Source: Microscilla marina ATCC 23134 (lineage in GTDB: Bacteria > Bacteroidota > Bacteroidia > Cytophagales > Microscillaceae). Taken from it: a stretch of DNA of 60,578 nucleotides. Location of the stretch: the NCBI RefSeq assembly GCF_000169175.1, contig NZ_AAWS01000056.1:1-60578 (forward strand). Reading direction: 5' to 3'. Shown piece after piece: positions 1-60,578 of the stretch (position 1 is the first letter of the stretch; the number at the start of each line of letters is the position of its first letter). The translations under genes and the position numbers were made by a program. The notes beneath the pieces are model-generated. The model was not told the DNA's origin and did no database searches. It saw only the letters and a list, made by a program, of their open reading frames with translations.

Positions 1-1
1 T

Positions 2-331
2 AGCGTCGTCATATATTTATATACCGAGGTATGCGATTTTCGCAAAGGCTTCGAGGGCTTGTGTAACTTGGTGATGGAGCGCTTTGGTGAATTGCTCACC
101 AGTGGCTCAGTGTTTATATTTTTCAATCGTCGTCGTGATCGGGTAAAGTTACTATGTTGGGAAGGAGATGGTTTTGCGATTTACTACAAGCGTTTAGAAA
201 CAGGTACTTATGAACGCCCTCAGATGAGTTGGGGTACCCGCCCACTGACTGCTTCCGAAGCTCATTTACTTTTATCAGGTATTTCTTTGAGTTCGGTGAC
301 TTATCGCAAACGTTATTTGGCAAAAGCGTAG
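2..331 (+). CDS. tnpB: IS66 accessory protein TnpB (Orf2), 5' end missing
   Basis: The reading frame is open from the first bases of the window; the start codon lies upstream. The translation contains the TnpB signature: YLYTEVCDFRKGFEGL, then a GSVFIFFNRRRDRVKLL segment, then WEGDGFAIYYKRLETGTYE. An internal TTG at 59 gives a shorter reading but would cut off the conserved TDMRKGFDGL-like segment, so the longer frame is preferred. TnpB is required with TnpA and TnpC for IS66 transposition; its biochemical role is poorly known. tnpC starts 31 bp downstream, the normal arrangement for the family. Confidence 0.88.
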   Translation, partial: SVVIYLYTEVCDFRKGFEGLCNLVMERFGELLTSGSVFIFFNRRRDRVKLLCWEGDGFAIYYKRLETGTYERPQMSWGTRPLTASEAHLLLSGISLSSVTYRKRYLAKA

Positions 332-362
332 ATATTTCGGTTAGATTTAATAGTTTTGCCCT

Positions 363-3300
363 ATGCAGGAACAAAAACCTACATATGAGGCACTTGCCAA
401 AGAAAATGCTGATTTGAAGGCGCTTATCTCAAACCAAAATCTAGAGATGACTGAACTCAAAGCCCAGCTTGATGAACTACTTCGTTTGACCTATGACACC
501 AAGTCAGAGTCTCGTGGTAGCAACTACACCCCTGCAAAAAAAAAGCGCAAGTTGAAAATCCCGAACTTGCATTCGGGGAAGAAGTAGTAGATACGGTTAA
601 GTCCGCTTCACCTCCCAAAAAAACATCTAATAAACTTTTAAATGCTGAGGGCAAGTTCCCTGAGCACTTACCACGCAAAGAAGTGGTGATCACTCCTGAT
701 GAACCCATCACCGAAGATATGCGTCGTTTGCCTGACCGAATTACCGAGGTACTCGATTATGTGCCAGGTCATTTGGTGGTCATTCGTTACATTCGCCATT
801 GTTATATCAAAGATGTAGCAGATGGTTTGCACGCTAAAAAAATAATGGCGGCTAAGCCTGAACGCCCTATCAACAGGTGTTTGGCAGATGCAGCACTACT
901 TGCCCAAATTATTTGTGATAAATACTGTGACCACTTGCCTTTATATCGTCAACTCCAGCGCTTTGAGCGGTCAGGGGTTCGGATAGGTTCTTCTACGTTC
1001 AACTCTTGGGTTGAAAAAATCGCCCAATTACTCACTCCATTGTACGATTTGTTGCAAAAAGAAGTACTTTCAAGCAATTATATAAGAATCGATGAGCCCC
1101 CTATCAAGGTACTCGACCGCGAAAAGAAAAAAAACATCCACCAAGGCTATTTATGGTATTATCAGTCAGGTAAAGCCTGTTTTATCCAATATCATCACTC
1201 AAGGGGTAGTGAACCTCCAGATAAAATTCTAGCTCATTTCAAAGGAAAAATCCAGACTGATGGCTATGGGGTCTATGATCATTTTGAAGAAAATGAACAT
1301 ATGACATTGTTTGGGTGTTGGGCGCACGCGAGGCGCAAAATATTCGAAGTCAGCAAGGCACACCCTTCCCTGACCGAAGCTCCTCTGGAGTTCATTGGAG
1401 AACTATATCTTATCGAGAAGCAGATCAAAAAACAAGGATTGGATACAACAGGAGCAAGCTTGCTACGTAGGCAAAAAGCGGGTACTCCTTTGATGAAGCT
1501 CAAGCATTGGATGCATAAAACCAAAACCAAGCTCAAGCCCAAAATGAAGCTTTATAAAGCGATTGAATACATCCAAAAACGTTGGCAGAAATTGATTCGA
1601 TACCTCTGGCATGGAGAGGTGCAGATTGATAACAATCTGATAGAAAACGCTATTCGTTCCGCTGCACTGGGGCGCAAAGTGTGGGTCGTTGGTGATACCA
1701 AGAAGTCACGGCTTCTGAAGTTCACCCCACCATCAACCGATGGTCAACAGGGAAAGGCGAGAGCCTGAAACCAAGAGAACTTGTTTATGATGAGGGTGCA
1801 AGTCCCTCCATCTAGGCATCTGATTGAAAGCATAGTGTCCAGTGATTGGAAAGTGGTATCTCCAATAGCTGAAGCGGCACTAAAAGCGGCACAACTGGTA
1901 GTGCAATCCAGGGTAGCTGCCAGCAACTGACTATGAATAACGAAAGTGAATGTTTGTAAACCATCGTGACGAGTAAGTTGGGAAAAGCACTGACACCCAG
2001 CGTTCAAAACATGAGCATAAGCCAAAGTAGGAAAGGAAAAATGTTTTGCGGTTTTTCCTGATGCTTTCCTCACAGCTTCGGTGGATTGAGCAATTCTAAG
2101 GTCAGTACCAATCATAAACAGGAACGATTCAAGGTTTGGGGAAGTTCTCTGGAATCTCAGAGTAGTTACCCGCAAAGAAACGCCCCAAGCCAAGGGATGT
2201 GAGAGGAAGCAAACGCCTGCTTGTAATGAGCAGGATAAGCTGAAGGCTCACCTGCTGTATGAGAGATACATTCGTTAAAAACAGTTCAAAGTTCTAGTAT
2301 GGAGACTACAAAACAGTCAAAGTTGAAATGGAATACCTGGCAAATGATCGACTGGAAACAGGTGGATTTACAGGTATTTAAGCTGCAAAAACGAATTTAT
2401 CGAGCTACACAAAAGAATGAATTACCCAAAGTTCGCAAACTCCAAAAGATGATGACCAGTTCAATGTTTGCTAAGCTCTTGGCGGTAAGGAAGGTAACTC
2501 AGGAGAATAAAGGCAAGAAGACCGCAGGAATTGACGGAGTAAAATCCCTTAATCCGAAAGAGCGTTTCACCCTTGCTCAAAACCTGAAGCTCAACGGAAA
2601 GTCTAGTAGTACCCGCAGGATATGGATACCCAAATCTAACGCGGAGAAAAGACCCCTGAGCATACCTACCATACAAGAAAGAGCTAAACAAACTCTACTT
2701 AAACTGGCACTGGAACCCGAATGGGAAGCTCGATTTGAGCCTCATTCTTATGGATTTCGCCCAGGTCGTTCTCCTCACGACGCTGTCAAAGCCATTTTCT
2801 GTTGCATCAATAAAAAACCTAAGTATGTTTTGGATGCAGACATCAGTAAGTGCTTTGATAAAATCAACCACCAATATCTACTTGACAAGCTCAATACTTC
2901 TCCCACCTTTTCACGCCAAATAAAGGCTTGGCTCAAAGCAGGAGTTATAGACTTCTCAGAACGGGCTGAAAGAAAAGGACATAATCCCACCCATAGTGGA
3001 ACACCGCAAGGCGGTAGTATTTCACCGCTTTTAGCTAACATTGCCCTGCATGGATTGGAGAACTTCATTGCAGAACACTATCCATCCAATACAGACCGAA
3101 GGCTAAAACACTCGCGGAGAGATTATGGTAGACGTATACAAGCTCCTCGCCTTATAAGGTATGCCGATGATTTCGTGATACTATGTGAGGAATTAGCGCC
3201 GATAGAGCATTGCAAAAGCTTGGTAGAAAATTGGTTAAGGGAAAGCGACCTAGAACTTCATCCCAGCAAGACCAGAATAGTACATACCCTCCAAAAACAC

Positions 3301-6300
3301 CATGACCAAAAACCAGGATTCAATTTTCTAGGCTTTGAAATCAGACAGTTCGAGGTAGGGAAGCATCAATCTGGAAACCTCAATGGTAAGAAGTTAGGAT
3401 TCAAAACTATCATCCAACCCTCCAAAGAAAGCATTGATAGACATTACCAAACACTTAAAGCCACTTGCATTAAACACCGAGCGTTAAGTGCTGGAGCTTT
3501 AATCAGTAACCTCAATCCAATAATCAGAGGTTGGTGCAACTATCAATCTCCTTGGCATGCTTCAAAAAGCTTCTCCAAAGTAAAAGATTTATTGTGGAAA
3601 CGACTATGGAGGTGGGCAAAACGCCGACATCCCAAGAAGAAACTACCTTGGATCAAAAAGAAATACTTTGGAACAAAGCAAAGAAGGTGGGCATTTGTCC
3701 ATCGAACGAAGGAAGCCGAATACAGGCTCTTGTATCACTCTGACTTTCCAAAAAGTGTCAAATGGATACAAGTCAGAGGAGGGAAAAGCCCTTTTGATGG
3801 AGATGAACTATATTGGAGTCGGAGAATAGGAGATAAATACAAAACCTATGATCCGCAAAAAGCCCGCTTGTTAAAAAAGCAAAAGGGTCGATGTGAGCAT
3901 TGTGGACTTAGCTTTAACCCAGATGATATCATTGAAAAGCATCATCTGAAGCCAAAAGTTAAGGGAGGTAGTAATGCAGACAAAAACCTGATACTGGTAC
4001 ATCTGTATTGCCACGACCAAATTCATGCTTAAGTGTGGATGCTATAAACAATGGTAGTAGTCATACACTGAGGAGCGGAGTGAAGGGAAACTGTGCGCCG
4101 TGAAACGCATCAAATAAATTGCTATCCAAGATAGCCAGAGTTCAAAGTAAATACTTTGAGGTGAAGCACTTACTTAAGCCTGAAAAGGCGAGGGGACAAG
4201 AGCATGTGACTAAAGCGGAGAATCATCGAAAACGTGTAGTTGATGGCTCTGCAACGCCTGAGTAATATGGTAAAAGCTATACTGCCTGAAACCCAATATC
4301 CAGAGATGGAACTTCACATTCATCGGGAACACGTTTACCAACCGATGTCTTAGATATACTCAAATCCTACTTTCGTTTGAGGAAAACTTTGATCTAAGAT
4401 CGATAAGTAATGAACTTATTCAAGGATATGAATGGGATACCTAAGTTACTCTATAACGTTTATTGATGACGGAACACGGGATTGCCTACGGGAAGAGATT
4501 CCTATGGTAACGGAGTTCTCATAGTAGTCGTGGGAGTTATGCCCTACCAGGGAGGATGGGAAAGCCATCTACAAGGCAAAGGAGAACAGGTCATTAGATG
4601 TCTAACAAAACGGGAGGTACGCGAGATGCGAAACGCCAAAACGATTTTACACATCATTCAGGAAAGAGGTGAACGTAAGCTACCAATAGAAAGGGTATAT
4701 AGATTACTGTATAACCCTAATCTATACTTGTTAGCTTATTCGAATCTTTATGGTAACAAGGGTGCTCTGACTTCTGGAATAACCCCCGAAACAGCTGACG
4801 GAATGTCTTTGGATAAAATACAAGACATTATCTGCAAGCTCAAACAGGAAAGTTATCGTTGGAAACCATCCAAACGTATATTTATTCCAAAGAAAAATGG
4901 GCAACCACGCCCTCTGAGCATTCCTTGTTGGTCAGATAAACTGCTACAAGAAGTCATTAGACTTATTCTGGAAGCATATTTTGAACCACAGTTTTGTGAA
5001 AGTTCTCACGGCTTTAGAACTGGTAGAGGTTGTCATTCAGCATTGAAGCAAATGAGATTGAAAGGTAAAGGAAGTAAATGGTTCATAGAAGGAGATATTC
5101 AAGGATGTTTTGATAACATAAACCATCAACTCATCATTAAACTTCTCTCTGATAAACTTTACGATCCCCGATTCATTCGCCTCATTTCCCAACTGCTTAA
5201 AACAGGTTATATAGAAGGCTGGAAATATAACAAAACCTATAGCGGTGTTCCACAAGGATCAATTATTGGTCCTATTTTGACCAATATTGTTTTAAACGAA
5301 TTAGACAAATTCGTGGAAAATAAATTGATACCTGCTAATACCAAAGGTAAAAGACGTAGATCTTGCCCCAAATATGCCCTAATTAAAAGGCAAGCTTCAA
5401 AAGCTCGTAAACAAGGAGATATGGATAAGTGCAGAGAATTAAACAAACAAGCACAGAAAATCCCCTCCCGAGACACCAACGATCCTAAGTATCGGAGATT
5501 ATGGTACATCAGGTACGCCAACGATACGCTGTTAGGGTATATTGGTAAAAAGGAAGAAGCTATTAAAATAAAAGAACAAATAGCTGATTTTCTGGCAAAC
5601 GAACTACACTTGACATTGAATAGTGACAAAACCTTGATTACCCACGCTCAAAGCCAAAAAGCAAGCTTTCTTGGGTATCACATTAGAACCTTACAAGAAG
5701 ATGCTAAACACGACCGAACTGGACAAAGGTGCATTAATGGTAATATAGGCTTGGAAATTCCAGCACGAGTTATCAAAGAACACAGTGCTAGATATATAAA
5801 AAGAGGAAAACCTTGTCACTTACCACAACACACTATTGACTCGGCTTATAGTATTATCCGTCAATACCAATCTGAATACCAAGGTTTGGTACAATACTAT
5901 CGTATGGCTTACAACCTACACACCATCAGTAAGTTAAAATATGTGATGGAACAATCTCTGGTAAAGACTTTAGCTAATAAGTACAAAACTACTTGTAATA
6001 AAGTCTACAAAAAGTACGCTACTACCATAGAGATTGAAGGACAAGCCTACAAAGTATTACAAACTCTGGTAGAAAGAGAGGGAAAAACACCACTCAAAGC
6101 ACATTTTGGAGGTGTTTCTACCAAATGGAATGGATGGGTAACAATTGATGATGCGAAAGATAGCAATATCTGGAATCATAGATCGGAAGTGGTAGAGCGT
6201 CTACTGGCTCAAAAATGTGAATTGTGTGGAAGTACTCAAAATATTGAGGTGCACCACATTAGAAAACTCAATCCAAACAGAAACAAAGGTACACCTGTTC

Positions 6301-6764
6301 CAGAATGGAAAAAGAAAATGATGGCAAGAAAACGTAAAACACTTATTGTTTGCCAAAAATGTCATCAACAAATTCATTATGGGAAATATGACAGCAAGCC
6401 ATTATCTTGAATTTGACTGGAGAGCCGGATGATACAGAAATTGGTCAAGTCCGGTTCGGAGAGGGGGTGTTGGAAAAGTAGCTGGCAACAGCCAACTCGC
6501 TGGCATCCTACTCTACTTCACGCTCCGTTCTGGAGACCAGTGTGGGAGGGTGACCTCCCCGCTGAGTTTAACAACTACCTCTTTGCTGGCTCACAAGATG
6601 CCGCAGAACGCACTGCACTCTTCTACTCTTTGATTGGTTCTTGCAAAATAGTAGGGGTAAATCCACTCGCTTGGCTTACAAATGTGATCAAAAATATCAA
6701 TAATCACCCTATTCAAAAACTACATCTTTTGCTGCCTAGCAACTGGAAAACGCAACAAGGTTAG
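363..6764 (+). CDS. tnpC: IS66 transposase TnpC, split by a group II intron and carrying a -1 frameshift site
   Basis: The coding parts are 363-1678 and 6573-6764. An N-terminal leucine-zipper-like coiled coil (363-545) is followed by a needed -1 shift at an A9 run (536-544). The catalytic part then runs to 1678, and the last 63 codons come after the intron. Seen residues: Asp in RIDEPPIKV, Asp in QTDGYGVYD, the GCWAHARRKIFE motif, and Glu in NNLIENAIR, i.e. the IS66 DDE core. The spliced junction reads ALGRK-NYLFAGSQDAAERTAL, matching the family consensus with no missing residue. The joined product is about 502 aa, normal for TnpC. Without splicing, translation runs into the intron and stops at 1768, losing the C-terminal domain. 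Confidence 0.85.
536..570 (+). promoter_or_regulatory. candidate -1 ribosomal frameshift or transcriptional slippage site in tnpC
   Basis: Nine A residues (536-544) followed by G form the heptamer A AAA AAG at 539-545 in the incoming frame, a classical -1 slippery site. One base later a 7-bp stem can form (547-553 with 564-570, 10-nt loop). The incoming frame stops at 587, while the -1 frame continues through the rest of the transposase. A simple one-base indel in a decayed gene would look the same. Confidence 0.5.
2299..4032 (+). CDS. ltrA: group II intron reverse transcriptase/maturase with HNH domain (intron 1)
   Basis: 577-aa intron-encoded protein that helps fold and splice intron 1 and, in active relatives, copies it into new DNA sites. 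An N-terminal RT segment (about 15-75, WQMIDW...RIYRAT...KLLAVRKVT) is followed by RT motifs including DADISKCFDKINH (about 179-191), SGTPQGGSISPLLANI, and an intact YADD (288-291). The maturase/X region (WCNYQSPWHASKSF...RLWRWAKRRHP) comes next. A C-terminal HNH endonuclease has CEHCG, EKHHLKPKVKGGS and CHDQIH. Full length with all visible catalytic residues, so it could be active. It lies about 620 nt into its intron, as expected for a domain IV ORF; 60 bp downstream intron 2 interrupts domain V. Confidence 0.93.
   Translation: METTKQSKLKWNTWQMIDWKQVDLQVFKLQKRIYRATQKNELPKVRKLQKMMTSSMFAKLLAVRKVTQENKGKKTAGIDGVKSLNPKERFTLAQNLKLNGKSSSTRRIWIPKSNAEKRPLSIPTIQERAKQTLLKLALEPEWEARFEPHSYGFRPGRSPHDAVKAIFCCINKKPKYVLDADISKCFDKINHQYLLDKLNTSPTFSRQIKAWLKAGVIDFSERAERKGHNPTHSGTPQGGSISPLLANIALHGLENFIAEHYPSNTDRRLKHSRRDYGRRIQAPRLIRYADDFVILCEELAPIEHCKSLVENWLRESDLELHPSKTRIVHTLQKHHDQKPGFNFLGFEIRQFEVGKHQSGNLNGKKLGFKTIIQPSKESIDRHYQTLKATCIKHRALSAGALISNLNPIIRGWCNYQSPWHASKSFSKVKDLLWKRLWRWAKRRHPKKKLPWIKKKYFGTKQRRWAFVHRTKEAEYRLLYHSDFPKSVKWIQVRGGKSPFDGDELYWSRRIGDKYKTYDPQKARLLKKQKGRCEHCGLSFNPDDIIEKHHLKPKVKGGSNADKNLILVHLYCHDQIHA
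4612..4617 (+). promoter_or_regulatory. ribosome binding site GGGAGG choosing the intron 2 ORF start
   Basis: GGGAGG lies 8 bases before the ATG at 4626. The frame is also open upstream to an ATG at 4482, but that stretch is structured intron RNA rather than protein-like sequence. Confidence 0.6.
4626..6410 (+). CDS. ltrA: group II intron reverse transcriptase/maturase with HNH domain, YADD changed to YAND (intron 2)
   Basis: 594 aa from the preferred start (MRNAKTILHI, after a GGGAGG). RT motifs: FIPKKNGQPRPLSIP (about 86-100), EGDIQGCFDNINH (about 155-167), SGVPQGSIIGPILTNI (about 206-221). Where YADD is expected the sequence reads YAND (297-300, codons TAC GCC AAC GAT), so one of the two adjacent metal-binding aspartates is replaced by Asn. 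A maturase region and a C-terminal HNH domain (CELCGS, VHHIRKLNP, CQKCHQQIH) follow. It is only distantly related to the intron 1 protein, so the nesting is not a self-duplication. Splicing help may persist without reverse transcriptase activity, but retrohoming should be impaired. Confidence 0.92.
   Translation: MRNAKTILHIIQERGERKLPIERVYRLLYNPNLYLLAYSNLYGNKGALTSGITPETADGMSLDKIQDIICKLKQESYRWKPSKRIFIPKKNGQPRPLSIPCWSDKLLQEVIRLILEAYFEPQFCESSHGFRTGRGCHSALKQMRLKGKGSKWFIEGDIQGCFDNINHQLIIKLLSDKLYDPRFIRLISQLLKTGYIEGWKYNKTYSGVPQGSIIGPILTNIVLNELDKFVENKLIPANTKGKRRRSCPKYALIKRQASKARKQGDMDKCRELNKQAQKIPSRDTNDPKYRRLWYIRYANDTLLGYIGKKEEAIKIKEQIADFLANELHLTLNSDKTLITHAQSQKASFLGYHIRTLQEDAKHDRTGQRCINGNIGLEIPARVIKEHSARYIKRGKPCHLPQHTIDSAYSIIRQYQSEYQGLVQYYRMAYNLHTISKLKYVMEQSLVKTLANKYKTTCNKVYKKYATTIEIEGQAYKVLQTLVEREGKTPLKAHFGGVSTKWNGWVTIDDAKDSNIWNHRSEVVERLLAQKCELCGSTQNIEVHHIRKLNPNRNKGTPVPEWKKKMMARKRKTLIVCQKCHQQIHYGKYDSKPLS
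6422..6457 (+). ncRNA. domain V of intron 2
   Basis: GAGCCGGAU (6422-6430) pairs with GUCCGGUUC (6449-6457), with an AA bulge and a GAAA loop at 6437-6440. The upper stem (6431-6436 with 6441-6446) has two adjacent mismatches, so it is weaker than usual. Confidence 0.78.
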
Positions 6765-6887
6765 AATACCCCCCTTTGAATGAGGGGATACCTTAATGCC
6801 TGCAAAACTTTATTTGAAGTATCTTGTGTATGGACGAAAGTTAAAAACTTTCGTTTATCCAACAACTTAAGTCAGAGGGGTAGGGAT

Positions 6888-7154
6888 TCATTCTACTTTT
6901 CTGATCTCTGATATTCTGCGCGTTTTTTCATTGAAAGTAACTTCTACCTGTAATTTATCTCTAAATACTTTGGCAAGAAGTAAAGTCCATTGAATAGCCT
7001 TTTCACCTCTAAGGTTATACCAAGGTCTGGGAATGGTTTCATGATCCTCTTCAATAAGTGTTTTAAGGTATATTTCTACCCTGAACCTTTTAAAGTTTCT
7101 TGTTGATTCGCAGTGAAAAGCCTTTATGTAGTCCTGTATCGTTATTTTTGCCAT
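6888..7154 (-). CDS. small hypothetical protein
   Basis: 88-aa soluble protein, rich in charged residues, no recognised family, no signal peptide or membrane segment. It lies at the 3' end of the leftward toxin-like locus (12414 to 7225), after a decayed copy of the putative immunity gene. Small genes in this position are often accessory immunity proteins, but nothing in the sequence proves it. The gene ends close to the IS66 right end, so the element may have inserted just downstream of it. Confidence 0.55.
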   Translation of the reverse strand: MAKITIQDYIKAFHCESTRNFKRFRVEIYLKTLIEEDHETIPRPWYNLRGEKAIQWTLLLAKVFRDKLQVEVTFNEKTRRISEIRKVE

Positions 7155-7224
7155 AATTAAGGAACGTTTAGGATAGTATTGATTCTGATTGTTTATAATA
7201 TTTCTACAATGGTATTTTCACCAA

Positions 7225-7507
7225 CTACCACTGCTTTTTACGAAAGGCATTGGTTGTATAAGCGCTGATTAGTTGCTCAAATACCCTATTGAAAAGCTTA
7301 GCATCAAGCAACAACATTCCACTGGCAAAGTTTCTTACAAAACTACTTATTATACATTACCTGATGCTCGTTTCTGCTGAGCTTTTCATACTTATCTCTG
7401 GTCAATTGTTGGGCAAAATAAAGTAGTGCTATCGGAGGGTAAATCGTAAAAATTCCAATTTCATCTGGGAAGGTGCAAAACTTCATTATAAAAAGGGAAA
7501 CTGACAT
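7225..7507 (-). pseudogene. decayed paralogue of the putative immunity gene at 7556-7891
   Basis: From 7507 the translation MSVSLFIMKFCTFPDEIGIF closely matches the start of the next gene upstream (MTESLFIMKFCTFPDGIGIF), then stops at 7343. After a frame change the match resumes: LFNRVFEQLISAYTTNAFRKKQ corresponds to LFDKEFEKIVRICAKNDFRKKE of the intact gene, ending at a stop at 7225. The DNA of 7384-7507 is also visibly similar to 7768-7891. The copy is a full-length duplicate broken by an indel and a stop codon. Confidence 0.7.
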
Positions 7508-7555
7508 ATTTTTTATTTAGTATATTCTATACTTACTGTTTGCAGCACTTACCAA

Positions 7556-7891
7556 TCAATCAATTATTCTCATGATAATGTCCTCACAAACTAGAGTAGC
7601 TTTTATCTCCTTCTTGCGAAAGTCATTTTTGGCACAAATTCTTACGATTTTTTCAAATTCTTTGTCAAAAAGTTCATCGTCAGGAAACAAGTCATTGGCA
7701 CGTGTTTTAGCAAAGTCTTTGATATCAAACATAGACTGCATCATCTCATTTTGATGCTTATGAGACTCTTCAAATCTATCTCTAGCCAATTGTTGGTCAA
7801 AATAAAGTAGCGCTACCGGAGGATCAGTCGTAAAAATTCCAATTCCATCTGGAAAGGTGCAAAACTTCATTATAAAAAGGGACTCTGTCAT
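7556..7891 (-). CDS. putative immunity protein of the glutaminase-like toxin
   Basis: 111 aa, acidic, no signal peptide, no family recognised. It starts 8 bp after the stop of the protein-glutaminase-like gene and is transcribed with it. Position directly after a toxin domain, small size and the presence of a decayed duplicate next to it are typical of immunity genes of polymorphic toxins; this role is inferred from context only. Confidence 0.6.
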   Translation of the reverse strand: MTESLFIMKFCTFPDGIGIFTTDPPVALLYFDQQLARDRFEESHKHQNEMMQSMFDIKDFAKTRANDLFPDDELFDKEFEKIVRICAKNDFRKKEIKATLVCEDIIMRIID

Positions 7892-7899
7892 AGTTTGTT

Positions 7900-9156
7900 T
7901 TATTTAAATAAATCTTGTTCGAAATTTTTTCCAATATTGTTAGCTTCTTCTTTTAAAATTAAAAATATTTTGGGGAAATCTGTTTTAAACTTTTTTAAGT
8001 TTGTTTTTGACCCTGCTTTTACTTGCAGGGTGTTAACATAATTACTGTACATTTGTATGACCATAGGACTTCCTAAGGAGATAGCATAAACCACAAACTT
8101 CATGAAATTACGTTCTTCCTGATCAGGGAACAACTTTTTGTCTAAGTTCATTTGTTCTACTCCATGCCCCTTGTACATTCCCGAACTGTATTTTGCTATA
8201 CAAAGTGCTATTTGGTCCATCGTATATTGACTTCTTATGCTAGTAATATCAGTTTGGGTTAAATTATTCACTCCTTTGCCTTGAATAAAAGTAGCTAGCT
8301 CAGCTGCTTTAGCTTCAAAATTAAATTTTGGTAATAGTATCTCTTTTGCTTGTTGATACTCATCATCAAACGATATTTTTTTCTCTACCATATGTATTGG
8401 AGTCATGAACTCTACGTCAGCCTCAAAATAAATATTTATATTAGACCGAAAGTTGCCAATGCTATCCCTCCAAATTGTACTCTTGCCTAAGTTTGTTTTG
8501 CGATAATCTCTTTTGAGAATTTGTGAACCATTCTTTAACTCCATCAATGGCACCTTACTAATTTTATTTAACCAAGCGTCTACTGTGAGTGGATGATTAC
8601 TTAATGGAGGGTCTATGACATATTTAAGAGTTTTACCTTCTTTTTCTACTTCAATCAGTGCTGCAGTATGGTAGCTCCACAGATTCGTTTTGTTTCCTAA
8701 AGTATTGATGTATTTACTGCTGGTTTGCAGGTTGTCATTTTCTATTGGTTTTTCATTGGTCGAGATTGCAAAAATCTTCTTAGCCTCTATGCCTTCGTCT
8801 TTGAGACGTTTGGCTACTATATGTGCCCTCATATGACAACCATTTTCGGTAAATGAAAAAGCCGGAATGTTTTTTAAGGTATCTGTAATAATGTCATTAC
8901 TTATTTTTCTGGCCTTTTCTTCGCTTGGGAGCTTTTTTTTCCTATTTCCAAACATCGCCACATACCCCACCCCCTTTGTATCTGCACTCACCGAATGGGC
9001 TACCTCCTCAAAATACTCAAGCTGCAAAAGTATAACCCCTAGTTCGGTTTCTATTTCAGGGGCCTGGGCAGGGTCAAACTTGCCCGCTTCAATTACCTGA
9101 GCCCGCTTCATCAAAATGGCCGAGAGTTTCTCTATTTCTTGCTTAGACTCCCACAA
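7900..9156 (-). CDS. C-terminal toxin-like protein with protein-glutaminase fold
   Basis: 418-aa frame. Residues about 100-200 carry the features of bacterial protein glutaminases (Chryseobacterium type): ENGCHMRAH with Cys107, then WSYHTAALIEV with His163, then YVIDPPLSNHPLTVDAW with Asp182, a Cys-His-Asp triad in the right order and spacing. Such enzymes deamidate glutamine side chains of proteins. The rest is helical and unassigned. The first possible codon is TTG at 9156, overlapping by 14 bp the end of the 534-aa gene upstream. The N-terminus looks like the middle of a protein, so this may be the C-terminal part of a longer protein separated by a +1 frameshift between 9171 and 9143. A separate start, for example ATG at residue 16, cannot be excluded. 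Confidence 0.72.
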   Translation of the reverse strand: MWESKQEIEKLSAILMKRAQVIEAGKFDPAQAPEIETELGVILLQLEYFEEVAHSVSADTKGVGYVAMFGNRKKKLPSEEKARKISNDIITDTLKNIPAFSFTENGCHMRAHIVAKRLKDEGIEAKKIFAISTNEKPIENDNLQTSSKYINTLGNKTNLWSYHTAALIEVEKEGKTLKYVIDPPLSNHPLTVDAWLNKISKVPLMELKNGSQILKRDYRKTNLGKSTIWRDSIGNFRSNINIYFEADVEFMTPIHMVEKKISFDDEYQQAKEILLPKFNFEAKAAELATFIQGKGVNNLTQTDITSIRSQYTMDQIALCIAKYSSGMYKGHGVEQMNLDKKLFPDQEERNFMKFVVYAISLGSPMVIQMYSNYVNTLQVKAGSKTNLKKFKTDFPKIFLILKEEANNIGKNFEQDLFK

Positions 9157-10747
9157 TGCCGTGCCAGCCTACGGCTTTTTTGAATTGGTCGCCCCAGGCA
9201 CGCATTCTACCACTGAGGCCTTGGTAACGGCGCATATAATTGAGCGTGGCAAGGTGCTCTTGTATGTGGGCTATGGTGGCATCGGGACCCACCCTCAGCT
9301 GAACAGTGTCTATAGTAGTGAGGCTAAATACCCTAGCGTAAGTTCGAGTTTGGGTGGTATAATGGGCTTGTACAGTTTTGCCACTTATTTTGGGGTTGCC
9401 ATACTCTACCTGAATGCCTACTTTGCCCTGCAGCTCGCCCAAACCTTCTTCCAGGCGCTTTTTATGCGCCTCACGTTTGGTAAGTTCCTGGTAGAGAAGC
9501 TCTAACTCAGGGCTTTCCTCTATTTTTTGGGGCATCCTGGGGGCAGCTTGTACCTGATAAGGAGTAGCCTTGCCCTTTTGATTTGCCGCAGGCTGCAAAT
9601 GATCTACCGTGGCAAGTAGTGCCAACGCCTTGGTATACGCCAGCTTGGCCTCGGTAGTAGTAGCCTTCATCTTTTTGGCTTGCAACTGTAGGGTAGTATC
9701 TGCCACAAAACCCTTGACAGATCCCGCGCTACCAAAAAAAGCACAGATGGCAGCGGTTACCACCAGCTTTTCTCCTGCCTGGTCCAGGTTGGCACCAAAT
9801 GTTTTGCGCAGGGCACTGGCAAAAGTGCCGTCTTTCATGAGGTTGTCCATCAGGTCACCTGCATACTCCTGAGTGGTTTCGGTGGCTACGTGTGCCCCAT
9901 AACGAATGGCTACATTGTTGATAAAACTATTGATCACTATTTTATGGGCAGGTTTGTTTAGCAGCTTGAGCAATGGAAGCCTGCCCCCTACCAAACCCTG
10001 AATAATACCCTCGCCCAGCCCCGAATATTCGCTTTGACCCGCCAGCTTAAAAGCAATGCTGTTGACCAACGCCGCCCGGAGCACCTGGGTAGTGCGTTCA
10101 CCCAGGCGCAGGGTTTTTACCAAAGCGTTGCCCGCCCTGGCAATGGCGGGCAAAGTGCCTACTCCCTCGGTTATCAGAGTAGTAGCCATAATCTCAAGCA
10201 TCACCGGAATACTCGTGCCAATGCCTGTGCCTATTTGTTCAGTAAGGCTTTGCTTAGCACGGCTTAGCTGTTTTTTGGTCAGTGCCAAGCCCTCATATTG
10301 CATGTTTTGCGCCATCGACTGCGCAAAATCAGTATTGGTGCTATAGTCTGTCCAAAAAGTACTTTCGGCGAGCCCTTCTAGCAGCGATTTTGCAAAACCA
10401 GTGCGTTCGCTGCTCGCAAAGTCTTCGTTCAGAAAATAAGTTCTTGCGATCGCCCTAAAAGCCTTTTTTGCGTCTGATAACAGCTGTTTGTCGTATTTTA
10501 CCAAGCCTCTTTCTGCACTTTCGTCGTGCCTTTCGCCATAGCGTATACTAATTTTACTGTTTTTGTACCGAATGACATCGAGTGCCTGGGTCGACTTTTT
10601 GAGCCTTTGTTTGGTGTATCTATAGCGCAAATAATAGTCAGTGACCATGTCTTTGAGCTTGGTTTTAAAAGCCTTAGGGGGAGCACTGTTGTTGCCTTGA
10701 CCACCAGCGGTGCCTCCCTGGGGCGAGTCAATCCTATAACCATTCAC
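9143..10747 (-). CDS. large hypothetical protein, probable N-terminal part of the toxin
   Basis: 534 aa. A charged N-terminal helical part (about 25-160) is followed by an Ala/Gly-rich hydrophobic segment (about 175-350; IGTSIPVMLEIMATTLITEGVG, then EYSGLGEGIIQGLVGG), then a charged helical region. No family recognised. Hydrophobic Gly/Ala-rich middles are common in toxin delivery or pore modules, but this is only a resemblance. Its ATG overlaps the stop of the 556-aa gene by 4 bp (ATGA), so the two are probably translationally coupled. The stop lies in a 28-bp stretch where a +1 shift would join it to the 418-aa glutaminase frame. Confidence 0.65.
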   Translation of the reverse strand: MNGYRIDSPQGGTAGGQGNNSAPPKAFKTKLKDMVTDYYLRYRYTKQRLKKSTQALDVIRYKNSKISIRYGERHDESAERGLVKYDKQLLSDAKKAFRAIARTYFLNEDFASSERTGFAKSLLEGLAESTFWTDYSTNTDFAQSMAQNMQYEGLALTKKQLSRAKQSLTEQIGTGIGTSIPVMLEIMATTLITEGVGTLPAIARAGNALVKTLRLGERTTQVLRAALVNSIAFKLAGQSEYSGLGEGIIQGLVGGRLPLLKLLNKPAHKIVINSFINNVAIRYGAHVATETTQEYAGDLMDNLMKDGTFASALRKTFGANLDQAGEKLVVTAAICAFFGSAGSVKGFVADTTLQLQAKKMKATTTEAKLAYTKALALLATVDHLQPAANQKGKATPYQVQAAPRMPQKIEESPELELLYQELTKREAHKKRLEEGLGELQGKVGIQVEYGNPKISGKTVQAHYTTQTRTYARVFSLTTIDTVQLRVGPDATIAHIQEHLATLNYMRRYQGLSGRMRAWGDQFKKAVGWHGIVGV

Positions 10748-12414
10748 ATAGTCATATATAGGTTGGTAGTGTTCTTTTCGGGCGCCATAAATGCCCCCTC
10801 CTGAAAGTTTATTTTATCAAGCAAAGCATACAAACCTGCTTCTTTAAACAATTGTTTCCAATTGGTTTTGCCCAATAGCTTTTCCAGACTCAACATTCTT
10901 CGCTGGATCAAACCTACGACCCCTTGGTGGTAAAGTGCCGTCAATTGGTCGTTGGCTTGCCACACCACCTTATCAGTTTTGGTCAATATAGTTTTTGCCT
11001 CTGCTTTGGCAGCATTAAAAGCGTCTTCCCGCGATTTAAATAATTGCTTTTCCAGCGATTTGCCTTTTTTGCGCAAACTCCACTCGCTAAACCTCCGCAA
11101 AACTTCTTGTCGGGCATCATAGTCAAAGTTTACCTTGCCATTTACATCTAAAATAGACTGATAGTTGTGCTTTTTTCTTATCTCCTCTATGATCACCTTA
11201 AGGCGTTTATCCTGGAGTTTGGTGGGTAGCTCAAAAATCTTCCGGTACTTTGGGTTGTCAATCAACTCGCCAATGACCTGATACATCGCGTAGTTGGTCT
11301 CGGAGGCATATTGGGTGGTCACCGGGTCAACAATTCTTTCCTCTTTTTCTATTTTTATTTCTTTCTTTGGTGTAAGGTCACGGTGTTCATAGCGATTGAT
11401 CAAACCCAACACCTCAGTCGTCAGTTGAGCTACAAAAGGTTGTTTGCCTTTATAAGCCCCCTGTATAGTAGCCAGCCCTCTTTTGAGCTTGTGCATAAAA
11501 GCATTGGTTTGCCGATGGTCTGGGGCGGTGTTTGTCCCCCCGCTATTCTGGGTTTGCTTGTCCAGCATCCGCAGCAAAGGTACCTTTAAGTTGCCTTCAA
11601 AGTATTGCTTCATGGCATGCCGAATATCCCCCAGTGTTTTTACCAAACTCGGTTGGTTTACCTGGGCTATTTTTCCGGACACAATCAAATCAATGATGTT
11701 TTGGGCTGCCACAAACGGATCCCCTTCCCGGTTTTGATAGTGTACGATATACGCTATCAAGCGATTGGCACCCAACTTTAGCTCAGGGTCTTGTTGTACC
11801 AACTTCTGAGAAGTCAGTAGCTGTAAAGCTTGTAAAATACCATGCAGTAATTGATTGGTTTTGCGGTTGTCAAAACGATGAGCCCCATAATTATTGCGTT
11901 GTTTCTCCAGGTGTGCCAAAAAGTCCCAAACACCTTCCTCTTTGCTTCCAACTTTTGCGCTTCCCTCTTCGCCCACTCCCAAAAACTGCCCAAATTCTTG
12001 CTTGAAACTCAACACAATTGCTTTGAGTTGGGCAAATGATAAAGCCTGAGGGGTGTTTTTTAAGTAATTGAGCAGTATCAAAGCAAACTCGTCTACAGTA
12101 TGTGCTTTAATTGGGGAAATGGTCTTATGGTGAGGCTTGGTGGGCGTTCTTCTTACCAAAACCTTAGATGAAAGCACGCCAAAGGGGTCTTCACGCCGTT
12201 TGAGCAGCAATGGCATAGGCTTTTCCCCTCTGCGGGTCAATACCGCCCGTCCCTCTTCATTGGTGGGGAATTGATAGTTGGGGGTAGAAAGCAGCCTGGG
12301 TTTGCTGCCATCAGCTGAGGCAAGCCTGCTTACTTGCGAGGCAAACACCTTGGGTGGGTCAACATTGCTTTTTGACGTAGGAGTGTTTCTTGCAACATCT
12401 TTAGTTTTATCCAT
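10744..12414 (-). CDS. hypothetical protein, first gene of the toxin-like locus
   Basis: 556 aa, no signal peptide. The N-terminal 90 residues are polar and probably disordered (many Pro, Ser, Lys, Arg); the rest is helical with several Lys-rich segments. No family recognised. It begins the leftward group of genes ending in the glutaminase-like toxin and overlaps the next gene by 4 bp. Unstructured basic N-termini occur in cargo of contractile injection systems, and another such candidate is at 33637, but there is no direct evidence here. Confidence 0.65.
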   Translation of the reverse strand: MDKTKDVARNTPTSKSNVDPPKVFASQVSRLASADGSKPRLLSTPNYQFPTNEEGRAVLTRRGEKPMPLLLKRREDPFGVLSSKVLVRRTPTKPHHKTISPIKAHTVDEFALILLNYLKNTPQALSFAQLKAIVLSFKQEFGQFLGVGEEGSAKVGSKEEGVWDFLAHLEKQRNNYGAHRFDNRKTNQLLHGILQALQLLTSQKLVQQDPELKLGANRLIAYIVHYQNREGDPFVAAQNIIDLIVSGKIAQVNQPSLVKTLGDIRHAMKQYFEGNLKVPLLRMLDKQTQNSGGTNTAPDHRQTNAFMHKLKRGLATIQGAYKGKQPFVAQLTTEVLGLINRYEHRDLTPKKEIKIEKEERIVDPVTTQYASETNYAMYQVIGELIDNPKYRKIFELPTKLQDKRLKVIIEEIRKKHNYQSILDVNGKVNFDYDARQEVLRRFSEWSLRKKGKSLEKQLFKSREDAFNAAKAEAKTILTKTDKVVWQANDQLTALYHQGVVGLIQRRMLSLEKLLGKTNWKQLFKEAGLYALLDKINFQEGAFMAPEKNTTNLYMTM

Positions 12415-12786
12415 GTTTGCCAGGGGTTGATAAAATTGAAGACGCCTTCAAGTTAGGGTTTATTTTGTATTTTCAAGAAAAAAAAGCCCCTAAATATAGT
12501 GTCATATTTGCAATTATAATAATTTACTCCAAATATTTTGTCTCTCTACTGAAAAGCGCATTTTTGTGGAAGTTTTAATCTTGTTTTATTTGCTCGGAAA
12601 GCGCATTTTAAATGCTCGTAGACAATAGACATGTGTTGCAAATGTGTGTTAGGTGGTATATCAGGACAAGACAAAGCCCCTTTACTCTCTCCCTCTCTCA
12701 CAATTCCCAATTTTAAATTGCCTTCTTTTTGATATTTAGTTTTAAATTGGGATTTATTTTATTTTGAATCTATCTTTTTATATATA
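12415..12786. other. intergenic region between divergent genes
   Basis: AT-rich, must hold the promoters of the leftward toxin-like locus and the rightward dehydrogenase gene. A TATTTTGTCTC near 12533 and several A/T tracts are visible, but I cannot assign a promoter with confidence. Confidence 0.4.
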
Positions 12787-13737
12787 ATGAAAATAGTAGT
12801 TGTAGACGGGCACGCCCTCAATCCGGGAGACTTAGACTGGACCCCCTTTGAGGCTTTTGGTGAAGTAACCGTATATGCCCGCACCCCCCAGGAAAAACTC
12901 GTAGAGCGTTGCCAAAACGCCGACATTGTGCTTACCAACAAGGCAAGGTTTGACAGTGCCACTTTGTTGCAACTTACCCACCTCAAATACATTGGTGTAT
13001 TGGCCACCGGGTACGACCTGATTGACCTGAAAACAGCCAAAGCAAGCAATATTGTGGTCACCAATATTCCGGCGTATGGCGATGTGGCAGTAGCCCAGCA
13101 TACCTTTGCCTTGATGCTTGAGCTCATCAACCGGGTAAGCCTGCACGACCAAAGTGTAAAAAGTGGCGAATGGGCGAAAAACCCTGACTGGTGCTATTGG
13201 AAAGCCCCCTTTCATACCCTCAACGGGATGCGACTAGGCATCATTGGTTTTGGTAAAATAGGGCGCAAGGTGGCTGAAGTAGCAAAGGCTTTTGGCATGC
13301 GTATGTTTTATAACAATCTATCGAAAAAAACCAATATATACGCTCAGTATGCCGAAAAGGAAGAAATATTCGAAAAATGCGACATTGTTACATTGCATTT
13401 GCCCTTAGATAAAGACAATAAGGGATTTGTAAACAAAGAGTTGCTAAGCCGCATGCAATCTTCTGCCTTGCTTATCAATACCTCCCGAGGGGGACTTATC
13501 AACGAGCAAGACCTGGCCGATGCGCTTAACAGTGGGCAAATAGCGGGTGCCGGGCTCGATGTATTGGCTACCGAGCCTCCCCAAGCCGACCACCCTTTAT
13601 TTAAAGCCAAAAATGTACTCATTACCCCACACATGGCGTGGGGGGCGGTAGAGTCGCGCAATGCTTTGATGAATGAGGCGCTTGACAACGTAAAAAACTT
13701 TGTAGAAGGTACTCCACAAAATGTAGTGAACGAGTAA
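12787..13737 (+). CDS. D-2-hydroxyacid dehydrogenase (glycerate dehydrogenase-like)
   Basis: 316 aa, cytosolic NAD(P)H-dependent oxidoreductase of the D-isomer-specific 2-hydroxyacid dehydrogenase family. The nucleotide-binding motif is GIIGFGKIGRKVAEVAKAFGM (about 151-171, Gly-x-Gly-x-x-Gly). Catalytic residues are Arg in NTSRGGLINE, Glu in LDVLATEPP, and His in ITPHMAWG. Length and domain order are typical. The Trp-Ala near the catalytic His (HMAWG) and overall pattern resemble hydroxypyruvate/glycerate dehydrogenases; the exact substrate cannot be read from sequence. It stands alone, with a hairpin terminator 36 bp downstream. Confidence 0.9.
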   Translation: MKIVVVDGHALNPGDLDWTPFEAFGEVTVYARTPQEKLVERCQNADIVLTNKARFDSATLLQLTHLKYIGVLATGYDLIDLKTAKASNIVVTNIPAYGDVAVAQHTFALMLELINRVSLHDQSVKSGEWAKNPDWCYWKAPFHTLNGMRLGIIGFGKIGRKVAEVAKAFGMRMFYNNLSKKTNIYAQYAEKEEIFEKCDIVTLHLPLDKDNKGFVNKELLSRMQSSALLINTSRGGLINEQDLADALNSGQIAGAGLDVLATEPPQADHPLFKAKNVLITPHMAWGAVESRNALMNEALDNVKNFVEGTPQNVVNE

Positions 13738-13773
13738 AAAATCAAATCACTCGAACCTGAAGTTATCTCATCA

Positions 13774-13816
13774 ACCATTGGTGGTCTAAGCAATTTAATG
13801 ACTGCCAATGGTTTTT
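13774..13816 (+). terminator. probable intrinsic terminator after the dehydrogenase gene
   Basis: ACCATTGG (13774-13781) pairs with CCAATGGT (13805-13812), followed by TTTTT. The 23-base loop is long, so strength is uncertain. Confidence 0.45.
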
Positions 13817-14331
13817 CGTATTTGGTACTTTGGCAACTGCCCAATCAACAAAAACAAGCCAATTGTTTGTTCTGCTGTTGTTGTGTATGGGCAACCCTCT
13901 GGATTTTTACTTGTGGGGCACAAGTCTATGATGTGTTATTTTCAACCTTATTGTTATAGAGGCTAAAAAATACGAAATATGATAAACTCCCTCCTAATTG
14001 GCTTCGCCTAATTAAAATAACTTAATAGAAAAGGTTCTCGTTACCTTGAAATGAGGCAAACAAAGGAGTTTGGTCGATATAAGTGTGCTGTTTTGAGGGC
14101 ATAGCTGTAGACCGAACGAAAAACCCGGATTTACTTTGGTGAACCTTGTAAAACTTCACTTTTGCCCGCGTTGCTTTTGTGAACTCCGATGCCTGTCAGC
14201 GCTGGAGTTATAACATAATTTTTTTAAGCAGTATTTATCAGCAAGCACATCATCCAAATGAGGTTATTTTTAGAGTTTTACTGGCTTTAAAAATTTAACC
14301 CGTAAATAAACCCTTACAATTATACGCAACT
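13817..14331. other. intergenic region without a recognised gene
   Basis: About 500 bp of AT-rich DNA. No convincing open frame, RNA gene or repeat was found; the promoter of the serine hydrolase gene should lie in its right part. Confidence 0.4.
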
Positions 14332-15480
14332 ATGAGAAAAATTGAACTACTCATGCTTTTTGTAGCATTGATTTTAACTGTTTCTTGTAAAAAAGAAGAT
14401 GACACAGAACCTACCAATAATTCACAGCAGAGTTTCAGTGAATTGGAAACCAAAATTGTAGGTGAAATGACAAAAGAGTCGATTAATGGACTTTCCGCAT
14501 TTATTATTAAAGGAAATGAAACTGTTTGGATCAAAGGATTTGGAAAAGCAGACGTAGCTAATAATAAAGAGGTAAGCAAAGATACCCCTTTTATGTTGGG
14601 GTCTGTTTCTAAAGCAGTAACGAGTATTGTTTTATTGACTTTATATGATGCCGGAAAATTTAAATTAGACGATAACATCAACGATTACCTCCCTTTTAAG
14701 GTAATAAATCCCCATCATCCAAACGAAACCATTACTTTTAAAATGCTGTTAGCCCACGCCGGGTCAATTAACGATGCTGGTTATGACGAGTTAGACGATA
14801 GTAAAATATATACATTTGGTGGAGATACCTCGCTTGATTTGGGGGAGTTTCTGAAAGATTATTTGGTAGACGGTGGGAAATATTACAGCACTGATTCATA
14901 CACAAAAGACAAACCAGGTGCGGGCTTTAAATACTCAAACGTGGGTTCTGCTTTATGTGGGTATTTAGCAGAAGCCATTTCAGGAGAAAAGTTTAGCGAT
15001 TACTCTAAAAAAGTACTTTTTACCCCATTAGGGATGAACAATACAGGATGGTGGCTAAAAGATGTAAACATAGACCAGGTAGCCATTCCTTATCAAAACG
15101 ATGGTACAGCCATTCAGCATTATACTTTTGTCGATTATCCCAATGGACAACTCAGAAGTAGTGTAGAAGATATGAGTAAGCTGATGTTAATGTTTATGCA
15201 ACAAGGCACGCTGAATGGTCAAAAAATATTGGAAAGCACTACAGTAGACTTGATTAAAGCCAGGGCAGGCTTTGTAGATAGCTCAAACTTTGGGTTGAGT
15301 TGGTATTATGATAAAACCAGCGCAGGAGATGAAATATTGGGGCATAATGGATCGGAAAGAGGAGTGCAGACAGAATTCTTTTTGGATACTAAAAGTGGAG
15401 TAGGGGTGATGGTAACCGCCAACAAAACCACTTCTTTGGTAAGTATTCGTGATTTGCTTTTCGAGGAAGCCAAAAAATAA
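14332..15480 (+). CDS. serine hydrolase lipoprotein of the beta-lactamase/DD-peptidase family
   Basis: 382 aa. The N-terminus is a lipoprotein signal (hydrophobic stretch then LTVSC, Cys about residue 19), so the protein is likely anchored in the outer membrane or periplasm. The class C beta-lactamase-like fold shows SVSK (Ser-x-x-Lys nucleophile, about 87-90), YSN (KYSNVGSALCGYLAEAI) and HNG (GHNGSERG), the three catalytic motifs in order. Family members include esterases and peptidases, so an antibiotic-resistance role should not be assumed. Monocistronic. Confidence 0.9.
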   Translation: MRKIELLMLFVALILTVSCKKEDDTEPTNNSQQSFSELETKIVGEMTKESINGLSAFIIKGNETVWIKGFGKADVANNKEVSKDTPFMLGSVSKAVTSIVLLTLYDAGKFKLDDNINDYLPFKVINPHHPNETITFKMLLAHAGSINDAGYDELDDSKIYTFGGDTSLDLGEFLKDYLVDGGKYYSTDSYTKDKPGAGFKYSNVGSALCGYLAEAISGEKFSDYSKKVLFTPLGMNNTGWWLKDVNIDQVAIPYQNDGTAIQHYTFVDYPNGQLRSSVEDMSKLMLMFMQQGTLNGQKILESTTVDLIKARAGFVDSSNFGLSWYYDKTSAGDEILGHNGSERGVQTEFFLDTKSGVGVMVTANKTTSLVSIRDLLFEEAKK

Positions 15481-15613
15481 CTACAGAAGATATGAACCAA
15501 CTACTGGCGTCAATTAAATTGTACCAGTAGTTGGGGCTATCAAAAAAAACAGCCTGATTTCTTGCGAACGTAAAATTTTTTATTGCGAATTGCCTGATTT
15601 GTATCTACCTTCC

Positions 15614-15646
15614 TTGAAAAAAAAATCATCATTTTTACTAATTTTG
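15614..15646 (+). promoter_or_regulatory. candidate Bacteroidota promoter upstream of gldA
   Basis: TAATTTTG (15639-15646) fits the TAnnTTTG -7 box. A TTG at 15614-15616 is a possible -33 element, although the 22-base spacing is a little long. The gldA start is about 105 bp downstream. Confidence 0.4.
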
Positions 15647-15750
15647 AGTTGCGATGCGTTAATTGCATTCAGGAAATGCTTTCCTACCTGATAGACTTCA
15701 GAAATCTGTCAGGTATGGAAACAGACATTATAAACAATTAAACCAACTCT

Positions 15751-16662
15751 ATGTCAGTTGTTGTTAGCGATCTTACCAAAACTTTTGGCGTTCAGAATGC
15801 TGTAGACCAGGTGTCGTTTGAGGCACAACCGGGTGACATTGTAGGTTTTTTAGGACCCAATGGAGCCGGAAAGTCTACCACCATGAAAATAATCACTGGC
15901 TATTTGCCCCCTACTGCGGGTAGTGTAGCAGTGTGTGGATCTGACGTGACCCAAAACTCAATGGAAGTACGCAAAAACATTGGCTACCTGCCCGAACACA
16001 ACCCCTTGTATTTAGACATGTACGTCAAAGAGTATTTGCGTTTTATTGGGGCCTTGCACGGTTTAAAAGGACGCAAGCTCAAACAGCAAGTAGCTGCTAT
16101 GGTAGAGTTGTGCGGGTTGCAACGCGAACAACACAAAAAAATAGGGGCCATCTCTAAAGGGTATCGCCAAAGGGTAGGGCTGGCACAGTCTATCATTCAC
16201 GATCCCAAAGTACTTATTTTAGATGAGCCTACCACTGGGCTTGATCCCAACCAAATTGTAGAAATACGTGAGGTGATTAAAAACATTGGGCAAGCAAAAA
16301 CAGTCATTTTTTCTACCCACATTATGCAAGAGGTACAAGCTATGTGCAACCGGGTGATCATTATAAACCTGGGCAAAATAGTAGCCGATGGCAACGTAGA
16401 CTCGCTTAAGGCAATGCAAAATAAAGCCAATGCTTTTATTACCGAATTTAAAGAAGAGATCGACTGGAAACTCATTGGTGAGCTTGAAGGTGTCATAGAG
16501 GTACAACCATTGGGTGGTGGTAAATACAAAGTGTTTGCCCAACCAGAAACAGACGTGCGCCCGCTCATGTTTGAACTTGCCAAAACCCATCACTGGACCT
16601 TGGTAGGACTTCAACAACAGGAAAATACCCTGGAAGATGTTTTTCAGAACTTAACTAAATAA
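15751..16662 (+). CDS. gldA: gliding motility ABC transporter ATP-binding protein GldA
   Basis: 303 aa. N-terminal ABC ATPase domain: Walker A GPNGAGKST (about 35-43), Q-loop region GYLPEHNPLY, signature ISKGYRQRVGLAQ, Walker B VLILDEPTTGLD, switch His in STHIMQEV. The C-terminal extension is the one seen in the GldA/multidrug subfamily. GldA forms an ABC transporter with the GldF and GldG membrane proteins and is needed for gliding in Flavobacterium johnsoniae. gldF follows 355 bp downstream on the same strand, which supports the specific name. The gap and the repeat in it suggest the genes may have separate promoters. Confidence 0.88.
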   Translation: MSVVVSDLTKTFGVQNAVDQVSFEAQPGDIVGFLGPNGAGKSTTMKIITGYLPPTAGSVAVCGSDVTQNSMEVRKNIGYLPEHNPLYLDMYVKEYLRFIGALHGLKGRKLKQQVAAMVELCGLQREQHKKIGAISKGYRQRVGLAQSIIHDPKVLILDEPTTGLDPNQIVEIREVIKNIGQAKTVIFSTHIMQEVQAMCNRVIIINLGKIVADGNVDSLKAMQNKANAFITEFKEEIDWKLIGELEGVIEVQPLGGGKYKVFAQPETDVRPLMFELAKTHHWTLVGLQQQENTLEDVFQNLTK

Positions 16663-17017
16663 AATATTATAATAGTCCATAGCTGATTCGAGTAAATGTT
16701 CACCTTGTTAAATACTGTAAACCAGTATTTTATATGAAGATTGCGTACTCACTTTATTTTCAAAAGTGTTTCGGTTTTACGCCTAAACACCCAATTAAAT
16801 AGTTTTTAAATTCATCAATAACTGATCACCAGCAAACAACTTTGACTAAAATCACTGCGGAGTATTGATTTTAGTGAACTGATTGGTAATTAACCCAAGT
16901 TGCAGTATGTAAACTGTAAAAACTTAACTTCCAGCTATTTACATATTTCAGGTGCGAATATAGCTGGCACTTGAAGCTTGTCGCTTGTACCTCGCAACTT
17001 CAATTAATTAAGACATT
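16663..17017. other. gldA-gldF intergenic region containing a dispersed repeat
   Basis: The left 220 bp is AT-rich without recognised signals. The right part (16887-17012) is a copy of the repeat also found, inverted and with a MITE inserted, at 27913-28148. Confidence 0.6.
16887..17012 (+). repeat. dispersed intergenic repeat, uninterrupted copy
   Basis: About 125 bp, from TAATTAACCCAAGTTG to CAACTTCAATTAATTA. Its reverse complement occurs at 27913-28148 with around ten differences by eye. The ends carry an imperfect inverted repeat (AACCCAAGTTGCAG against CTCGCAACTTCAATT). It provides the empty target site for the MITE at 27970. Confidence 0.8.
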
Positions 17018-17746
17018 ATGCTAACAATTTTCAAAAAAGAATTCAACAGTTTTTTAAGTTCACTGATCGCCTACATTGTCATCATTGTATTTCTTACGGG
17101 CATCGGCCTGTTTATGTGGGTGTTTCCTTCTACCAATGTGCTTGATTATGGCTACGCCGACCTGGAAAGCCTCTTTTCGCTGGCGCCCTATGTGTTTATG
17201 TTTTTGATTCCGGCGATTACCATGCGCACCTTTGCCGAAGAAAAAAAGACCGGAACAATGGAGTTGCTCTTTACCCGCCCCCTCACCGACTGGGATATTT
17301 TGCTGGGCAAATACCTGGCTAGTCTGGCATTGGTCATCTTTGCTTTGCTGCCTACACTGATCTACTTTTTTTCGGTGTATTGTTTGGGCAACCCAGTGGG
17401 TAATATAGACATATCGGGCACAATGGGCTCTTATTTTGGGCTGATACTACTAGGTGCAGTATTTACCTCTATTGGTTTGTTTGCCTCGGTGCTCACCGAA
17501 AGCCAAATTGTCTCTTTTATCATTGCCCTTTTTCTTTGTTTTCTTTTTCACGAAGGTTTCGGTTACCTTGCCAATGTACGCGACACAAGCGACTTTTCGT
17601 ACTACATTGTTCAGTGGGGGATCAGTTATCATTACGAAACCATCCGCAAAGGTTTGATAGACTCACGTAACCTGGTATACTTTTTTAGTATGATTACTGT
17701 GATGTTGCTTGCTACCAAACTGGTATTGGGTAGCCGCAAATGGTAA
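17018..17746 (+). CDS. gldF: gliding motility ABC transporter permease GldF
   Basis: 242 aa integral membrane protein with about six hydrophobic segments (near 15-37, 55-67, 98-122, 143-162, 168-185, 217-236). Signature PAITMRTFAEEKKTGTMELLFTRP is characteristic of GldF/ABC-2 type permeases. It is expected to pair with GldA; GldG, normally next to gldF, is not in this window. The next gene is on the opposite strand, so gldG must be elsewhere or absent. Confidence 0.88.
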   Translation: MLTIFKKEFNSFLSSLIAYIVIIVFLTGIGLFMWVFPSTNVLDYGYADLESLFSLAPYVFMFLIPAITMRTFAEEKKTGTMELLFTRPLTDWDILLGKYLASLALVIFALLPTLIYFFSVYCLGNPVGNIDISGTMGSYFGLILLGAVFTSIGLFASVLTESQIVSFIIALFLCFLFHEGFGYLANVRDTSDFSYYIVQWGISYHYETIRKGLIDSRNLVYFFSMITVMLLATKLVLGSRKW

Positions 17747-17816
17747 ATATAATGCTTAAAGTTCGAAAGTGTTTTGGGTGAAAAACAGGGGTGGCCTTAA
17801 AGCTCAACGATCACCA

Positions 17817-18503
17817 TCAAACGTCTTCCCGTTCTTTTGTAGGCGTATAAAACACCTCACATTCAGGGTGACGACGTTTAAACCGACGCACCGTTTTGTC
17901 AGTCAGGCGGGCATCTTCGCAATACAATAATTGTAGTTTTTTTAGCTTTCTGAGGGGGCGCAAAGTTTTTACATACGTAGAGTTACAGTTGAGCTCTTGT
18001 AAAAGGTGCATGCCCTTGAGGTAGTCAAGGCGGTCTATATCGGTCATACTACAGTGCAACACCCGCATGTTTACCAGCTTACGCAAAGGTTTGAGGGAGC
18101 TTACGTGGGTATTGTAACACGATAATTTCAGCAAAGAAGTCATCTGCTGGAGGGGCTCCAGACTTAGTATATTGGTAGAGCTACAATCGAGCACCTGTAA
18201 GTATTTAAGCTGACTTAAAGGGGTGAGCGTAGCAAGTTGGGCATTGCTGCAATCCAGTTCCTGCAAATAAATTATTTGCTTGAGTTGTGCTTCAGTAGGG
18301 CGTCCGGTAAAGTCTATATTTCGGCGAAAAACCTCTTGCCATTCCGGAATCAGGTTGTCCCACCAACTCTGCGACGATTTAAAAATATTTTTCCAATCTG
18401 CGGCGATCTTGTTCAGGTCAACCCCAAAACTATTATTAATTTCGGTATTGAAGTTTTGCCAAAAAGCCTTCAGATCATTTTGAAAATTACTGCCATTATT
18501 CAT
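17817..18503 (-). CDS. leucine-rich repeat protein
   Basis: 228 aa, no signal peptide. An N-terminal aromatic-rich region (1-65) is followed by about five leucine-rich repeats of the form LKYLQVLDCSSTNILSLEPL (about 75-205), each with a conserved Cys at the turn (LDCS, LSCYNT, LHCSMT, LNCNST, LYCEDA). LRR proteins mediate protein binding; the partner is unknown. It converges with gldF, 70 bp apart. Confidence 0.75.
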   Translation of the reverse strand: MNNGSNFQNDLKAFWQNFNTEINNSFGVDLNKIAADWKNIFKSSQSWWDNLIPEWQEVFRRNIDFTGRPTEAQLKQIIYLQELDCSNAQLATLTPLSQLKYLQVLDCSSTNILSLEPLQQMTSLLKLSCYNTHVSSLKPLRKLVNMRVLHCSMTDIDRLDYLKGMHLLQELNCNSTYVKTLRPLRKLKKLQLLYCEDARLTDKTVRRFKRRHPECEVFYTPTKEREDV

Positions 18504-18714
18504 TATATCCTTACTTATAGGTTTGTTGTTATATGGTATACACCCATATACAAATTGTACACCAAGTACTTTTTAGCTAATAATATGATGTAGTACTGTC
18601 AAAATAGCAGCTATTCGTACTGGTTTATACTAAAATACCGAGCAATTGTATGTCTTTTTGCCTATCTGTTATTATAAATATACGGGCTACCCAGAAAAAT
18701 TCACAATTTTTACT

Positions 18715-18722
18715 TAATTTTG
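18715..18722 (+). promoter_or_regulatory. candidate Bacteroidota -7 promoter box
   Basis: TAATTTTG matches TAnnTTTG and lies 17 bp before the ATG at 18740. It implies a very short leader and argues for that start rather than the in-frame ATG at 18650. No clear -33 TTG is seen. Confidence 0.4.
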
Positions 18723-18739
18723 CATTACGATATACACAA

Positions 18740-19450
18740 ATGCTTGAAAAACTAATGTTGTTAAGAAAAATTATATTACTATGCCTTGTGTGCGGGTTTT
18801 ATATGCCCTCCCTCAATGCGCAGCACGCCGCCCAACATCGGGTAAGTACATCGCCCAAAATAGTAAAATTACATCCTGCCCAAGCGAGTACAAATGTGCC
18901 CATTGCTTCTCAACTCATCATACAGTTTGACCGCCCCATCCAAACGGGCAGCGGCAACCTTATCATCCAAAAAGAGCAAGGCAACACCCCAGTACAAATC
19001 ATAGAAGCTTCAAGCATTCATGTAAATGCAGACCATAACCGCCTGGTGGTAGACCTCAACATGCCGCTGGCACATTATACCACCTACCATATTCAAATAG
19101 ACAAAAACTATGTAAAAGACCTGGAAGGAAATGCTTTTGCTGGTACCCCAACGGTCAAAAACTGGCACTTTACCACCAAAAAGCCCACCGAGCAAAAAAG
19201 CTTGCATGTGTTTCCAACACCTGCCACCGACTATTTCAACGTGCAACTCAAAGGAGTTCAAATCAAAGTTGCCCGCATAGAGTTGTACAGCTCAAAAGGC
19301 GAGTTGGTAAAAGTACAATTGTTGAAGCCTTCTAAAAACAATATGCTGGAGCAAAAGATATGGATACGCGACCTGCCCGAAGACATTTACATATTAAGGG
19401 TAATTACGCCCAACTACCTGATGGAAAAACGCGTGCCTAAGCGATATTAA
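18740..19450 (+). CDS. secreted protein with Ig-like (SbsA/Big_5) domain and T9SS sorting domain
   Basis: 236 aa from the chosen ATG. Signal peptide MLEKLMLLRKIILLCLVCGF...LNAQ. One Big_5-like domain follows (VKLHPAQASTNVPIASQLIIQFDRPIQTGSG ... NWHFTTKK), then a C-terminal type A sorting domain (LHVFPTPATDYFNVQL ... YILRVITPNYLMEKRV). T9SS sends such proteins to the cell surface or medium. No enzymatic domain is visible. The frame is open upstream to 18650 but the putative promoter sits inside that extension. Confidence 0.75.
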   Translation: MLEKLMLLRKIILLCLVCGFYMPSLNAQHAAQHRVSTSPKIVKLHPAQASTNVPIASQLIIQFDRPIQTGSGNLIIQKEQGNTPVQIIEASSIHVNADHNRLVVDLNMPLAHYTTYHIQIDKNYVKDLEGNAFAGTPTVKNWHFTTKKPTEQKSLHVFPTPATDYFNVQLKGVQIKVARIELYSSKGELVKVQLLKPSKNNMLEQKIWIRDLPEDIYILRVITPNYLMEKRVPKRY

Positions 19451-19490
19451 TGATAGGGCATTTTTGCCGCGTTTAACTACGTTGCGCTCA

Positions 19491-19677
19491 TCACAGCAAG
19501 TTGCCCCAATGAATCGCGTATTCGTTAACCCCGCCTCGGGCAGTGTCTTCACGCCCGATCGAAACCTCGAACTTTGCAAGCTTCAGAGAGGCTCCTCATT
19601 TTTTATAAGAAAGCCCTACATTTTACTAAGTTGAATCCGTCACAGCAAGTTACCCCAATGAATCGTATATTCGTTAC
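19491..19677 (+). repeat. two direct copies of a 38-bp intergenic repeat
   Basis: TCACAGCAAGTT.CCCCAATGAATCG..TATTCGTTA occurs at 19491-19529 and 19640-19677, with a few differences. The 80-bp hairpin repeat (19537-19616) lies between the copies. Confidence 0.7.
19537..19616 (+). repeat. 80-bp dispersed repeat with hairpin, copy 1
   Basis: It starts with CGGGCAGTGTCTTCACGCCCG, which folds as CGGGC(a)GTG-TCTT-CACGCCCG. A conserved tail follows, to TTTATAAGAAAGCCCT. A near-identical copy is at 35153-35232, a shorter one at 48791-48818, and a related hairpin is inside the MITE at 28024. Confidence 0.75.
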
Positions 19678-19842
19678 CTTAAGGTTGCTTGGGAATATTA
19701 CTTACACTCATTTGTGGTAACTTTTGAGTATTTAAAATACTTGGTTTAAAGCACCTCAGGGAGCTGGCGCACGCGTCCTCGCGTGTGTTCCTAACGCATC
19801 GGGATAAAAAAGTTGGTAGGGTACGATTCCAGACACATCCCC
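19678..19842. other. remaining intergenic stretch
   Basis: With 19451-19677 this completes a 392-bp gap between convergent genes. Apart from the repeats nothing is recognised. Confidence 0.35.
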
Positions 19843-20355
19843 TCATTTTCTAATCAATTTTTCAATATTTTTCAGAGTTTTGGGCAAGTGAGTAGCCGAA
19901 GCATTGCCCATTTTGTCGAGCCAATGCAGGTAAATAAGTTCTACCCCTGACAACGGCTCATGGGTAGAAAACCGCCGCCTTTTTTCGTATTGATATTTAT
20001 CTACCAAGTGTTGCATTTGGTCTTCATCCAAACAGTCGCGCAGTACCCCCAAGGCAAGATTCCCCACCTCCCAAGCTATCTTTTGTTCCTCTTGTAAGGC
20101 CTGTTGTACTACGCTTCTAAACCGCTTGAAGGGGTATTTCAGATCAATAATTTGCTCAATTTGCTTGAGTACCTCCCCCGATACGTGCGCTTGTTTCCAA
20201 ACCTCAAACAAATCGTCTTTGAGCCCCACATACTGAAAACTATGCGCCTTGGCTATTTCAAGCGCAAGCAATACATTGCGTTCGTCGTCGGTACTAAAAA
20301 GTAATTGTTTGAACCGGTCAATGGCATTTTTATCTATAGGGGCAGGGTCTGTCAT
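19843..20355 (-). CDS. hypothetical protein coupled to a DtxR-family regulator
   Basis: 170 aa, soluble, helical, charged; no family recognised. Its ATG overlaps the stop of the DtxR-family gene by 4 bp, so the two are almost certainly co-translated, suggesting a linked role, but the sequence gives no direct function. Confidence 0.65.
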   Translation of the reverse strand: MTDPAPIDKNAIDRFKQLLFSTDDERNVLLALEIAKAHSFQYVGLKDDLFEVWKQAHVSGEVLKQIEQIIDLKYPFKRFRSVVQQALQEEQKIAWEVGNLALGVLRDCLDEDQMQHLVDKYQYEKRRRFSTHEPLSGVELIYLHWLDKMGNASATHLPKTLKNIEKLIRK

Positions 20356-21026
20356 CGTTGCCCCTCCGCTACAAAAATGTATTGTGCCACCTTGTGCGAA
20401 ATCATCATAGGAGCTTCGGCTTTATCCAGGCGAATCTCAAGCGATTCGTCATACTCTACCTTGTCCAAAATGGTAATGGCAGTACCTATATTGATCTTGA
20501 GTTTGTTGAGGTGTTTCAAAAACAAAGGGTCGCCCTCTTCTACAGCAAGCACCTTGAGTGGTTGGTGAAGGGGAGCTTCTTGCAAGCTTATTTTTTTGCG
20601 TTTTACAATCTCTCCTTTGTCGTTGGGTATAGGGTCTCCGTGAGGATCATACGCCGGAAACTCCAAAAACTCATCTAACCTTTGGATGAGGGTAGGCGAC
20701 TGAATGTGCTCGAGTTGTTCGGCAACATCGTGCACCTCGTCCCAGCTAAAATGGAGCTTTCTTACTAAAAAAGTTTCCCAAAGTCGGTGTTTTCTTACAA
20801 GATTAATGGCAATTTGCCTACCTTGTTTAGTGAGGGTTACTCCTTTGTACTTCATGTGGTTTACCATCTCCTTTTGCGACAGTTTTTTAATCATATCGCT
20901 TACAGAGGCAGCACTTATGTTAATTTTTTTAGCTATTTCGTTGGTGCTGATTCCTTCTTTTTCTCCGTGAGTTTCAGAAAGTTGATAAATGGCTTTTAGG
21001 TAATCTTCTTCTGTTAAACTAAGCAT
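20352..21026 (-). CDS. DtxR/MntR-family metal-dependent transcriptional regulator
   Basis: 224 aa from ATG at 21026 (MLSLTEEDYLKAIYQL), the usual family start; an upstream in-frame start at 21059 only adds 11 unlikely residues. N-terminal winged helix (about 5-65, ISTNEIAKKINISAASVSDMIKKL), then the metal-binding and dimerisation domain (about 70-140: RKHRLWETFLVRKL, HDVAEQLEH, FPAYDPHGDPIP). A C-terminal SH3-like/FeoA domain follows. Such proteins repress metal-uptake genes when bound to Fe(II) or Mn(II). It is divergent from the carotenoid cluster, so it could also act on the shared intergenic region; that is an inference. Confidence 0.88.
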   Translation of the reverse strand: MLSLTEEDYLKAIYQLSETHGEKEGISTNEIAKKINISAASVSDMIKKLSQKEMVNHMKYKGVTLTKQGRQIAINLVRKHRLWETFLVRKLHFSWDEVHDVAEQLEHIQSPTLIQRLDEFLEFPAYDPHGDPIPNDKGEIVKRKKISLQEAPLHQPLKVLAVEEGDPLFLKHLNKLKINIGTAITILDKVEYDESLEIRLDKAEAPMMISHKVAQYIFVAEGQR

Positions 21027-21409
21027 CTGCAAATAAAGAGATAGTGTGACTTGAGACAATAAAGTTAATAAATTTTTAAGTACCTACCGGAGCACTAGTC
21101 AAAGTTTTGACAAATGAGAAAAATTGTATACAACATTACCTCAATAACTGTAACTAGATGCCCTTGTACTATTTGACGATCACCTGTTTGGTTTGTTGAG
21201 CGAAGTACTTAGAAAAATTACGCAAAAAGCGGATATACACTGTTTTTATGAAAATTGAAAACAATGTACAAAGCTTGTGGGTTTTGTTGAATGTTTAGAA
21301 AAAAAATATAAACAAGTTTTCGGTTTTACGGTTTTGTTAATGAATTTGATGTTATTTTATACTACTCATTAAACAAAAAACCAAATTATATACTAAAAAG
21401 CACAAAAAA
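21027..21409. other. divergent intergenic region between the DtxR-family gene and crtI
   Basis: AT-rich. It should contain promoters for both directions and possibly an operator. I see poly-A/T tracts and a TTTTATACT near 21355 but no clear palindromic operator. Confidence 0.4.
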
Positions 21410-22909
21410 ATGACTAAAGTAAAGGCGCATATTATTGGGGGAGGCTTTGCTGGGTTGGCGGCCGCATCTTGTCTGGCGAACGATGGCTATGATGTAACGG
21501 TGTTTGAAAAAAACGCCATGTTGGGGGGCAGAGCGCGCAAGTTTGAAGCCAATGGTTTTGTATTTGACATGGGCCCAAGCTGGTATTGGATGCCTGACGT
21601 ATTTGAGTCATTTTTTAACAAATTTGGCAAGTCGGCAAAAGACTACTACAACCTCAAAAGACTTGACCCTTCTTATTCAGTGTTTTTTGGCAAAGATGAT
21701 GTAATGGAAGTACCCGCCAACCTCGACGAACTCCACCAGATATTTGAGTCTCTTGAGCCTGGTAGTAGTGCCAAATTAACCCAGTTTTTGAAAGAAGCCG
21801 CCTACAAATATGAAGTAGGCATCAACGATTTGGTGTATAAACCAGGACGTTCGTTGCGTGAGTTTGTAGACATGCGCCTCATTACCGGAGTATTTCGTTT
21901 GCAGGTGTTCAACTCTATTTATAGTCACATCCGAAAGTATTTTAAGCACCCCAAGCTTATCCAGTTGTTAGAGTTTCCTGTGTTGTTTTTGGGAGCCACC
22001 CCGCGTAATACCCCCGCCCTATACAGCCTAATGAACTATGCCGATATTGAACTGGGCACCTGGTACCCAATGGGGGGAATGCACAAGATAGTAGAGGGGA
22101 TGGTAAGCCTCGCCGAATCGTTGGGGGTAAAGTTTGAGACCAACGCCAATGTAGAGCAAATAAAAGTAAAAAACGGTACGGCTACCGGGTTAATTATTGG
22201 TGGTGAGGAGCTACCAGCCGATGTAATTATTGGTGGGGCAGATTATCATCACGTAGAGCAACATCTACTTGAAGAGAAATACCGTAAGTATTCTGAACAT
22301 TATTGGGACAAGCGCGAAATGGCGCCTTCAAGTCTTATTTTTTATTTGGGAATTGACAAAAAATTAAAAAACTTACATCACCATAACTTATTTTTTGACC
22401 AGGCATTTGAGCAACACGCCATAGAGATATACGAACAACCTCAATGGCCAAGTGAGCCTTTGTTTTATGTGTGCTGCCCATCGGTGACCGATGCCAGTGT
22501 AGCCCCTGAAGGTAAAGAAAATATGTTTATCCTGGTACCTGTAGCTCCCGACTTGAAAGACGATGAGGCCACCAGAGAAAAGTATTACAATCTGGTAATG
22601 GAACGACTTGAAAAGTTAACCGGACAATCGGTAAAAGAACATGTGATATACAAAAAAAGCTATGCGCACAATGATTTCATCAATGATTATAATTCATTTA
22701 AAGGCAATGCTTATGGGCTTGCCAATACATTGCGCCAAACTGCTATACTAAAGCCCTCGCTAAAAAGTAGCAAGGTAAGCAACCTTTATTACACTGGACA
22801 ATTGACTGTGCCGGGACCGGGAGTACCCCCTTCGCTTATATCGGGGCAGGTAGTAGCACAAGAGATAGCTAAAGCTTTTAAGAACAAAAAAGAAATACAA
22901 ACTATTTAA
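21410..22909 (+). CDS. crtI: phytoene desaturase CrtI
   Basis: 499-aa FAD-dependent desaturase that converts phytoene to lycopene. N-terminal dinucleotide-binding motif IIGGGFAGLAAASCLANDGY, then VFEKNAMLGGRARKFEANGF, then DMGPSWYWMPDVFE. The C-terminal family signature is YYTGQLTVPGPGVPPSLISGQ. Typical length. First gene of the carotenoid cluster; crtB follows 21 bp downstream, so they are co-transcribed. Confidence 0.95.
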   Translation: MTKVKAHIIGGGFAGLAAASCLANDGYDVTVFEKNAMLGGRARKFEANGFVFDMGPSWYWMPDVFESFFNKFGKSAKDYYNLKRLDPSYSVFFGKDDVMEVPANLDELHQIFESLEPGSSAKLTQFLKEAAYKYEVGINDLVYKPGRSLREFVDMRLITGVFRLQVFNSIYSHIRKYFKHPKLIQLLEFPVLFLGATPRNTPALYSLMNYADIELGTWYPMGGMHKIVEGMVSLAESLGVKFETNANVEQIKVKNGTATGLIIGGEELPADVIIGGADYHHVEQHLLEEKYRKYSEHYWDKREMAPSSLIFYLGIDKKLKNLHHHNLFFDQAFEQHAIEIYEQPQWPSEPLFYVCCPSVTDASVAPEGKENMFILVPVAPDLKDDEATREKYYNLVMERLEKLTGQSVKEHVIYKKSYAHNDFINDYNSFKGNAYGLANTLRQTAILKPSLKSSKVSNLYYTGQLTVPGPGVPPSLISGQVVAQEIAKAFKNKKEIQTI

Positions 22910-22930
22910 ACCAATCAAATATTACCTACA

Positions 22931-23767
22931 ATGAAATCTCTATACGACAAAGTATCTTATAAGTGCAGTAAACTTGTGACCAACAACTATAGCACATCTT
23001 TCTCTTTGGGCATCAGTTTCTTATCACAAAAAATACGCAAATCTGTGTATGCTATTTATGGGTTTGTAAGGTTTGCCGATGAGATAGTAGATACCTTTCA
23101 CGGCTATGATAAAAAAGACCTGCTTGACAGGTTTAAACAGGAAACCTATCAGGCTATAGACGAAAAAATAAGTTTGAATCCTATTTTGAACAGTTTTCAA
23201 CAAACAGTCAATGAATTTAACATTGAGCGCGAATTGATTGACACGTTTTTGAAAAGTATGGAGATGGATTTAGTGGGTATTAACTACGACCAAGAAGGTT
23301 ACGAAGAGTACATTTTAGGCTCAGCCGAAGTAGTAGGGTTGATGTGCCTGCGGGTGTTTTGCGAAGGTGATGCTGCCAAGTACGATTCACTCAAGTACGG
23401 CGCCATGCGTTTAGGGTCAGCCTTTCAGAAAATTAACTTTTTGCGCGACCTCAAGCAAGACTATAAAGAACTGGGACGCACTTACTTTCCAGGGGTTGAT
23501 ATCAGCGAGTTTGGCGAGATAAACAAGAAAGAAATAGAAGAAGATATAGAGAAGGACTTCAGAGATGGTTATGAGGGGATCAAGGGTTTACCCAAACACG
23601 CTCGCTTTGGCGTATACATGGCGTATGTGTATTATTATTCTTTGTTTAAGAAAATACAAAACACTCCTCCCCGCCAAATTATGAGTGCACGTATTCGCAT
23701 TTCGAACCGCCGCAAATACATGCTCTTTTTTAGTTCTTATGTCAAACATAGTTTGAATATGATTTGA
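22931..23767 (+). CDS. crtB: phytoene synthase CrtB
   Basis: 278 aa. Head-to-head condensation of two GGPP to phytoene. Aspartate-rich motifs are FADEIVD (about 47-53) and LRDLKQDYKELGRTYFP (about 176-192), both intact. The length is typical of the squalene/phytoene synthase family. It lies right behind crtI. A 475-bp repeat-filled gap separates it from the rest of the cluster, so the downstream genes may have their own promoter. Confidence 0.94.
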   Translation: MKSLYDKVSYKCSKLVTNNYSTSFSLGISFLSQKIRKSVYAIYGFVRFADEIVDTFHGYDKKDLLDRFKQETYQAIDEKISLNPILNSFQQTVNEFNIERELIDTFLKSMEMDLVGINYDQEGYEEYILGSAEVVGLMCLRVFCEGDAAKYDSLKYGAMRLGSAFQKINFLRDLKQDYKELGRTYFPGVDISEFGEINKKEIEEDIEKDFRDGYEGIKGLPKHARFGVYMAYVYYYSLFKKIQNTPPRQIMSARIRISNRRKYMLFFSSYVKHSLNMI

Positions 23768-24242
23768 ATAATTACGATTTAAACAATTACGAACCGACCA
23801 GAGGGAGCTCTACAAAGCTAATTACGAATTGGTTAATTACGAATTACGAATGGGCGCGAAGCGACGCTGAAACTGCGGGTTATCGGCTCCTAACTAATTC
23901 GCAAATATGATAATTAAAGGCTAAAAGTCCATCATAGCTCAAGAAAAAGCTAACGGCTCTCTACAAACAGTTAAAAAAAGGCTAAAAGCTAATAGCCCAA
24001 TACAAACAGCCAAAAAAAAGCTAAAGGCTAAAAGCTCATCGTAGTTCAATAAAAAGCTAAGGGCCCAATACAAACAGTTAAACAAAAGCTAAAGGCTAAA
24101 GCTACACAAAGATCAAAAAGGCTAAAAGCTCATCATAGCTCAAGAAAAGGCTAACGGCTCAATACAAACAGTTAAACAAAAGCTAAAGGCTAAAGCTACA
24201 CAGAGATCAAGAAGGCTAAAAGCTAACGGCTCAATACAAACA
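23768..24242 (+). repeat. GCTAAAAG-type intergenic repeat array 1
   Basis: The left part (23770-23870) holds AATTACGAATTACGAA-type sequence with GCGCGAAGCGA. The rest is four or five diverged units made of AAAGCTAAAGGCTAAAGCT, ACAAACAGTTAAACA and GCTCATCATAGCTCAAGAAA. The same building blocks form the arrays at 35.3-35.86 kb and 42.54-43.3 kb. Confidence 0.8.
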
Positions 24243-24695
24243 ATGACATTAGACGAATTAAGACAATTATATCAACAAGCGGCTGACAACAGTAGTGTTT
24301 GTGATAAGCTGTATAAGATGCTGGACAATAAGGAGACTGAAGACTACCCTGTGCTATTGGGGTACAAGGGCGCAGTGCAGGCTATCAGAGCGAAGCATAG
24401 CTTTCTTCCACATATAAAACTCAGCCGGTTTATGGATGGGGCAGCTATCATAGACCGTGCAATTGTAAAAGACAGTGAGGGTATTGAACTTCGTTTTTTA
24501 CGGTTTACCATACAAGTAAACAGTCCGGCTTTGCTGAATTATAAAAGGAACATATTGGAAGATAAGCAACTACTGACCAAAGGATTGCCCCTTATAGAAG
24601 ATGACCCTGGCTTGACCAAAGCAGTAGCTACTGCTTTGCAAGAGTCGCAAGCTGCTACCGAAGAAGATAAGGCACTTGCCGAAAAATATTTATAA
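24243..24695 (+). CDS. conserved-looking hypothetical protein in the carotenoid cluster
   Basis: 150 aa, soluble and helical, no signal peptide or membrane segment, no family recognised. It lies 21 bp before idi in the same orientation, so it is likely co-transcribed. Features visible: KLSRFMDGAAIIDRAIVKDSEGIELRFLRF-like central region (about 59-90) and a charged C-terminus. Role in carotenoid synthesis is possible only from position. Confidence 0.65.
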   Translation: MTLDELRQLYQQAADNSSVCDKLYKMLDNKETEDYPVLLGYKGAVQAIRAKHSFLPHIKLSRFMDGAAIIDRAIVKDSEGIELRFLRFTIQVNSPALLNYKRNILEDKQLLTKGLPLIEDDPGLTKAVATALQESQAATEEDKALAEKYL

Positions 24696-24716
24696 TATTG
24701 ATAACCAAGGAACTGT

Positions 24717-25244
24717 ATGCAAGAAGAACAAGTCATTTTAGTAGATAAGCAAGACAATGAGCTAGGTACTATGAACAAGCTGGAAGCTCACCAAAAAGGA
24801 TTGTTGCACCGGGCGTTTTCTGTGTTTGTGTTCAACGATCAAAACGAACTCATGCTTCAGCAACGTGCCCAACATAAATATCATTCGGGGGGACTCTGGA
24901 CTAATACCTGTTGCAGCCACCCACGCCCCAACGAGGTGCTCGAGACGGGGATACACCGTCGATTGGTTGAGGAAATGGGCCTTGACTGTGACATTCATTA
25001 TGCATTTAAGTTTTTGTACAAAGCCAAACTTGACCGTGGATTAACTGAGCACGAGCTTGACCATGTGTTTATAGGGCACTATAACGGCACGCCTAAATTA
25101 AACCCAGAAGAGGCCTGTGACTGGAAGTATATGAGTATAGAAGCCATTGAGCAAGAAATACAGACAGCGCCCGAAAAATATACCGAGTGGTTTAAGATTA
25201 TCATGAAACAACACCGAAATAAGTTTTTAACCATCAAAGCATAG
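24717..25244 (+). CDS. idi: isopentenyl-diphosphate delta-isomerase, type 1
   Basis: 175-aa Nudix-fold isomerase interconverting IPP and DMAPP, feeding isoprenoid supply. Active-site segment TNTCCSHPRPNE (catalytic Cys) and the Nudix-like EEMGLDCDIHYAFKFLYKA; a further conserved ELDHVFIGHYNG. Typical length for the bacterial enzyme. crtD starts 4 bp after its stop, consistent with one transcript. Confidence 0.94.
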   Translation: MQEEQVILVDKQDNELGTMNKLEAHQKGLLHRAFSVFVFNDQNELMLQQRAQHKYHSGGLWTNTCCSHPRPNEVLETGIHRRLVEEMGLDCDIHYAFKFLYKAKLDRGLTEHELDHVFIGHYNGTPKLNPEEACDWKYMSIEAIEQEIQTAPEKYTEWFKIIMKQHRNKFLTIKA

Positions 25245-25248
25245 GCGT

Positions 25249-26739
25249 ATGGCGAGAGCAGTTGTGATAGGTGCAGGTATAGCCGGCATAGCCACCAGTA
25301 TACGCCTGGCTACTGCCGGGTATCAGGTAGAGGTATACGAAGCCAACGATTATCCTGGAGGCAAACTTACCCAGTTCGAACAAGACGGCTTTAGGTTCGA
25401 CGCAGGACCATCTTTGTTTACCATGCCTTTTTTGGTAGACGAATTGTTCGAAGAGGCAGGCAAAAATCCCACACATTATTTTAATTATGAGCAGCTCCCG
25501 GTAGTTTGCAACTATTTTTATGAAGATGGCACCCGTCTTTCGGCGTATGCCCAACCCACCGCCTTTGCCCAAGAGGTAGAACAAAAGCTGGGCGTGCCCG
25601 CCAAAGTGCTGGAAAAACATTTGCACAACAGTGCCGAAATATTTGAGCATACACACCAGTTGTTTATGGAGCAATCGTTGCATCAGGCAAAAAACTTCCT
25701 GAATCTCGATGTAGTCAAGAGCATTGCCAATATGTATAAAATGCACATTTTCAGCACAATGCACGAGGTAAATCAGCGCAAACTCAAAAACCCTCACCTG
25801 GTACAGTTGTTTGACCGTTATGCTACTTATAATGGCTCAAGTCCTTACAAAGCACCTGGTATACTCAATATTATACCCCACCTAGAGCACAACATGGGAG
25901 CTTATTTGCCGCAAGGCGGTATGCATAGCATTACCCAAAGCGTGTATAAACTTGCCATAGAGCTAGGGGTACAGTTTAGGCTGGGCGCCAAAGTAGACAA
26001 AATCATGGTAGAAAATAAGGTGGCCAAAGGGGTGATGGTGCAGGGGAGAGAAGTGTTGGCCGATGTAGTAGTGAGCAATATGGATGTGGTGCCCACCTAT
26101 AGGCATTTGCTCAAAAACGAGCCCGCTCCCGAAAAAGCGCTCAAGCAAGAGAGATCTAGCTCAGCCTTGATTTTTTACTGGGGCATGGGGGCTACTTTTC
26201 CCGAGTTAGATGTACACAATATTTTGTTTGCCCAAGACTACAAGGCAGAGTTTGAGCATTTGTTTGAGCTCAAAAAAATATACCCTGATCCTACAGTGTA
26301 TATCAACATTACGTCGAAACGCGAAAAAAACGATGCCCCTGCCAATGCCGAAAATTGGTTTGTGATGGTAAATGTACCAGGCAACCAAGGGCAAGACTGG
26401 GATCAGTGGATTACCGAAACCCGACAAAGTGTGTTGGACAAAACCAGCCGGATATTGGGCAAAGACATTGGAGCGCTTATACAAACCGAGGCCATTTTAG
26501 ACCCGCGCAGCATCGAGCAAAAAACGTCTTCGTTTCAGGGGTCGCTGTATGGCTCAAGTTCTAACAATCGTTACGCGGCATTTTTGCGTCACCCCAACTT
26601 TTCGCGTAAAATCAAGCATTTATATTTTTGTGGGGGCAGTGTACATCCAGGTGGAGGTATTCCGCTATGTTTGCTGTCTGCCAAAATAGTTTCAAACATT
26701 ATCAAAGAAAAGCATGGAGCGTTGGTCACTACACAATAA
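25249..26739 (+). CDS. crtD: carotenoid 3,4-desaturase CrtD
   Basis: 496-aa FAD enzyme of the CrtI family; second desaturase of the cluster. N-terminal VIGAGIAGIATSIRLATAGY and DAGPSLFTMP. The C-terminal signature CGGSVHPGGGIPLCLLSAK is the form found in CrtD-type hydroxycarotenoid desaturases rather than CrtI (compare GQLTVPGPGVPPSLISG in the first gene). It likely introduces the 3',4' double bond after C-1' hydroxylation by CruF, whose gene overlaps its end by 26 bp. Confidence 0.9.
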   Translation: MARAVVIGAGIAGIATSIRLATAGYQVEVYEANDYPGGKLTQFEQDGFRFDAGPSLFTMPFLVDELFEEAGKNPTHYFNYEQLPVVCNYFYEDGTRLSAYAQPTAFAQEVEQKLGVPAKVLEKHLHNSAEIFEHTHQLFMEQSLHQAKNFLNLDVVKSIANMYKMHIFSTMHEVNQRKLKNPHLVQLFDRYATYNGSSPYKAPGILNIIPHLEHNMGAYLPQGGMHSITQSVYKLAIELGVQFRLGAKVDKIMVENKVAKGVMVQGREVLADVVVSNMDVVPTYRHLLKNEPAPEKALKQERSSSALIFYWGMGATFPELDVHNILFAQDYKAEFEHLFELKKIYPDPTVYINITSKREKNDAPANAENWFVMVNVPGNQGQDWDQWITETRQSVLDKTSRILGKDIGALIQTEAILDPRSIEQKTSSFQGSLYGSSSNNRYAAFLRHPNFSRKIKHLYFCGGSVHPGGGIPLCLLSAKIVSNIIKEKHGALVTTQ

Positions 26740-27355
26740 AAAACAAAAGCAAGCCGCTTTTTTACTGGTAATAGTGCATTTGGCAGGGGCTATAGGGTTT
26801 CATTCGCCTTTTGCGGCATATTTTATTGCCCTTACCCCACTCAACCTGCTGTTGTCGGCTTTTGTATTGCTGAGCGCCCACCGCGACTATCAACCAAGTT
26901 TGTGGTGGTTTTGTGCCGTGTGCTTTGCTACCGGGTTCATTGTAGAACTCGTGGGAGTACAAACCGGGCTGCTGTTTGGCAACTATAGCTATGGAGCTAC
27001 CCTGGGTTTTAAGATTTGGGGCACCCCTGTCATTATTGGCGTCAACTGGCTCATTTTGGTGTATAGTTCAGGGAGCGTTACTCATCAGCTTAAGCTACCT
27101 ATAGCCGTCAAAAGTGCCTTGGCAGCTGCGATGATGGTAGGGCTTGATTATTTAATAGAACCTGTGGCTATGCGCTATGATTTTTGGGGCTGGCAAAACG
27201 ACATGATTCCTTTGCAAAACTACGTGATGTGGTACATTGTTGCCTTTGCTTTGTTGATGCTTTTCCACCGATTAAAGTTTGATAAAAACAATCCACTGGC
27301 AGCGGTGTTATTGGCAGTACAATTTGCGTTCTTTGGGGCGCTGAATATTTTTTAA
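26714..27355 (+). CDS. cruF: carotenoid 1',2'-hydratase CruF
   Basis: 213-aa membrane protein with about six to seven hydrophobic segments. CruF-family features: GFIVELVGVQTGLLFGNYSYG, KIWGTPVIIGVNWLILV, DYLIEPVAMRYDFWGW. CruF hydrates the psi end of gamma-carotene to give the 1'-hydroxy group. The start overlaps crtD by 26 bp, implying translational coupling. Confidence 0.9.
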   Translation: MERWSLHNKKQKQAAFLLVIVHLAGAIGFHSPFAAYFIALTPLNLLLSAFVLLSAHRDYQPSLWWFCAVCFATGFIVELVGVQTGLLFGNYSYGATLGFKIWGTPVIIGVNWLILVYSSGSVTHQLKLPIAVKSALAAAMMVGLDYLIEPVAMRYDFWGWQNDMIPLQNYVMWYIVAFALLMLFHRLKFDKNNPLAAVLLAVQFAFFGALNIF

Positions 27356-27356
27356 G

Positions 27357-27437
27357 CTTCAAGGTATAAGCTACAAGCCACAAGTCATAAAACCTGTACT
27401 TACTTCTTGTTGCTTGCTACTAAAAGCTTGTACCTTA
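27357..27437 (+). repeat. imperfect inverted repeat between cruF and crtZ
   Basis: AAGGTATAAGCT near 27359 is nearly the reverse complement of AGCTTGTACCTT near 27425. It shares words with the other AAGCTTCAAG..TATAAGC repeats in the window. Confidence 0.45.
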
Positions 27438-27457
27438 AAACATAAAACTATCAAAAC

Positions 27458-27916
27458 ATGATCATTAATATACTCATCGTAATTGGTACTTTCTTAGTGA
27501 TGGAATTTGTTGCCTGGTTTGCGCACAAATACCTCATGCACGGGTTGTTGTGGGTATTGCACAAAGACCACCACCAGAAAGAACCCGGCTTTTTTGAAAA
27601 AAATGATTCCTTCTTTCTCATCTTTGCCATTCCGAGTTGGCTCTGCATTATGTTTGGGATGATGAACGGCAACGACTTTCGGGTGTGGATTGGAGCCGGC
27701 ATTGCCGTATACGGACTGGCTTATTTTATTGTGCATGATATTTTTATCCATCAAAGGTTCAAACTTTTGCGCAAAGCCAACCACCCTTATTTTAAAGCCG
27801 TAAGACGTGCCCACCGTGCCCACCACCGCCACCTAGATAAGGAAGAAGGCGAGTGTTTTGGTATGTTGTTGTTTCCGCTCAAATATTTGAAAGAGGCTAA
27901 ACGAGAGAAGGCTTAA
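27458..27916 (+). CDS. crtZ: beta-carotene 3-hydroxylase CrtZ
   Basis: 152-aa membrane di-iron hydroxylase. The four histidine motifs of the family are present: HKYLMH, HKDHHQ, HDIFIHQRF and RAHRAHHRH. It adds the 3-OH to beta-ionone rings. Typical length. With CruF and CrtD acting on the other end this points to saproxanthin-like products. Confidence 0.93.
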   Translation: MIINILIVIGTFLVMEFVAWFAHKYLMHGLLWVLHKDHHQKEPGFFEKNDSFFLIFAIPSWLCIMFGMMNGNDFRVWIGAGIAVYGLAYFIVHDIFIHQRFKLLRKANHPYFKAVRRAHRAHHRHLDKEEGECFGMLLFPLKYLKEAKREKA

Positions 27917-28148
27917 TTAATTGAAGTTGCGAGGTATAAGCGACAAGCTTCAAGTGCCAGTTATATTCGCATCCTACTATACATTTTTCGGTTGTGGAGA
28001 CACAACTCGAGGCGGACGCGCTGCTGGCAGTGTCTTCACTGCCAGCTTGAGCCAAAATGTATAGTAGGATGTTATATTCGTACCTGAAATATATAAATAG
28101 CCGGAATTTAAGCTTTTACAGTTTATATACTTCAACTTGGGTTAATTA
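27913..28148 (-). repeat. dispersed intergenic repeat, copy interrupted by a MITE
   Basis: Reverse-complement copy of 16887-17012, split at TTATATTCG by the 102-bp element 27970-28071. Confidence 0.8.
27961..28080. mobile_element. 102-bp MITE with 18-bp terminal inverted repeats and 9-bp target duplication
   Basis: The element is 27970-28071. The ends are CATCCTACTATACATTTT and its exact reverse complement. Direct repeats TTATATTCG flank it at 27961-27969 and 28072-28080. Inside is a perfect hairpin CTGGCAGTG-TCTT-CACTGCCAG (28024-28045). The unoccupied site is visible in the copy at 16887-17012, which has only one CGAATATA. Confidence 0.88.
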
Positions 28149-28243
28149 GGAGAAACTATCGACTAAAACGCACCCACAACGTAAAGCTAAAAAGGAACTA
28201 AAAAACAGCGAAAACTACCGACTACCAACTACTGACTATTATT

Positions 28244-28936
28244 ATGCATTACTTATACTTACTTATAAACCTGCTTTCTATCTTGGTGCCTTTTATCAAG
28301 AGCTTTGACCCGAGGGTAGACTTTTATAAAAAATGGAAATACCTCTTTCCAGCAATTGCCATTGTAGGCACCTTTTTTATAGTGTGGGACATTATTTTCA
28401 CCTATTGGGGGGTGTGGGGCTTCAACGACCGCTACCTGTCGGGCATTCATATTGTTAACTTGCCTTTGGGCGAGTGGTTGTTTTTTGTGGTCATTCCTTA
28501 TTGCTGTATTTTTGTGTACGAAGTGCTCAAATACTACATACCTCAAGATATTTTGGGCAAATACGCGCGCAGCATTACCATTGTCCTTATTGTTGGGTTG
28601 AGTCTGGTAGGTGTGTCTACAGCGTGGCGCTGGTATACTTCCCTTACCTTCTTGTTTACAGTCGCTTTTTTACTTTACCACCTATTGGTGCTCAAGGTCG
28701 ATTATTTAGGGCGTTTTTACCTGGCAATGATGGTGTGGCTCATCCCCTTTTTTATTGTCAATGGCATTCTTACCGGGTCGTTTATAGATGAGCAGGTGGT
28801 GTGGTACAACAACGTCGAAAACCTTTCTATACGAATGTTTACCATTCCGGTAGAAGATACTTTTTATGGCATGTTGCTCATTTTGATGAATACCACTATT
28901 TATGAACATTTAAAACAACGTGACGAAGGATTTTAA
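28244..28936 (+). CDS. crtYcd: lycopene beta-cyclase, heterodimeric-type domains fused (CrtYcd-like)
   Basis: 230-aa membrane protein with about seven hydrophobic helices, two lycopene-cyclase domains in tandem. Conserved acidic motifs: LPLGEWLFF (about 76-84) and IPVEDTFYG (about 205-213), the PxEE/PxED-like positions of CrtYc and CrtYd. It would cyclise one end of lycopene to give gamma-carotene. Separated by 327 bp, including the MITE, from crtZ. Confidence 0.88.
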   Translation: MHYLYLLINLLSILVPFIKSFDPRVDFYKKWKYLFPAIAIVGTFFIVWDIIFTYWGVWGFNDRYLSGIHIVNLPLGEWLFFVVIPYCCIFVYEVLKYYIPQDILGKYARSITIVLIVGLSLVGVSTAWRWYTSLTFLFTVAFLLYHLLVLKVDYLGRFYLAMMVWLIPFFIVNGILTGSFIDEQVVWYNNVENLSIRMFTIPVEDTFYGMLLILMNTTIYEHLKQRDEGF

Positions 28937-29000
28937 GAGAATAAGTTTAGTTTATACTGTACTTTAGTGTATGTTGCCCTACACTATTTTTGTCTTGTGT

Positions 29001-29423
29001 ATGAATAAGTCAATAAACATGAGCTGGCGAGTACTATTAGTTGTAGGATGGGTAGGTCTTATGGTGGGGTGTGCCCCAAAAACGTATACCTCGCTCGAAG
29101 AGGCAATGAAACACCCCGAAAAGGTAGAAAGCCTTACCCTGGCGTGGGAACGCTTACGGGTGTTTCCTGAGGAAATACTCCAGATGAAAAACTTGCAAAG
29201 GTTGAACCTCAAAAACAATCAATTGCGTAGCCTTCCGGCAGAAATAGCCACCTTACAAAAACTCGAACGAATAGATTTGTCTAATAATAAATTCAAAACA
29301 TTGCCCACAGGGGTAGACAAACTGCCCAAGCTGGAAAGGCTACAGCTGATGCGCAATCCTATTCCTAAAGAACTGCGCGCTGCCATTCTGAAGAAACTGC
29401 CCAACACTGCCGTGAATTTCTAA
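29001..29423 (+). CDS. leucine-rich repeat lipoprotein
   Basis: 140 aa from ATG 29001. Signal sequence with lipobox LMVGC, so it is probably membrane-anchored. Three LRRs of the LPxxI type follow: LQRLNLKNNQLRSLPAEI, LERIDLSNNKFKTLPTGV, LERLQLMRNPIPKEL. An earlier in-frame ATG (28971) adds ten residues that do not improve the signal peptide. Function unknown; likely protein binding. Confidence 0.8.
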   Translation: MNKSINMSWRVLLVVGWVGLMVGCAPKTYTSLEEAMKHPEKVESLTLAWERLRVFPEEILQMKNLQRLNLKNNQLRSLPAEIATLQKLERIDLSNNKFKTLPTGVDKLPKLERLQLMRNPIPKELRAAILKKLPNTAVNF

Positions 29424-29462
29424 TATTTAGCCATTGGCAGGTTTTCTACTTGGTGCCCAGTG

Positions 29463-29951
29463 CTACATTACCCGCCACCAGGGTTGGTGCAAACTAAAAG
29501 CATGGGCTGCTTTGCGTGCTCCCGAAACATTCAGCAAATTTTTTTGTTTTTTAAACACATCAAAAAATAAAGTGTTTTTTACCCTAAAGGGTTGGTTGCC
29601 TCGCAAAGCGTGTTGGCTGACTAACCGTACAATCAAGGCCTTTTTATCTTCCGAGAAACGGGTATGGGTAATTTTTAAATGGTTAGGTTGGTTGCTCTGC
29701 ACTAAGTAAAAACGTTGATTGATGTAGCGTTGCAAAGCTTTGGTGCCCTCACTGTTTACACGATGAAACACAGGCTTGAGCAAGCGATAGGTTTGGCTGA
29801 TGTGGTCAGTCAGGTCGTCTAAAAACAGGCGGGTTTCTATGGTAACCCGTTGATTGTTACCAATAGTCATTTCGCTGACCGACACTTTGAGCGGATGCGT
29901 GAGTGTGGTGTTTAACCAACTACTCAGGGCAATAATGAATAAGAGTTTCAT
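29463..29951 (-). CDS. exported protein of the DUF6702 type
   Basis: 162 aa. Signal peptide MKLLFIIALSSWLNTTLT, then HPLKVSVSEMTIGNNQRVTIETRLFLDDL, which matches my memory of the DUF6702 family start. It lies downstream of the phosphoesterase gene on the same strand but behind a strong terminator. Function unknown. Confidence 0.7.
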   Translation of the reverse strand: MKLLFIIALSSWLNTTLTHPLKVSVSEMTIGNNQRVTIETRLFLDDLTDHISQTYRLLKPVFHRVNSEGTKALQRYINQRFYLVQSNQPNHLKITHTRFSEDKKALIVRLVSQHALRGNQPFRVKNTLFFDVFKKQKNLLNVSGARKAAHAFSLHQPWWRVM

Positions 29952-29967
29952 AGGATATAAAAATAAA

Positions 29968-29990
29968 CCCCGTCAATACACTTGACGGGG
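29968..29990 (-). terminator. intrinsic terminator of the metallophosphoesterase gene
   Basis: CCCCGTCAA-TACAC-TTGACGGGG, a perfect 9-bp stem. Read leftward it is followed by TTTATTTTTAT, a good U-tract, so it ends transcription coming from 33093. Confidence 0.8.
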
Positions 29991-30009
29991 CAGGGGTTTA
30001 AACAATGAC

Positions 30010-33000
30010 TTATTCTACTACTGCCTTCAAATGATATACTTTATCGGCATATACTTTTACCAGGTAATTGCCAGCAGGCAAACGATGCTTTGCCAGTCTT
30101 ACCCTTTTTTGTTTAAGCTGGTTCATTTTTAGCGCCAACTTACCACTGGCACTGTCAAACAGCTCTACTTTGCGAATAACCGCAGGTGCCTCTATCACAG
30201 TAGCGGCAGTCACAGGATTGGGGTAAATACGAGCAACAGCTGTTTTTTGTACTTGAGGACGGGTTTGCCGGGCATTGTTTTGACTAATGGTAAAATTGAC
30301 CCGGCTGGCGATTTCTTTGTAACCATTGTTTTCAAAAAATGCGGCAAAATACTCTCCTTCGTTCGATACCTTAAAATCAAGCACCCCATCTGTGCCACTT
30401 ACATACTTCCACTGGGTAGCATATTGGGTGCCTGGAGTATCTCCTTTTTTGTAAATGCCTACCCAATCTTTGGCATTGCCCAAACCATTGGCATAAGTAA
30501 CCACTATGTTTTCGTCTGGGGCATAAGCCGCTTTATTCAAACGAATAGAAGCCACCGGATCGGTAGGGTCAGCGGCGCTCACCTCAAAGTATACCCGGTT
30601 CGACACCTCAGTGTAGCTATCATCGGTAAACATTACTATAAAATACCTGCCTGCCTGGATGGGCAATTGGTTAGGCGCCCCTTCGTTTCCTTCGGTTCCA
30701 TCAATAGTAGTCGTACCCTGAGTAGCTCCATCAAAATACTTATAAGTAAACAACTCTTCTCTGCCAGGAACATCGCCCTCGCGGTAAATGCCCAGCCAGT
30801 CTTTTTCTATGCCCGGAGTATTGGCAAAAGTAATATTGATCGGTTCTTTGAGCTTATACTTGGTTTTGTCTAAGCTAATAGAAGTGATTTGAGTGCCCAC
30901 CTGAAACTTTACCCGGTTGCCTATTTCAGTATAGTCATTATTGAGGTGATACGCTGCGTAATAATAGCCTTTGGGCAAATTGGCAAACCTAAGCGTGTTG
31001 GCATTGCCACTTACTCGCTGCCACTGAGTGTAAGCATCTTTGGCAGGGTCTACGCCTACCTTGTATATGCCTATCCAGTCTTGGCTGTTGGCTGGTGCCG
31101 AGGTATACGCAATGGCCACTTCTTCGCCTTGGGCATATTGGTCTTTTGCCGATGACAAAACAGGAATGGCGCCTACCCAAAAATAGACTCTACTGGCGAT
31201 TTCTTTATAACCATTGTTTTCAAAGAATGCCACAAAATACTCCCCACTTTCGGCAAGGCTAAAATTCAATAGCCCCGTTCCACTGCTGTTTACATAAGAC
31301 CATTTGGTAGAACCAACCAAGCCTGGTACTTGCCCTTTTTTATAAATGCCCACCCAGTCTTTGGCGTTGCCAGGGCCATAGCCATAGCTTACCTCCAGGT
31401 TTTCGTTGGTGTTAAAGCTCGTTTTGTTGAGCGACAATGTGGGGTCAGCATCTACACTACCGCTTACATCAAACTGCACCACATTTGACCAAGCGCTCCA
31501 GCGCAAGCTTTTGTCCCGGTGGCGTACCCTTATATAGTATTTGCCATTGCTCAATTGGTTCGAACGAATGTTAAGGTTAAAAATACCTGCCCCCAAACCT
31601 ATGTCCTGGGTTTCGTCGCGTAGCCCATCTTTGCGCCCATAATAGTTTTCAAAATGACGAAACTCATCTATTCGAAGGCTGGAAAAACTACTACTTGCCG
31701 ATACCTGAAACTGGGTAGAGTTATAGGCTTCGCCTGATGGACTGGCATAAGTACTGCTTTTAAATTCATGAGGCAAACTTACCGCACCCGATGGGGCATT
31801 GACAATGCTGGGTTTGTTAGGAGCCACCCCGTTTCTTTGCAGATGAAATTCATCGAGCAATACGTTGTTTTTGGTTTTGTCAAGACTCCCTATAGTATAA
31901 GACTGCACCTTCATTTTCCTGGTAACGTTGTCGATCTCTATGATCTGGTAAGCAAAGTTAGACCAGGAGCCTTGAGTTTCGGCGTGGTCGGTTTCGTTGC
32001 CCGAATCGCCCCAATACTGTGGCCAGGCAGTACCGCCAGATATAATGTGGTATCCAGGGTGGTCTTTGAACTGCCCCCTGGCATATAAGTGGTGGTGCCC
32101 GGCAATGTGCAATACAAACTTATCGGTTGTTTTGAGCGCAGGTAATACTTCTCTGGCATACCAGGGCGAGTAGTCGTTAGAGTATTGTTCTGCCTGATAA
32201 GGGCGGTGGGCAATGGTAAAAACCCAGTCTACATTGGCGTCGTTTTTAGCCGCGTTGATCACTGATTTTGCCCAATTGAGCTGAGTATTGCCTCTAAGCT
32301 CACTGTCGAGCACTACAAACAATACATTGGCCATTTGGTAGGCATAGTAACGCTCGGTGCCTGAGTTGATGCCTTGGTAAGTAAAATTATCGTTGAGGAT
32401 AAAATGCTCATAATAAGCGTTGAGCCCCATTGACCCATACAACTCATGGTTGCCTACAGCTGTAATAAGGGGCAAGTTAGGCGTAATGTAGCTTTGCTTG
32501 GCAAAATGAATTTTTTCGTAATGATTGAGGGTTCCAACATCTACTTGATCTCCATCATTGATGATCAGGTTGATATGGTTGGCAATGGGAGTTCCATACA
32601 GTGCTTCGGCTTTCTTTTTGGCAGCTTGCACCAATTCGTTGAACTTATAATAGGGTCTGCCCTGGTAGTTGATCAACTGATGGTCGCCAAGGGCTATAAA
32701 ACGCAACTTGCCATTGTTATTGCCATAAGCAGGGGGAGTTTTGAAGTAATGCACCGCCGACCGATCGCTAGAGCCGCTTTTTACCTGATAATAATAGCCG
32801 GTATTGGGCGAAAGCCCGGTAAGTTTTACATTGTGCCAGTGGTAAGGCGTTCTATACGTAATGTCTTTGGGCTTTAGGTTTACCGTAGTACCCGCTACTG
32901 TAGTATTGAGCGCTGCTGCCGATCTGCCATAGCTTACCGTAGGGTTGGTGCCATTGTCGGTTTTCCAACTTATCCATACTGAAGTAGGCTTAGCTGCTTG

Positions 33001-33093
33001 CAAATAGGGTTTTACCTGTTGGGCAACTGCCCCAGCACAAGCAAACAGTGCCAATAGCCATGCCACTGACAAATGTTGTAATCTTGTTTTCAT
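30010..33093 (-). CDS. secreted purple-acid-phosphatase-like metallophosphoesterase with T9SS sorting domain
   Basis: 1027 aa. Signal peptide (1-24). Fibronectin III-like domain (about 27-118) as in purple acid phosphatases. Calcineurin-like catalytic domain (about 128-370): GDH (136-138), NDGDQVD (about 179-185), GNHE (214-217), AHRPY, GHHH. A second FnIII-like region follows. Then come four copies of a roughly 85-aa beta module with the signature KDWVGIYKxG...FENNGYKEIASRVYF. The C-terminal sorting domain starts at ARIYPNPV. Expected at the cell surface or outside, releasing phosphate from organic esters; substrate unknown. Confidence 0.9.
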   Translation of the reverse strand: MKTRLQHLSVAWLLALFACAGAVAQQVKPYLQAAKPTSVWISWKTDNGTNPTVSYGRSAAALNTTVAGTTVNLKPKDITYRTPYHWHNVKLTGLSPNTGYYYQVKSGSSDRSAVHYFKTPPAYGNNNGKLRFIALGDHQLINYQGRPYYKFNELVQAAKKKAEALYGTPIANHINLIINDGDQVDVGTLNHYEKIHFAKQSYITPNLPLITAVGNHELYGSMGLNAYYEHFILNDNFTYQGINSGTERYYAYQMANVLFVVLDSELRGNTQLNWAKSVINAAKNDANVDWVFTIAHRPYQAEQYSNDYSPWYAREVLPALKTTDKFVLHIAGHHHLYARGQFKDHPGYHIISGGTAWPQYWGDSGNETDHAETQGSWSNFAYQIIEIDNVTRKMKVQSYTIGSLDKTKNNVLLDEFHLQRNGVAPNKPSIVNAPSGAVSLPHEFKSSTYASPSGEAYNSTQFQVSASSSFSSLRIDEFRHFENYYGRKDGLRDETQDIGLGAGIFNLNIRSNQLSNGKYYIRVRHRDKSLRWSAWSNVVQFDVSGSVDADPTLSLNKTSFNTNENLEVSYGYGPGNAKDWVGIYKKGQVPGLVGSTKWSYVNSSGTGLLNFSLAESGEYFVAFFENNGYKEIASRVYFWVGAIPVLSSAKDQYAQGEEVAIAYTSAPANSQDWIGIYKVGVDPAKDAYTQWQRVSGNANTLRFANLPKGYYYAAYHLNNDYTEIGNRVKFQVGTQITSISLDKTKYKLKEPINITFANTPGIEKDWLGIYREGDVPGREELFTYKYFDGATQGTTTIDGTEGNEGAPNQLPIQAGRYFIVMFTDDSYTEVSNRVYFEVSAADPTDPVASIRLNKAAYAPDENIVVTYANGLGNAKDWVGIYKKGDTPGTQYATQWKYVSGTDGVLDFKVSNEGEYFAAFFENNGYKEIASRVNFTISQNNARQTRPQVQKTAVARIYPNPVTAATVIEAPAVIRKVELFDSASGKLALKMNQLKQKRVRLAKHRLPAGNYLVKVYADKVYHLKAVVE

Positions 33094-33636
33094 GAAGTAC
33101 TTTGTTATAGTTTAGTATATGTATTTGATGAGGACATTGAAAGGGGCGCAAGGTAGAGTTATAAGGTTAACCAGTCATTACTGATTAATTAAATAAAGGG
33201 CAAGTAAGTGGGTAAAATCAAGCTACCAGGTTAAGTTATTGGGTGCTTTTTTGGTCTTCGTGTAGCTTTTAGCCTTTTTGTTTTTTATTGCCTCGCCTGA
33301 CTCGACCGTTTCTCGCCCCAAAAGTGTCAGTATTTACAGGTTTGCGTCAGCCAAGAGCAAAACAAAACCCCTTGTTCAGTATTGTACTGAATAAGGGGTT
33401 TCTCTTTTTTGTAAATATGATAGTGTATGATTGGTAGTCTAGAGCTTTTACATTCTTCTGGTGGTAAACCTTTTGAGTTGTTTTACTTGTACCTTAGTGT
33501 CTTTTTTTCGGTCAAACCCGTGGATTTTACCACTTAGGCCACAAAAACGACCACTTAGGCCATGTTTTTGGATGCTACCCGACGCGTTGATAATTTGCTA
33601 CCCTGCTATTTAATTATTCAATAAACCAAACAGGAA
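33094..33636. other. intergenic region with an orphan hairpin
   Basis: 543 bp between divergent genes. It contains a lone GTAGCTTTTAGCCTTTTTG unit (33260-33280) related to the repeat arrays and the 17-bp stem hairpin at 33365-33401. No gene recognised. Confidence 0.5.
33365..33410 (+). terminator. strong terminator-like hairpin without an upstream gene
   Basis: AAACCCCTTGTTCAGTA and TACTGAATAAGGGGTTT form 17 bp (one G-U pair) with a TTG loop, followed by CTCTTTTTT. There is no rightward gene upstream, so it may insulate the effector gene at 33637 or belong to a repeat. Confidence 0.6.
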
Positions 33637-34902
33637 ATGCGTACACAGAAGCAACCACAACAAAACGAAGACCAAGGGGCAGTACAAGCCCCACAAAATG
33701 CGGTGCAACGCCAAAGCGATGTGGCTCATAAAAGCGCCCAAGGGCAACAACCCACCATACAAGCCAAGCAACGCCCCATTCAGCGCAAACAAGGCTACCA
33801 ACCGCACCAGGCAAAGCACCAACCGATTCAGCGCAAAGCCCAAAACAACGACCTCAAAACCCAAATGAGCAACCAATATGGGGTAGATTTATCGGGCTTT
33901 AAAGAACACTCCAATTCATCGTTTCCGGGCTCAGTGAATGCCCTTGCCACCATCCAAGGCAAAGACATTCATTATGCCCCTGGGCAGTTTACCGAGCAAA
34001 ACCGCAAACACGAACTGGGGCACGCCATAGACAACACCCTGAACGGCACGCCCAAAGGCGATAAAGTAGTAAATGGGCAAGTCGTAGATACTACCAGAGA
34101 GCAAGCGGCGGATAAGATTGCGGAAACGCCTTTGCAGAGGAAGAGTAACAATGTTGAACCAGTGGTTATGCTAAATTCTCCTCATGAAAACCAAGTAATA
34201 CAGCGACTTAAAAAATCTAAGGTTTGCAAAGCTCATCCAGAATCATGGGGTGATATTCACACAGTATTTGGCAATGCCAAACAGGGAAGTCGCTATGAAG
34301 GGACTTTTACTGGCGGAGAAATCGGCATAAATACAGGCGGTAGTGCCGCTGATAGCAGTAATTGGAAACAGTTATACACTAAATTACAGCAGGAAACAGG
34401 AGTGAAATGGATAAGGGGACATCTAAAAAACGACAACTTGGGAGGAAAAGGAAATGAAAGCGAGAATATAACTCCACTACCAGAAAATATTAATAAGCAA
34501 ATGAGTGCACAGTTTGAACAACCTGTAAAAAAACTAGTGGAAAGTTTGGAAGGAAGCCCTATAAAGCTAAAAATAAACGTAGAAACCCATGGATGGAGCA
34601 AGCAATTTGGGGTCAAAGAAATGCCTGGTAAACTAACCTGTACTGCTGAGCTGGTAGATGGAAGCGAGTCTGACCTAAATAAATATCAGCAGGGTGAGTG
34701 GAATAAAATCACAACCAAGAAAAGCTACAATTACAGCGATGCAGTTAAAACAATGCAAAGTAGCTCCAAAAAAACCAAAAAAAATAAGAAAGGGTTTCTT
34801 GCTGTTAAAGGAGCAGGAGGACCTAAAGAAGCAGCTAAGAAAAAAGCAAAAGCCAAGACACAAGTAAAAGCAGCAGCTAAGAAAGTAAAAGGTAAAAAAT
34901 AA
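33637..34902 (+). CDS. DUF4157-type effector with C-terminal nuclease-like domain
   Basis: 421 aa. A Gln/Lys-rich disordered N-terminus with IQRK/IQAK motifs (1-70) is followed by a DUF4157-like domain (about 73-165) with YGVDLSGFKEHSNS, ALATIQGKDIHYAPGQF and the metal motif HELGH (125-129). The C-terminal domain has KWIRGHLKNDNLGGKGNESENITPLP (about 257-282), the pattern RGHL-N-LGG-G-N-N-TPL seen in a group of DNA/RNA endonuclease-like toxins. It ends in a Lys/Ala-rich basic tail. DUF4157 proteins are common cargo of extracellular contractile injection systems. No immunity gene is visible next to it, which fits a toxin loaded into particles. Confidence 0.8.
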   Translation: MRTQKQPQQNEDQGAVQAPQNAVQRQSDVAHKSAQGQQPTIQAKQRPIQRKQGYQPHQAKHQPIQRKAQNNDLKTQMSNQYGVDLSGFKEHSNSSFPGSVNALATIQGKDIHYAPGQFTEQNRKHELGHAIDNTLNGTPKGDKVVNGQVVDTTREQAADKIAETPLQRKSNNVEPVVMLNSPHENQVIQRLKKSKVCKAHPESWGDIHTVFGNAKQGSRYEGTFTGGEIGINTGGSAADSSNWKQLYTKLQQETGVKWIRGHLKNDNLGGKGNESENITPLPENINKQMSAQFEQPVKKLVESLEGSPIKLKINVETHGWSKQFGVKEMPGKLTCTAELVDGSESDLNKYQQGEWNKITTKKSYNYSDAVKTMQSSSKKTKKNKKGFLAVKGAGGPKEAAKKKAKAKTQVKAAAKKVKGKK

Positions 34903-35152
34903 TTTTCCCCCACTGGGGAAGTTTAGCATAGCGTAACTTGTGTCTTTTTATCGAGAAAGTTTCAAAACTCCGAGCTTGCCCCGAAGCAAGTTCGGGATGG
35001 CTCACTTTCATGTTTTTGCAAAAAACAAATAAGCCACCTTGAATTTACTACCCCTGTCTGGCGCGCATTTTAATGCGTGTCAATTTTCTACTAGCATTTT
35101 CAATGCGGGGCTTGAATATTAGCACTATACTGATCAAGGGGTTTTTCCGTTT

Positions 35153-35232
35153 CGGGCAGTGTCTCCACGCCCGATCGAAACTTTGTACTTTGCAAGCTTC
35201 AGAGAGGTTGTTCATTTTTTATAAGAAAGCCC
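35153..35232 (+). repeat. 80-bp dispersed repeat with hairpin, copy 2
   Basis: Near-identical to 19537-19616, in the same orientation: CGGGCAGTGTCTCCACGCCCG hairpin, ACTTTGCAAGCTTCAGAGAG and TTTATAAGAAAGCCCT. Confidence 0.78.
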
Positions 35233-35289
35233 TGCTAAAGTTATTAGATGCTATGGAGCTTTTCGTCTTTTTGTTCTTTGTGGGGGGGG

Positions 35290-35860
35290 TAGCCATTAGC
35301 TTTTAGCCTTTTTGTTCTTCGAGTAGCTTTAGCTGTTAGCCATTAGCCTTTCTGTTCTTCGAGTAGCTTTAGCCATTAGCTTTTAGCCTTTTTGTTCTTC
35401 GAGTAGCTTTAGCTGTTAGCCATTAGCCTTTTTGTTCTTCGAGTAGCTTTAGCCATTAGCTTTTAGCCTTTTTGTTCTTCGAGTAGTTTTTCTCGCTTTC
35501 GCAAATATGATAATCACCATCAAGCAAAAGCTAAAAGCCCCCTACAAACAGTTAAACAAAGGCTAAAGGCTAAAACTCAGTGTAGCTCAAGCAAAAGCTA
35601 AAAGCCCCCTACAAACAGCCAAACAAAAGCTAAAGGCTAAAAACAGCTCAAACAAAGGCTAAAAGCCCCCTACAAACAGTTAAACAATTACGAATTACGA
35701 GTTTTTCAATTACGAATGAGCGCGAAGCGAGGCTAAAGGCTAAAAGCTCCCTACAAACAGTCAAACAAAGGCTAAAGGCTAAAAACAAAACAGTCAAACA
35801 AAAGCTAAAGGCTAAAAGCCTCACACAAACAGCCAAACAAAAGCCAATCATCGCCAAAAA
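35290..35860 (-). repeat. GCTAAAAG-type intergenic repeat array 2
   Basis: The left half repeats TTAGCCTTTTTGTTCTTCGAGTAGCTTTAGC about five times. A junction, TCTCGCTTTCGCAAATATGATAATCACCATCAAGC, starts near 35490. The right half repeats GCTAAAAGCCCCCTACAAACAG-TTAAACAAAGGCTAAAGG, with one AATTACGAATTACGAGTTTTTCAATTACGAA unit near 35692. It is the reverse complement, block by block, of array 3. Confidence 0.82.
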
Positions 35861-35877
35861 ACATTACCTTCGCACCT

Positions 35878-36408
35878 ATGTTTAATTTTTTTCAAAAAAA
35901 GACGCTTGTATCCGATGTGCGGGTGGGGCGTCATCTCGAAACTGCTGAAGAAAATACTGTTCAGGAGTTTTTTCAACGCCGCATGGAAAACCGTCTGAAG
36001 AAAGTGTTGGGGTATAATTGGGAGATCTATTTTCGCACCGACGAATGGTTATATTATGGCTATACCAAGGGCAATAAAAAACCTAAACAATTTGTAGAAC
36101 AACTCTATAAAGTAAAGCGTACCCCACTGGAAAAAGATTTTCCGGGATTTGCAGCCGTTACTGGACAGCAAGTACGCAAAACTATTGGGCAAACGTTACA
36201 AAAAAAATTCCCTTTGGGCGAGTATACCACGCTTGTGCAAAACATGGATTGGAAGGCAAAGCTGGAGGAAGACACCATACAGGTAGATGTAACGTGGACT
36301 TATAGTACCGATGGTACCACCGAAACTTGTCGAACTTTTGAGATGTGTTTAGACAAAAACCATTTAACATTGGTAAGCCTCGACGAGGTATCACCATCAG
36401 CAGAGTAA
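35878..36408 (+). CDS. hypothetical protein
   Basis: 176 aa, soluble, mixed alpha/beta, no recognised family. Visible features: RVGRHLETAEENTVQEFFQRRMENRLKKVL helical N-terminus, then WEIYFRTDEWLYYGYTKGNK. It lies directly beside repeat array 2 and is followed by a very good terminator, so it is a single-gene unit. Confidence 0.62.
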   Translation: MFNFFQKKTLVSDVRVGRHLETAEENTVQEFFQRRMENRLKKVLGYNWEIYFRTDEWLYYGYTKGNKKPKQFVEQLYKVKRTPLEKDFPGFAAVTGQQVRKTIGQTLQKKFPLGEYTTLVQNMDWKAKLEEDTIQVDVTWTYSTDGTTETCRTFEMCLDKNHLTLVSLDEVSPSAE

Positions 36409-36495
36409 GTGGATGAAATTGTATGGTAAAAGGGGAGGGCCAACTAAAGAAAATTCCGGACTTGATTTGGGGGATAGGATAAGCTCTTAAGCAAA

Positions 36496-36528
36496 AAACG
36501 AGATGGCAACACCATCTCGTTTTTTTTT
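36496..36528 (+). terminator. intrinsic terminator
   Basis: AAACGAGATGG-CAACA-CCATCTCGTTT, an 11-bp perfect stem followed by T8. It ends the 176-aa gene and is immediately followed by the 63-bp repeat. Confidence 0.88.
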
Positions 36529-36589
36529 CCTAACCACAAAGCTTATTAAATATCTTTGGTTACTATTTATTCAAACCAAATACCAAAAA
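36527..36589 (+). repeat. 63-bp post-terminator repeat, copy 1
   Basis: TTCCTAACCACAAAGCTTAT ... ACCAAATACCAAAAA. By eye it is identical over 63 bp to the reverse complement of 50558-50620; each copy follows the T-tract of a different terminator. It contains TAACCACAAAG and CTTTGGTTA as an imperfect inverted repeat. Confidence 0.85.
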
Positions 36590-37046
36590 ATGCACTACTT
36601 AAAAAATAATTTGTAAATAGTTGATATACAGCGCTATAAATTTAAATATTTCGCGTTTCCCACCAATTATAAAAAAGTGGATTATTGATTTTTTTACGAT
36701 ATGTCGTGCCTTTTACGCTTTTTCGTACCTTCAACAAAAACCATTGCTTGGCTATGGTTTAATTGTGGGCAAATGGTTATACTTGTAGCAACAGAGGCAA
36801 CCGAAAACCAATGGCTTTAACAGGTACAAACTGAAGCTGGCGGTTTGCTTCTGTCAAGGCTGTCGACTGTGAATCAATGCTGTTTTCCTTAAGGATTGAG
36901 CATTAAAAAAAACAGACGCGTGAGCCATCTGTGACAGGCTAAAGCTAAAAGCTTTGTTCAGGAACCGAATGTAGTGAGCTCAACGTAAGTTAAACAGCAT
37001 TGGACTGTGAACCGTTGACGATTACCCAACCAAAAAAACAAACCTA
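36590..37046. other. intergenic region before the caspase gene
   Basis: The left 130 bp continues as a looser match to the sequence near 50400-50557 (TTTTACGATAT-TCGTGC-TTT is shared). The rest holds the promoter of the caspase gene but no clear signal. No gene recognised. Confidence 0.45.
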
Positions 37047-39386
37047 ATGGCTCATCAAATCATTGCCCTGTTGGTGGGCATCAACCAATACCCCGATGGA
37101 GTAAGTAACTTGAAAGGATGTGTGCAAGACGTACAAAATATACACGACCTGCTCACCACACAATACAAAGTGCCCGATGCCCACATTAGGTGCCTTACCG
37201 ATGCCGACGCAAATCGTGCCGAGGTGATAAAAGCGTTTAGAACCCACCTAAGCCAAGCCAAAGCAGGCGATACCATATTTTTTCATTACAGTGGGCATGG
37301 TTCGCGTGAAAACGCCCCTCAAGAGTTTTGGCAATATGCCCCCAATCATAAAAACCAAACGCTGGTATTGGCTGATAGCAGGGCCGCTGGTGGGCTAGAC
37401 CTGGCTAACAAAGAGCTGGCAGTATTGCTGCAAGAGCTTGCCCCAACCAAGGCAGACCTGGTACTGAGCATAGACGCTTGCCATTCGGGGGGGATTACGC
37501 GTGGTGAGGGCGATTTGCTCAGGCAAGCAAGTCGACAGGTAGAAAAAGAGGGCAATAATCGCAGCCTGGACAGTTACCTGGAGGGGCATTATAGCCAAAT
37601 GTTGCACCGCACTGGGCAGCTAGAGATACCCATAGTGCCACATTTGGTAATGTCGGCGTGTACCGAGTATGAGTTAGCCCAGGAAACCCGCCACAGAACA
37701 GGGGCATTTAGTAGCGCATTGCTGGAGGCGTTGCAAGACCCTACTGCCAACTATGCCACAGTGTTTGACCTGGCGCGTATTTACCTGCGACAATGGGGCT
37801 TTAGCCAAACTCCGGGCACTACAGCCTATAAGGGTTTCAATACGATGCGGCAGTTTTTGACCCACCAACCTATAGAAAATGTACTCAAGCAAAATATTTA
37901 TTTTCTCGATGGGCAATGGTGGATGAACCTGGGAGCTATTCAGGGCGTTGCCACCGATGTAGCCCAACCTACTACCCTGGATGTATACGCCGAAGATAAC
38001 CCCGAAGAGGCATTGGGCAAGGGCATTATCACAGAAGTGCAACCCCAAAAAAGCGCGGTAGAGTGGCAAGACTTTGCTCCAGATGAGGCAAACCGATATG
38101 TGGGGCAAATCAGCCATATTGCAGTAGCTCCATTGGCCATAGGCATTGCTGGGCATGCGCCTACTCAAGAGCTGGTAGAAGCCACTTTGCGGGCAGGTAG
38201 ATCGGGATTGGTGAGGTTGCACCAACGCCTGTCTAAAGCTTTGTATAGGTTAGAATGCTTGCCCAACCAAGCCCATTTATTCGACGGGCTCAGTGGTTTG
38301 AAAATACAGGGTATCAAGGGGTTGGGTGGTGCCGATCTCCGCTATATGGTAGACGTAATGAAAACTGTGGCACACTGGAAAAGGTGGCTTAAATTACAAA
38401 ACCCTGCGCCAAAGTTAAGCCCTGATTTGGCAAAGTTGGTATTAAAAGAGCATCGACGCAGTGAAGAAGTAATGCATTTGTCTAACACCACTTTGTATAG
38501 CGCCAGGTTGGTACAGATAAGCCTGGAGGTACACAGTCAACTCAAGCAAACTATGTACTTTAGCCTGATAGGTTTGGCGCAGGATTTTGCCGTAGAGGTG
38601 TTGCATAACCTCTCTGCCGAAAACGCAGGAGATTTTAGTGTCAAAAATAAACACAGAGTAAATGTACGCATAGACCAAAACAAGTATGAAGCCTGGTATA
38701 CCTACTTGCTCATTGTAAGTACCGACCAAATCACCGACTTTGTACTGACTCAAGCCGGGCTCAAACTGGGACACGATGTGGTACACAAAGGAGACAGCAA
38801 GGGGTTGGCTTCGCGAAGCAAGTTGACCCGAAACCCTCAAGTAAAAAACGACTGGTTTACCCAGCGAGTAAGCCTGAAGTTAGTTAAAGAATTGGTGGAA
38901 CTTACCTCTCACCCAGCGCAAGCTTTTCAGCTGCCCGAAAGCATAGTAACCATCAAAGGACACAGCGCCTTGAGGGGTTGGCTGTGCCTTGAGTCGGCTT
39001 TTAGCCAAATAAGAAAAGAACCCATTGAAACCCTGCTCAATGCCTTGGGTCAATGCCACTGGCAACCCTTAGACTTGCTCACTACCGAGCAAAAGCTACA
39101 CGTACTTACCTTGACCCAACTGCAAAATATAGAGGAAGTAACTTCAGAAAATCCGCTGGAACTGATGCTGGATTTAGTGCTTGCTCCCGAAGAAACGCTA
39201 TTGGCAATGGCGTTTTATGGTGAAGAAATACACACCTTGGGCGAGGCAAATGCATCAGAGGGGAGCCTTACTACTTTGGCTTTGCGCCAATTGGTTACTC
39301 ATCCCAAAGACGCTGCCATTTGTCAGATTTGTTTGGTAAAGGGGAGGAGAGAGGAGCTGAAAACCCTAAGAGGTGCAAGCTTTTAG
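37047..39386 (+). CDS. caspase-family (metacaspase-like, C14) protease with long C-terminal region
   Basis: 779 aa, no signal peptide. The caspase domain (1 to about 240) has ALLVGINQYPDGVSNLKGCVQD, FFHYSGHGSR with catalytic His84, and LSIDACHSGG with catalytic Cys145, plus MSACTEYELAQE and GAFSSALLEAL. The remaining 500 residues are unassigned: a beta-rich part with a possible effector-regulating role (about 265-400), then mostly helices to the C-terminus. Bacterial caspase-like proteases act in signalling, antiphage defence or toxin maturation. The gene is alone, between the inverted repeat arrays; no obvious partner is next to it. Confidence 0.85.
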   Translation: MAHQIIALLVGINQYPDGVSNLKGCVQDVQNIHDLLTTQYKVPDAHIRCLTDADANRAEVIKAFRTHLSQAKAGDTIFFHYSGHGSRENAPQEFWQYAPNHKNQTLVLADSRAAGGLDLANKELAVLLQELAPTKADLVLSIDACHSGGITRGEGDLLRQASRQVEKEGNNRSLDSYLEGHYSQMLHRTGQLEIPIVPHLVMSACTEYELAQETRHRTGAFSSALLEALQDPTANYATVFDLARIYLRQWGFSQTPGTTAYKGFNTMRQFLTHQPIENVLKQNIYFLDGQWWMNLGAIQGVATDVAQPTTLDVYAEDNPEEALGKGIITEVQPQKSAVEWQDFAPDEANRYVGQISHIAVAPLAIGIAGHAPTQELVEATLRAGRSGLVRLHQRLSKALYRLECLPNQAHLFDGLSGLKIQGIKGLGGADLRYMVDVMKTVAHWKRWLKLQNPAPKLSPDLAKLVLKEHRRSEEVMHLSNTTLYSARLVQISLEVHSQLKQTMYFSLIGLAQDFAVEVLHNLSAENAGDFSVKNKHRVNVRIDQNKYEAWYTYLLIVSTDQITDFVLTQAGLKLGHDVVHKGDSKGLASRSKLTRNPQVKNDWFTQRVSLKLVKELVELTSHPAQAFQLPESIVTIKGHSALRGWLCLESAFSQIRKEPIETLLNALGQCHWQPLDLLTTEQKLHVLTLTQLQNIEEVTSENPLELMLDLVLAPEETLLAMAFYGEEIHTLGEANASEGSLTTLALRQLVTHPKDAAICQICLVKGRREELKTLRGASF

Positions 39387-40026
39387 CGATAAGCTTCAAG
39401 TTTGCACCCTGTGTTATAGGAGTTTTACAAAAATTATAATAGGCTTTTTGAAGCTGTACACTTTTTTATATTAACTAATGCTTGATTTTTAAGACAGTCT
39501 TATAGGATAAAAATCACTGCTAATCTGCTGGATTTTGGAATAAAAACGGAGTTTCGTATACTCCAACAGCCATTCCTTTTGCTTCAGGTCAAAAGGAACC
39601 AAACCGAAGCCCCTTTGGGGCGAGCTCTGCCTACGGCTAAACCCCGCAGCTGTATTTTGTGGTTGCTAAAATTTGTTCCATTACGCCGAACCGCAGCCCG
39701 TAAGGGCAAACTCTGCCTTTTCGGCTAAACAGCTCAAACATTCCCTCGTTCCTCGGTCAGTGATCTGTTTAGCTTACGCAGAGCTCGGCGCAGCAAAGCT
39801 GCAGCCTCGGTTTTACGGCTTCATTTCTCAAACCGATAGCTACAGCTTCGCTGTGCTGAGCTCACCGAAGGTAATTTCTTAACGCCCACAAAATAAGGCT
39901 GAGTCCAGCTAACGCACTCATAAAACAACGCTGTATTTTTTCTGAATTAACCAAAAATATCCACTGCGAAAGGTCAGTTATTTAGAGCTTGTTTACGGCT
40001 AATTTTAAACAAGCTCTAAAGGCCAA
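39387..40026. other. 640-bp intergenic region with inverted repeats
   Basis: 39599-39632 (ACCGAAGCC ... CGAGCTCTGC) and 39777-39812 (GCAGAGCTCGGC ... GCCTCGGT) have inverted ends. Between them are further words such as CGCAGCCCGTAAGGGC. More GC-rich than its surroundings. No gene recognised; an open frame here is not protein-like. Confidence 0.5.
39981..40020 (-). terminator. hairpin downstream of the phosphohexomutase gene
   Basis: TTTAGAGCTTGTTT (39981-39994) and AAACAAGCTCTAAA (40007-40020), a 14-bp perfect stem with a 12-base loop, 6 bp beyond the stop of the leftward gene. No long U-tract follows, so it may be an mRNA-end stabiliser rather than a full terminator. Confidence 0.6.
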
Positions 40027-41760
40027 TTAAAGATTCAAGTCAGCCTTGATAGCTTCAATTTTAGCCTTTAGTTGGGTGTGTACTTCGTCAAAAGCCTCTC
40101 GACTCTCAAGCGTAGCCTTTACCCCAAAGTAAAACTTGATTTTGGGTTCGGTGCCCGATGGACGAGCCGATACCTTGGAACCATCTGCCGTAAAAAACTG
40201 CAATACATTAGACACTGGCAGGTCTATAGGACGAGTAGCTCCAGTTTGCAGGTTGGTTTCGGTGCGGCTTTGGTAATCTTTGAGCGTTATTACTTCGCTG
40301 CCCGCCAATGATTTAGGTGGGTTTAGACGAAACTCTTCCATCATTTGTTTGATGGCATCAGCACCCGCTTTTCCTTCTTTTTTGATAGACACTAAATCTT
40401 CGAGATAGAAACCATGCTCAAGGTAAATGTCAATCAGTTGATCAAATAAGGTTTTGCCCTGGTCTTTAGCCACGGCGGTCATTTCGGCAAGAAAAGCACA
40501 CGAAGCCACTGCGTCTTTATCACGCACAAAATCGCCAATCATGTAGCCGTAGCTTTCTTCGCCCCCTCCAATAAATTTGCGTTTGCCTTCGAGCGCTCGA
40601 ATAATGCTGGCAATGTGCTTAAAACCTGTCAGGGTATTGAAACAATCTACTCCATAACTAGCCGACATCGTGTCTATCAGTTCGGTAGTTACTATAGTTT
40701 TTACTATATAGTGTTTGTCCTCTAGTTGGTGGGTATTTTTGAGTGCATCTAGCAGGTAATGTACCAACAAAGCACCTGTTTGATTGCCGTTGATGAGCTG
40801 CCACTCGTTGTGGTGATTTTTAAGGGCAATGCCTACCCGGTCGGTGTCGGGATCGGTAGCCATTACCAGGTCAGCGTCCAGCTCTTTGGCTTTGGCAAGT
40901 GCCAGGGTCAAGGCTTCGGCTTCTTCGGGGTTGGGGTATACTACCGTCGGGAAGTTGCCATCGGGTGTAGCCTGGGCTTCGAGCACGTGTACATTGGTAA
41001 AACCCATTTTTTCTAAAATCTGGGGCACCAATACCACACCTGTACCGTGAATAGGCGTGTATACAATTTTTATATCTGACTGTTTTTTAATGGCTTCGGG
41101 CGAAATAGACAGCGCTTTGATTTTGTCTAAATACACTTCGTCTATATCTTTGCCAATGACGTGAATTTTGCGATCGTCTTTGGTAAACTTTATATCGTCT
41201 ACTTGAATTTTTTGTACCTCAGCAATCACATTTTTGTCGTGGGGTGCTACCAATTGGGCTCCATCCGTCCAGTAGGCTTTGTAGCCGTTGTACTCTTTGG
41301 GGTTGTGCGAAGCGGTAAGCACAACTCCACTTTTGCAACCCAAATGACGTATAGCAAAAGAAAGTTCTGGAGTAGGGCGAAGTTGGTCGAAGAAATAAAC
41401 TTCTATGCCATTGGCTGAAAATACGTGGGCGGTGATTTGAGCAAAGTAATCGCTTTGGTTGCGGCTGTCGTGTGCAATGGCCACCTTGATGGTTTCGTTA
41501 GGAAAACACTGTAGTAAGTAGTTGGCAAGACCTTGGGTAGCCATGCCTATGGTGTATTTATTGATTCGGTTAGAACCAACCCCCATAATGCCACGTAAAC
41601 CACCTGTACCAAACTCAAGGTCTTTGTAAAAAGCATCGACCAGGGTGGTAGTGTCGTTTTGTTCTTTGAGGTCTTTGAGGATGTTTTTGGTGGTTTCGTC
41701 GTAATTGCCCAATAGCCATTGTTCTACTTTGGCTTCTATTTCTACAGGTAGATTTGACAT
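40027..41760 (-). CDS. phosphoglucomutase/phosphomannomutase (phosphohexomutase)
   Basis: 577-aa cytosolic alpha-D-phosphohexomutase, interconverting sugar 1- and 6-phosphates. Active-site phosphoserine loop TASHNPKEYNGYK, metal loop DPDTDR, sugar-binding GGEESYG, and phosphate-binding RPSGTEPKIKFY are all present in order. Early FGTGGLRGIMG is the usual N-terminal signature of the 570-580 aa bacterial form. Single gene. Confidence 0.94.
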   Translation of the reverse strand: MSNLPVEIEAKVEQWLLGNYDETTKNILKDLKEQNDTTTLVDAFYKDLEFGTGGLRGIMGVGSNRINKYTIGMATQGLANYLLQCFPNETIKVAIAHDSRNQSDYFAQITAHVFSANGIEVYFFDQLRPTPELSFAIRHLGCKSGVVLTASHNPKEYNGYKAYWTDGAQLVAPHDKNVIAEVQKIQVDDIKFTKDDRKIHVIGKDIDEVYLDKIKALSISPEAIKKQSDIKIVYTPIHGTGVVLVPQILEKMGFTNVHVLEAQATPDGNFPTVVYPNPEEAEALTLALAKAKELDADLVMATDPDTDRVGIALKNHHNEWQLINGNQTGALLVHYLLDALKNTHQLEDKHYIVKTIVTTELIDTMSASYGVDCFNTLTGFKHIASIIRALEGKRKFIGGGEESYGYMIGDFVRDKDAVASCAFLAEMTAVAKDQGKTLFDQLIDIYLEHGFYLEDLVSIKKEGKAGADAIKQMMEEFRLNPPKSLAGSEVITLKDYQSRTETNLQTGATRPIDLPVSNVLQFFTADGSKVSARPSGTEPKIKFYFGVKATLESREAFDEVHTQLKAKIEAIKADLNL

Positions 41761-42071
41761 ATATCTTTTTTGTTGATTAATTGCTTGATTAAAGTAGGTG
41801 TAAATCTACACAAAAAGCCGGTTTTTTTAAATGGTTTTATGGTTTTATGGCTCGCCAAGCGACACTAAAAGACTAGGGGCTTTAAATTTTTGAAGTAATA
41901 ATTGGTTGAAAAATAAGCAGTTTATGGGTTTGTTGGTGACCAATAGAACAGGTGCTAACTTAAAGCACCGATATGCATCAGCATCTAAGGATTTGTAGCT
42001 TAAAGCTTGCCTTATTGGGGCCGTGGGCCATCAACTAATTTGTATTAAATTTAACTATTATAATAATAAAA
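41761..42071. other. intergenic region with a small dispersed repeat
   Basis: CACCGATATGCATCAGCATCTAAGGATTTGT (from 41966) is the reverse complement of sequence found twice near 54716-54790. Otherwise AT-rich, with the divergent promoters of its neighbours. Confidence 0.5.
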
Positions 42072-42536
42072 ATGAAAACATTTGTATACGCGTTACTAAT
42101 GCTTGCCTGGGTTGGTTTTGCAGCTGGAGTGCAGGCTCAAGACGAGGGCGAACGCACTATTTTTGACAAAGACGGAGAAGCAAGGGCTTACCTGGCAAAA
42201 GACAACGCCATTTATTTGTTTACGGGCGAGTCGGTTGCTTATATGACCAATTCGCGCCAAAGCGGATTTAAGAGTATATTTGGTATGAACGGTGAGCACA
42301 TGGGTTGGTTTGTGGATGGTATATTTTTTAACCACCAACAAAAGGTAGTCGGCTTTTTCGACCAAGCACCCAATGTAAGTGTACAGGCATCGCTGATTAT
42401 TCCAGAGAAGTATCCTAAGCAAAGGGGCTTTCGCCGAATGACCAGACCTGAGCCCTTGCGTATTGTCAACAAACCTTTTGGTATTTATCGATGGGCTTCG
42501 CTGGAAGCTTTTTTGAGGAGTGGAATGAGGTATTAG
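42072..42536 (+). CDS. exported 4-fold beta flower-type protein
   Basis: 154 aa. Signal peptide to about residue 22 (VGFAAGVQAQ). The mature part has short repeated beta units: IFDKDGEARAYLAKDN, AIYLFTGESVAYM, IFGMNGEHMGWFVDGIFF, KVVGFFDQA. This matches what I know of the 4-fold beta flower domain. Function unknown. It borders repeat array 3. Confidence 0.68.
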   Translation: MKTFVYALLMLAWVGFAAGVQAQDEGERTIFDKDGEARAYLAKDNAIYLFTGESVAYMTNSRQSGFKSIFGMNGEHMGWFVDGIFFNHQQKVVGFFDQAPNVSVQASLIIPEKYPKQRGFRRMTRPEPLRIVNKPFGIYRWASLEAFLRSGMRY

Positions 42537-42539
42537 TTT

Positions 42540-43300
42540 TTGTTTGGCTGTTTTTAGCCTTTTCTTGAGCTACGATTAGTTTAGCCTTTAGCTTTTGTTT
42601 GAGCTGTTTGTAGGGGGCTTTTAGCCTTTTCTTGAGCTACACTGAGTTTTAGCCTTTAGCTTTAGTTTAACTGTTTGTAGGGGGCTTTTAGCTTTTTCTT
42701 GAGCTACGATTAGTTTAGCCTTTAGCTTTTGTTTGAGCTGTTTGTAGGGGGCCTTTAGCCTTTTCTTGAGCTATGATGAGCTTTTAGCCTTTGTTTGGCT
42801 GTTTGTAGGGGGCTTTTAGCCTTTTTTTGAGCTACGCTGAGCCGTTAGCCTTTGTTTGACTGTTTGTAGGGAGCTTTTAGCCTTTAGCCTCGCTTCGCGC
42901 TTATTCGTAATTGAAAAACTCGTAATTCGTAATTGTTTAACTGTTTGTAGGGAGCTTTTAGCCTTTAGCCTCGCTTCGCGCTTATTCGTAATTGAAAAAC
43001 TCGTAATTCGTAATTGTTTAACTGTTTGTAGGGAGCTTTTAGCCTTTAGCCTCGCTTCGCGCTTATTCGTAATTGAAAAACTCGTAATTCGTAATTGTTT
43101 AACTGTTTGTAGGGAGCTTTTAGCTTTTGCTTGATGGTGATTATCATATTTGCGAAAGCGAGAAAAACTACTCGAAGACCAGAAAGGCTAAAAGCTAATG
43201 GCTAAAGCTACTCGAAGAACAAAAAGGCTAACAGCTAATGGCTAACCCCCCCACAAAGAACAGAAAGGCTAAAAGCTCCACAAAGAACAGAAAAGCCAAA
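42540..43300 (+). repeat. GCTAAAAG-type intergenic repeat array 3
   Basis: The left part repeats TTTGTTTGAGCTGTTTGTAG-GGGGCTTTTAGCC-TTTTCTTGAGCTA about five times. Next comes the 81-bp tandem repeat (42859-43125), then the junction TTGATGGTGATTATCATATT-TGCGAAAGCGAGAAAAACTA near 43130. Last are units of CGAAGAACAAAAAGGCTAA. It mirrors array 2 in reverse order. Confidence 0.82.
42859..43125 (+). repeat. 81-bp tandem repeat, three full copies and a partial one
   Basis: Copies start at 42859, 42940, 43021 and 43102 and appear near-identical. Each runs ACTGTTTGTAGGGAGC, CTTCGCGC, CGTAATTGAAAAACTCG, TAATTCGTAATTG. Because 81 is a multiple of three, a repetitive open frame of 27-aa units appears, which I take to be non-coding. 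Confidence 0.85.
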
Positions 43301-43329
43301 GGCTACCCACTACTAAACTATTATAAAAT

Positions 43330-43764
43330 ATGGACAAATTTATGGAAGCTGCCATTGCGCAAGCAGAAAAGAGTTACAATGAAGGAGGGATTCCCATTGG
43401 ATCGGTACTTATGCGCAATGGAGAGATAATAGCCCAAGGGCATAACAAAAGAGTACAAGAAGCCAACCCTATACTCCACGGCGAAATGGATTGTTTGCTC
43501 AATGCCGGACGCATAGGCTCTTACAAAGATACTGTGATTTATTCTACCCTCATGCCTTGTTATATGTGCGCAGGTACGATTGTGCAGTTCAATATAAAAA
43601 AAGTAGTGGTAGGTGAGTCGCGCACTTTTACCGGAGCCCGCAAATTTATGGAGTCGCACGGGGTAGAGGTGGTAGATTTGAATTTGCAAAAGTGTGTAGA
43701 CATGATGACCAGGTTTATTGATGAAAAACCCACCCTTTGGAACGAAGATATTGGGGAGCTTTGA
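43330..43764 (+). CDS. cytosine deaminase, yeast (Fcy1)-type
   Basis: 144-aa zinc-dependent deaminase of the CDA/tadA superfamily. Zinc site: HGEMDCL (His50, Glu52) and PCYMC (Cys77, Cys80). The sequence HGEMDCLLNAGR and the end RFIDEKPTLWNEDIGEL closely follow the fungal cytosine deaminase pattern, rather than tadA or bacterial amidohydrolase CodA. Expected reaction: cytosine to uracil (pyrimidine salvage). It sits directly after repeat array 3 and stands alone. Confidence 0.85.
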   Translation: MDKFMEAAIAQAEKSYNEGGIPIGSVLMRNGEIIAQGHNKRVQEANPILHGEMDCLLNAGRIGSYKDTVIYSTLMPCYMCAGTIVQFNIKKVVVGESRTFTGARKFMESHGVEVVDLNLQKCVDMMTRFIDEKPTLWNEDIGEL

Positions 43765-44314
43765 TCGGTGATGAACCGCGTAGCAATTAAATGGCAGGAT
43801 GGTGCAGAATGACAACCTCCTGTCGTTTGGCGATCATTTAGGAACGTGATCGCCCCGTAAACGGGATTTCGGGCATAGCCCTCAACAATAACCCCGATAA
43901 GAAATCGGGACTTTGAAGCTGTCCGGTTTAGAACATATTAGCTTCGCAGAGCTTGAACTTCGTTCTGCGGTTCTCTTTCCTGACTTTCGTTACCCCGGCA
44001 GTTCCGTCGGGACTTATACCTTTGTATTAAATAAAAAAAGTACAATATAACGTTAACAATAAAAGCCTAAATAACAGGTAGTCAACAGATCAATAAACTC
44101 TTTTTCTATAAAGGGGACTAAGTACTATCATACGATAGATACAGACTCGTAGATATATGCTACCTGTTTTTCTACTCCGAAATAGAATTAAGTATCTAAG
44201 GCATAAATGCGTTTTATAGCCCGCGTTCTAATAAGTAACATTGAGTAAGATAGGCTTCAATAAATGGTATGGTTCCCCCGATAAATCGGGAATTTCAACT
44301 TAAATGGTGGATAA
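43765..44314. other. intergenic region containing the left end of the IS110 element
   Basis: 43829-43854 is a perfect hairpin (GGCGATCA with TGATCGCC). Two CCCGAT-n-ATCGGG palindromes lie near 43903 and 44277. The part from about 44030 on is probably the left non-coding end of the IS110 element. Confidence 0.5.
44060..44180 (+). ncRNA. candidate bridge RNA of the IS110 element
   Basis: In IS110-group elements the bridge RNA is encoded between the left end and the transposase gene. Here ACAGGTAG (44074-44081) pairs with CTACCTGT (44160-44167), closing an 86-base loop that contains a hairpin CTATC-ATAC-GATAG (44125-44138). The exact RNA ends, and the target and donor loops, cannot be fixed from one copy. 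Confidence 0.4.
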
Positions 44315-45367
44315 ATGAAAAAACACTCATACATTCAAATGGGTCTGGGCATGGACATAGCAAAATCGGATTTTAGTGCTTGTATCATGGTTTTTGAGGG
44401 TAAAAAGAAATACAAGGTTTTAGCCAGTTCCAAGTTCTCTAATACCCCCTCTGGCTTTGAGAAATATTGGAGCTGGAGTCAAAAACACTTGGGCAAGCAT
44501 GACTGTGAAGATATAGAATACTTAATGGAGGCTACTGGGGTTTATCATGAAAATTTGGCGTGGTTTCTCTATGACAAATCTGTAAAGGTTGTTGTCGCCT
44601 TGCCTAGCCAGGCAAAGGACTTTATGAAGGGCGAAGGGATTCGGAGTAAAACTGATAAAATAGATGCTCAAGGGTTAGCTAAAATGGTTCTAGTCAAAGA
44701 CTTAAGGGCCTGGCAACCAATATCTTCCTCTATGCAGGCATTACGTTCTCTTACCCGTCACCACGAAACTATACAAAAAGACCTTACTCAAAGTCGGAAT
44801 CGCTTACATGCGCTTGATTATAGTCATAACCCTGATAAGTTTGTTGCCAAACAACTCAAAGCTCAGATTAAGTTCCTCGAGAAACAACGAGATCAAACAC
44901 ATGATCAAATAGAAGCTACAGTCAAAGAAGATGAAAAGCTGCATGAAAAAATAAAACATTTAACCAGTATTCATGGGGTTGGCTTGCTTACCGCAGCAGT
45001 AGTTGTCGCCGAAACTAATGGTTTTGAGCTATTTACAAGTGAAAAGCAGCTTACCAGTTATGCCGGGTACGATATTGTGGAAAACGAATCGGGCACCCGC
45101 AAAGGAAAAACAAAGATTTCAAAACAGGGAAATGCTCACATAAGGCGTATTTTATGTATGCCAGCATTTAACGCTATAAATGTTGAGGGTGTTTTTCTGA
45201 ATTTGTACAACCGGGTTTTTGAGAGAACTAAAGAGAAAATGAAAGGCTACACTGCAGTACAACGGAAGCTCTTGTGTATGATGTACACATTATGGAAAAA
45301 AGATGAGGACTTTGATTACAGCATTAATAACAAAACTGTAGAAGAGCAAAATGCCCTCCTACACTAG
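44315..45367 (+). CDS. IS110-family transposase (DEDD recombinase)
   Basis: 350 aa. N-terminal RuvC-like domain: Asp in GLGMDIAKSDF, Glu in LMEATGVYHENL, two Asp in SKTDKIDAQGLAKM, the DEDD set. Central coiled coil (about 150-215). The C-terminal Tnp_2 domain has SIHGVGLLTAAVVVAE and TSYAGYDIVENESGTRKGKTKISKQGN, where the catalytic Ser is expected. Full length with key residues present, so likely active. These enzymes work with a bridge RNA and leave no terminal inverted repeats, so element ends are not marked. Confidence 0.92.
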   Translation: MKKHSYIQMGLGMDIAKSDFSACIMVFEGKKKYKVLASSKFSNTPSGFEKYWSWSQKHLGKHDCEDIEYLMEATGVYHENLAWFLYDKSVKVVVALPSQAKDFMKGEGIRSKTDKIDAQGLAKMVLVKDLRAWQPISSSMQALRSLTRHHETIQKDLTQSRNRLHALDYSHNPDKFVAKQLKAQIKFLEKQRDQTHDQIEATVKEDEKLHEKIKHLTSIHGVGLLTAAVVVAETNGFELFTSEKQLTSYAGYDIVENESGTRKGKTKISKQGNAHIRRILCMPAFNAINVEGVFLNLYNRVFERTKEKMKGYTAVQRKLLCMMYTLWKKDEDFDYSINNKTVEEQNALLH

Positions 45368-45580
45368 GTAACTGCTAAAGCAGCTCCTTTTGGGTTAATG
45401 CAAATATAACCAGTTGTTGGTATATATTCAAAATCTTAAAATATTTATATTAAATTATTTGTTTTTTAAGATAGTATCTATGAGCTTTTATTGTCCGTAG
45501 CGCTGCTACGCCCGCAAAAAGTGCCTCAGTCAGCCTTGAGTTTATGACCTCAATCTCGACACTTATTTTGAACATGTTCC
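45368..45580. other. right flank of the IS110 element
   Basis: Should contain the right end of IS110 (often short) and downstream sequence of the MORN-like gene. No boundary could be seen. Confidence 0.35.
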
Positions 45581-46003
45581 TTAGTACTTATGAGTACCTT
45601 CCTGTTTGCCGGTTTTACTATAATACATCCAAGTGCCTACTTTTATTCCATTGTCATAATAGCCTACCCAACGAATGACCCCACTGAAATAGAACACTAC
45701 CTGGGTGCCATGCCTTTGGTTATTTTTAAACTCGACCATTTCTTTTACCCGACCGTTTTCAAAGTAACTGATCCAGGGACCATTTTTTTTGGCGTTTTGG
45801 TCGATCGTATATTTCACTTTTACCTTACCGCTCTCAAAATAATCGGTAATAGGACCTGCTACTTTGCCTCCAATCATTTTAGCTGTGCGCCTGAGTTGCC
45901 CATTTTTGTAATAAAATTTTTCCAGCTTTTGGGCTTGCGCCGAAAACGTCGTGTTTACTACAAGTATACAACAACAGAGTAGGAGAGGGGCGCTTTTTTT
46001 CAT
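45581..46003 (-). CDS. exported MORN-variant (YwqK-like) repeat protein
   Basis: 140 aa. Signal peptide to about residue 24 (FSAQAQ). Repeats of the form YFENGRVKEMVEFKNNQRHGTQVVFY: KFYYKNGQLRRTAK, DYFESGKVKVKYT, SYFENGRVKEMVE, FYFSGVIRWVGYY, YYSKTGKQEG. Bacterial members are called YwqK-family antitoxins in databases, but this exported version has no toxin partner and the name should not be taken as a function. Confidence 0.78.
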   Translation of the reverse strand: MKKSAPLLLCCCILVVNTTFSAQAQKLEKFYYKNGQLRRTAKMIGGKVAGPITDYFESGKVKVKYTIDQNAKKNGPWISYFENGRVKEMVEFKNNQRHGTQVVFYFSGVIRWVGYYDNGIKVGTWMYYSKTGKQEGTHKY

Positions 46004-46104
46004 GAGCTTGTCTTTTTATTGAATAAAGAAAGGTGCATAAAACAAACCCTCACATCAATTTTTCTGATGGGAGGGTTTGAGTTATATAATGAAAAATAAT
46101 GATA

Positions 46105-48540
46105 TTACCTCACTACAGCAAAGCGGCGTACCATTACCTGCTTCCCATTATTTATTTGCATCAAATACCAACCTACGGGCAGCTTGTTTACATTGATTTG
46201 GTATTGGCTGGTATTGACTGTTTTTTGGGTATAAAACTTTCCCTGCATATCGTACACTTTAAGTTGGTACTCAAATCCACGGGCATTGGCTATATTTATA
46301 TATTGACTCGTAATGTTGGGGTACAACTTCATTCCTGCAATTTGTACATTTTGCAACCCGGTAGGGTTAGCATCTTTAATTGTAAGGGTGTGGGTAGGGG
46401 TGGTGCCTATCTTAAGTCCGGTAGAAGGTTTCAATAGTTTTAGGGTCAGCATTTCGTTAGGTTCTACCGGGGCGTCTGCCTTTATCACCACCGAAATGTT
46501 GTGGGTGGTTTTGGTAGGCGAAAAACTCAATACTACTGGAGTAAATGCATAATCTTCGCCCAGCGTAGCCGTGGTTTGTCCTGCGTCTATATTCAGCTCT
46601 ACCAAATAAGTTTTGGTGGGGGTGGGCGATACTTTCACTACCGTATTGTATACCAGGTCGGCTGTGCGATCTTCGCTAATGGTGCCCTCCGCCTGGGTAA
46701 AAAACACCAAGGGTTGGTTCACGTTCTGAGCATCTTTAATCGTGAGCGTGTGGGTTCCGTTGGCACCCACCGAAGCAGTGCCCTTGAGGTTGGTCAATAT
46801 AAACTTTACTTCCTCGTCGTTTTCGTTGGCAGCACCGTCTGCTTTTACCTTTACTTCAAGGCTTTGGGTAGTTTGGCTGGGGCTAAAAGTAAGCGTGGTA
46901 GTGCTTAGCTCGTAGTCGTTGGCGGTAGCCGTAGTAGCTTTGCTGTCTATAGCCACTTGTAGTGTTACTGTACCCGTTGGCGCCGGGCTTATAGACAATT
47001 GGGTAGTATAGATTACATCGGTATCTGGGTTTTCTTGTTGGCTACCAGTGGTGTTGTCAAAGGTAATGATGGGGGTGTTGGCTGGTGGGTTATCTTTGAT
47101 CGTAAGTGTGTGGGTAGCCTGGGTGCCCAAGGCGGTGCCACTGGCGTTGTTTAATAACTTTAGCTTGACTGTTTCGTCGGCTTCGGCATCAGTGTCGTGT
47201 TGAATAGTAACACTTACATTTTGACTGGTAGTAGTTGGACTAAAACTAAGCGTGGCATTGCTAAAACTATAGTCGCTTGCCTGGGCAGTGGTACCCGTTG
47301 CGTCTAACTGAAGGTCTACCGTTACAGTGCCCGTAGGGGCAGGGTTAATACTTACCTGGGTGGTGTAAGTGACAGCTACACCATTGCCCTCTTGTTTGCT
47401 GCCCGTCAATTGGGCAAACTGAATGGTAGGCACTGCCGGTGGGGTATCTTGAATAGTGAGTGTATGGGTTTTGTTGGTACCAATGTCGCCCGTTGAGATG
47501 TTGGTCAGCTTCAGTTGAACAGTTTCTTCGTTTTCTACCTCGCCATCGTTTTTTACAATAACACTCACCGTTTGTGTAGTAGTGCTGGCGTTAAAAGCAA
47601 GGGTTTGAGGCGTAAAACCATAGTCAGCAGTTTGGGCAGTAGTACCTGTAGGGTCTAGTTGTACCTCAATAGTCACCGTGCCCGTAGGTGTTGGCGAAAT
47701 TTCTACCTGGGTAGTATAAGTTACCTCGCCCGAAGCACCCTCCGCTTGTGTGCCCGAAGTGGCTTTGAACTGAACGCTGGGAGTAGGAGCAGCCAAACCC
47801 CAGGCGATAGCCACTGTATTGGGGTAGTCAACGTAAGGGTTGCGGTTACCTTGGGCTGTTTCAATGTCCTGGTTTCTTTTGCGTTCGGCATCATCTACCG
47901 GATCGTCCAGGTGCCATTGATAAAGCGTATGAATGTCGCCCAGTTTACCGATGTTTCCGGCAATGGTAGGGTACATTGTATAGAAATAAAAAGCCGCCCT
48001 TGCCACATTGCCTTTGTGGTCTTCGCGCGGTTCAAACGAGCTGCCAGTCTTACGTTTGCTCGATGCATCTACATTGGCAGGAGCCGAGTTAGCATCGTTG
48101 TAGTTAGTGCCATTGCTGTAGTACCAGGTATTGGTTTGGGCTACCGACAACTCGGCAAATTGTAGGCTGCCACGGGCGCTGTTGGCGTCTTTGTGGGTAG
48201 GAAAAAGATGGTGGATGTCGGCGCGGGGAACAGATGATCGGCTAAAAAAACTTTGGGGAATGGTGTGTTCAGCATTGATGGGGTCAAGAAAGGTAACGTT
48301 GGCTCCGTTTTGTTGATAACCAGTGTATACACAAGTTACTTTTCCGTTGATATTGTCAATAGTGCCATACATTTTGATTCGGGCACCGTCGTAACCCAGT
48401 GAGGAATGTTTACTGTCATACCAGTTGGCTTTGTACCAGCTTCGCAAACTGTTTCCTGACAGGTTGCCCGGAGGGGCGGTTTGTGCAACTAATAAATGAC
48501 CAATAAATAATAACAGGCAAGAAATAATCAGCTTTTTCAT
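46105..48540 (-). CDS. secreted endonuclease I with Calx-beta repeats and T9SS sorting domain
   Basis: 811 aa from ATG 48540 (MKKLIISCLLLFIGHLLVAQ signal); an upstream in-frame start adds 7 residues. The endonuclease I domain (about 20-260) has VYTGYQQNGANVTFLDPINAEHTIPQSF and ADIHHLFPTHKDANSARGS, the His/Asn metal-dependent nuclease motifs. Four Calx-beta domains follow (each about 110 aa, ending VGTNGTHTLTIKD-like). The C-terminal sorting domain is MKLYPNITSQYINIANA ... GWYLMQINNGK. It probably degrades extracellular DNA or RNA for nutrition. Confidence 0.9.
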   Translation of the reverse strand: MKKLIISCLLLFIGHLLVAQTAPPGNLSGNSLRSWYKANWYDSKHSSLGYDGARIKMYGTIDNINGKVTCVYTGYQQNGANVTFLDPINAEHTIPQSFFSRSSVPRADIHHLFPTHKDANSARGSLQFAELSVAQTNTWYYSNGTNYNDANSAPANVDASSKRKTGSSFEPREDHKGNVARAAFYFYTMYPTIAGNIGKLGDIHTLYQWHLDDPVDDAERKRNQDIETAQGNRNPYVDYPNTVAIAWGLAAPTPSVQFKATSGTQAEGASGEVTYTTQVEISPTPTGTVTIEVQLDPTGTTAQTADYGFTPQTLAFNASTTTQTVSVIVKNDGEVENEETVQLKLTNISTGDIGTNKTHTLTIQDTPPAVPTIQFAQLTGSKQEGNGVAVTYTTQVSINPAPTGTVTVDLQLDATGTTAQASDYSFSNATLSFSPTTTSQNVSVTIQHDTDAEADETVKLKLLNNASGTALGTQATHTLTIKDNPPANTPIITFDNTTGSQQENPDTDVIYTTQLSISPAPTGTVTLQVAIDSKATTATANDYELSTTTLTFSPSQTTQSLEVKVKADGAANENDEEVKFILTNLKGTASVGANGTHTLTIKDAQNVNQPLVFFTQAEGTISEDRTADLVYNTVVKVSPTPTKTYLVELNIDAGQTTATLGEDYAFTPVVLSFSPTKTTHNISVVIKADAPVEPNEMLTLKLLKPSTGLKIGTTPTHTLTIKDANPTGLQNVQIAGMKLYPNITSQYINIANARGFEYQLKVYDMQGKFYTQKTVNTSQYQINVNKLPVGWYLMQINNGKQVMVRRFAVVR

Positions 48541-48790
48541 TCTATAAATTTTGTGCAACAATAGCCTAAGTGCTTTTGAGGCGACAAATATCAGGATTTA
48601 TACCTGTATTATGCGTACAAATACCCAGTGGTAATAATTATTTAATTGAAAATGTTAAAATGTAACATGCGGCAGCTTGTTTTTTCTGGGTATAGTACAA
48701 TTTTATAGCGTGTTGTTGGTGGGTATTGGCAAGTCTTGGAGCCTAATCTTAACCTTTTAGGCTGATTTTTAAACAAAAATTTCCGCCTCT

Positions 48791-48818
48791 GGCAGTGTCT
48801 CCACGCCCGATCGAAACT
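48791..48818 (+). repeat. short copy of the hairpin repeat
   Basis: GGCAGTGTCTCCACGCCCGA-TCGAAACT matches the first 28 bp of the repeats at 19537 and 35153; the tail is absent. Confidence 0.7.
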
Positions 48819-48831
48819 TGCCTTTGGGTGC

Positions 48832-49458
48832 TTACTTCAAAAAACCTTTGGTTTTCATATAAGCTTTAATGTCGCGGCTGTACATATAAATAGGAAAGCG
48901 CAGGAGTTGGTGACCAAAACCAAAATCTATGGCACGCTGGTCAGTGTCAAGTTCAAACCGCCAACGGTACCGCCTCGAAGTAAGGTAGCAAAAGCCTACC
49001 CTAAACAAACCCACAGAACTACAATGGCGGTAAAACTGAATGTGGGCAAGTTCGTGTCCTATAATACCCACTTGTTCGTCGAAGGTACGGTTGAGCATAT
49101 AGGGCGTATTGGTGCGCATCACAATTTTGTATTGTCGCCCTTTGCGAAAGCGAAAAAACAAGTCTAAAAAACCCATTGCCGGACGTGCTGCAATGGGTAA
49201 TTGTACCTTTTTACGGTAAATAAATTGAATGCGTGCCCGGTATAAATCGGGGTAATGAGAAATGGCAAGCAAAGTCTGTAGCTCAAACTCTTGAGGTATT
49301 TTTTTGCGGTGTCCACATAGTTTACGCAGGCTATCTATTTTTGAAGCATATTTTTCCTGGGTGTATATTTCATTGGGATAAGTTTCGGGCGAATACTGGG
49401 CATTGGCTTTGCCTGCTATGCTGCCCCAAAGCAAGATCACTAAACAAACTCTGTTCAT
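48832..49458 (-). CDS. exported zincin-like metalloprotease
   Basis: 208 aa. Signal peptide to about 20 (SIAGKANAQ). Zinc motif GHELAH (His135, Glu136, His139), with a likely third ligand in the downstream ELDTDQRAIDFG segment. Such small HExxH proteins with a D-x-x-A-x-x-x-G third motif occur in Bacteroidota genomes. Substrate unknown. Confidence 0.72.
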   Translation of the reverse strand: MNRVCLVILLWGSIAGKANAQYSPETYPNEIYTQEKYASKIDSLRKLCGHRKKIPQEFELQTLLAISHYPDLYRARIQFIYRKKVQLPIAARPAMGFLDLFFRFRKGRQYKIVMRTNTPYMLNRTFDEQVGIIGHELAHIQFYRHCSSVGLFRVGFCYLTSRRYRWRFELDTDQRAIDFGFGHQLLRFPIYMYSRDIKAYMKTKGFLK

Positions 49459-49526
49459 CTTGTATATTATTTTTTTGTCACACCAATATCTAAGAACCTA
49501 AAGCTCCACCTATGCAGGGCTCTCAA

Positions 49527-50174
49527 CTATGGCAGCTTATCTTCTTTAATTTTTTTCAAGGTTTCGCTAATCTGCCCATAAGGCTGGTAACCTCTGCCAA
49601 TCAAGTAGCCTTGCTCGCCTACTATCACCACTACACTGGGGTAACCTTTGATGCCCAACTCGTGTACCATCTGGAATTCGGCAAAAGTTTGTTTGCGGTA
49701 TGCCTCATCAGCAAACTTTTGGGTAAACTCATCACGCGCTACCCCATACTTGTCGGCAAGGGGTAAAAAAGTTTTCGGGTCATTGAGGTTCTTCCCATTT
49801 TGGTATAGGGCATTTTGTACATCATGGGCAATTTCTATGTGTTGGTCAGGGTTGGCTTCCCGCAATATGGTCAGGGCTATAGACGGAGGCTCAGAGTTGA
49901 TCACATAGTCGCCTTTGTCAAGCATTTCGGTTTTAAAAGCATCGCCAAAATTTACTCCAGTGGCTTGCTCTACCCGCTCTAGAGCTCCTTCTTTCAAAAA
50001 AGTAAATTTTTCATTGATTGTACCTGCCCGGTCGCCCAATACCATGCCACCCAGGTAAGCTCTAAAGTCAAATACTTGACTATACTCATCTTTGAGTTGT
50101 TTGATTACTGGGCTAAACCCATAACACCAACCACACAAAGGGTCGAGAATATACATTACTTGAGGTTTTTTCAT
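49527..50174 (-). CDS. DsbA-family thioredoxin-fold protein
   Basis: 215 aa, no signal peptide, so probably cytosolic. Active site CGWC (14-17) early in the chain (MYILDPLCGWCYGFSPV), helical insert (about 60-165), cis-Pro region KGYPSVVVI near 175. Similar to the DsbA/FrnE-like oxidoreductase subfamily. Likely a cytosolic thiol oxidoreductase or isomerase. Confidence 0.85.
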   Translation of the reverse strand: MKKPQVMYILDPLCGWCYGFSPVIKQLKDEYSQVFDFRAYLGGMVLGDRAGTINEKFTFLKEGALERVEQATGVNFGDAFKTEMLDKGDYVINSEPPSIALTILREANPDQHIEIAHDVQNALYQNGKNLNDPKTFLPLADKYGVARDEFTQKFADEAYRKQTFAEFQMVHELGIKGYPSVVVIVGEQGYLIGRGYQPYGQISETLKKIKEDKLP

Positions 50175-50557
50175 GTGTTGCTATATTTCAGTTCAAAAAC
50201 GAGGGTATAATTTCAGGGTTGCGCATTTCAAGGCTTTATCCAAAAAAGTGTGACTCGTTTGGATTCAATAAGTTGGTTGAAAGGCAATCATGACCTAAAG
50301 TTAAGTTTTATCATTCAAACCTCCTTATTTTTTGAGGCATTTTTATTCATCGATTAAACTAATGCGATGCCCCATTGATTAAAGGCAATGGGTGAGCGGT
50401 AAGCCGTTTGTAGCAGGTTGGCGAAATGTCGCTAAATGCACGAAATATCGTATAAAAAAGTAAGGTCGTACAGAGGAAATAAAGTAAATAATAAAAAATA
50501 TTTAAATTTTAAATACTGATATACAGTTAGTTAAGTAAAATGTTTTTGCTCAAAGTA

Positions 50558-50620
50558 TTTTTGGTATTTGGTTTGAATAAATAGTAACCAAAGATATTTA
50601 ATAAGCTTTGTGGTTAGGAA
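50558..50620 (-). repeat. 63-bp post-terminator repeat, copy 2
   Basis: Reverse complement of 36527-36589, identical by eye. In the direction of transcription it again begins right after the terminator T-tract. Confidence 0.85.
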
Positions 50621-50622
50621 AC

Positions 50623-50657
50623 AAAAAAAAGACTCTATTGTGTAGAGTCTTTTTTTT
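50623..50657 (-). terminator. intrinsic terminator of the sensor gene
   Basis: AAAAAAAAGACTCTA-TTGTG-TAGAGTCTTTTTTTT; read leftward it ends with T8. It lies 24 bp past the stop codon at 50682. Confidence 0.85.
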
Positions 50658-50681
50658 ATATCTATAAAACAGAGCAAATAA

Positions 50682-53600
50682 TTAAAACCGCATACCTATA
50701 ATGAGCACATCGTCGGTTTGTGACTGATCGCCTTTCCAATCTTCAAACTCTTTTTTCAAGATGGCTTTCTGCTCCGCCATAGGCAAAGGGCTGATGTCAA
50801 GCAAAAACTTACGAAAACGTTTAGACAAATACTTGGAGTTGTTAGGCCCACCAAATTGGTCTTGAAAGCCATCAGAAAACATGTAGAAAGCATCTCCGGC
50901 TTGATAAGGTACTCTGTGGGAGTCAAATTTTTTGTTTTTGATTTGTGCCCCACCTATGGGGTATTTAGAGCCTTTGATGACGTGCATTTCACCATCACGC
51001 ACCAAGTATAGCGGGCTTTTGGCGCCAGCAAATTCTACCCGTTTATTTTCTTCATCTATCACTAACAAAGCCATGTCCATTCCTTCGTTTGAGCGTCCGC
51101 CAGCCTCTTGTTTCAGGTATTTTTTAATGGTACGGTCAAGCTTGTCTAAAATTCGTCGTGGCTTGGTTATTTTGTCTTCCAATACAATGGCGTTGAGCGA
51201 GTCATTGCCAATCAGGGTCATAAAAGCTCCCGGTACCCCGTGTCCGGTGCAGTCTACAGCTGCTATTACATATTTGGTATCTTCAAACCCTTTAAATACC
51301 GACTGTAACCCTTCTTCGGTTTGTTGGATTGCATAAAATGGTTCGGGAACGGTTTCAGAAAACCAGTAAAAGTCACCACTTACAATGTCGCGGGGCTCAA
51401 AGAAAATAAAAGCATCTTTAAAGTAATTGACAATTTCTTCTTGCTCTGGCAAAATGGCTTGTTGGATACGCCGGGCATAACGAATACTGGCGTGCGTTTT
51501 TTTGTAAGCAGCTTCTACCTGATCGGTTTTTTGTTGAATTTCTTTCAAAAACTGGGCTTTCGAAAAAGCCGATACCGCGTGCTCTTGAAAACGTCCTAAT
51601 TTTTTGATTTCGGCAGCTTCTATCTCTAAAGGTTTCGAGAAACTGTCAAAAATCATGACGCCTTCTACTGTTTGAGGGTTTCCTATATTAATTGCCATCA
51701 CCAATGAGCTAAGTGGGCGATAGTTGGGCATGAGCAAGGTGTCGTGTTGTGAAGGGGATAATTTGTAAAAGCCTTCTGCCAACACTTTTCCCTTTGAATA
51801 ATATTTGATTACCTCTGCATAATCGAGTGTTTCTTGTGTCAAGTCTTCATCACTGTAGCCCGACGAAGCCAACAGTTTAAAGTTTCCCTGTTGCGAGCTG
51901 TAATCCAAAAATATCCCCTTTTCTACATTAGGCATCAAAGCCATTGCTTGCTCAAGCAATACTTTCAGTACTTTTTCAAGCTTTACTTCCTGGTTAATCG
52001 TTCTTACTACCTTATCCATAGTAGTAAGTTCTTCGGCCTTGGTCTGAATTTCTTTGGTTCTGTCCTGAATCTTCTTTTCCAATTCTTCATTACGTTTTTG
52101 CAAGCGAATAACCCGCAAATAATAAAATAAGAACCCAAGCGAGATCACCGACAAAACCATTAACACCAAAAACCACCGGGTTTGGTAAAAATAAGGTTCT
52201 ATATAAAAAGCAATTTTTGCCCCTTCTTTGTTCCACAGTCCGTCACTGTTGGTAGCCCTTACCCTAAAAGTATACCAGCCTGGCGCCAGGTTGTTGTAAT
52301 AAGCTTCTCTTTTGTTGCCCACATTAATCCATTCATCTTCATACCCTTCCAGCTTTATTTCAAACATTACCTTGTTGGGTGCCAACAGGCTCAAACCCGC
52401 GTAGTGTAGCTCAAACTTACTGGTGCCGGGCGGAAACGTCAGGCTTTCGTGTATTTCGTAAGTTTTGTTGTCTGCCTTTACCTTATTGATCACCACGGGA
52501 GGCTTCATTTGATTAAGCCTGATGTTATAAGGATTGATCACCGCCACTCCGGCAGTAGTAGGGTACCACAAATGCCCGTTGCGGTCGCGGCAAACCGAAG
52601 GCTGCGAGGTAGCAGCACAGTCGCTGCTTTTCATACCATCATCTTCGCGGTAAATAGTACATTTTACCTTTTTTATCTTGCCATCAAAAAAGTCTTCCAG
52701 TTCTTTTTTCTTTACCCAAAACACCCCATTGCTGCACGACATCCACACCCGTTGCCAATCGTCTTCGGTAATAGAATGAATGGCATCATTTGCCAAACCA
52801 TCGTGTACTGTAATGCTCTGAACTTTATTGTTTTTAATTCGGGTAAGCCCACCTCTGGTGCCCACCCAAATACTGCCTTGTTTGTCTTCGTACAAAGAAA
52901 AGATCAAGTCGCTATTCAAACCCTCATTGGTGTTGTATATGGTTACTTTGCCATTAGGACTAATACAGTTGAGTCCTCCACCATCGGTACCTGCCCATAC
53001 ATTGCCTTTGTGGTCTTCTAATACAGGTAAAATAGAATTTTCTGAAAGTCCTCTTCGGGTAGAGTAGTTGTTAAATTTGCCATTTTTATATCGGCTCAAT
53101 CCAGTACGTGTACCTATCCACAGTACACCATTTTTGCCTTTGGCAATAGATCTGATAACATTGCCTGCCAAACCCTCCACCGTAGAAAACTGCTTTATTT
53201 TAGGAATGGTATCTTCTTCGTTTTCAAAAGACAATACATTGATGCCCCCACCATAAGTACCTACCCATATATTTCCCTGGTCGTCTTCCTGAACAGTCCT
53301 TATGTAATTGTTGGATAAACCTTCTGCTTTGCCAAAAGTCCTGAATTTGCCCCCTTTAAAGTAGCTCACGCCTTGGCTTACGGTACCAATCCAGATTTTG
53401 CCATCTTTAGCTTCCATTACACAGTTAATGGTGTTGTCGGGCAAACCCTCAGTTTCGCCATAGTTGTTAAACTTTCCATCACGTAGCCTGTTGAGCCCAC
53501 CCCGGTTCAACCCTATCCAAAGACTCCCTTCTCGGTCTTCATATATTGCCCGCACACTATTGGCCGACAACCCCTCACGTACTGTAAAATGCGTAAAACG

Positions 53601-54500
53601 AGGGTTTTCAGAAAGGAACTCAGTTTCAGTAAGCCGATTAACCCCTCCACTTTGAGTACCTATCCACAAAGTGCCAAAATGATCTTGTACCAAACACGTA
53701 ATGTACTTATCATTCAGTCCCTCTTTCAGGTGAAAATTGTCTTGCTTTTGGGTGTTGGTGTTCCAGCGAATTAAATCGGCGTGGGTGCCTATCCATATTT
53801 GCCCGTGCCCATCTTCCAGCAAACTGGTCACATTGCGGCTAAAGAGTAATATCTTGTTGTTATAATCAGTAAATTCGTTGTTTTGGTAGCTACACACTCC
53901 TTGGTTGGTGCCTATCCAGAGGGTATTGTCTTTGGCAATATAAAGCGTGTTGATTCGGTTAGAGGGTAGGCCGTCTTTGCGATAATAATTGGTAAACTTG
54001 CCATTTTTATACTTAGAGAGTCCCCGGCGAGTACCTATCCACAAAGTGCTATCGGCGCTTTCTACCAGCGCAGTAATGGCATCGTGCGACAAACCATTGG
54101 CTTTGGTATAGGTAGTAAATTTGCCATCTTTCATTTTGGTAAGCCCCCCATTGTTGGTGCCAAACCAAAGGTTTTTCTTTGTGTCTTCGTATACTACCAA
54201 AGCACCACTGGTACGCAGGGCTTTTACGTTGCTGGTATTGTATATGGTAAATTCTACTCCGTCAAAGCGTGCAATGCCTTCATAGCTTGCCAGCCAAATA
54301 TAGCCATTGTGGCCTTGAGTAATAGAAAAAATGCTGTTTTGAGGAAGTCCCTGAGGCTTTTGCCAAATATCGCATTGATACTGAGAGATGGCTTTTTGGG
54401 GAAGCAAGCCGTATTTTTGAGCAGGCACTTTTTGAGCAAAAGACACCGAAGCCCACAATACTTGTACAATAACACCTATCTTTCGTAAATAATCCTTCAT
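50682..54500 (-). CDS. beta-propeller sensor with GAF-like and SpoIIE-type PP2C phosphatase domains
   Basis: 1272 aa. Signal peptide (1-22). About 14 two-component-regulator propeller repeats (about 45-650; pattern GNIWVGTYGGGINVL...GLSNNYIRTVQED) form two periplasmic propellers, then a Y_Y_Y domain (about 700-765). One membrane helix follows (WFLVLMVLSVISLGFLFYYL), a coiled coil, a GAF-like domain (about 840-970), another coiled coil, and a SpoIIE phosphatase: EPRDIVSGDFYWF, AAVDCTGHGVPGAFMTLIG, GMDMALLVID, MFSDGFQDQFGG. It reads an extracellular signal, perhaps a polysaccharide, and dephosphorylates a Ser/Thr target such as an anti-sigma antagonist; the partner is not in the window. Confidence 0.88.
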   Translation of the reverse strand: MKDYLRKIGVIVQVLWASVSFAQKVPAQKYGLLPQKAISQYQCDIWQKPQGLPQNSIFSITQGHNGYIWLASYEGIARFDGVEFTIYNTSNVKALRTSGALVVYEDTKKNLWFGTNNGGLTKMKDGKFTTYTKANGLSHDAITALVESADSTLWIGTRRGLSKYKNGKFTNYYRKDGLPSNRINTLYIAKDNTLWIGTNQGVCSYQNNEFTDYNNKILLFSRNVTSLLEDGHGQIWIGTHADLIRWNTNTQKQDNFHLKEGLNDKYITCLVQDHFGTLWIGTQSGGVNRLTETEFLSENPRFTHFTVREGLSANSVRAIYEDREGSLWIGLNRGGLNRLRDGKFNNYGETEGLPDNTINCVMEAKDGKIWIGTVSQGVSYFKGGKFRTFGKAEGLSNNYIRTVQEDDQGNIWVGTYGGGINVLSFENEEDTIPKIKQFSTVEGLAGNVIRSIAKGKNGVLWIGTRTGLSRYKNGKFNNYSTRRGLSENSILPVLEDHKGNVWAGTDGGGLNCISPNGKVTIYNTNEGLNSDLIFSLYEDKQGSIWVGTRGGLTRIKNNKVQSITVHDGLANDAIHSITEDDWQRVWMSCSNGVFWVKKKELEDFFDGKIKKVKCTIYREDDGMKSSDCAATSQPSVCRDRNGHLWYPTTAGVAVINPYNIRLNQMKPPVVINKVKADNKTYEIHESLTFPPGTSKFELHYAGLSLLAPNKVMFEIKLEGYEDEWINVGNKREAYYNNLAPGWYTFRVRATNSDGLWNKEGAKIAFYIEPYFYQTRWFLVLMVLSVISLGFLFYYLRVIRLQKRNEELEKKIQDRTKEIQTKAEELTTMDKVVRTINQEVKLEKVLKVLLEQAMALMPNVEKGIFLDYSSQQGNFKLLASSGYSDEDLTQETLDYAEVIKYYSKGKVLAEGFYKLSPSQHDTLLMPNYRPLSSLVMAINIGNPQTVEGVMIFDSFSKPLEIEAAEIKKLGRFQEHAVSAFSKAQFLKEIQQKTDQVEAAYKKTHASIRYARRIQQAILPEQEEIVNYFKDAFIFFEPRDIVSGDFYWFSETVPEPFYAIQQTEEGLQSVFKGFEDTKYVIAAVDCTGHGVPGAFMTLIGNDSLNAIVLEDKITKPRRILDKLDRTIKKYLKQEAGGRSNEGMDMALLVIDEENKRVEFAGAKSPLYLVRDGEMHVIKGSKYPIGGAQIKNKKFDSHRVPYQAGDAFYMFSDGFQDQFGGPNNSKYLSKRFRKFLLDISPLPMAEQKAILKKEFEDWKGDQSQTDDVLIIGMRF

Positions 54501-55114
54501 AGTAACTTCCTGAGAAACAATTACCTAATTATTCCTTTTTGTATGCAAACTACTGCCATAATTAATTTGGTAATTTAACAAAATATATGCAAAGTTATAT
54601 GGTTCGGTCAAAGTAGTGAAATAAAAATGCTATTAGATTTTAGATTAAGGCTTTATTTACGTTTTTGATGGTACTATTTGTATATTTTTTTCTTGCTGAA
54701 AGCTACCACAGTCTCAAGTCCTTAGATGCCGATGTATATCGTTGGAGTGCACAACAAATCCTTAGATGCCGATACATATCGGTGCTCCAAGTTGAAGCTG
54801 CTCTTCAAGTTTCTACTGTTTTATATCCCCCTGGTTTTTAGTAGTTTATAAAATATGTGGATGGAAGTCTTTTAGCTTTAGGCTGTTCTTCAAGCACGTT
54901 ATCAATTTTATAGTCTGACATATTTGACTGCTCCCCATTTTCCGCCTAGAAATTTGAGTTCAACGCCTCGTGTTTTTGATTTCCCCCATTTTTCCCTAAA
55001 CTTACTTTTAAAAGCTAAACGTTATGGGAATATTTGTATCCCTTCCACTAACCCCATGTTTCAGGCTCCTTTTTGTTTCTCTAGCTTTGTATCAAAAAGA
55101 TATGAGTAAAGAAA
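54501..55114. other. intergenic region leading into an IS66 relic
   Basis: 54716-54790 holds two copies of CTTAGATGCCGAT.TATATCG; the second includes the palindrome CCGATACATATCGG and is repeated, inverted, near 41966. The stretch 54900-55110 is probably the left end of a truncated IS66 element, but the terminal repeat was not identified. Confidence 0.5.
54716..54790 (+). repeat. short palindromic repeat, two copies
   Basis: TCCTTAGATGCCGATGTATA and TCCTTAGATGCCGATACATA, 42 bp apart; reverse-complement relative at 41966-41996. Confidence 0.55.
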
Positions 55115-55412
55115 ATGTTTGGTTTGATCGAGTTGTGGGAGCAAAGTGGTCAAACCAAACCTGTTTTTTGTGCTGCTCAGGGCATCAGCCTGGCCAATTT
55201 TGGCTACTGGCGTACCAAGTGGCTTGCTTTAAATAGCTCTGAGGCACACACACTTTCATCCTTTGTTACTATCGAGCCAGTACCTGCTTCACCAGAAACC
55301 ACCAGAGCGTATGCCATTGTACGGTGTCTGCCTTTGTTTACCTTCTTTGGATTTGTCAATTTTACCTCAATTGCTCAGGTGGGATGTTTAACTTTCACTC
55401 AGATTACCAAGA
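55102..55412 (+). pseudogene. tnpA: IS66 orfA (tnpA) relic
   Basis: From 55115 the frame reads MFGLIELWEQSGQTKPVFCA, then FGYWRTKW, then VPASPETTRAYAIVR, an IS66 Orf1/TnpA pattern. After 55325 the rest of TnpA continues in another frame (GVCLCLPSLDLSILPQLLRW), and the ATG at 55102 is out of frame with the body, so there are at least two frameshifts. A further MFNFHSDYQ (from about 55386) looks like the first codons of tnpB before homology ends abruptly. Confidence 0.65.
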
Positions 55413-56998
55413 GGGTAAATGCTGCCAATGCTACCCAGGTAGCGCTGATGAAGCGACTCCTTGGGGAAAAACGTTTGCAGGCCGCGCTCAAAAAAGGGGG
55501 TGAAATTACCCTCAAAGGAGCCGAAGCCATCAAAGGTTACGACATTGTGCTCAATACCGCAGCGGGTACCGCCCAAAAAATGGCCAAAACAATGGAAGAC
55601 AACCTGGCGGGGGATGTCACCAAGGCAAAGTCGGCTTTTAGCGGGTTGATGATTGAAATCGGTGACCGCTTTGATCCTTTCCTGCGCCGGATGACCCAAT
55701 CAATGACAGAAGTGCTGAGCAACCTGGACGAAAACTTCGGGCAGTACTATAAAACCCTCAGCGATGCTTTTGCACCTTTACGTAAGGCCTTTGGGCAGTT
55801 CAAACGCGATTTGTTGGGGGCAAAGGGCAGCCTGAGCGAATTTGGCAATGCTTCGCTGGGCGTAAAAGAGGTGGTGCAGGGCATTGCCCAGGCAGTCAGC
55901 TTTGTCTCGCCTTTTATTGCGACCGTGCTTACTAATATCTCAGGTTTGATCAACCGCCTGGCCGCTACCTTTGCCCCCATGAAAGATCGTCTTCAGCAAC
56001 TATTGGGTGGGCTGCGCACCAACCTGCTGATGGTCAGCCAGGATGTATGGAACATTGCGGGCAACCTGATTGGGGCACTATCACCCTTGATTGAGGTAGT
56101 GCTCAACGTGGCAAATACCATTATGAACAACTTTGGCCAGATCTGGAAAACCATTACCGGGGTAGTAAATATGGTTTTGCCTTTTGTCTATCAGCTTGCC
56201 GATTCGTTTCGGGCAAACGTAGATGTAGGGGGCTTGTTGGGGAATGTCATGGGAGGAGTCACGGCAGTGATCAATGGTTTGCGCCCAGTGCTTCGGGTGA
56301 TTTTACGTCTGCTCACTCCTTTGGGCAAACTCTTTTTGTGGATTGGGGGCATTTTGCTCAAAGTGGTAGGGGTTGCCTTTGAAGGTTTGGGTAACATTGT
56401 GGGCAAAGTCTTTGGTGGCATAGGCGATTTGTTCAATTGGTTGATTGACAAGTTTAGCTGGGTGTTCAACAAGATAAAACAAGGGCTGCGCCTGATTGGG
56501 GTGATGTCGAAAGAAGCAGACAGCGTGAGTCAAAAACAAAAGGATAAAATCCAGCAAGATAAAAAGCCAAAGCCTAAAACTCCCGCCGAAGAACAACAGG
56601 AAAAGGAAGAAAAAGAGCGCAAAAAACGCCTCAAAAAACTACAGGATGAGATAGACCAGTTCAACGAAGACCGCAAGAAAAAAACGGTGGGTACGATGAC
56701 TGGTGCGGCTTTCAACACCTTGATTACCCCCACTAAACAATCTGGTAAGACCACCACGGCAACCCCGGAGAGCAGCGGTGGGGCAAGCACCACCAGTGCG
56801 AGTGGCATGAACAAAATCACAGGAGGAGGCAGCAAACAGGTCAATATCAATATTACCATTGGCAATATTATCGGGATGAATGTAGACAGCATCAACAACC
56901 TGGATGCCAAAGGTCAGGAGGTGCAACAATCAGCCGATTTTATTGTACAGGAGATTGTGCGCAAGATCAATGGGGCGATGATGGTGCAGGAGGGGTAG
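55115..56998 (+). CDS. IS66 relic fused in frame to the 3' part of a phage tail tape-measure gene
   Basis: 627-aa frame. Residues 1 to about 70 come from IS66 TnpA. From about residue 100 it is tape-measure-like: QKMAKTMEDNLAGDVTKAKS, FSGLMIEIGDRFDPFLRR, long amphipathic helices, hydrophobic glycine-rich segments (IGALSPLIEVVLNVANTI, LGKLFLWIGGILLKVVGVAF), a Lys/Glu-rich coiled coil (about 470-525) and a short beta tail (VNINITIGNIIGMNVDSI). Complete tape-measure proteins are usually longer and no other tail gene is next to it, so this is a truncated remnant of a prophage or phage-tail-like particle. Whether it is expressed is unknown. Confidence 0.7.
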   Translation: MFGLIELWEQSGQTKPVFCAAQGISLANFGYWRTKWLALNSSEAHTLSSFVTIEPVPASPETTRAYAIVRCLPLFTFFGFVNFTSIAQVGCLTFTQITKRVNAANATQVALMKRLLGEKRLQAALKKGGEITLKGAEAIKGYDIVLNTAAGTAQKMAKTMEDNLAGDVTKAKSAFSGLMIEIGDRFDPFLRRMTQSMTEVLSNLDENFGQYYKTLSDAFAPLRKAFGQFKRDLLGAKGSLSEFGNASLGVKEVVQGIAQAVSFVSPFIATVLTNISGLINRLAATFAPMKDRLQQLLGGLRTNLLMVSQDVWNIAGNLIGALSPLIEVVLNVANTIMNNFGQIWKTITGVVNMVLPFVYQLADSFRANVDVGGLLGNVMGGVTAVINGLRPVLRVILRLLTPLGKLFLWIGGILLKVVGVAFEGLGNIVGKVFGGIGDLFNWLIDKFSWVFNKIKQGLRLIGVMSKEADSVSQKQKDKIQQDKKPKPKTPAEEQQEKEEKERKKRLKKLQDEIDQFNEDRKKKTVGTMTGAAFNTLITPTKQSGKTTTATPESSGGASTTSASGMNKITGGGSKQVNINITIGNIIGMNVDSINNLDAKGQEVQQSADFIVQEIVRKINGAMMVQEG

Positions 56999-57107
56999 GG
57001 TTTTGATATTTTAATCTTCATATATTGTTCTCTAAAACCACATTACAATTGCTCGTAGAAATTAGGCACGCATCGCAGATGCGCACCAGTGAGGTAGAAT
57101 CCCAAGT

Positions 57108-58025
57108 TTATTTATTTCTTTCATACCATCCCCCATTCATATTTTGATTAAATTTATGCCAAGGCTTACCAAGGTAATGTAAAAAATATACACACCATTT
57201 ATTAATAGTTTCTGTCAAAGAAGAAGATTCGCTAATTCCCTGAATATAATTATCAAACTGCTCAGACAAGCTAGAAAAATCTGTAGGTTCAATTTCACCA
57301 TTTTCCTCGCTTAAAAGCTTTATTTCCCGTTCTTGAAAGGCCTTTTCAAGCTCTACAGTAAACAAGTCAGAATACAAAATTACCTTACCTTTGTGAGAAG
57401 AGATAGATTTAATCTGTATAATGCTATTGCTAAATAAGCATCTTACTCTACTAAAAGTAACAAAACTTTCATCTTTTTCTCCTACATCAAAATAAAAATA
57501 GACATGGTTGAAATCCCTTTCAGAAGGATAAAATAAATCCCAACATGGAACACGTAGTGAAGAATCATAAAACTTTGTTTGTTTATAGCTACCTCCTATT
57601 TTATCAGCGAACTGAATATAATCCCCAACAGTTATTAATGTATTTTGAAGTTGGATTTGCTCTTTCATTTCTCCTTTAAGTTCACCATCCCAACAAACCT
57701 CTTCTTCATCGAAAAGAGCTTTTTCTTCGTCTAACTTGCCAGAATAACCTTCCATTTCTTCCAATAAAGTACTGAGACTTTCAACCAGGTTCATACTCCT
57801 ATTTTGCTTATAGGAATAATGATCTAATTGCTCAATCCATGTACTATATTCAATATTAATTTGATGCACTTTATTTAGGTACAAACTAACTTGCTCCTCA
57901 AAACCTTTATCATTCTTACCTGATAGGTATCCTTTAATAAAGGAGGCATAGTTATTTTTATCTCTTTGTGGGAGTTGATAATCTACCCACATCAAGTTTT
58001 CAATATCTTTTTTATACGAAGTCAT
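57108..58025 (-). CDS. hypothetical protein
   Basis: 305 aa, acidic, soluble; helical N-terminus (1-140, IEQLDHYSYKQNRSMNLVES) and a mixed C-terminal part (HVYFYFDVGEKDESFVTFSR). No family recognised. It is the last gene of the leftward group with the ADP-ribosylglycohydrolase, 187 bp away, so it may be separately transcribed. A role in the same ADP-ribose system is possible only by position. Confidence 0.6.
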   Translation of the reverse strand: MTSYKKDIENLMWVDYQLPQRDKNNYASFIKGYLSGKNDKGFEEQVSLYLNKVHQINIEYSTWIEQLDHYSYKQNRSMNLVESLSTLLEEMEGYSGKLDEEKALFDEEEVCWDGELKGEMKEQIQLQNTLITVGDYIQFADKIGGSYKQTKFYDSSLRVPCWDLFYPSERDFNHVYFYFDVGEKDESFVTFSRVRCLFSNSIIQIKSISSHKGKVILYSDLFTVELEKAFQEREIKLLSEENGEIEPTDFSSLSEQFDNYIQGISESSSLTETINKWCVYFLHYLGKPWHKFNQNMNGGWYERNK

Positions 58026-58212
58026 GTCTTACATAAAAAAATAAATGCCGTATGCTCCCTTGGATAAGATTATATAAATTTGAAAATCAATGATTTATTC
58101 GTCATACATTAAAAAAAGACAGTCTAATATTCAAAGTGTCCCAACCTTAGTTGATGGCTTTGCCTCAAAGAAAAAACATCATTGATGGCTTAATTAACTT
58201 TTGGTATATTGA

Positions 58213-59217
58213 CTACGAACTTTTTTGATCAAGGTATTTATAGAATCTTCGGGCTAAATCATTTAAGTATGGCTTCCCTTCAACGCTTTCTATCATAAAA
58301 TGAGGCAGGGAAGATATTCCATACTTTCCACTCAGTATACCTGTGCAAATAGAAGCAATAGAGTCTACATCGCCACCCATCAAAATAGCATTTTTTAAGC
58401 CTTCAAACGCAGATTTAGAGTGTTTTAATAAGTAAAGCACACAAGCAGATGTATGGTAAGCATCAGAAGGCAAGCCTTTAATTCCTGCTAAAAACTTTGG
58501 TGGCTCTATTGGCTGTGGACCACATAACACTATATAGTCTTGTTCTGTTAATTCACTAGGAGGGGGTAAGCTCTCTACTTGAAAAATAAGATTAAAAGTG
58601 TCGCTATCTATGTCTTTGATAAACTCAGCACAATAAAAAATGATGTCCTCCTGCTTTCTTTTCTGAACTAGCAAGTACTGAGTGGCCCTTGCTACAATAA
58701 TACTTGCAGCAATTGCTTTGGAGTGAGGGTGTGTAGCATTAGCATTGATAATAGCATAATCATTAATCAAATGATCTTTTATAAAACCAATAGGCAATGC
58801 TCTTGTTGCAGGCGCATTGCCAGGAAACCTCCTTTTTTGTTGAAACCTTCTTACTTCATCGATGGTTTTTTCTCCGCTATATACCCAGCTTATGGAACCA
58901 TGACCAGCTCTGGTATATCCTTTTACATTGCCTCCTTCTTCATATTCTTTTTTCCAAAATTTTACAAGTAACTCTTCAATAAATGGTTGTTCAGAGATTA
59001 AAGCTTTAATTAGCCCAATAGTCATTTCTGTATCATCAGTATATTCCCAATCATGATAATTTTGAATATCTGTATGTAAGGCTTGGACACTACTCCTTAC
59101 GTTTACAAAAGAAGAAAAGTCAATATTTTCTCGAATCCAATTTCTATCCTGAAACTCTACACCTGCCCCAAATGCATCTCCAATAGCAAAACCTAACAAT
59201 ATATCTTGTAAATTCAT
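58213..59217 (-). CDS. ADP-ribosylglycohydrolase (DraG/ARH family)
   Basis: 334 aa. The di-metal active site motifs are visible: GFAIGDAFGAGVEF (N-terminal Gly-Asp), EYTDDTEMTIGL (TDDT at about 60-63), and GGDVDSIASICTGILSGKYG (C-terminal Asp-x-Asp-Ser). These enzymes hydrolyse ADP-ribose from modified proteins or small molecules. The gene starts one base after the NADAR gene stops, so they are surely co-transcribed and probably act on related ADP-ribosyl substrates. Confidence 0.9.
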   Translation of the reverse strand: MNLQDILLGFAIGDAFGAGVEFQDRNWIRENIDFSSFVNVRSSVQALHTDIQNYHDWEYTDDTEMTIGLIKALISEQPFIEELLVKFWKKEYEEGGNVKGYTRAGHGSISWVYSGEKTIDEVRRFQQKRRFPGNAPATRALPIGFIKDHLINDYAIINANATHPHSKAIAASIIVARATQYLLVQKRKQEDIIFYCAEFIKDIDSDTFNLIFQVESLPPPSELTEQDYIVLCGPQPIEPPKFLAGIKGLPSDAYHTSACVLYLLKHSKSAFEGLKNAILMGGDVDSIASICTGILSGKYGISSLPHFMIESVEGKPYLNDLARRFYKYLDQKSS

Positions 59218-59218
59218 A

Positions 59219-60085
59219 TCAGTAATTCCCCATTAACTCTATTCTAAGCCGAGTCAATATTTCCCCTAAAAAATTTTTTCCCAACCAAGTGTTTCTTTGA
59301 AGAGCCTTGCTATTCAATTGAGATAGACCAATGCCCCATTTCTCATCATTCTTGTCGCTCAGTACAATTGTTTTCCCTTCAGTAGAAAACAATACATCCT
59401 TTAAATACTCATTTTGCAAAAACTGTTGTTGATAAGCAAAACTTATATGTTGCCCAAGATACATGTTATGCCAAGTAACTTTATCATAGTTTTTTACTTG
59501 AAGGCTTAATTGATAAATCTCTTTTTGGCTGTCTGATTTTAAAATTCCTTTTTCAATGCCTCTATCCAGAAACAAACGAGCTTTATGATGAGCAATATAC
59601 TGAATAACAGAGTTATATGTTATGCCCTGGATAATAAACTTAGCCTTATACAAAGTTGAAAAAGGCGAGTCAGACGATGAAAAAAAATAAAACTTTTCAT
59701 CAATTTTCATATAGTTTATCAAAGTTTTTACACTTTCAGGAACTTCAGCATATTTGTTCAAAATGCGATGTTTTCTATATTTTTCAACATATTCATACTC
59801 ACTTTCCAAATTCATTCCATCATTCCACCTACCTGCTGCTCCCCACTTCAAAATATACAGCTGCTGTGCATCTTTTTCTTTTTGAGTTAGGCTTTGTTCT
59901 GTGTCTTCTGCTTGGCTCATTTGTTTCTCCATCGAAAAATCTGCGTATTGAAGAGATTGTTCATCAGTCATTTTATCAAATATATCATGCCAAGCTGTTG
60001 ATTGTTCACTGGCCATCTTATAAAGAATCTCTAAAATTTCTTTTGTAAAAATATTAGGTAAACTTTCATACTTTAACGATTCCAT
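59219..60085 (-). CDS. NADAR-domain protein (YbiA/RibX-like)
   Basis: 288 aa. A charged N-terminal extension (1-125) is followed by a NADAR domain: FYFFSSSDSPFSTLYKAKFI, GITYNSVIQYIAHHKARLFLD, TIVLSDKNDEKWGIGLSQ and WLGKNFLGEILTRLR, matching the family's F..SPFSN, E-Y-KA, and W-G-N-LG pattern. Gln replaces the usual Glu of the E-x-Y-x-x-x-x-KA motif (VIQYIAHHKA), which may matter. NADAR proteins cleave ADP-ribose N-glycosidic bonds, including ADP-ribosylated guanine in DNA. Confidence 0.8.
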   Translation of the reverse strand: MESLKYESLPNIFTKEILEILYKMASEQSTAWHDIFDKMTDEQSLQYADFSMEKQMSQAEDTEQSLTQKEKDAQQLYILKWGAAGRWNDGMNLESEYEYVEKYRKHRILNKYAEVPESVKTLINYMKIDEKFYFFSSSDSPFSTLYKAKFIIQGITYNSVIQYIAHHKARLFLDRGIEKGILKSDSQKEIYQLSLQVKNYDKVTWHNMYLGQHISFAYQQQFLQNEYLKDVLFSTEGKTIVLSDKNDEKWGIGLSQLNSKALQRNTWLGKNFLGEILTRLRIELMGNY

Positions 60086-60090
60086 AACTA

Positions 60091-60399
60091 TTAATAATTT
60101 CGTAAAGATTTAGTAGTCTCCTCCAAAAGTACTTCCATCCAAGGTGTACCATCTAAATCCACTTTTGGTTTACCATTTTCTAAGATTGGTCTAGGTCGAG
60201 AAAGTACCTTAAAATATCCTTCTTCTAGCAACACTTCCTGTTGTATTTGTATAGCAGGGTTGGCATTAGCATGTTTAATAGGTCCCAGTGGTGTTCCCCA
60301 GTCAGATAAATTGTCAATATCCACACCATTTTGTTGATTAATTTCTACTTTAGAGTCGTTGCAATGAAACGGGAACAGGACAGAGATAAGCCCAGCTAA
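60091..60399 (-). CDS. small lipoprotein-like protein, start unclear
   Basis: The usual reading from GTG at 60324 gives 77 aa (VDIDNLSDWGTPLGPI ... TPWMEVLLEE). The frame is open further upstream to 60399 and encodes AGLISVLFPFHCNDSKVE, which looks like the end of a lipoprotein signal with its Cys, but has no ATG, GTG or TTG before the stop at 60400-60402. Either the start lies across a frameshift (an ATG in another frame is near 60416) or the gene is damaged. It is 5 bp before the NADAR gene and so the likely first gene of the operon. Confidence 0.5.
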   Translation of the reverse strand, partial: LAGLISVLFPFHCNDSKVEINQQNGVDIDNLSDWGTPLGPIKHANANPAIQIQQEVLLEEGYFKVLSRPRPILENGKPKVDLDGTPWMEVLLEETTKSLRNY

Positions 60400-60578
60400 T
60401 CAAAGGCAAATAAACCCATACCAATTAATAGGCAGTACATACACTCTACTGAGGAATTTCCATAAAACCAGCAAGATTCATCATTAGATAGTCAGTTATG
60501 ACAATATACCAAGTAGTGGAAGTGTAAATATATTGATCTCTTAATAAATATAAATTTGCTCCTCGCAATACTAATAAG

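Follow-up and report, generated by a model that had tools for sequence, protein, structure and literature searches.

An IS66 transposase gene of Microscilla marina ATCC 23134 is interrupted by a group II intron whose domain V (DV) is itself split by a second group II intron, which raises the question of whether the nest records one chance insertion or the regular behaviour of a lineage. DV forms the active site in group II introns and corresponds to the U6 core of the spliceosome. We analysed a window of 60,578 nucleotides (the whole stretch of DNA examined), the left edge of which is a contig end within IS66. Comparison of the inner intron with its relatives makes it likely that a lineage of group II introns homes into the catalytic DV of other group II introns.

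Structure of the nested introns

Judged by its sequence, the locus is a bacterial group II twintron, with a complete inner intron whose exact removal rebuilds the outer one (Table 1). The ends of the outer intron follow from the empty site in L019, an IS66 paralogue elsewhere in this genome, which reads uninterrupted GGGGCGCAAAAACTACC at the insertion site, and the inner intron runs from GTGCG at 4093 to CTAC at 6516; the nest and coordinates proposed in a sequence-only reading of this DNA therefore stand. The inner intron is inserted between nucleotides 20 and 21 of the outer DV. Joined, 4073-4092 and 6517-6530 give a 34-nt DV (-17.8 kcal/mol, 13/13 pairs), and the fold places both pieces in one DV, as had been claimed. 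Folding of the rebuilt DV together with DVI (-43.0 kcal/mol) likewise recovers the expected bulged A6565. At 12 sites outside DV where relatives are inserted, only 1 to 7 of 13 pairs were formed; random flank pairs reach DV pairing like that of the rebuilt DV at a rate of 6 per 1,000,000. Related introns with an uninterrupted DV, for which the earlier reading had suggested a search, were found (L060 and L063), and their DVI terminus is like that of the outer intron.

Table 1. Coordinates of the introns, their parts and the interrupted IS66 element.
Feature	Position	Strand	Description
IS66 element, 5' part	1..1678	+	TnpB (Orf2) at 11-331, tnpC up to 1678; left edge cut by contig end
Outer group II intron	1679-6572	+	Interrupts IS66 transposase
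Outer intron, 5' segment	1679..4092	+	5' end GTGTG; empty site in L019; 5' region aligned with relatives
Outer EBS1 TTTGCG	2045..2050	+	6/6 pairs with IBS1 CGCAAA at 1673-1678
Outer intron-encoded protein	2299..4032	+	577 aa; RVT_N, RVT_1 with YADD, GIIM, HNH (Pfam); TIGR04416 above cutoff
Outer DV, nucleotides 1-20	4073..4092	+	Contains IBS2 (4080-4086) and IBS1 (4087-4092) of the inner intron
Inner group II intron	4093..6516	+	2,424 nt; starts GTGCG, ends CTAC
Inner EBS2 ACTTCAC	4311..4317	+	6/7 pairs with IBS2; covariation over 18 introns
Inner EBS1 ACTTTC	4369..4374	+	5/6 pairs with IBS1 GAAACT; C.C mismatch at -2
Inner intron-encoded protein	4626..6410	+	594 aa; RVT_1, Intron_maturas2, AI2M-like HNH (Pfam)
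YAND replacing YADD reverse-transcriptase motif	5514..5525	+	Alignment of relatives
Inner intron's own DV	6422..6457	+	36 nt
Inner DVI, bulged A6510	6458..6516	+	Within the RF00029 match at 6420-6516
Outer intron, 3' segment	6517..6572	+	Rest of DV, DVI, 3' end AC
Outer DV, nucleotides 21-34	6517..6530	+	Fold and pairing count
Outer DVI, bulged A6565	6531..6572	+	Fold; relatives end likewise
IS66 tnpC, 3' part	6573..6764	+	Joins 1678 in frame; DDE_Tnp_IS66_C E 7.1e-12

A BLASTP alignment of the inner and outer proteins (538 columns) shows 27% identity, in keeping with the earlier view that the two introns differ in origin; duplication of one intron as the source of the nest is ruled out by this low identity. 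Each full intron occurs once in the M. marina genome, and the outer one additionally has a 268-nt decayed relative on contig C5 and a 48-nt match on contig C33. An outer EBS2 was sought in the alignment with relatives, where no clear column was identified.

The 5' part of the IS66 element matches TnpB_IS66 (E 4.8e-30) and DDE_Tnp_IS66 (E 1.2e-83). Joined, the window exons form a single 449-codon frame with the same layout as the paralogue, to which they are 93% identical over 1,890 nt. The two copies differ at 76 synonymous and 30 non-synonymous codons of the 449 (dN 0.033, dS 0.371).

The inner intron and its protein

The only Rfam match at gathering score, in a scan of the window as it stands (with the outer DV still split), is RF00029 at 6420-6516 (47.7 bits), corresponding to the inner DV/DVI. 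The Rfam D1-D4 models fall far under gathering score for both introns (19.7 vs 49 and 17.4 vs 35 bits, the latter the best value for domains I-IV of the inner intron); the covariance-model search proposed in the sequence-only reading recovered the inner DV and DVI, and matched the upstream domains only below that score. Relatives of the inner intron, too, are detected mostly via DV alone. A 36-nt own DV is also present in the Megaera and Microvirga relatives.

The inner protein scores 258.4 bits against TIGR04416, under the cutoff of 300. YADD is the catalytic reverse transcriptase (RT) motif that is required for mobility, and it marks mobility, not splicing. Among the 27 aligned rows that cover this motif, YAND occurs in the window only, YCDD in 1 and YADD in 25. 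Because its RT carries YAND instead of YADD, the inner copy in the window is probably immobile now. The change is absent from the earlier reading.

Insertion sites of the inner family

At least one flank could be read for 40 inner-family loci, which are not a random sample. Ten of the 40 lie at the same DV point as in the window, and these come from the window itself, Priestia, Microvirga, Salmonella plasmids and Streptomyces. Beyond the window, the position is supported by both flanks at L066 and L099 (Priestia) and L069 (Microvirga), and by the 3' flank only at L093, L087, L070, L091, L100 and L101; a recognisable 5' end is absent in 6/10. About seven distinguishable outer introns, judged by eye, are represented among the ten loci. 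Circular plasmid records from other species show junctions of this type as well, and the first seven plasmid loci, picked before the pattern was known, include three DV cases. The recurrence of relatives at an identical point in unrelated bacteria suggests a lineage that lives by invading other introns. The DV nest, which had been described as unusual, is confirmed as a twintron but is not a single case, given these ten loci and the Euglena psbF precedent discussed below.

Unoccupied DVs were identified as well, one on Priestia pBEH3 (L113), from the very strain that carries L099, and one in an E. coli intron (L112) that resembles the Salmonella outer intron. The copies in Microvirga lotononidis and M. 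ossetica are 90.9% identical, and their host DVs differ in the 3' halves. Five Streptomyces loci indicate a second DV position. The remaining 25/40 loci lie elsewhere: in the RT frames that other group II introns carry, in IS elements and HEARO/IscB, and in genes that include HU and a phage SNF2 gene. The nearest relative found, from Ca. Megaera (59%), interrupts an HU gene and has EBSs that fail to fit DVs. In the tree, the window and Megaera introns group together (97.2/99) and are joined by Priestia (94.2/83), with the rest unresolved; the tree does not unite every member at the first DV point, and the Megaera intron falls among them.

Wider searches detected the inner protein in 2/395 genomes of the window's phylum, one of them M. 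marina itself, and in 0/398 genomes of the phylum of G674 and 0/386 of the phylum of G672, empty outcomes that weigh little. The Priestia protein was found in 4/398 genomes of the phylum of G673, at five loci, all in ordinary sequence and none in a DV. Viral contigs yielded two distant relatives and no match to either of two DV-junction patterns.

Pairing of exon-binding sites with domain V

Over 18 introns, the assigned EBS/IBS positions pair at 191/234, compared with a mean of 97.7 and a maximum of 136 in 20,000 shuffles. We scored fit to DV as at least 11/13 EBS2 plus EBS1 positions against a panel of 57 DVs. By this measure, each of the three introns at the first DV point with both ends intact matches 6 to 12 of the 57, and the 15 relatives inserted outside DV match 0/57. 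A null based on random 13-mers was set aside, as its source loci contained matching DVs, and the 57-DV comparison was used instead.

The window EBSs pair at only 11/13 positions with their own site and at 13/13 with the DV of the outer-intron relative L060. The perfectly matched DV target pattern occurs in 0/118 genomes of the order, and the six ORF-less introns of the M. marina genome, considered as alternative targets, reach 10/13 matches only. Inner-family introns match their own DV (35 or 36 nt) at 8 to 9 of 13 positions, where the 57 DVs average 8.3 to 9.3; that the longer DV confers self-avoidance is suggestive only.

Proposed mechanism and alternatives

We propose that the twintron arose by retrohoming. 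The RNA of the inner lineage would recognise DV through EBS2 and EBS1, pairing with nucleotides 8-20 (the 5' strand of the upper stem, the GAAA tetraloop and two more bases), and this pairing would account for insertion between nucleotides 20 and 21. Many introns would offer the target, because no stretch of a group II intron is more conserved than DV. The inner intron would exit the RNA first and so rebuild DV, after which the outer intron could fold and splice, restoring the IS66 transposase message; given the established role of DV, splicing of the outer intron would have to await this exit. Taken further, the pattern probably reflects a specialised intron-parasitic lineage that reads DV, is able to invade nearly every group II intron, inactivates the invaded intron at the level of DNA and relies on its own splicing to keep the host intron and gene working, with a Streptomyces branch that would have evolved a second entry near the DV base (between nucleotides 32 and 33).

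The nest could instead be dead, the product of one chance insertion in which splicing of the inner intron was lost and the outer intron and transposase were blocked. The YAND motif, the C.C mismatch within EBS1/IBS1 and the modest Rfam score of the inner DV could be read this way, but the YAND change concerns reverse transcription and not necessarily maturase function, and the 36-nt DV is found in relatives as well. Neither ORF is disrupted, every terminus and branch-point bulge is in place, the exons are in frame and the IS66 copies differ mainly synonymously, and we consider a dead nest unlikely.

It is more doubtful still that the family simply enters many mobile elements and struck DV since group II introns abound there. 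This would suit the 25 read loci outside DV, but it leaves unexplained both the use of an identical phosphodiester across several outer introns and the tuning of EBSs to DV in 3/3 testable members and 0/15 others. An assembly chimera or recombination artefact is scarcely credible: the genome is a draft in 135 contigs and the window ends in a repeat, but both junctions are base-exact within one contig and have their counterparts in circular plasmid records.

Relation to known twintrons

A twintron located in DV is, as such, already known from Euglena psbF. This plastid twintron is reportedly the subject of a study by Copertino and Hallick from 1991. As in the window, a group II intron lies within DV of another and the inner one must exit first (PMC8393795). 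The Euglena case is from a plastid, and the available part of that source gives neither repeated DV homing nor EBS tuning (PMC8393795), whereas the window has a bacterial host, both of its introns encode full proteins, and several bacterial groups share its DV insertion point. The Trichodesmium twintron is also bacterial, lies in a coding gene and combines two introns that are only distantly related and encode different proteins, and its sequential splicing was demonstrated; however, its inner intron lies in domain I at a single site, and the accessible text describes no lineage-wide targeting (PMC4649490). In the twintrons of Thermosynechococcus, too, the inner intron exploits a constant position within another group II intron as an expanding target supply, but the position reported in the accessible text falls between two start codons in DIV, the host is a close relative and the inner ORF is absent (PMC2882425). 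Repeated site-specific insertion into group II introns is likewise seen for the nested introns of Methanosarcina and for c-Ha.de.I1 of Hamiltonella, where the targets are intron sequences or own copies and DV is unmentioned in the portions available (PMC4424553, PMC3522654). The open-licence literature searched, with some earlier papers outside its coverage, did not describe DV as a recurrent homing site in bacteria.

Homing into DV would provide a natural example, open to testing, in which one retroelement preys on another and splicing order is forced, and a case of EBS evolution towards a conserved RNA target. A host intron could not easily mutate away from such an invader, because the DV target must be kept by every group II intron. 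One published pipeline reports, in its accessible text, that its own DV-based intron detection misses outer partners (PMC8919778), and such nests may therefore be under-counted.

Structure of the nested introns

The sequence-only reading had proposed that 4073-4092 and 6517-6530, once joined, make a flawless 34-nt domain V (DV), and they do: the joined sequence has 13 of 13 pairs, the AGC triad, the CG bulge and a GAAA loop, with domain VI (DVI) and its bulged A6565 adjacent as predicted. The same joining at 12 insertion sites outside DV, taken from relatives, yields 1 to 7 pairs (versus 13 in the window), and random joins reach 13 pairs in 6 of 1,000,000 cases. The inner DV/DVI is the only Rfam match at gathering score, and the D1-D4 models score far below gathering.

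The IS66 element has a paralogue elsewhere in the genome (93% over 1,890 nt) that reads GGGGCGCAAAAACTACC uninterrupted, and the outer intron is therefore exactly 1679-6572. Removal of the insert leaves a transposase frame open for 449 codons, with the same layout as the paralogue. Between the two copies, 76 codons have changed synonymously and 30 non-synonymously (dN 0.033, dS 0.371), so the interrupted copy has been spared free decay, although these values leave the insertion undated. Both copies share a short upstream frame. In each, the transposase starts in this separate frame (354-584 in the window), which overlaps the main frame (521-1678) at an A run, perhaps a programmed frameshift.

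The outer intron begins GTGTG and encodes a 577 aa protein with RVT_N, RVT_1 (YADD), GIIM and HNH domains. Its EBS1 (exon-binding site) is fully complementary to the CGCAAA preceding the insertion; for EBS2, no clear column was seen. Its relatives within the order (L056-L064; protein identity 42-54%) begin GTGYG. Where read, their DV is unbroken and their DVI resembles the one joined in the window. A decayed reverse transcriptase fragment with internal stops (L003/L016, C5:25276-25551 of the same genome) has 81% DNA identity to the outer intron.

The inner intron spans 4093-6516, and its protein (594 aa; RVT_1, Intron_maturas2, AI2M-like HNH) is 27% identical to the outer one, in line with the earlier view that the introns are unrelated. 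Its reverse transcriptase has YAND, where 25 of 27 aligned proteins have YADD and one has YCDD. From this motif we expect this copy to be immobile, although its protein may retain maturase function; YAND could also stem from a sequencing error at one base.

Features of the window and loci with inner-intron relatives in DV
Feature	Location	Detail
TnpB of IS66 (window begins inside element)	11-331	
IS66 transposase	up to 1678	
Outer EBS1	2045-2050	TTTGCG
Inner EBS2	4311-4317	ACTTCAC
Inner EBS1	4369-4374	ACTTTC
DV-20, both flanks	window, L066 and L099 (Priestia), L069 (Microvirga)	
DV-20, only 3' flank	L093, L087, L070, L091, L100, L101	14-nt DV remainder and DVI right after intron end
DV-32, both flanks	L094, L109, L110	
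DV-32, only 5' flank	L108	3' flank is transposase sequence
DV-32, only 3' flank	L097	by likeness to L094

Insertion sites of the inner-intron family

The best matches to the inner protein in plasmid records have 45-59% identity (40 records at E 1e-120). DV insertions were present in three of the seven plasmid loci fetched first (L066, L069, L070), before the pattern was known. At least one flank was read in 40 loci (window, L025, L054, L065-L072, L076, L079, L081, L086-L111), of which 10 are inserted between DV nucleotides 20 and 21 (DV-20) and 25 at non-DV sites, proportions that are not estimates because loci were chosen by rank and later by kinship to DV cases. In Streptomyces, five loci suggest another position, between nucleotides 32 and 33, two bases ahead of the DV 3' end (DV-32). 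In the six DV-20 loci with only a 3' flank, the 5' end of the intron is missing or could not be located.

Among the non-DV sites, the Nostoc and Calothrix relatives interrupt the reverse-transcriptase frame of a different group II intron, and the Ca. Megaera relative lies in an HU gene. The 5' flanks of three cyanobacterial relatives (L067, L068, L090) all stop at one reverse-transcriptase point, between ELDIEK and C; for L067 and L068 the frame is whole again once the flanks are joined, and L090 has a truncated 3' end. At L025:4223-4469, the Ktedonobacter robiniae relative directly follows a HEARO RNA (RF02033, 120 bits), upstream of an apparent IscB frame, and that of Streptococcus phage phi-SgaBSJ31_rum lies between two SNF2-family frames. 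At the DV-20 locus of Microvirga, the outer intron carries a complete tRNA gene between protein frame and DV (L069:3369-3441; Rfam tRNA, 68.7 bits); judged by eye, its 3' exon downstream of 5905 resembles a tRNA gene's 3' half.

Unoccupied targets were also identified. Matches to the Priestia outer intron that reach DV nucleotide 20 are present in 97 plasmid records (96 from Priestia), and plasmid pBEH3, from the same strain as L099, has a copy with an unbroken 33-nt DV. The outer intron of the Salmonella loci (L070, L100) resembles an E. coli intron with an uninterrupted DV. Separately, the Microscilla genome contains six near-identical group II introns of ~700 nt without an adjoining reverse-transcriptase gene (L005-L010, on C17, C27, C30, C41, C65, C77; 98.4-99.7% identity to L005 over 713-1,039 nt; RF00029, 69.3 bits each; RF01999 shown for L005 and L006).

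Target recognition

In an alignment of 18 introns having a 5' end and 5' flank, IBS1 pairing singles out one column (mean score 4.79, against -0.34 for the runner-up), and so does IBS2 pairing (4.51 against 0.24); IBS1 and IBS2 are the EBS targets in the flank. Pairs number 191 of 234; 20,000 flank shuffles give a mean of 97.7 and a maximum of 136. Against 57 distinct uninterrupted DVs, gathered by pattern from the loci of this analysis, the three intact DV-20 introns form at least 11 of 13 pairs with 9, 6 and 12 DVs (means 9.26, 8.33 and 9.05), and none of the 15 other introns, which include near-copies (L067, L068, L090; L076, L079), exceeds 9. We take this sequence comparison to be the deciding control for DV targeting.

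The window EBSs match the DV of one outer-intron relative (L060) at every position; with L057, L059, L062 and L039 the fit includes one G-U, and at their present site they pair less well (11/13). That perfect DV target is absent in 118 genomes of the order, and is thus uncommon there.

Phylogeny and mechanism

Two protein trees, with 29 and 36 members, place the window with Megaera (98.5/99 and 97.2/99), joined by Priestia (91.5/89 and 94.2/83). A group of Microvirga and Salmonella (100/100) joins these at 88.7/60 in the first tree and lacks a resolved place in the second; Streptomyces L101 has no placement. The DV-32 Streptomyces loci and the IS3-inserted L071 form one clade (99.4/100). DV homing is thus either an ancient trait since lost in some members (Megaera) or one with several origins. 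Proteins of M. lotononidis and M. ossetica are 90.9% identical and the DVs that house them have different 3' halves, a pattern that speaks for recent movement between introns.

Group II retrohoming is an established process and our model for the insertion route. By analogy, the inner ribonucleoprotein would pair with DV nucleotides 8-20 and the intron would reverse splice between nucleotides 20 and 21. Inner-first splicing is expected because the split DV cannot act before the inner intron leaves; the outer intron would splice next, giving transposase mRNA.

In the available part of the source, the first group II intron described in the DV of another is that of Euglena psbF (PMC8393795). The bacterial twintrons of Trichodesmium (PMC4649490) and Thermosynechococcus (PMC2882425), as far as the available parts of these sources describe them, differ from the window in having the inner intron in domain I and DIV, respectively. 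We found no report of repeated homing into bacterial DV in the open-licence literature, which omits several key older papers. A DV-located twintron is therefore already known, and repeated DV homing in bacteria would be a new variation on it.
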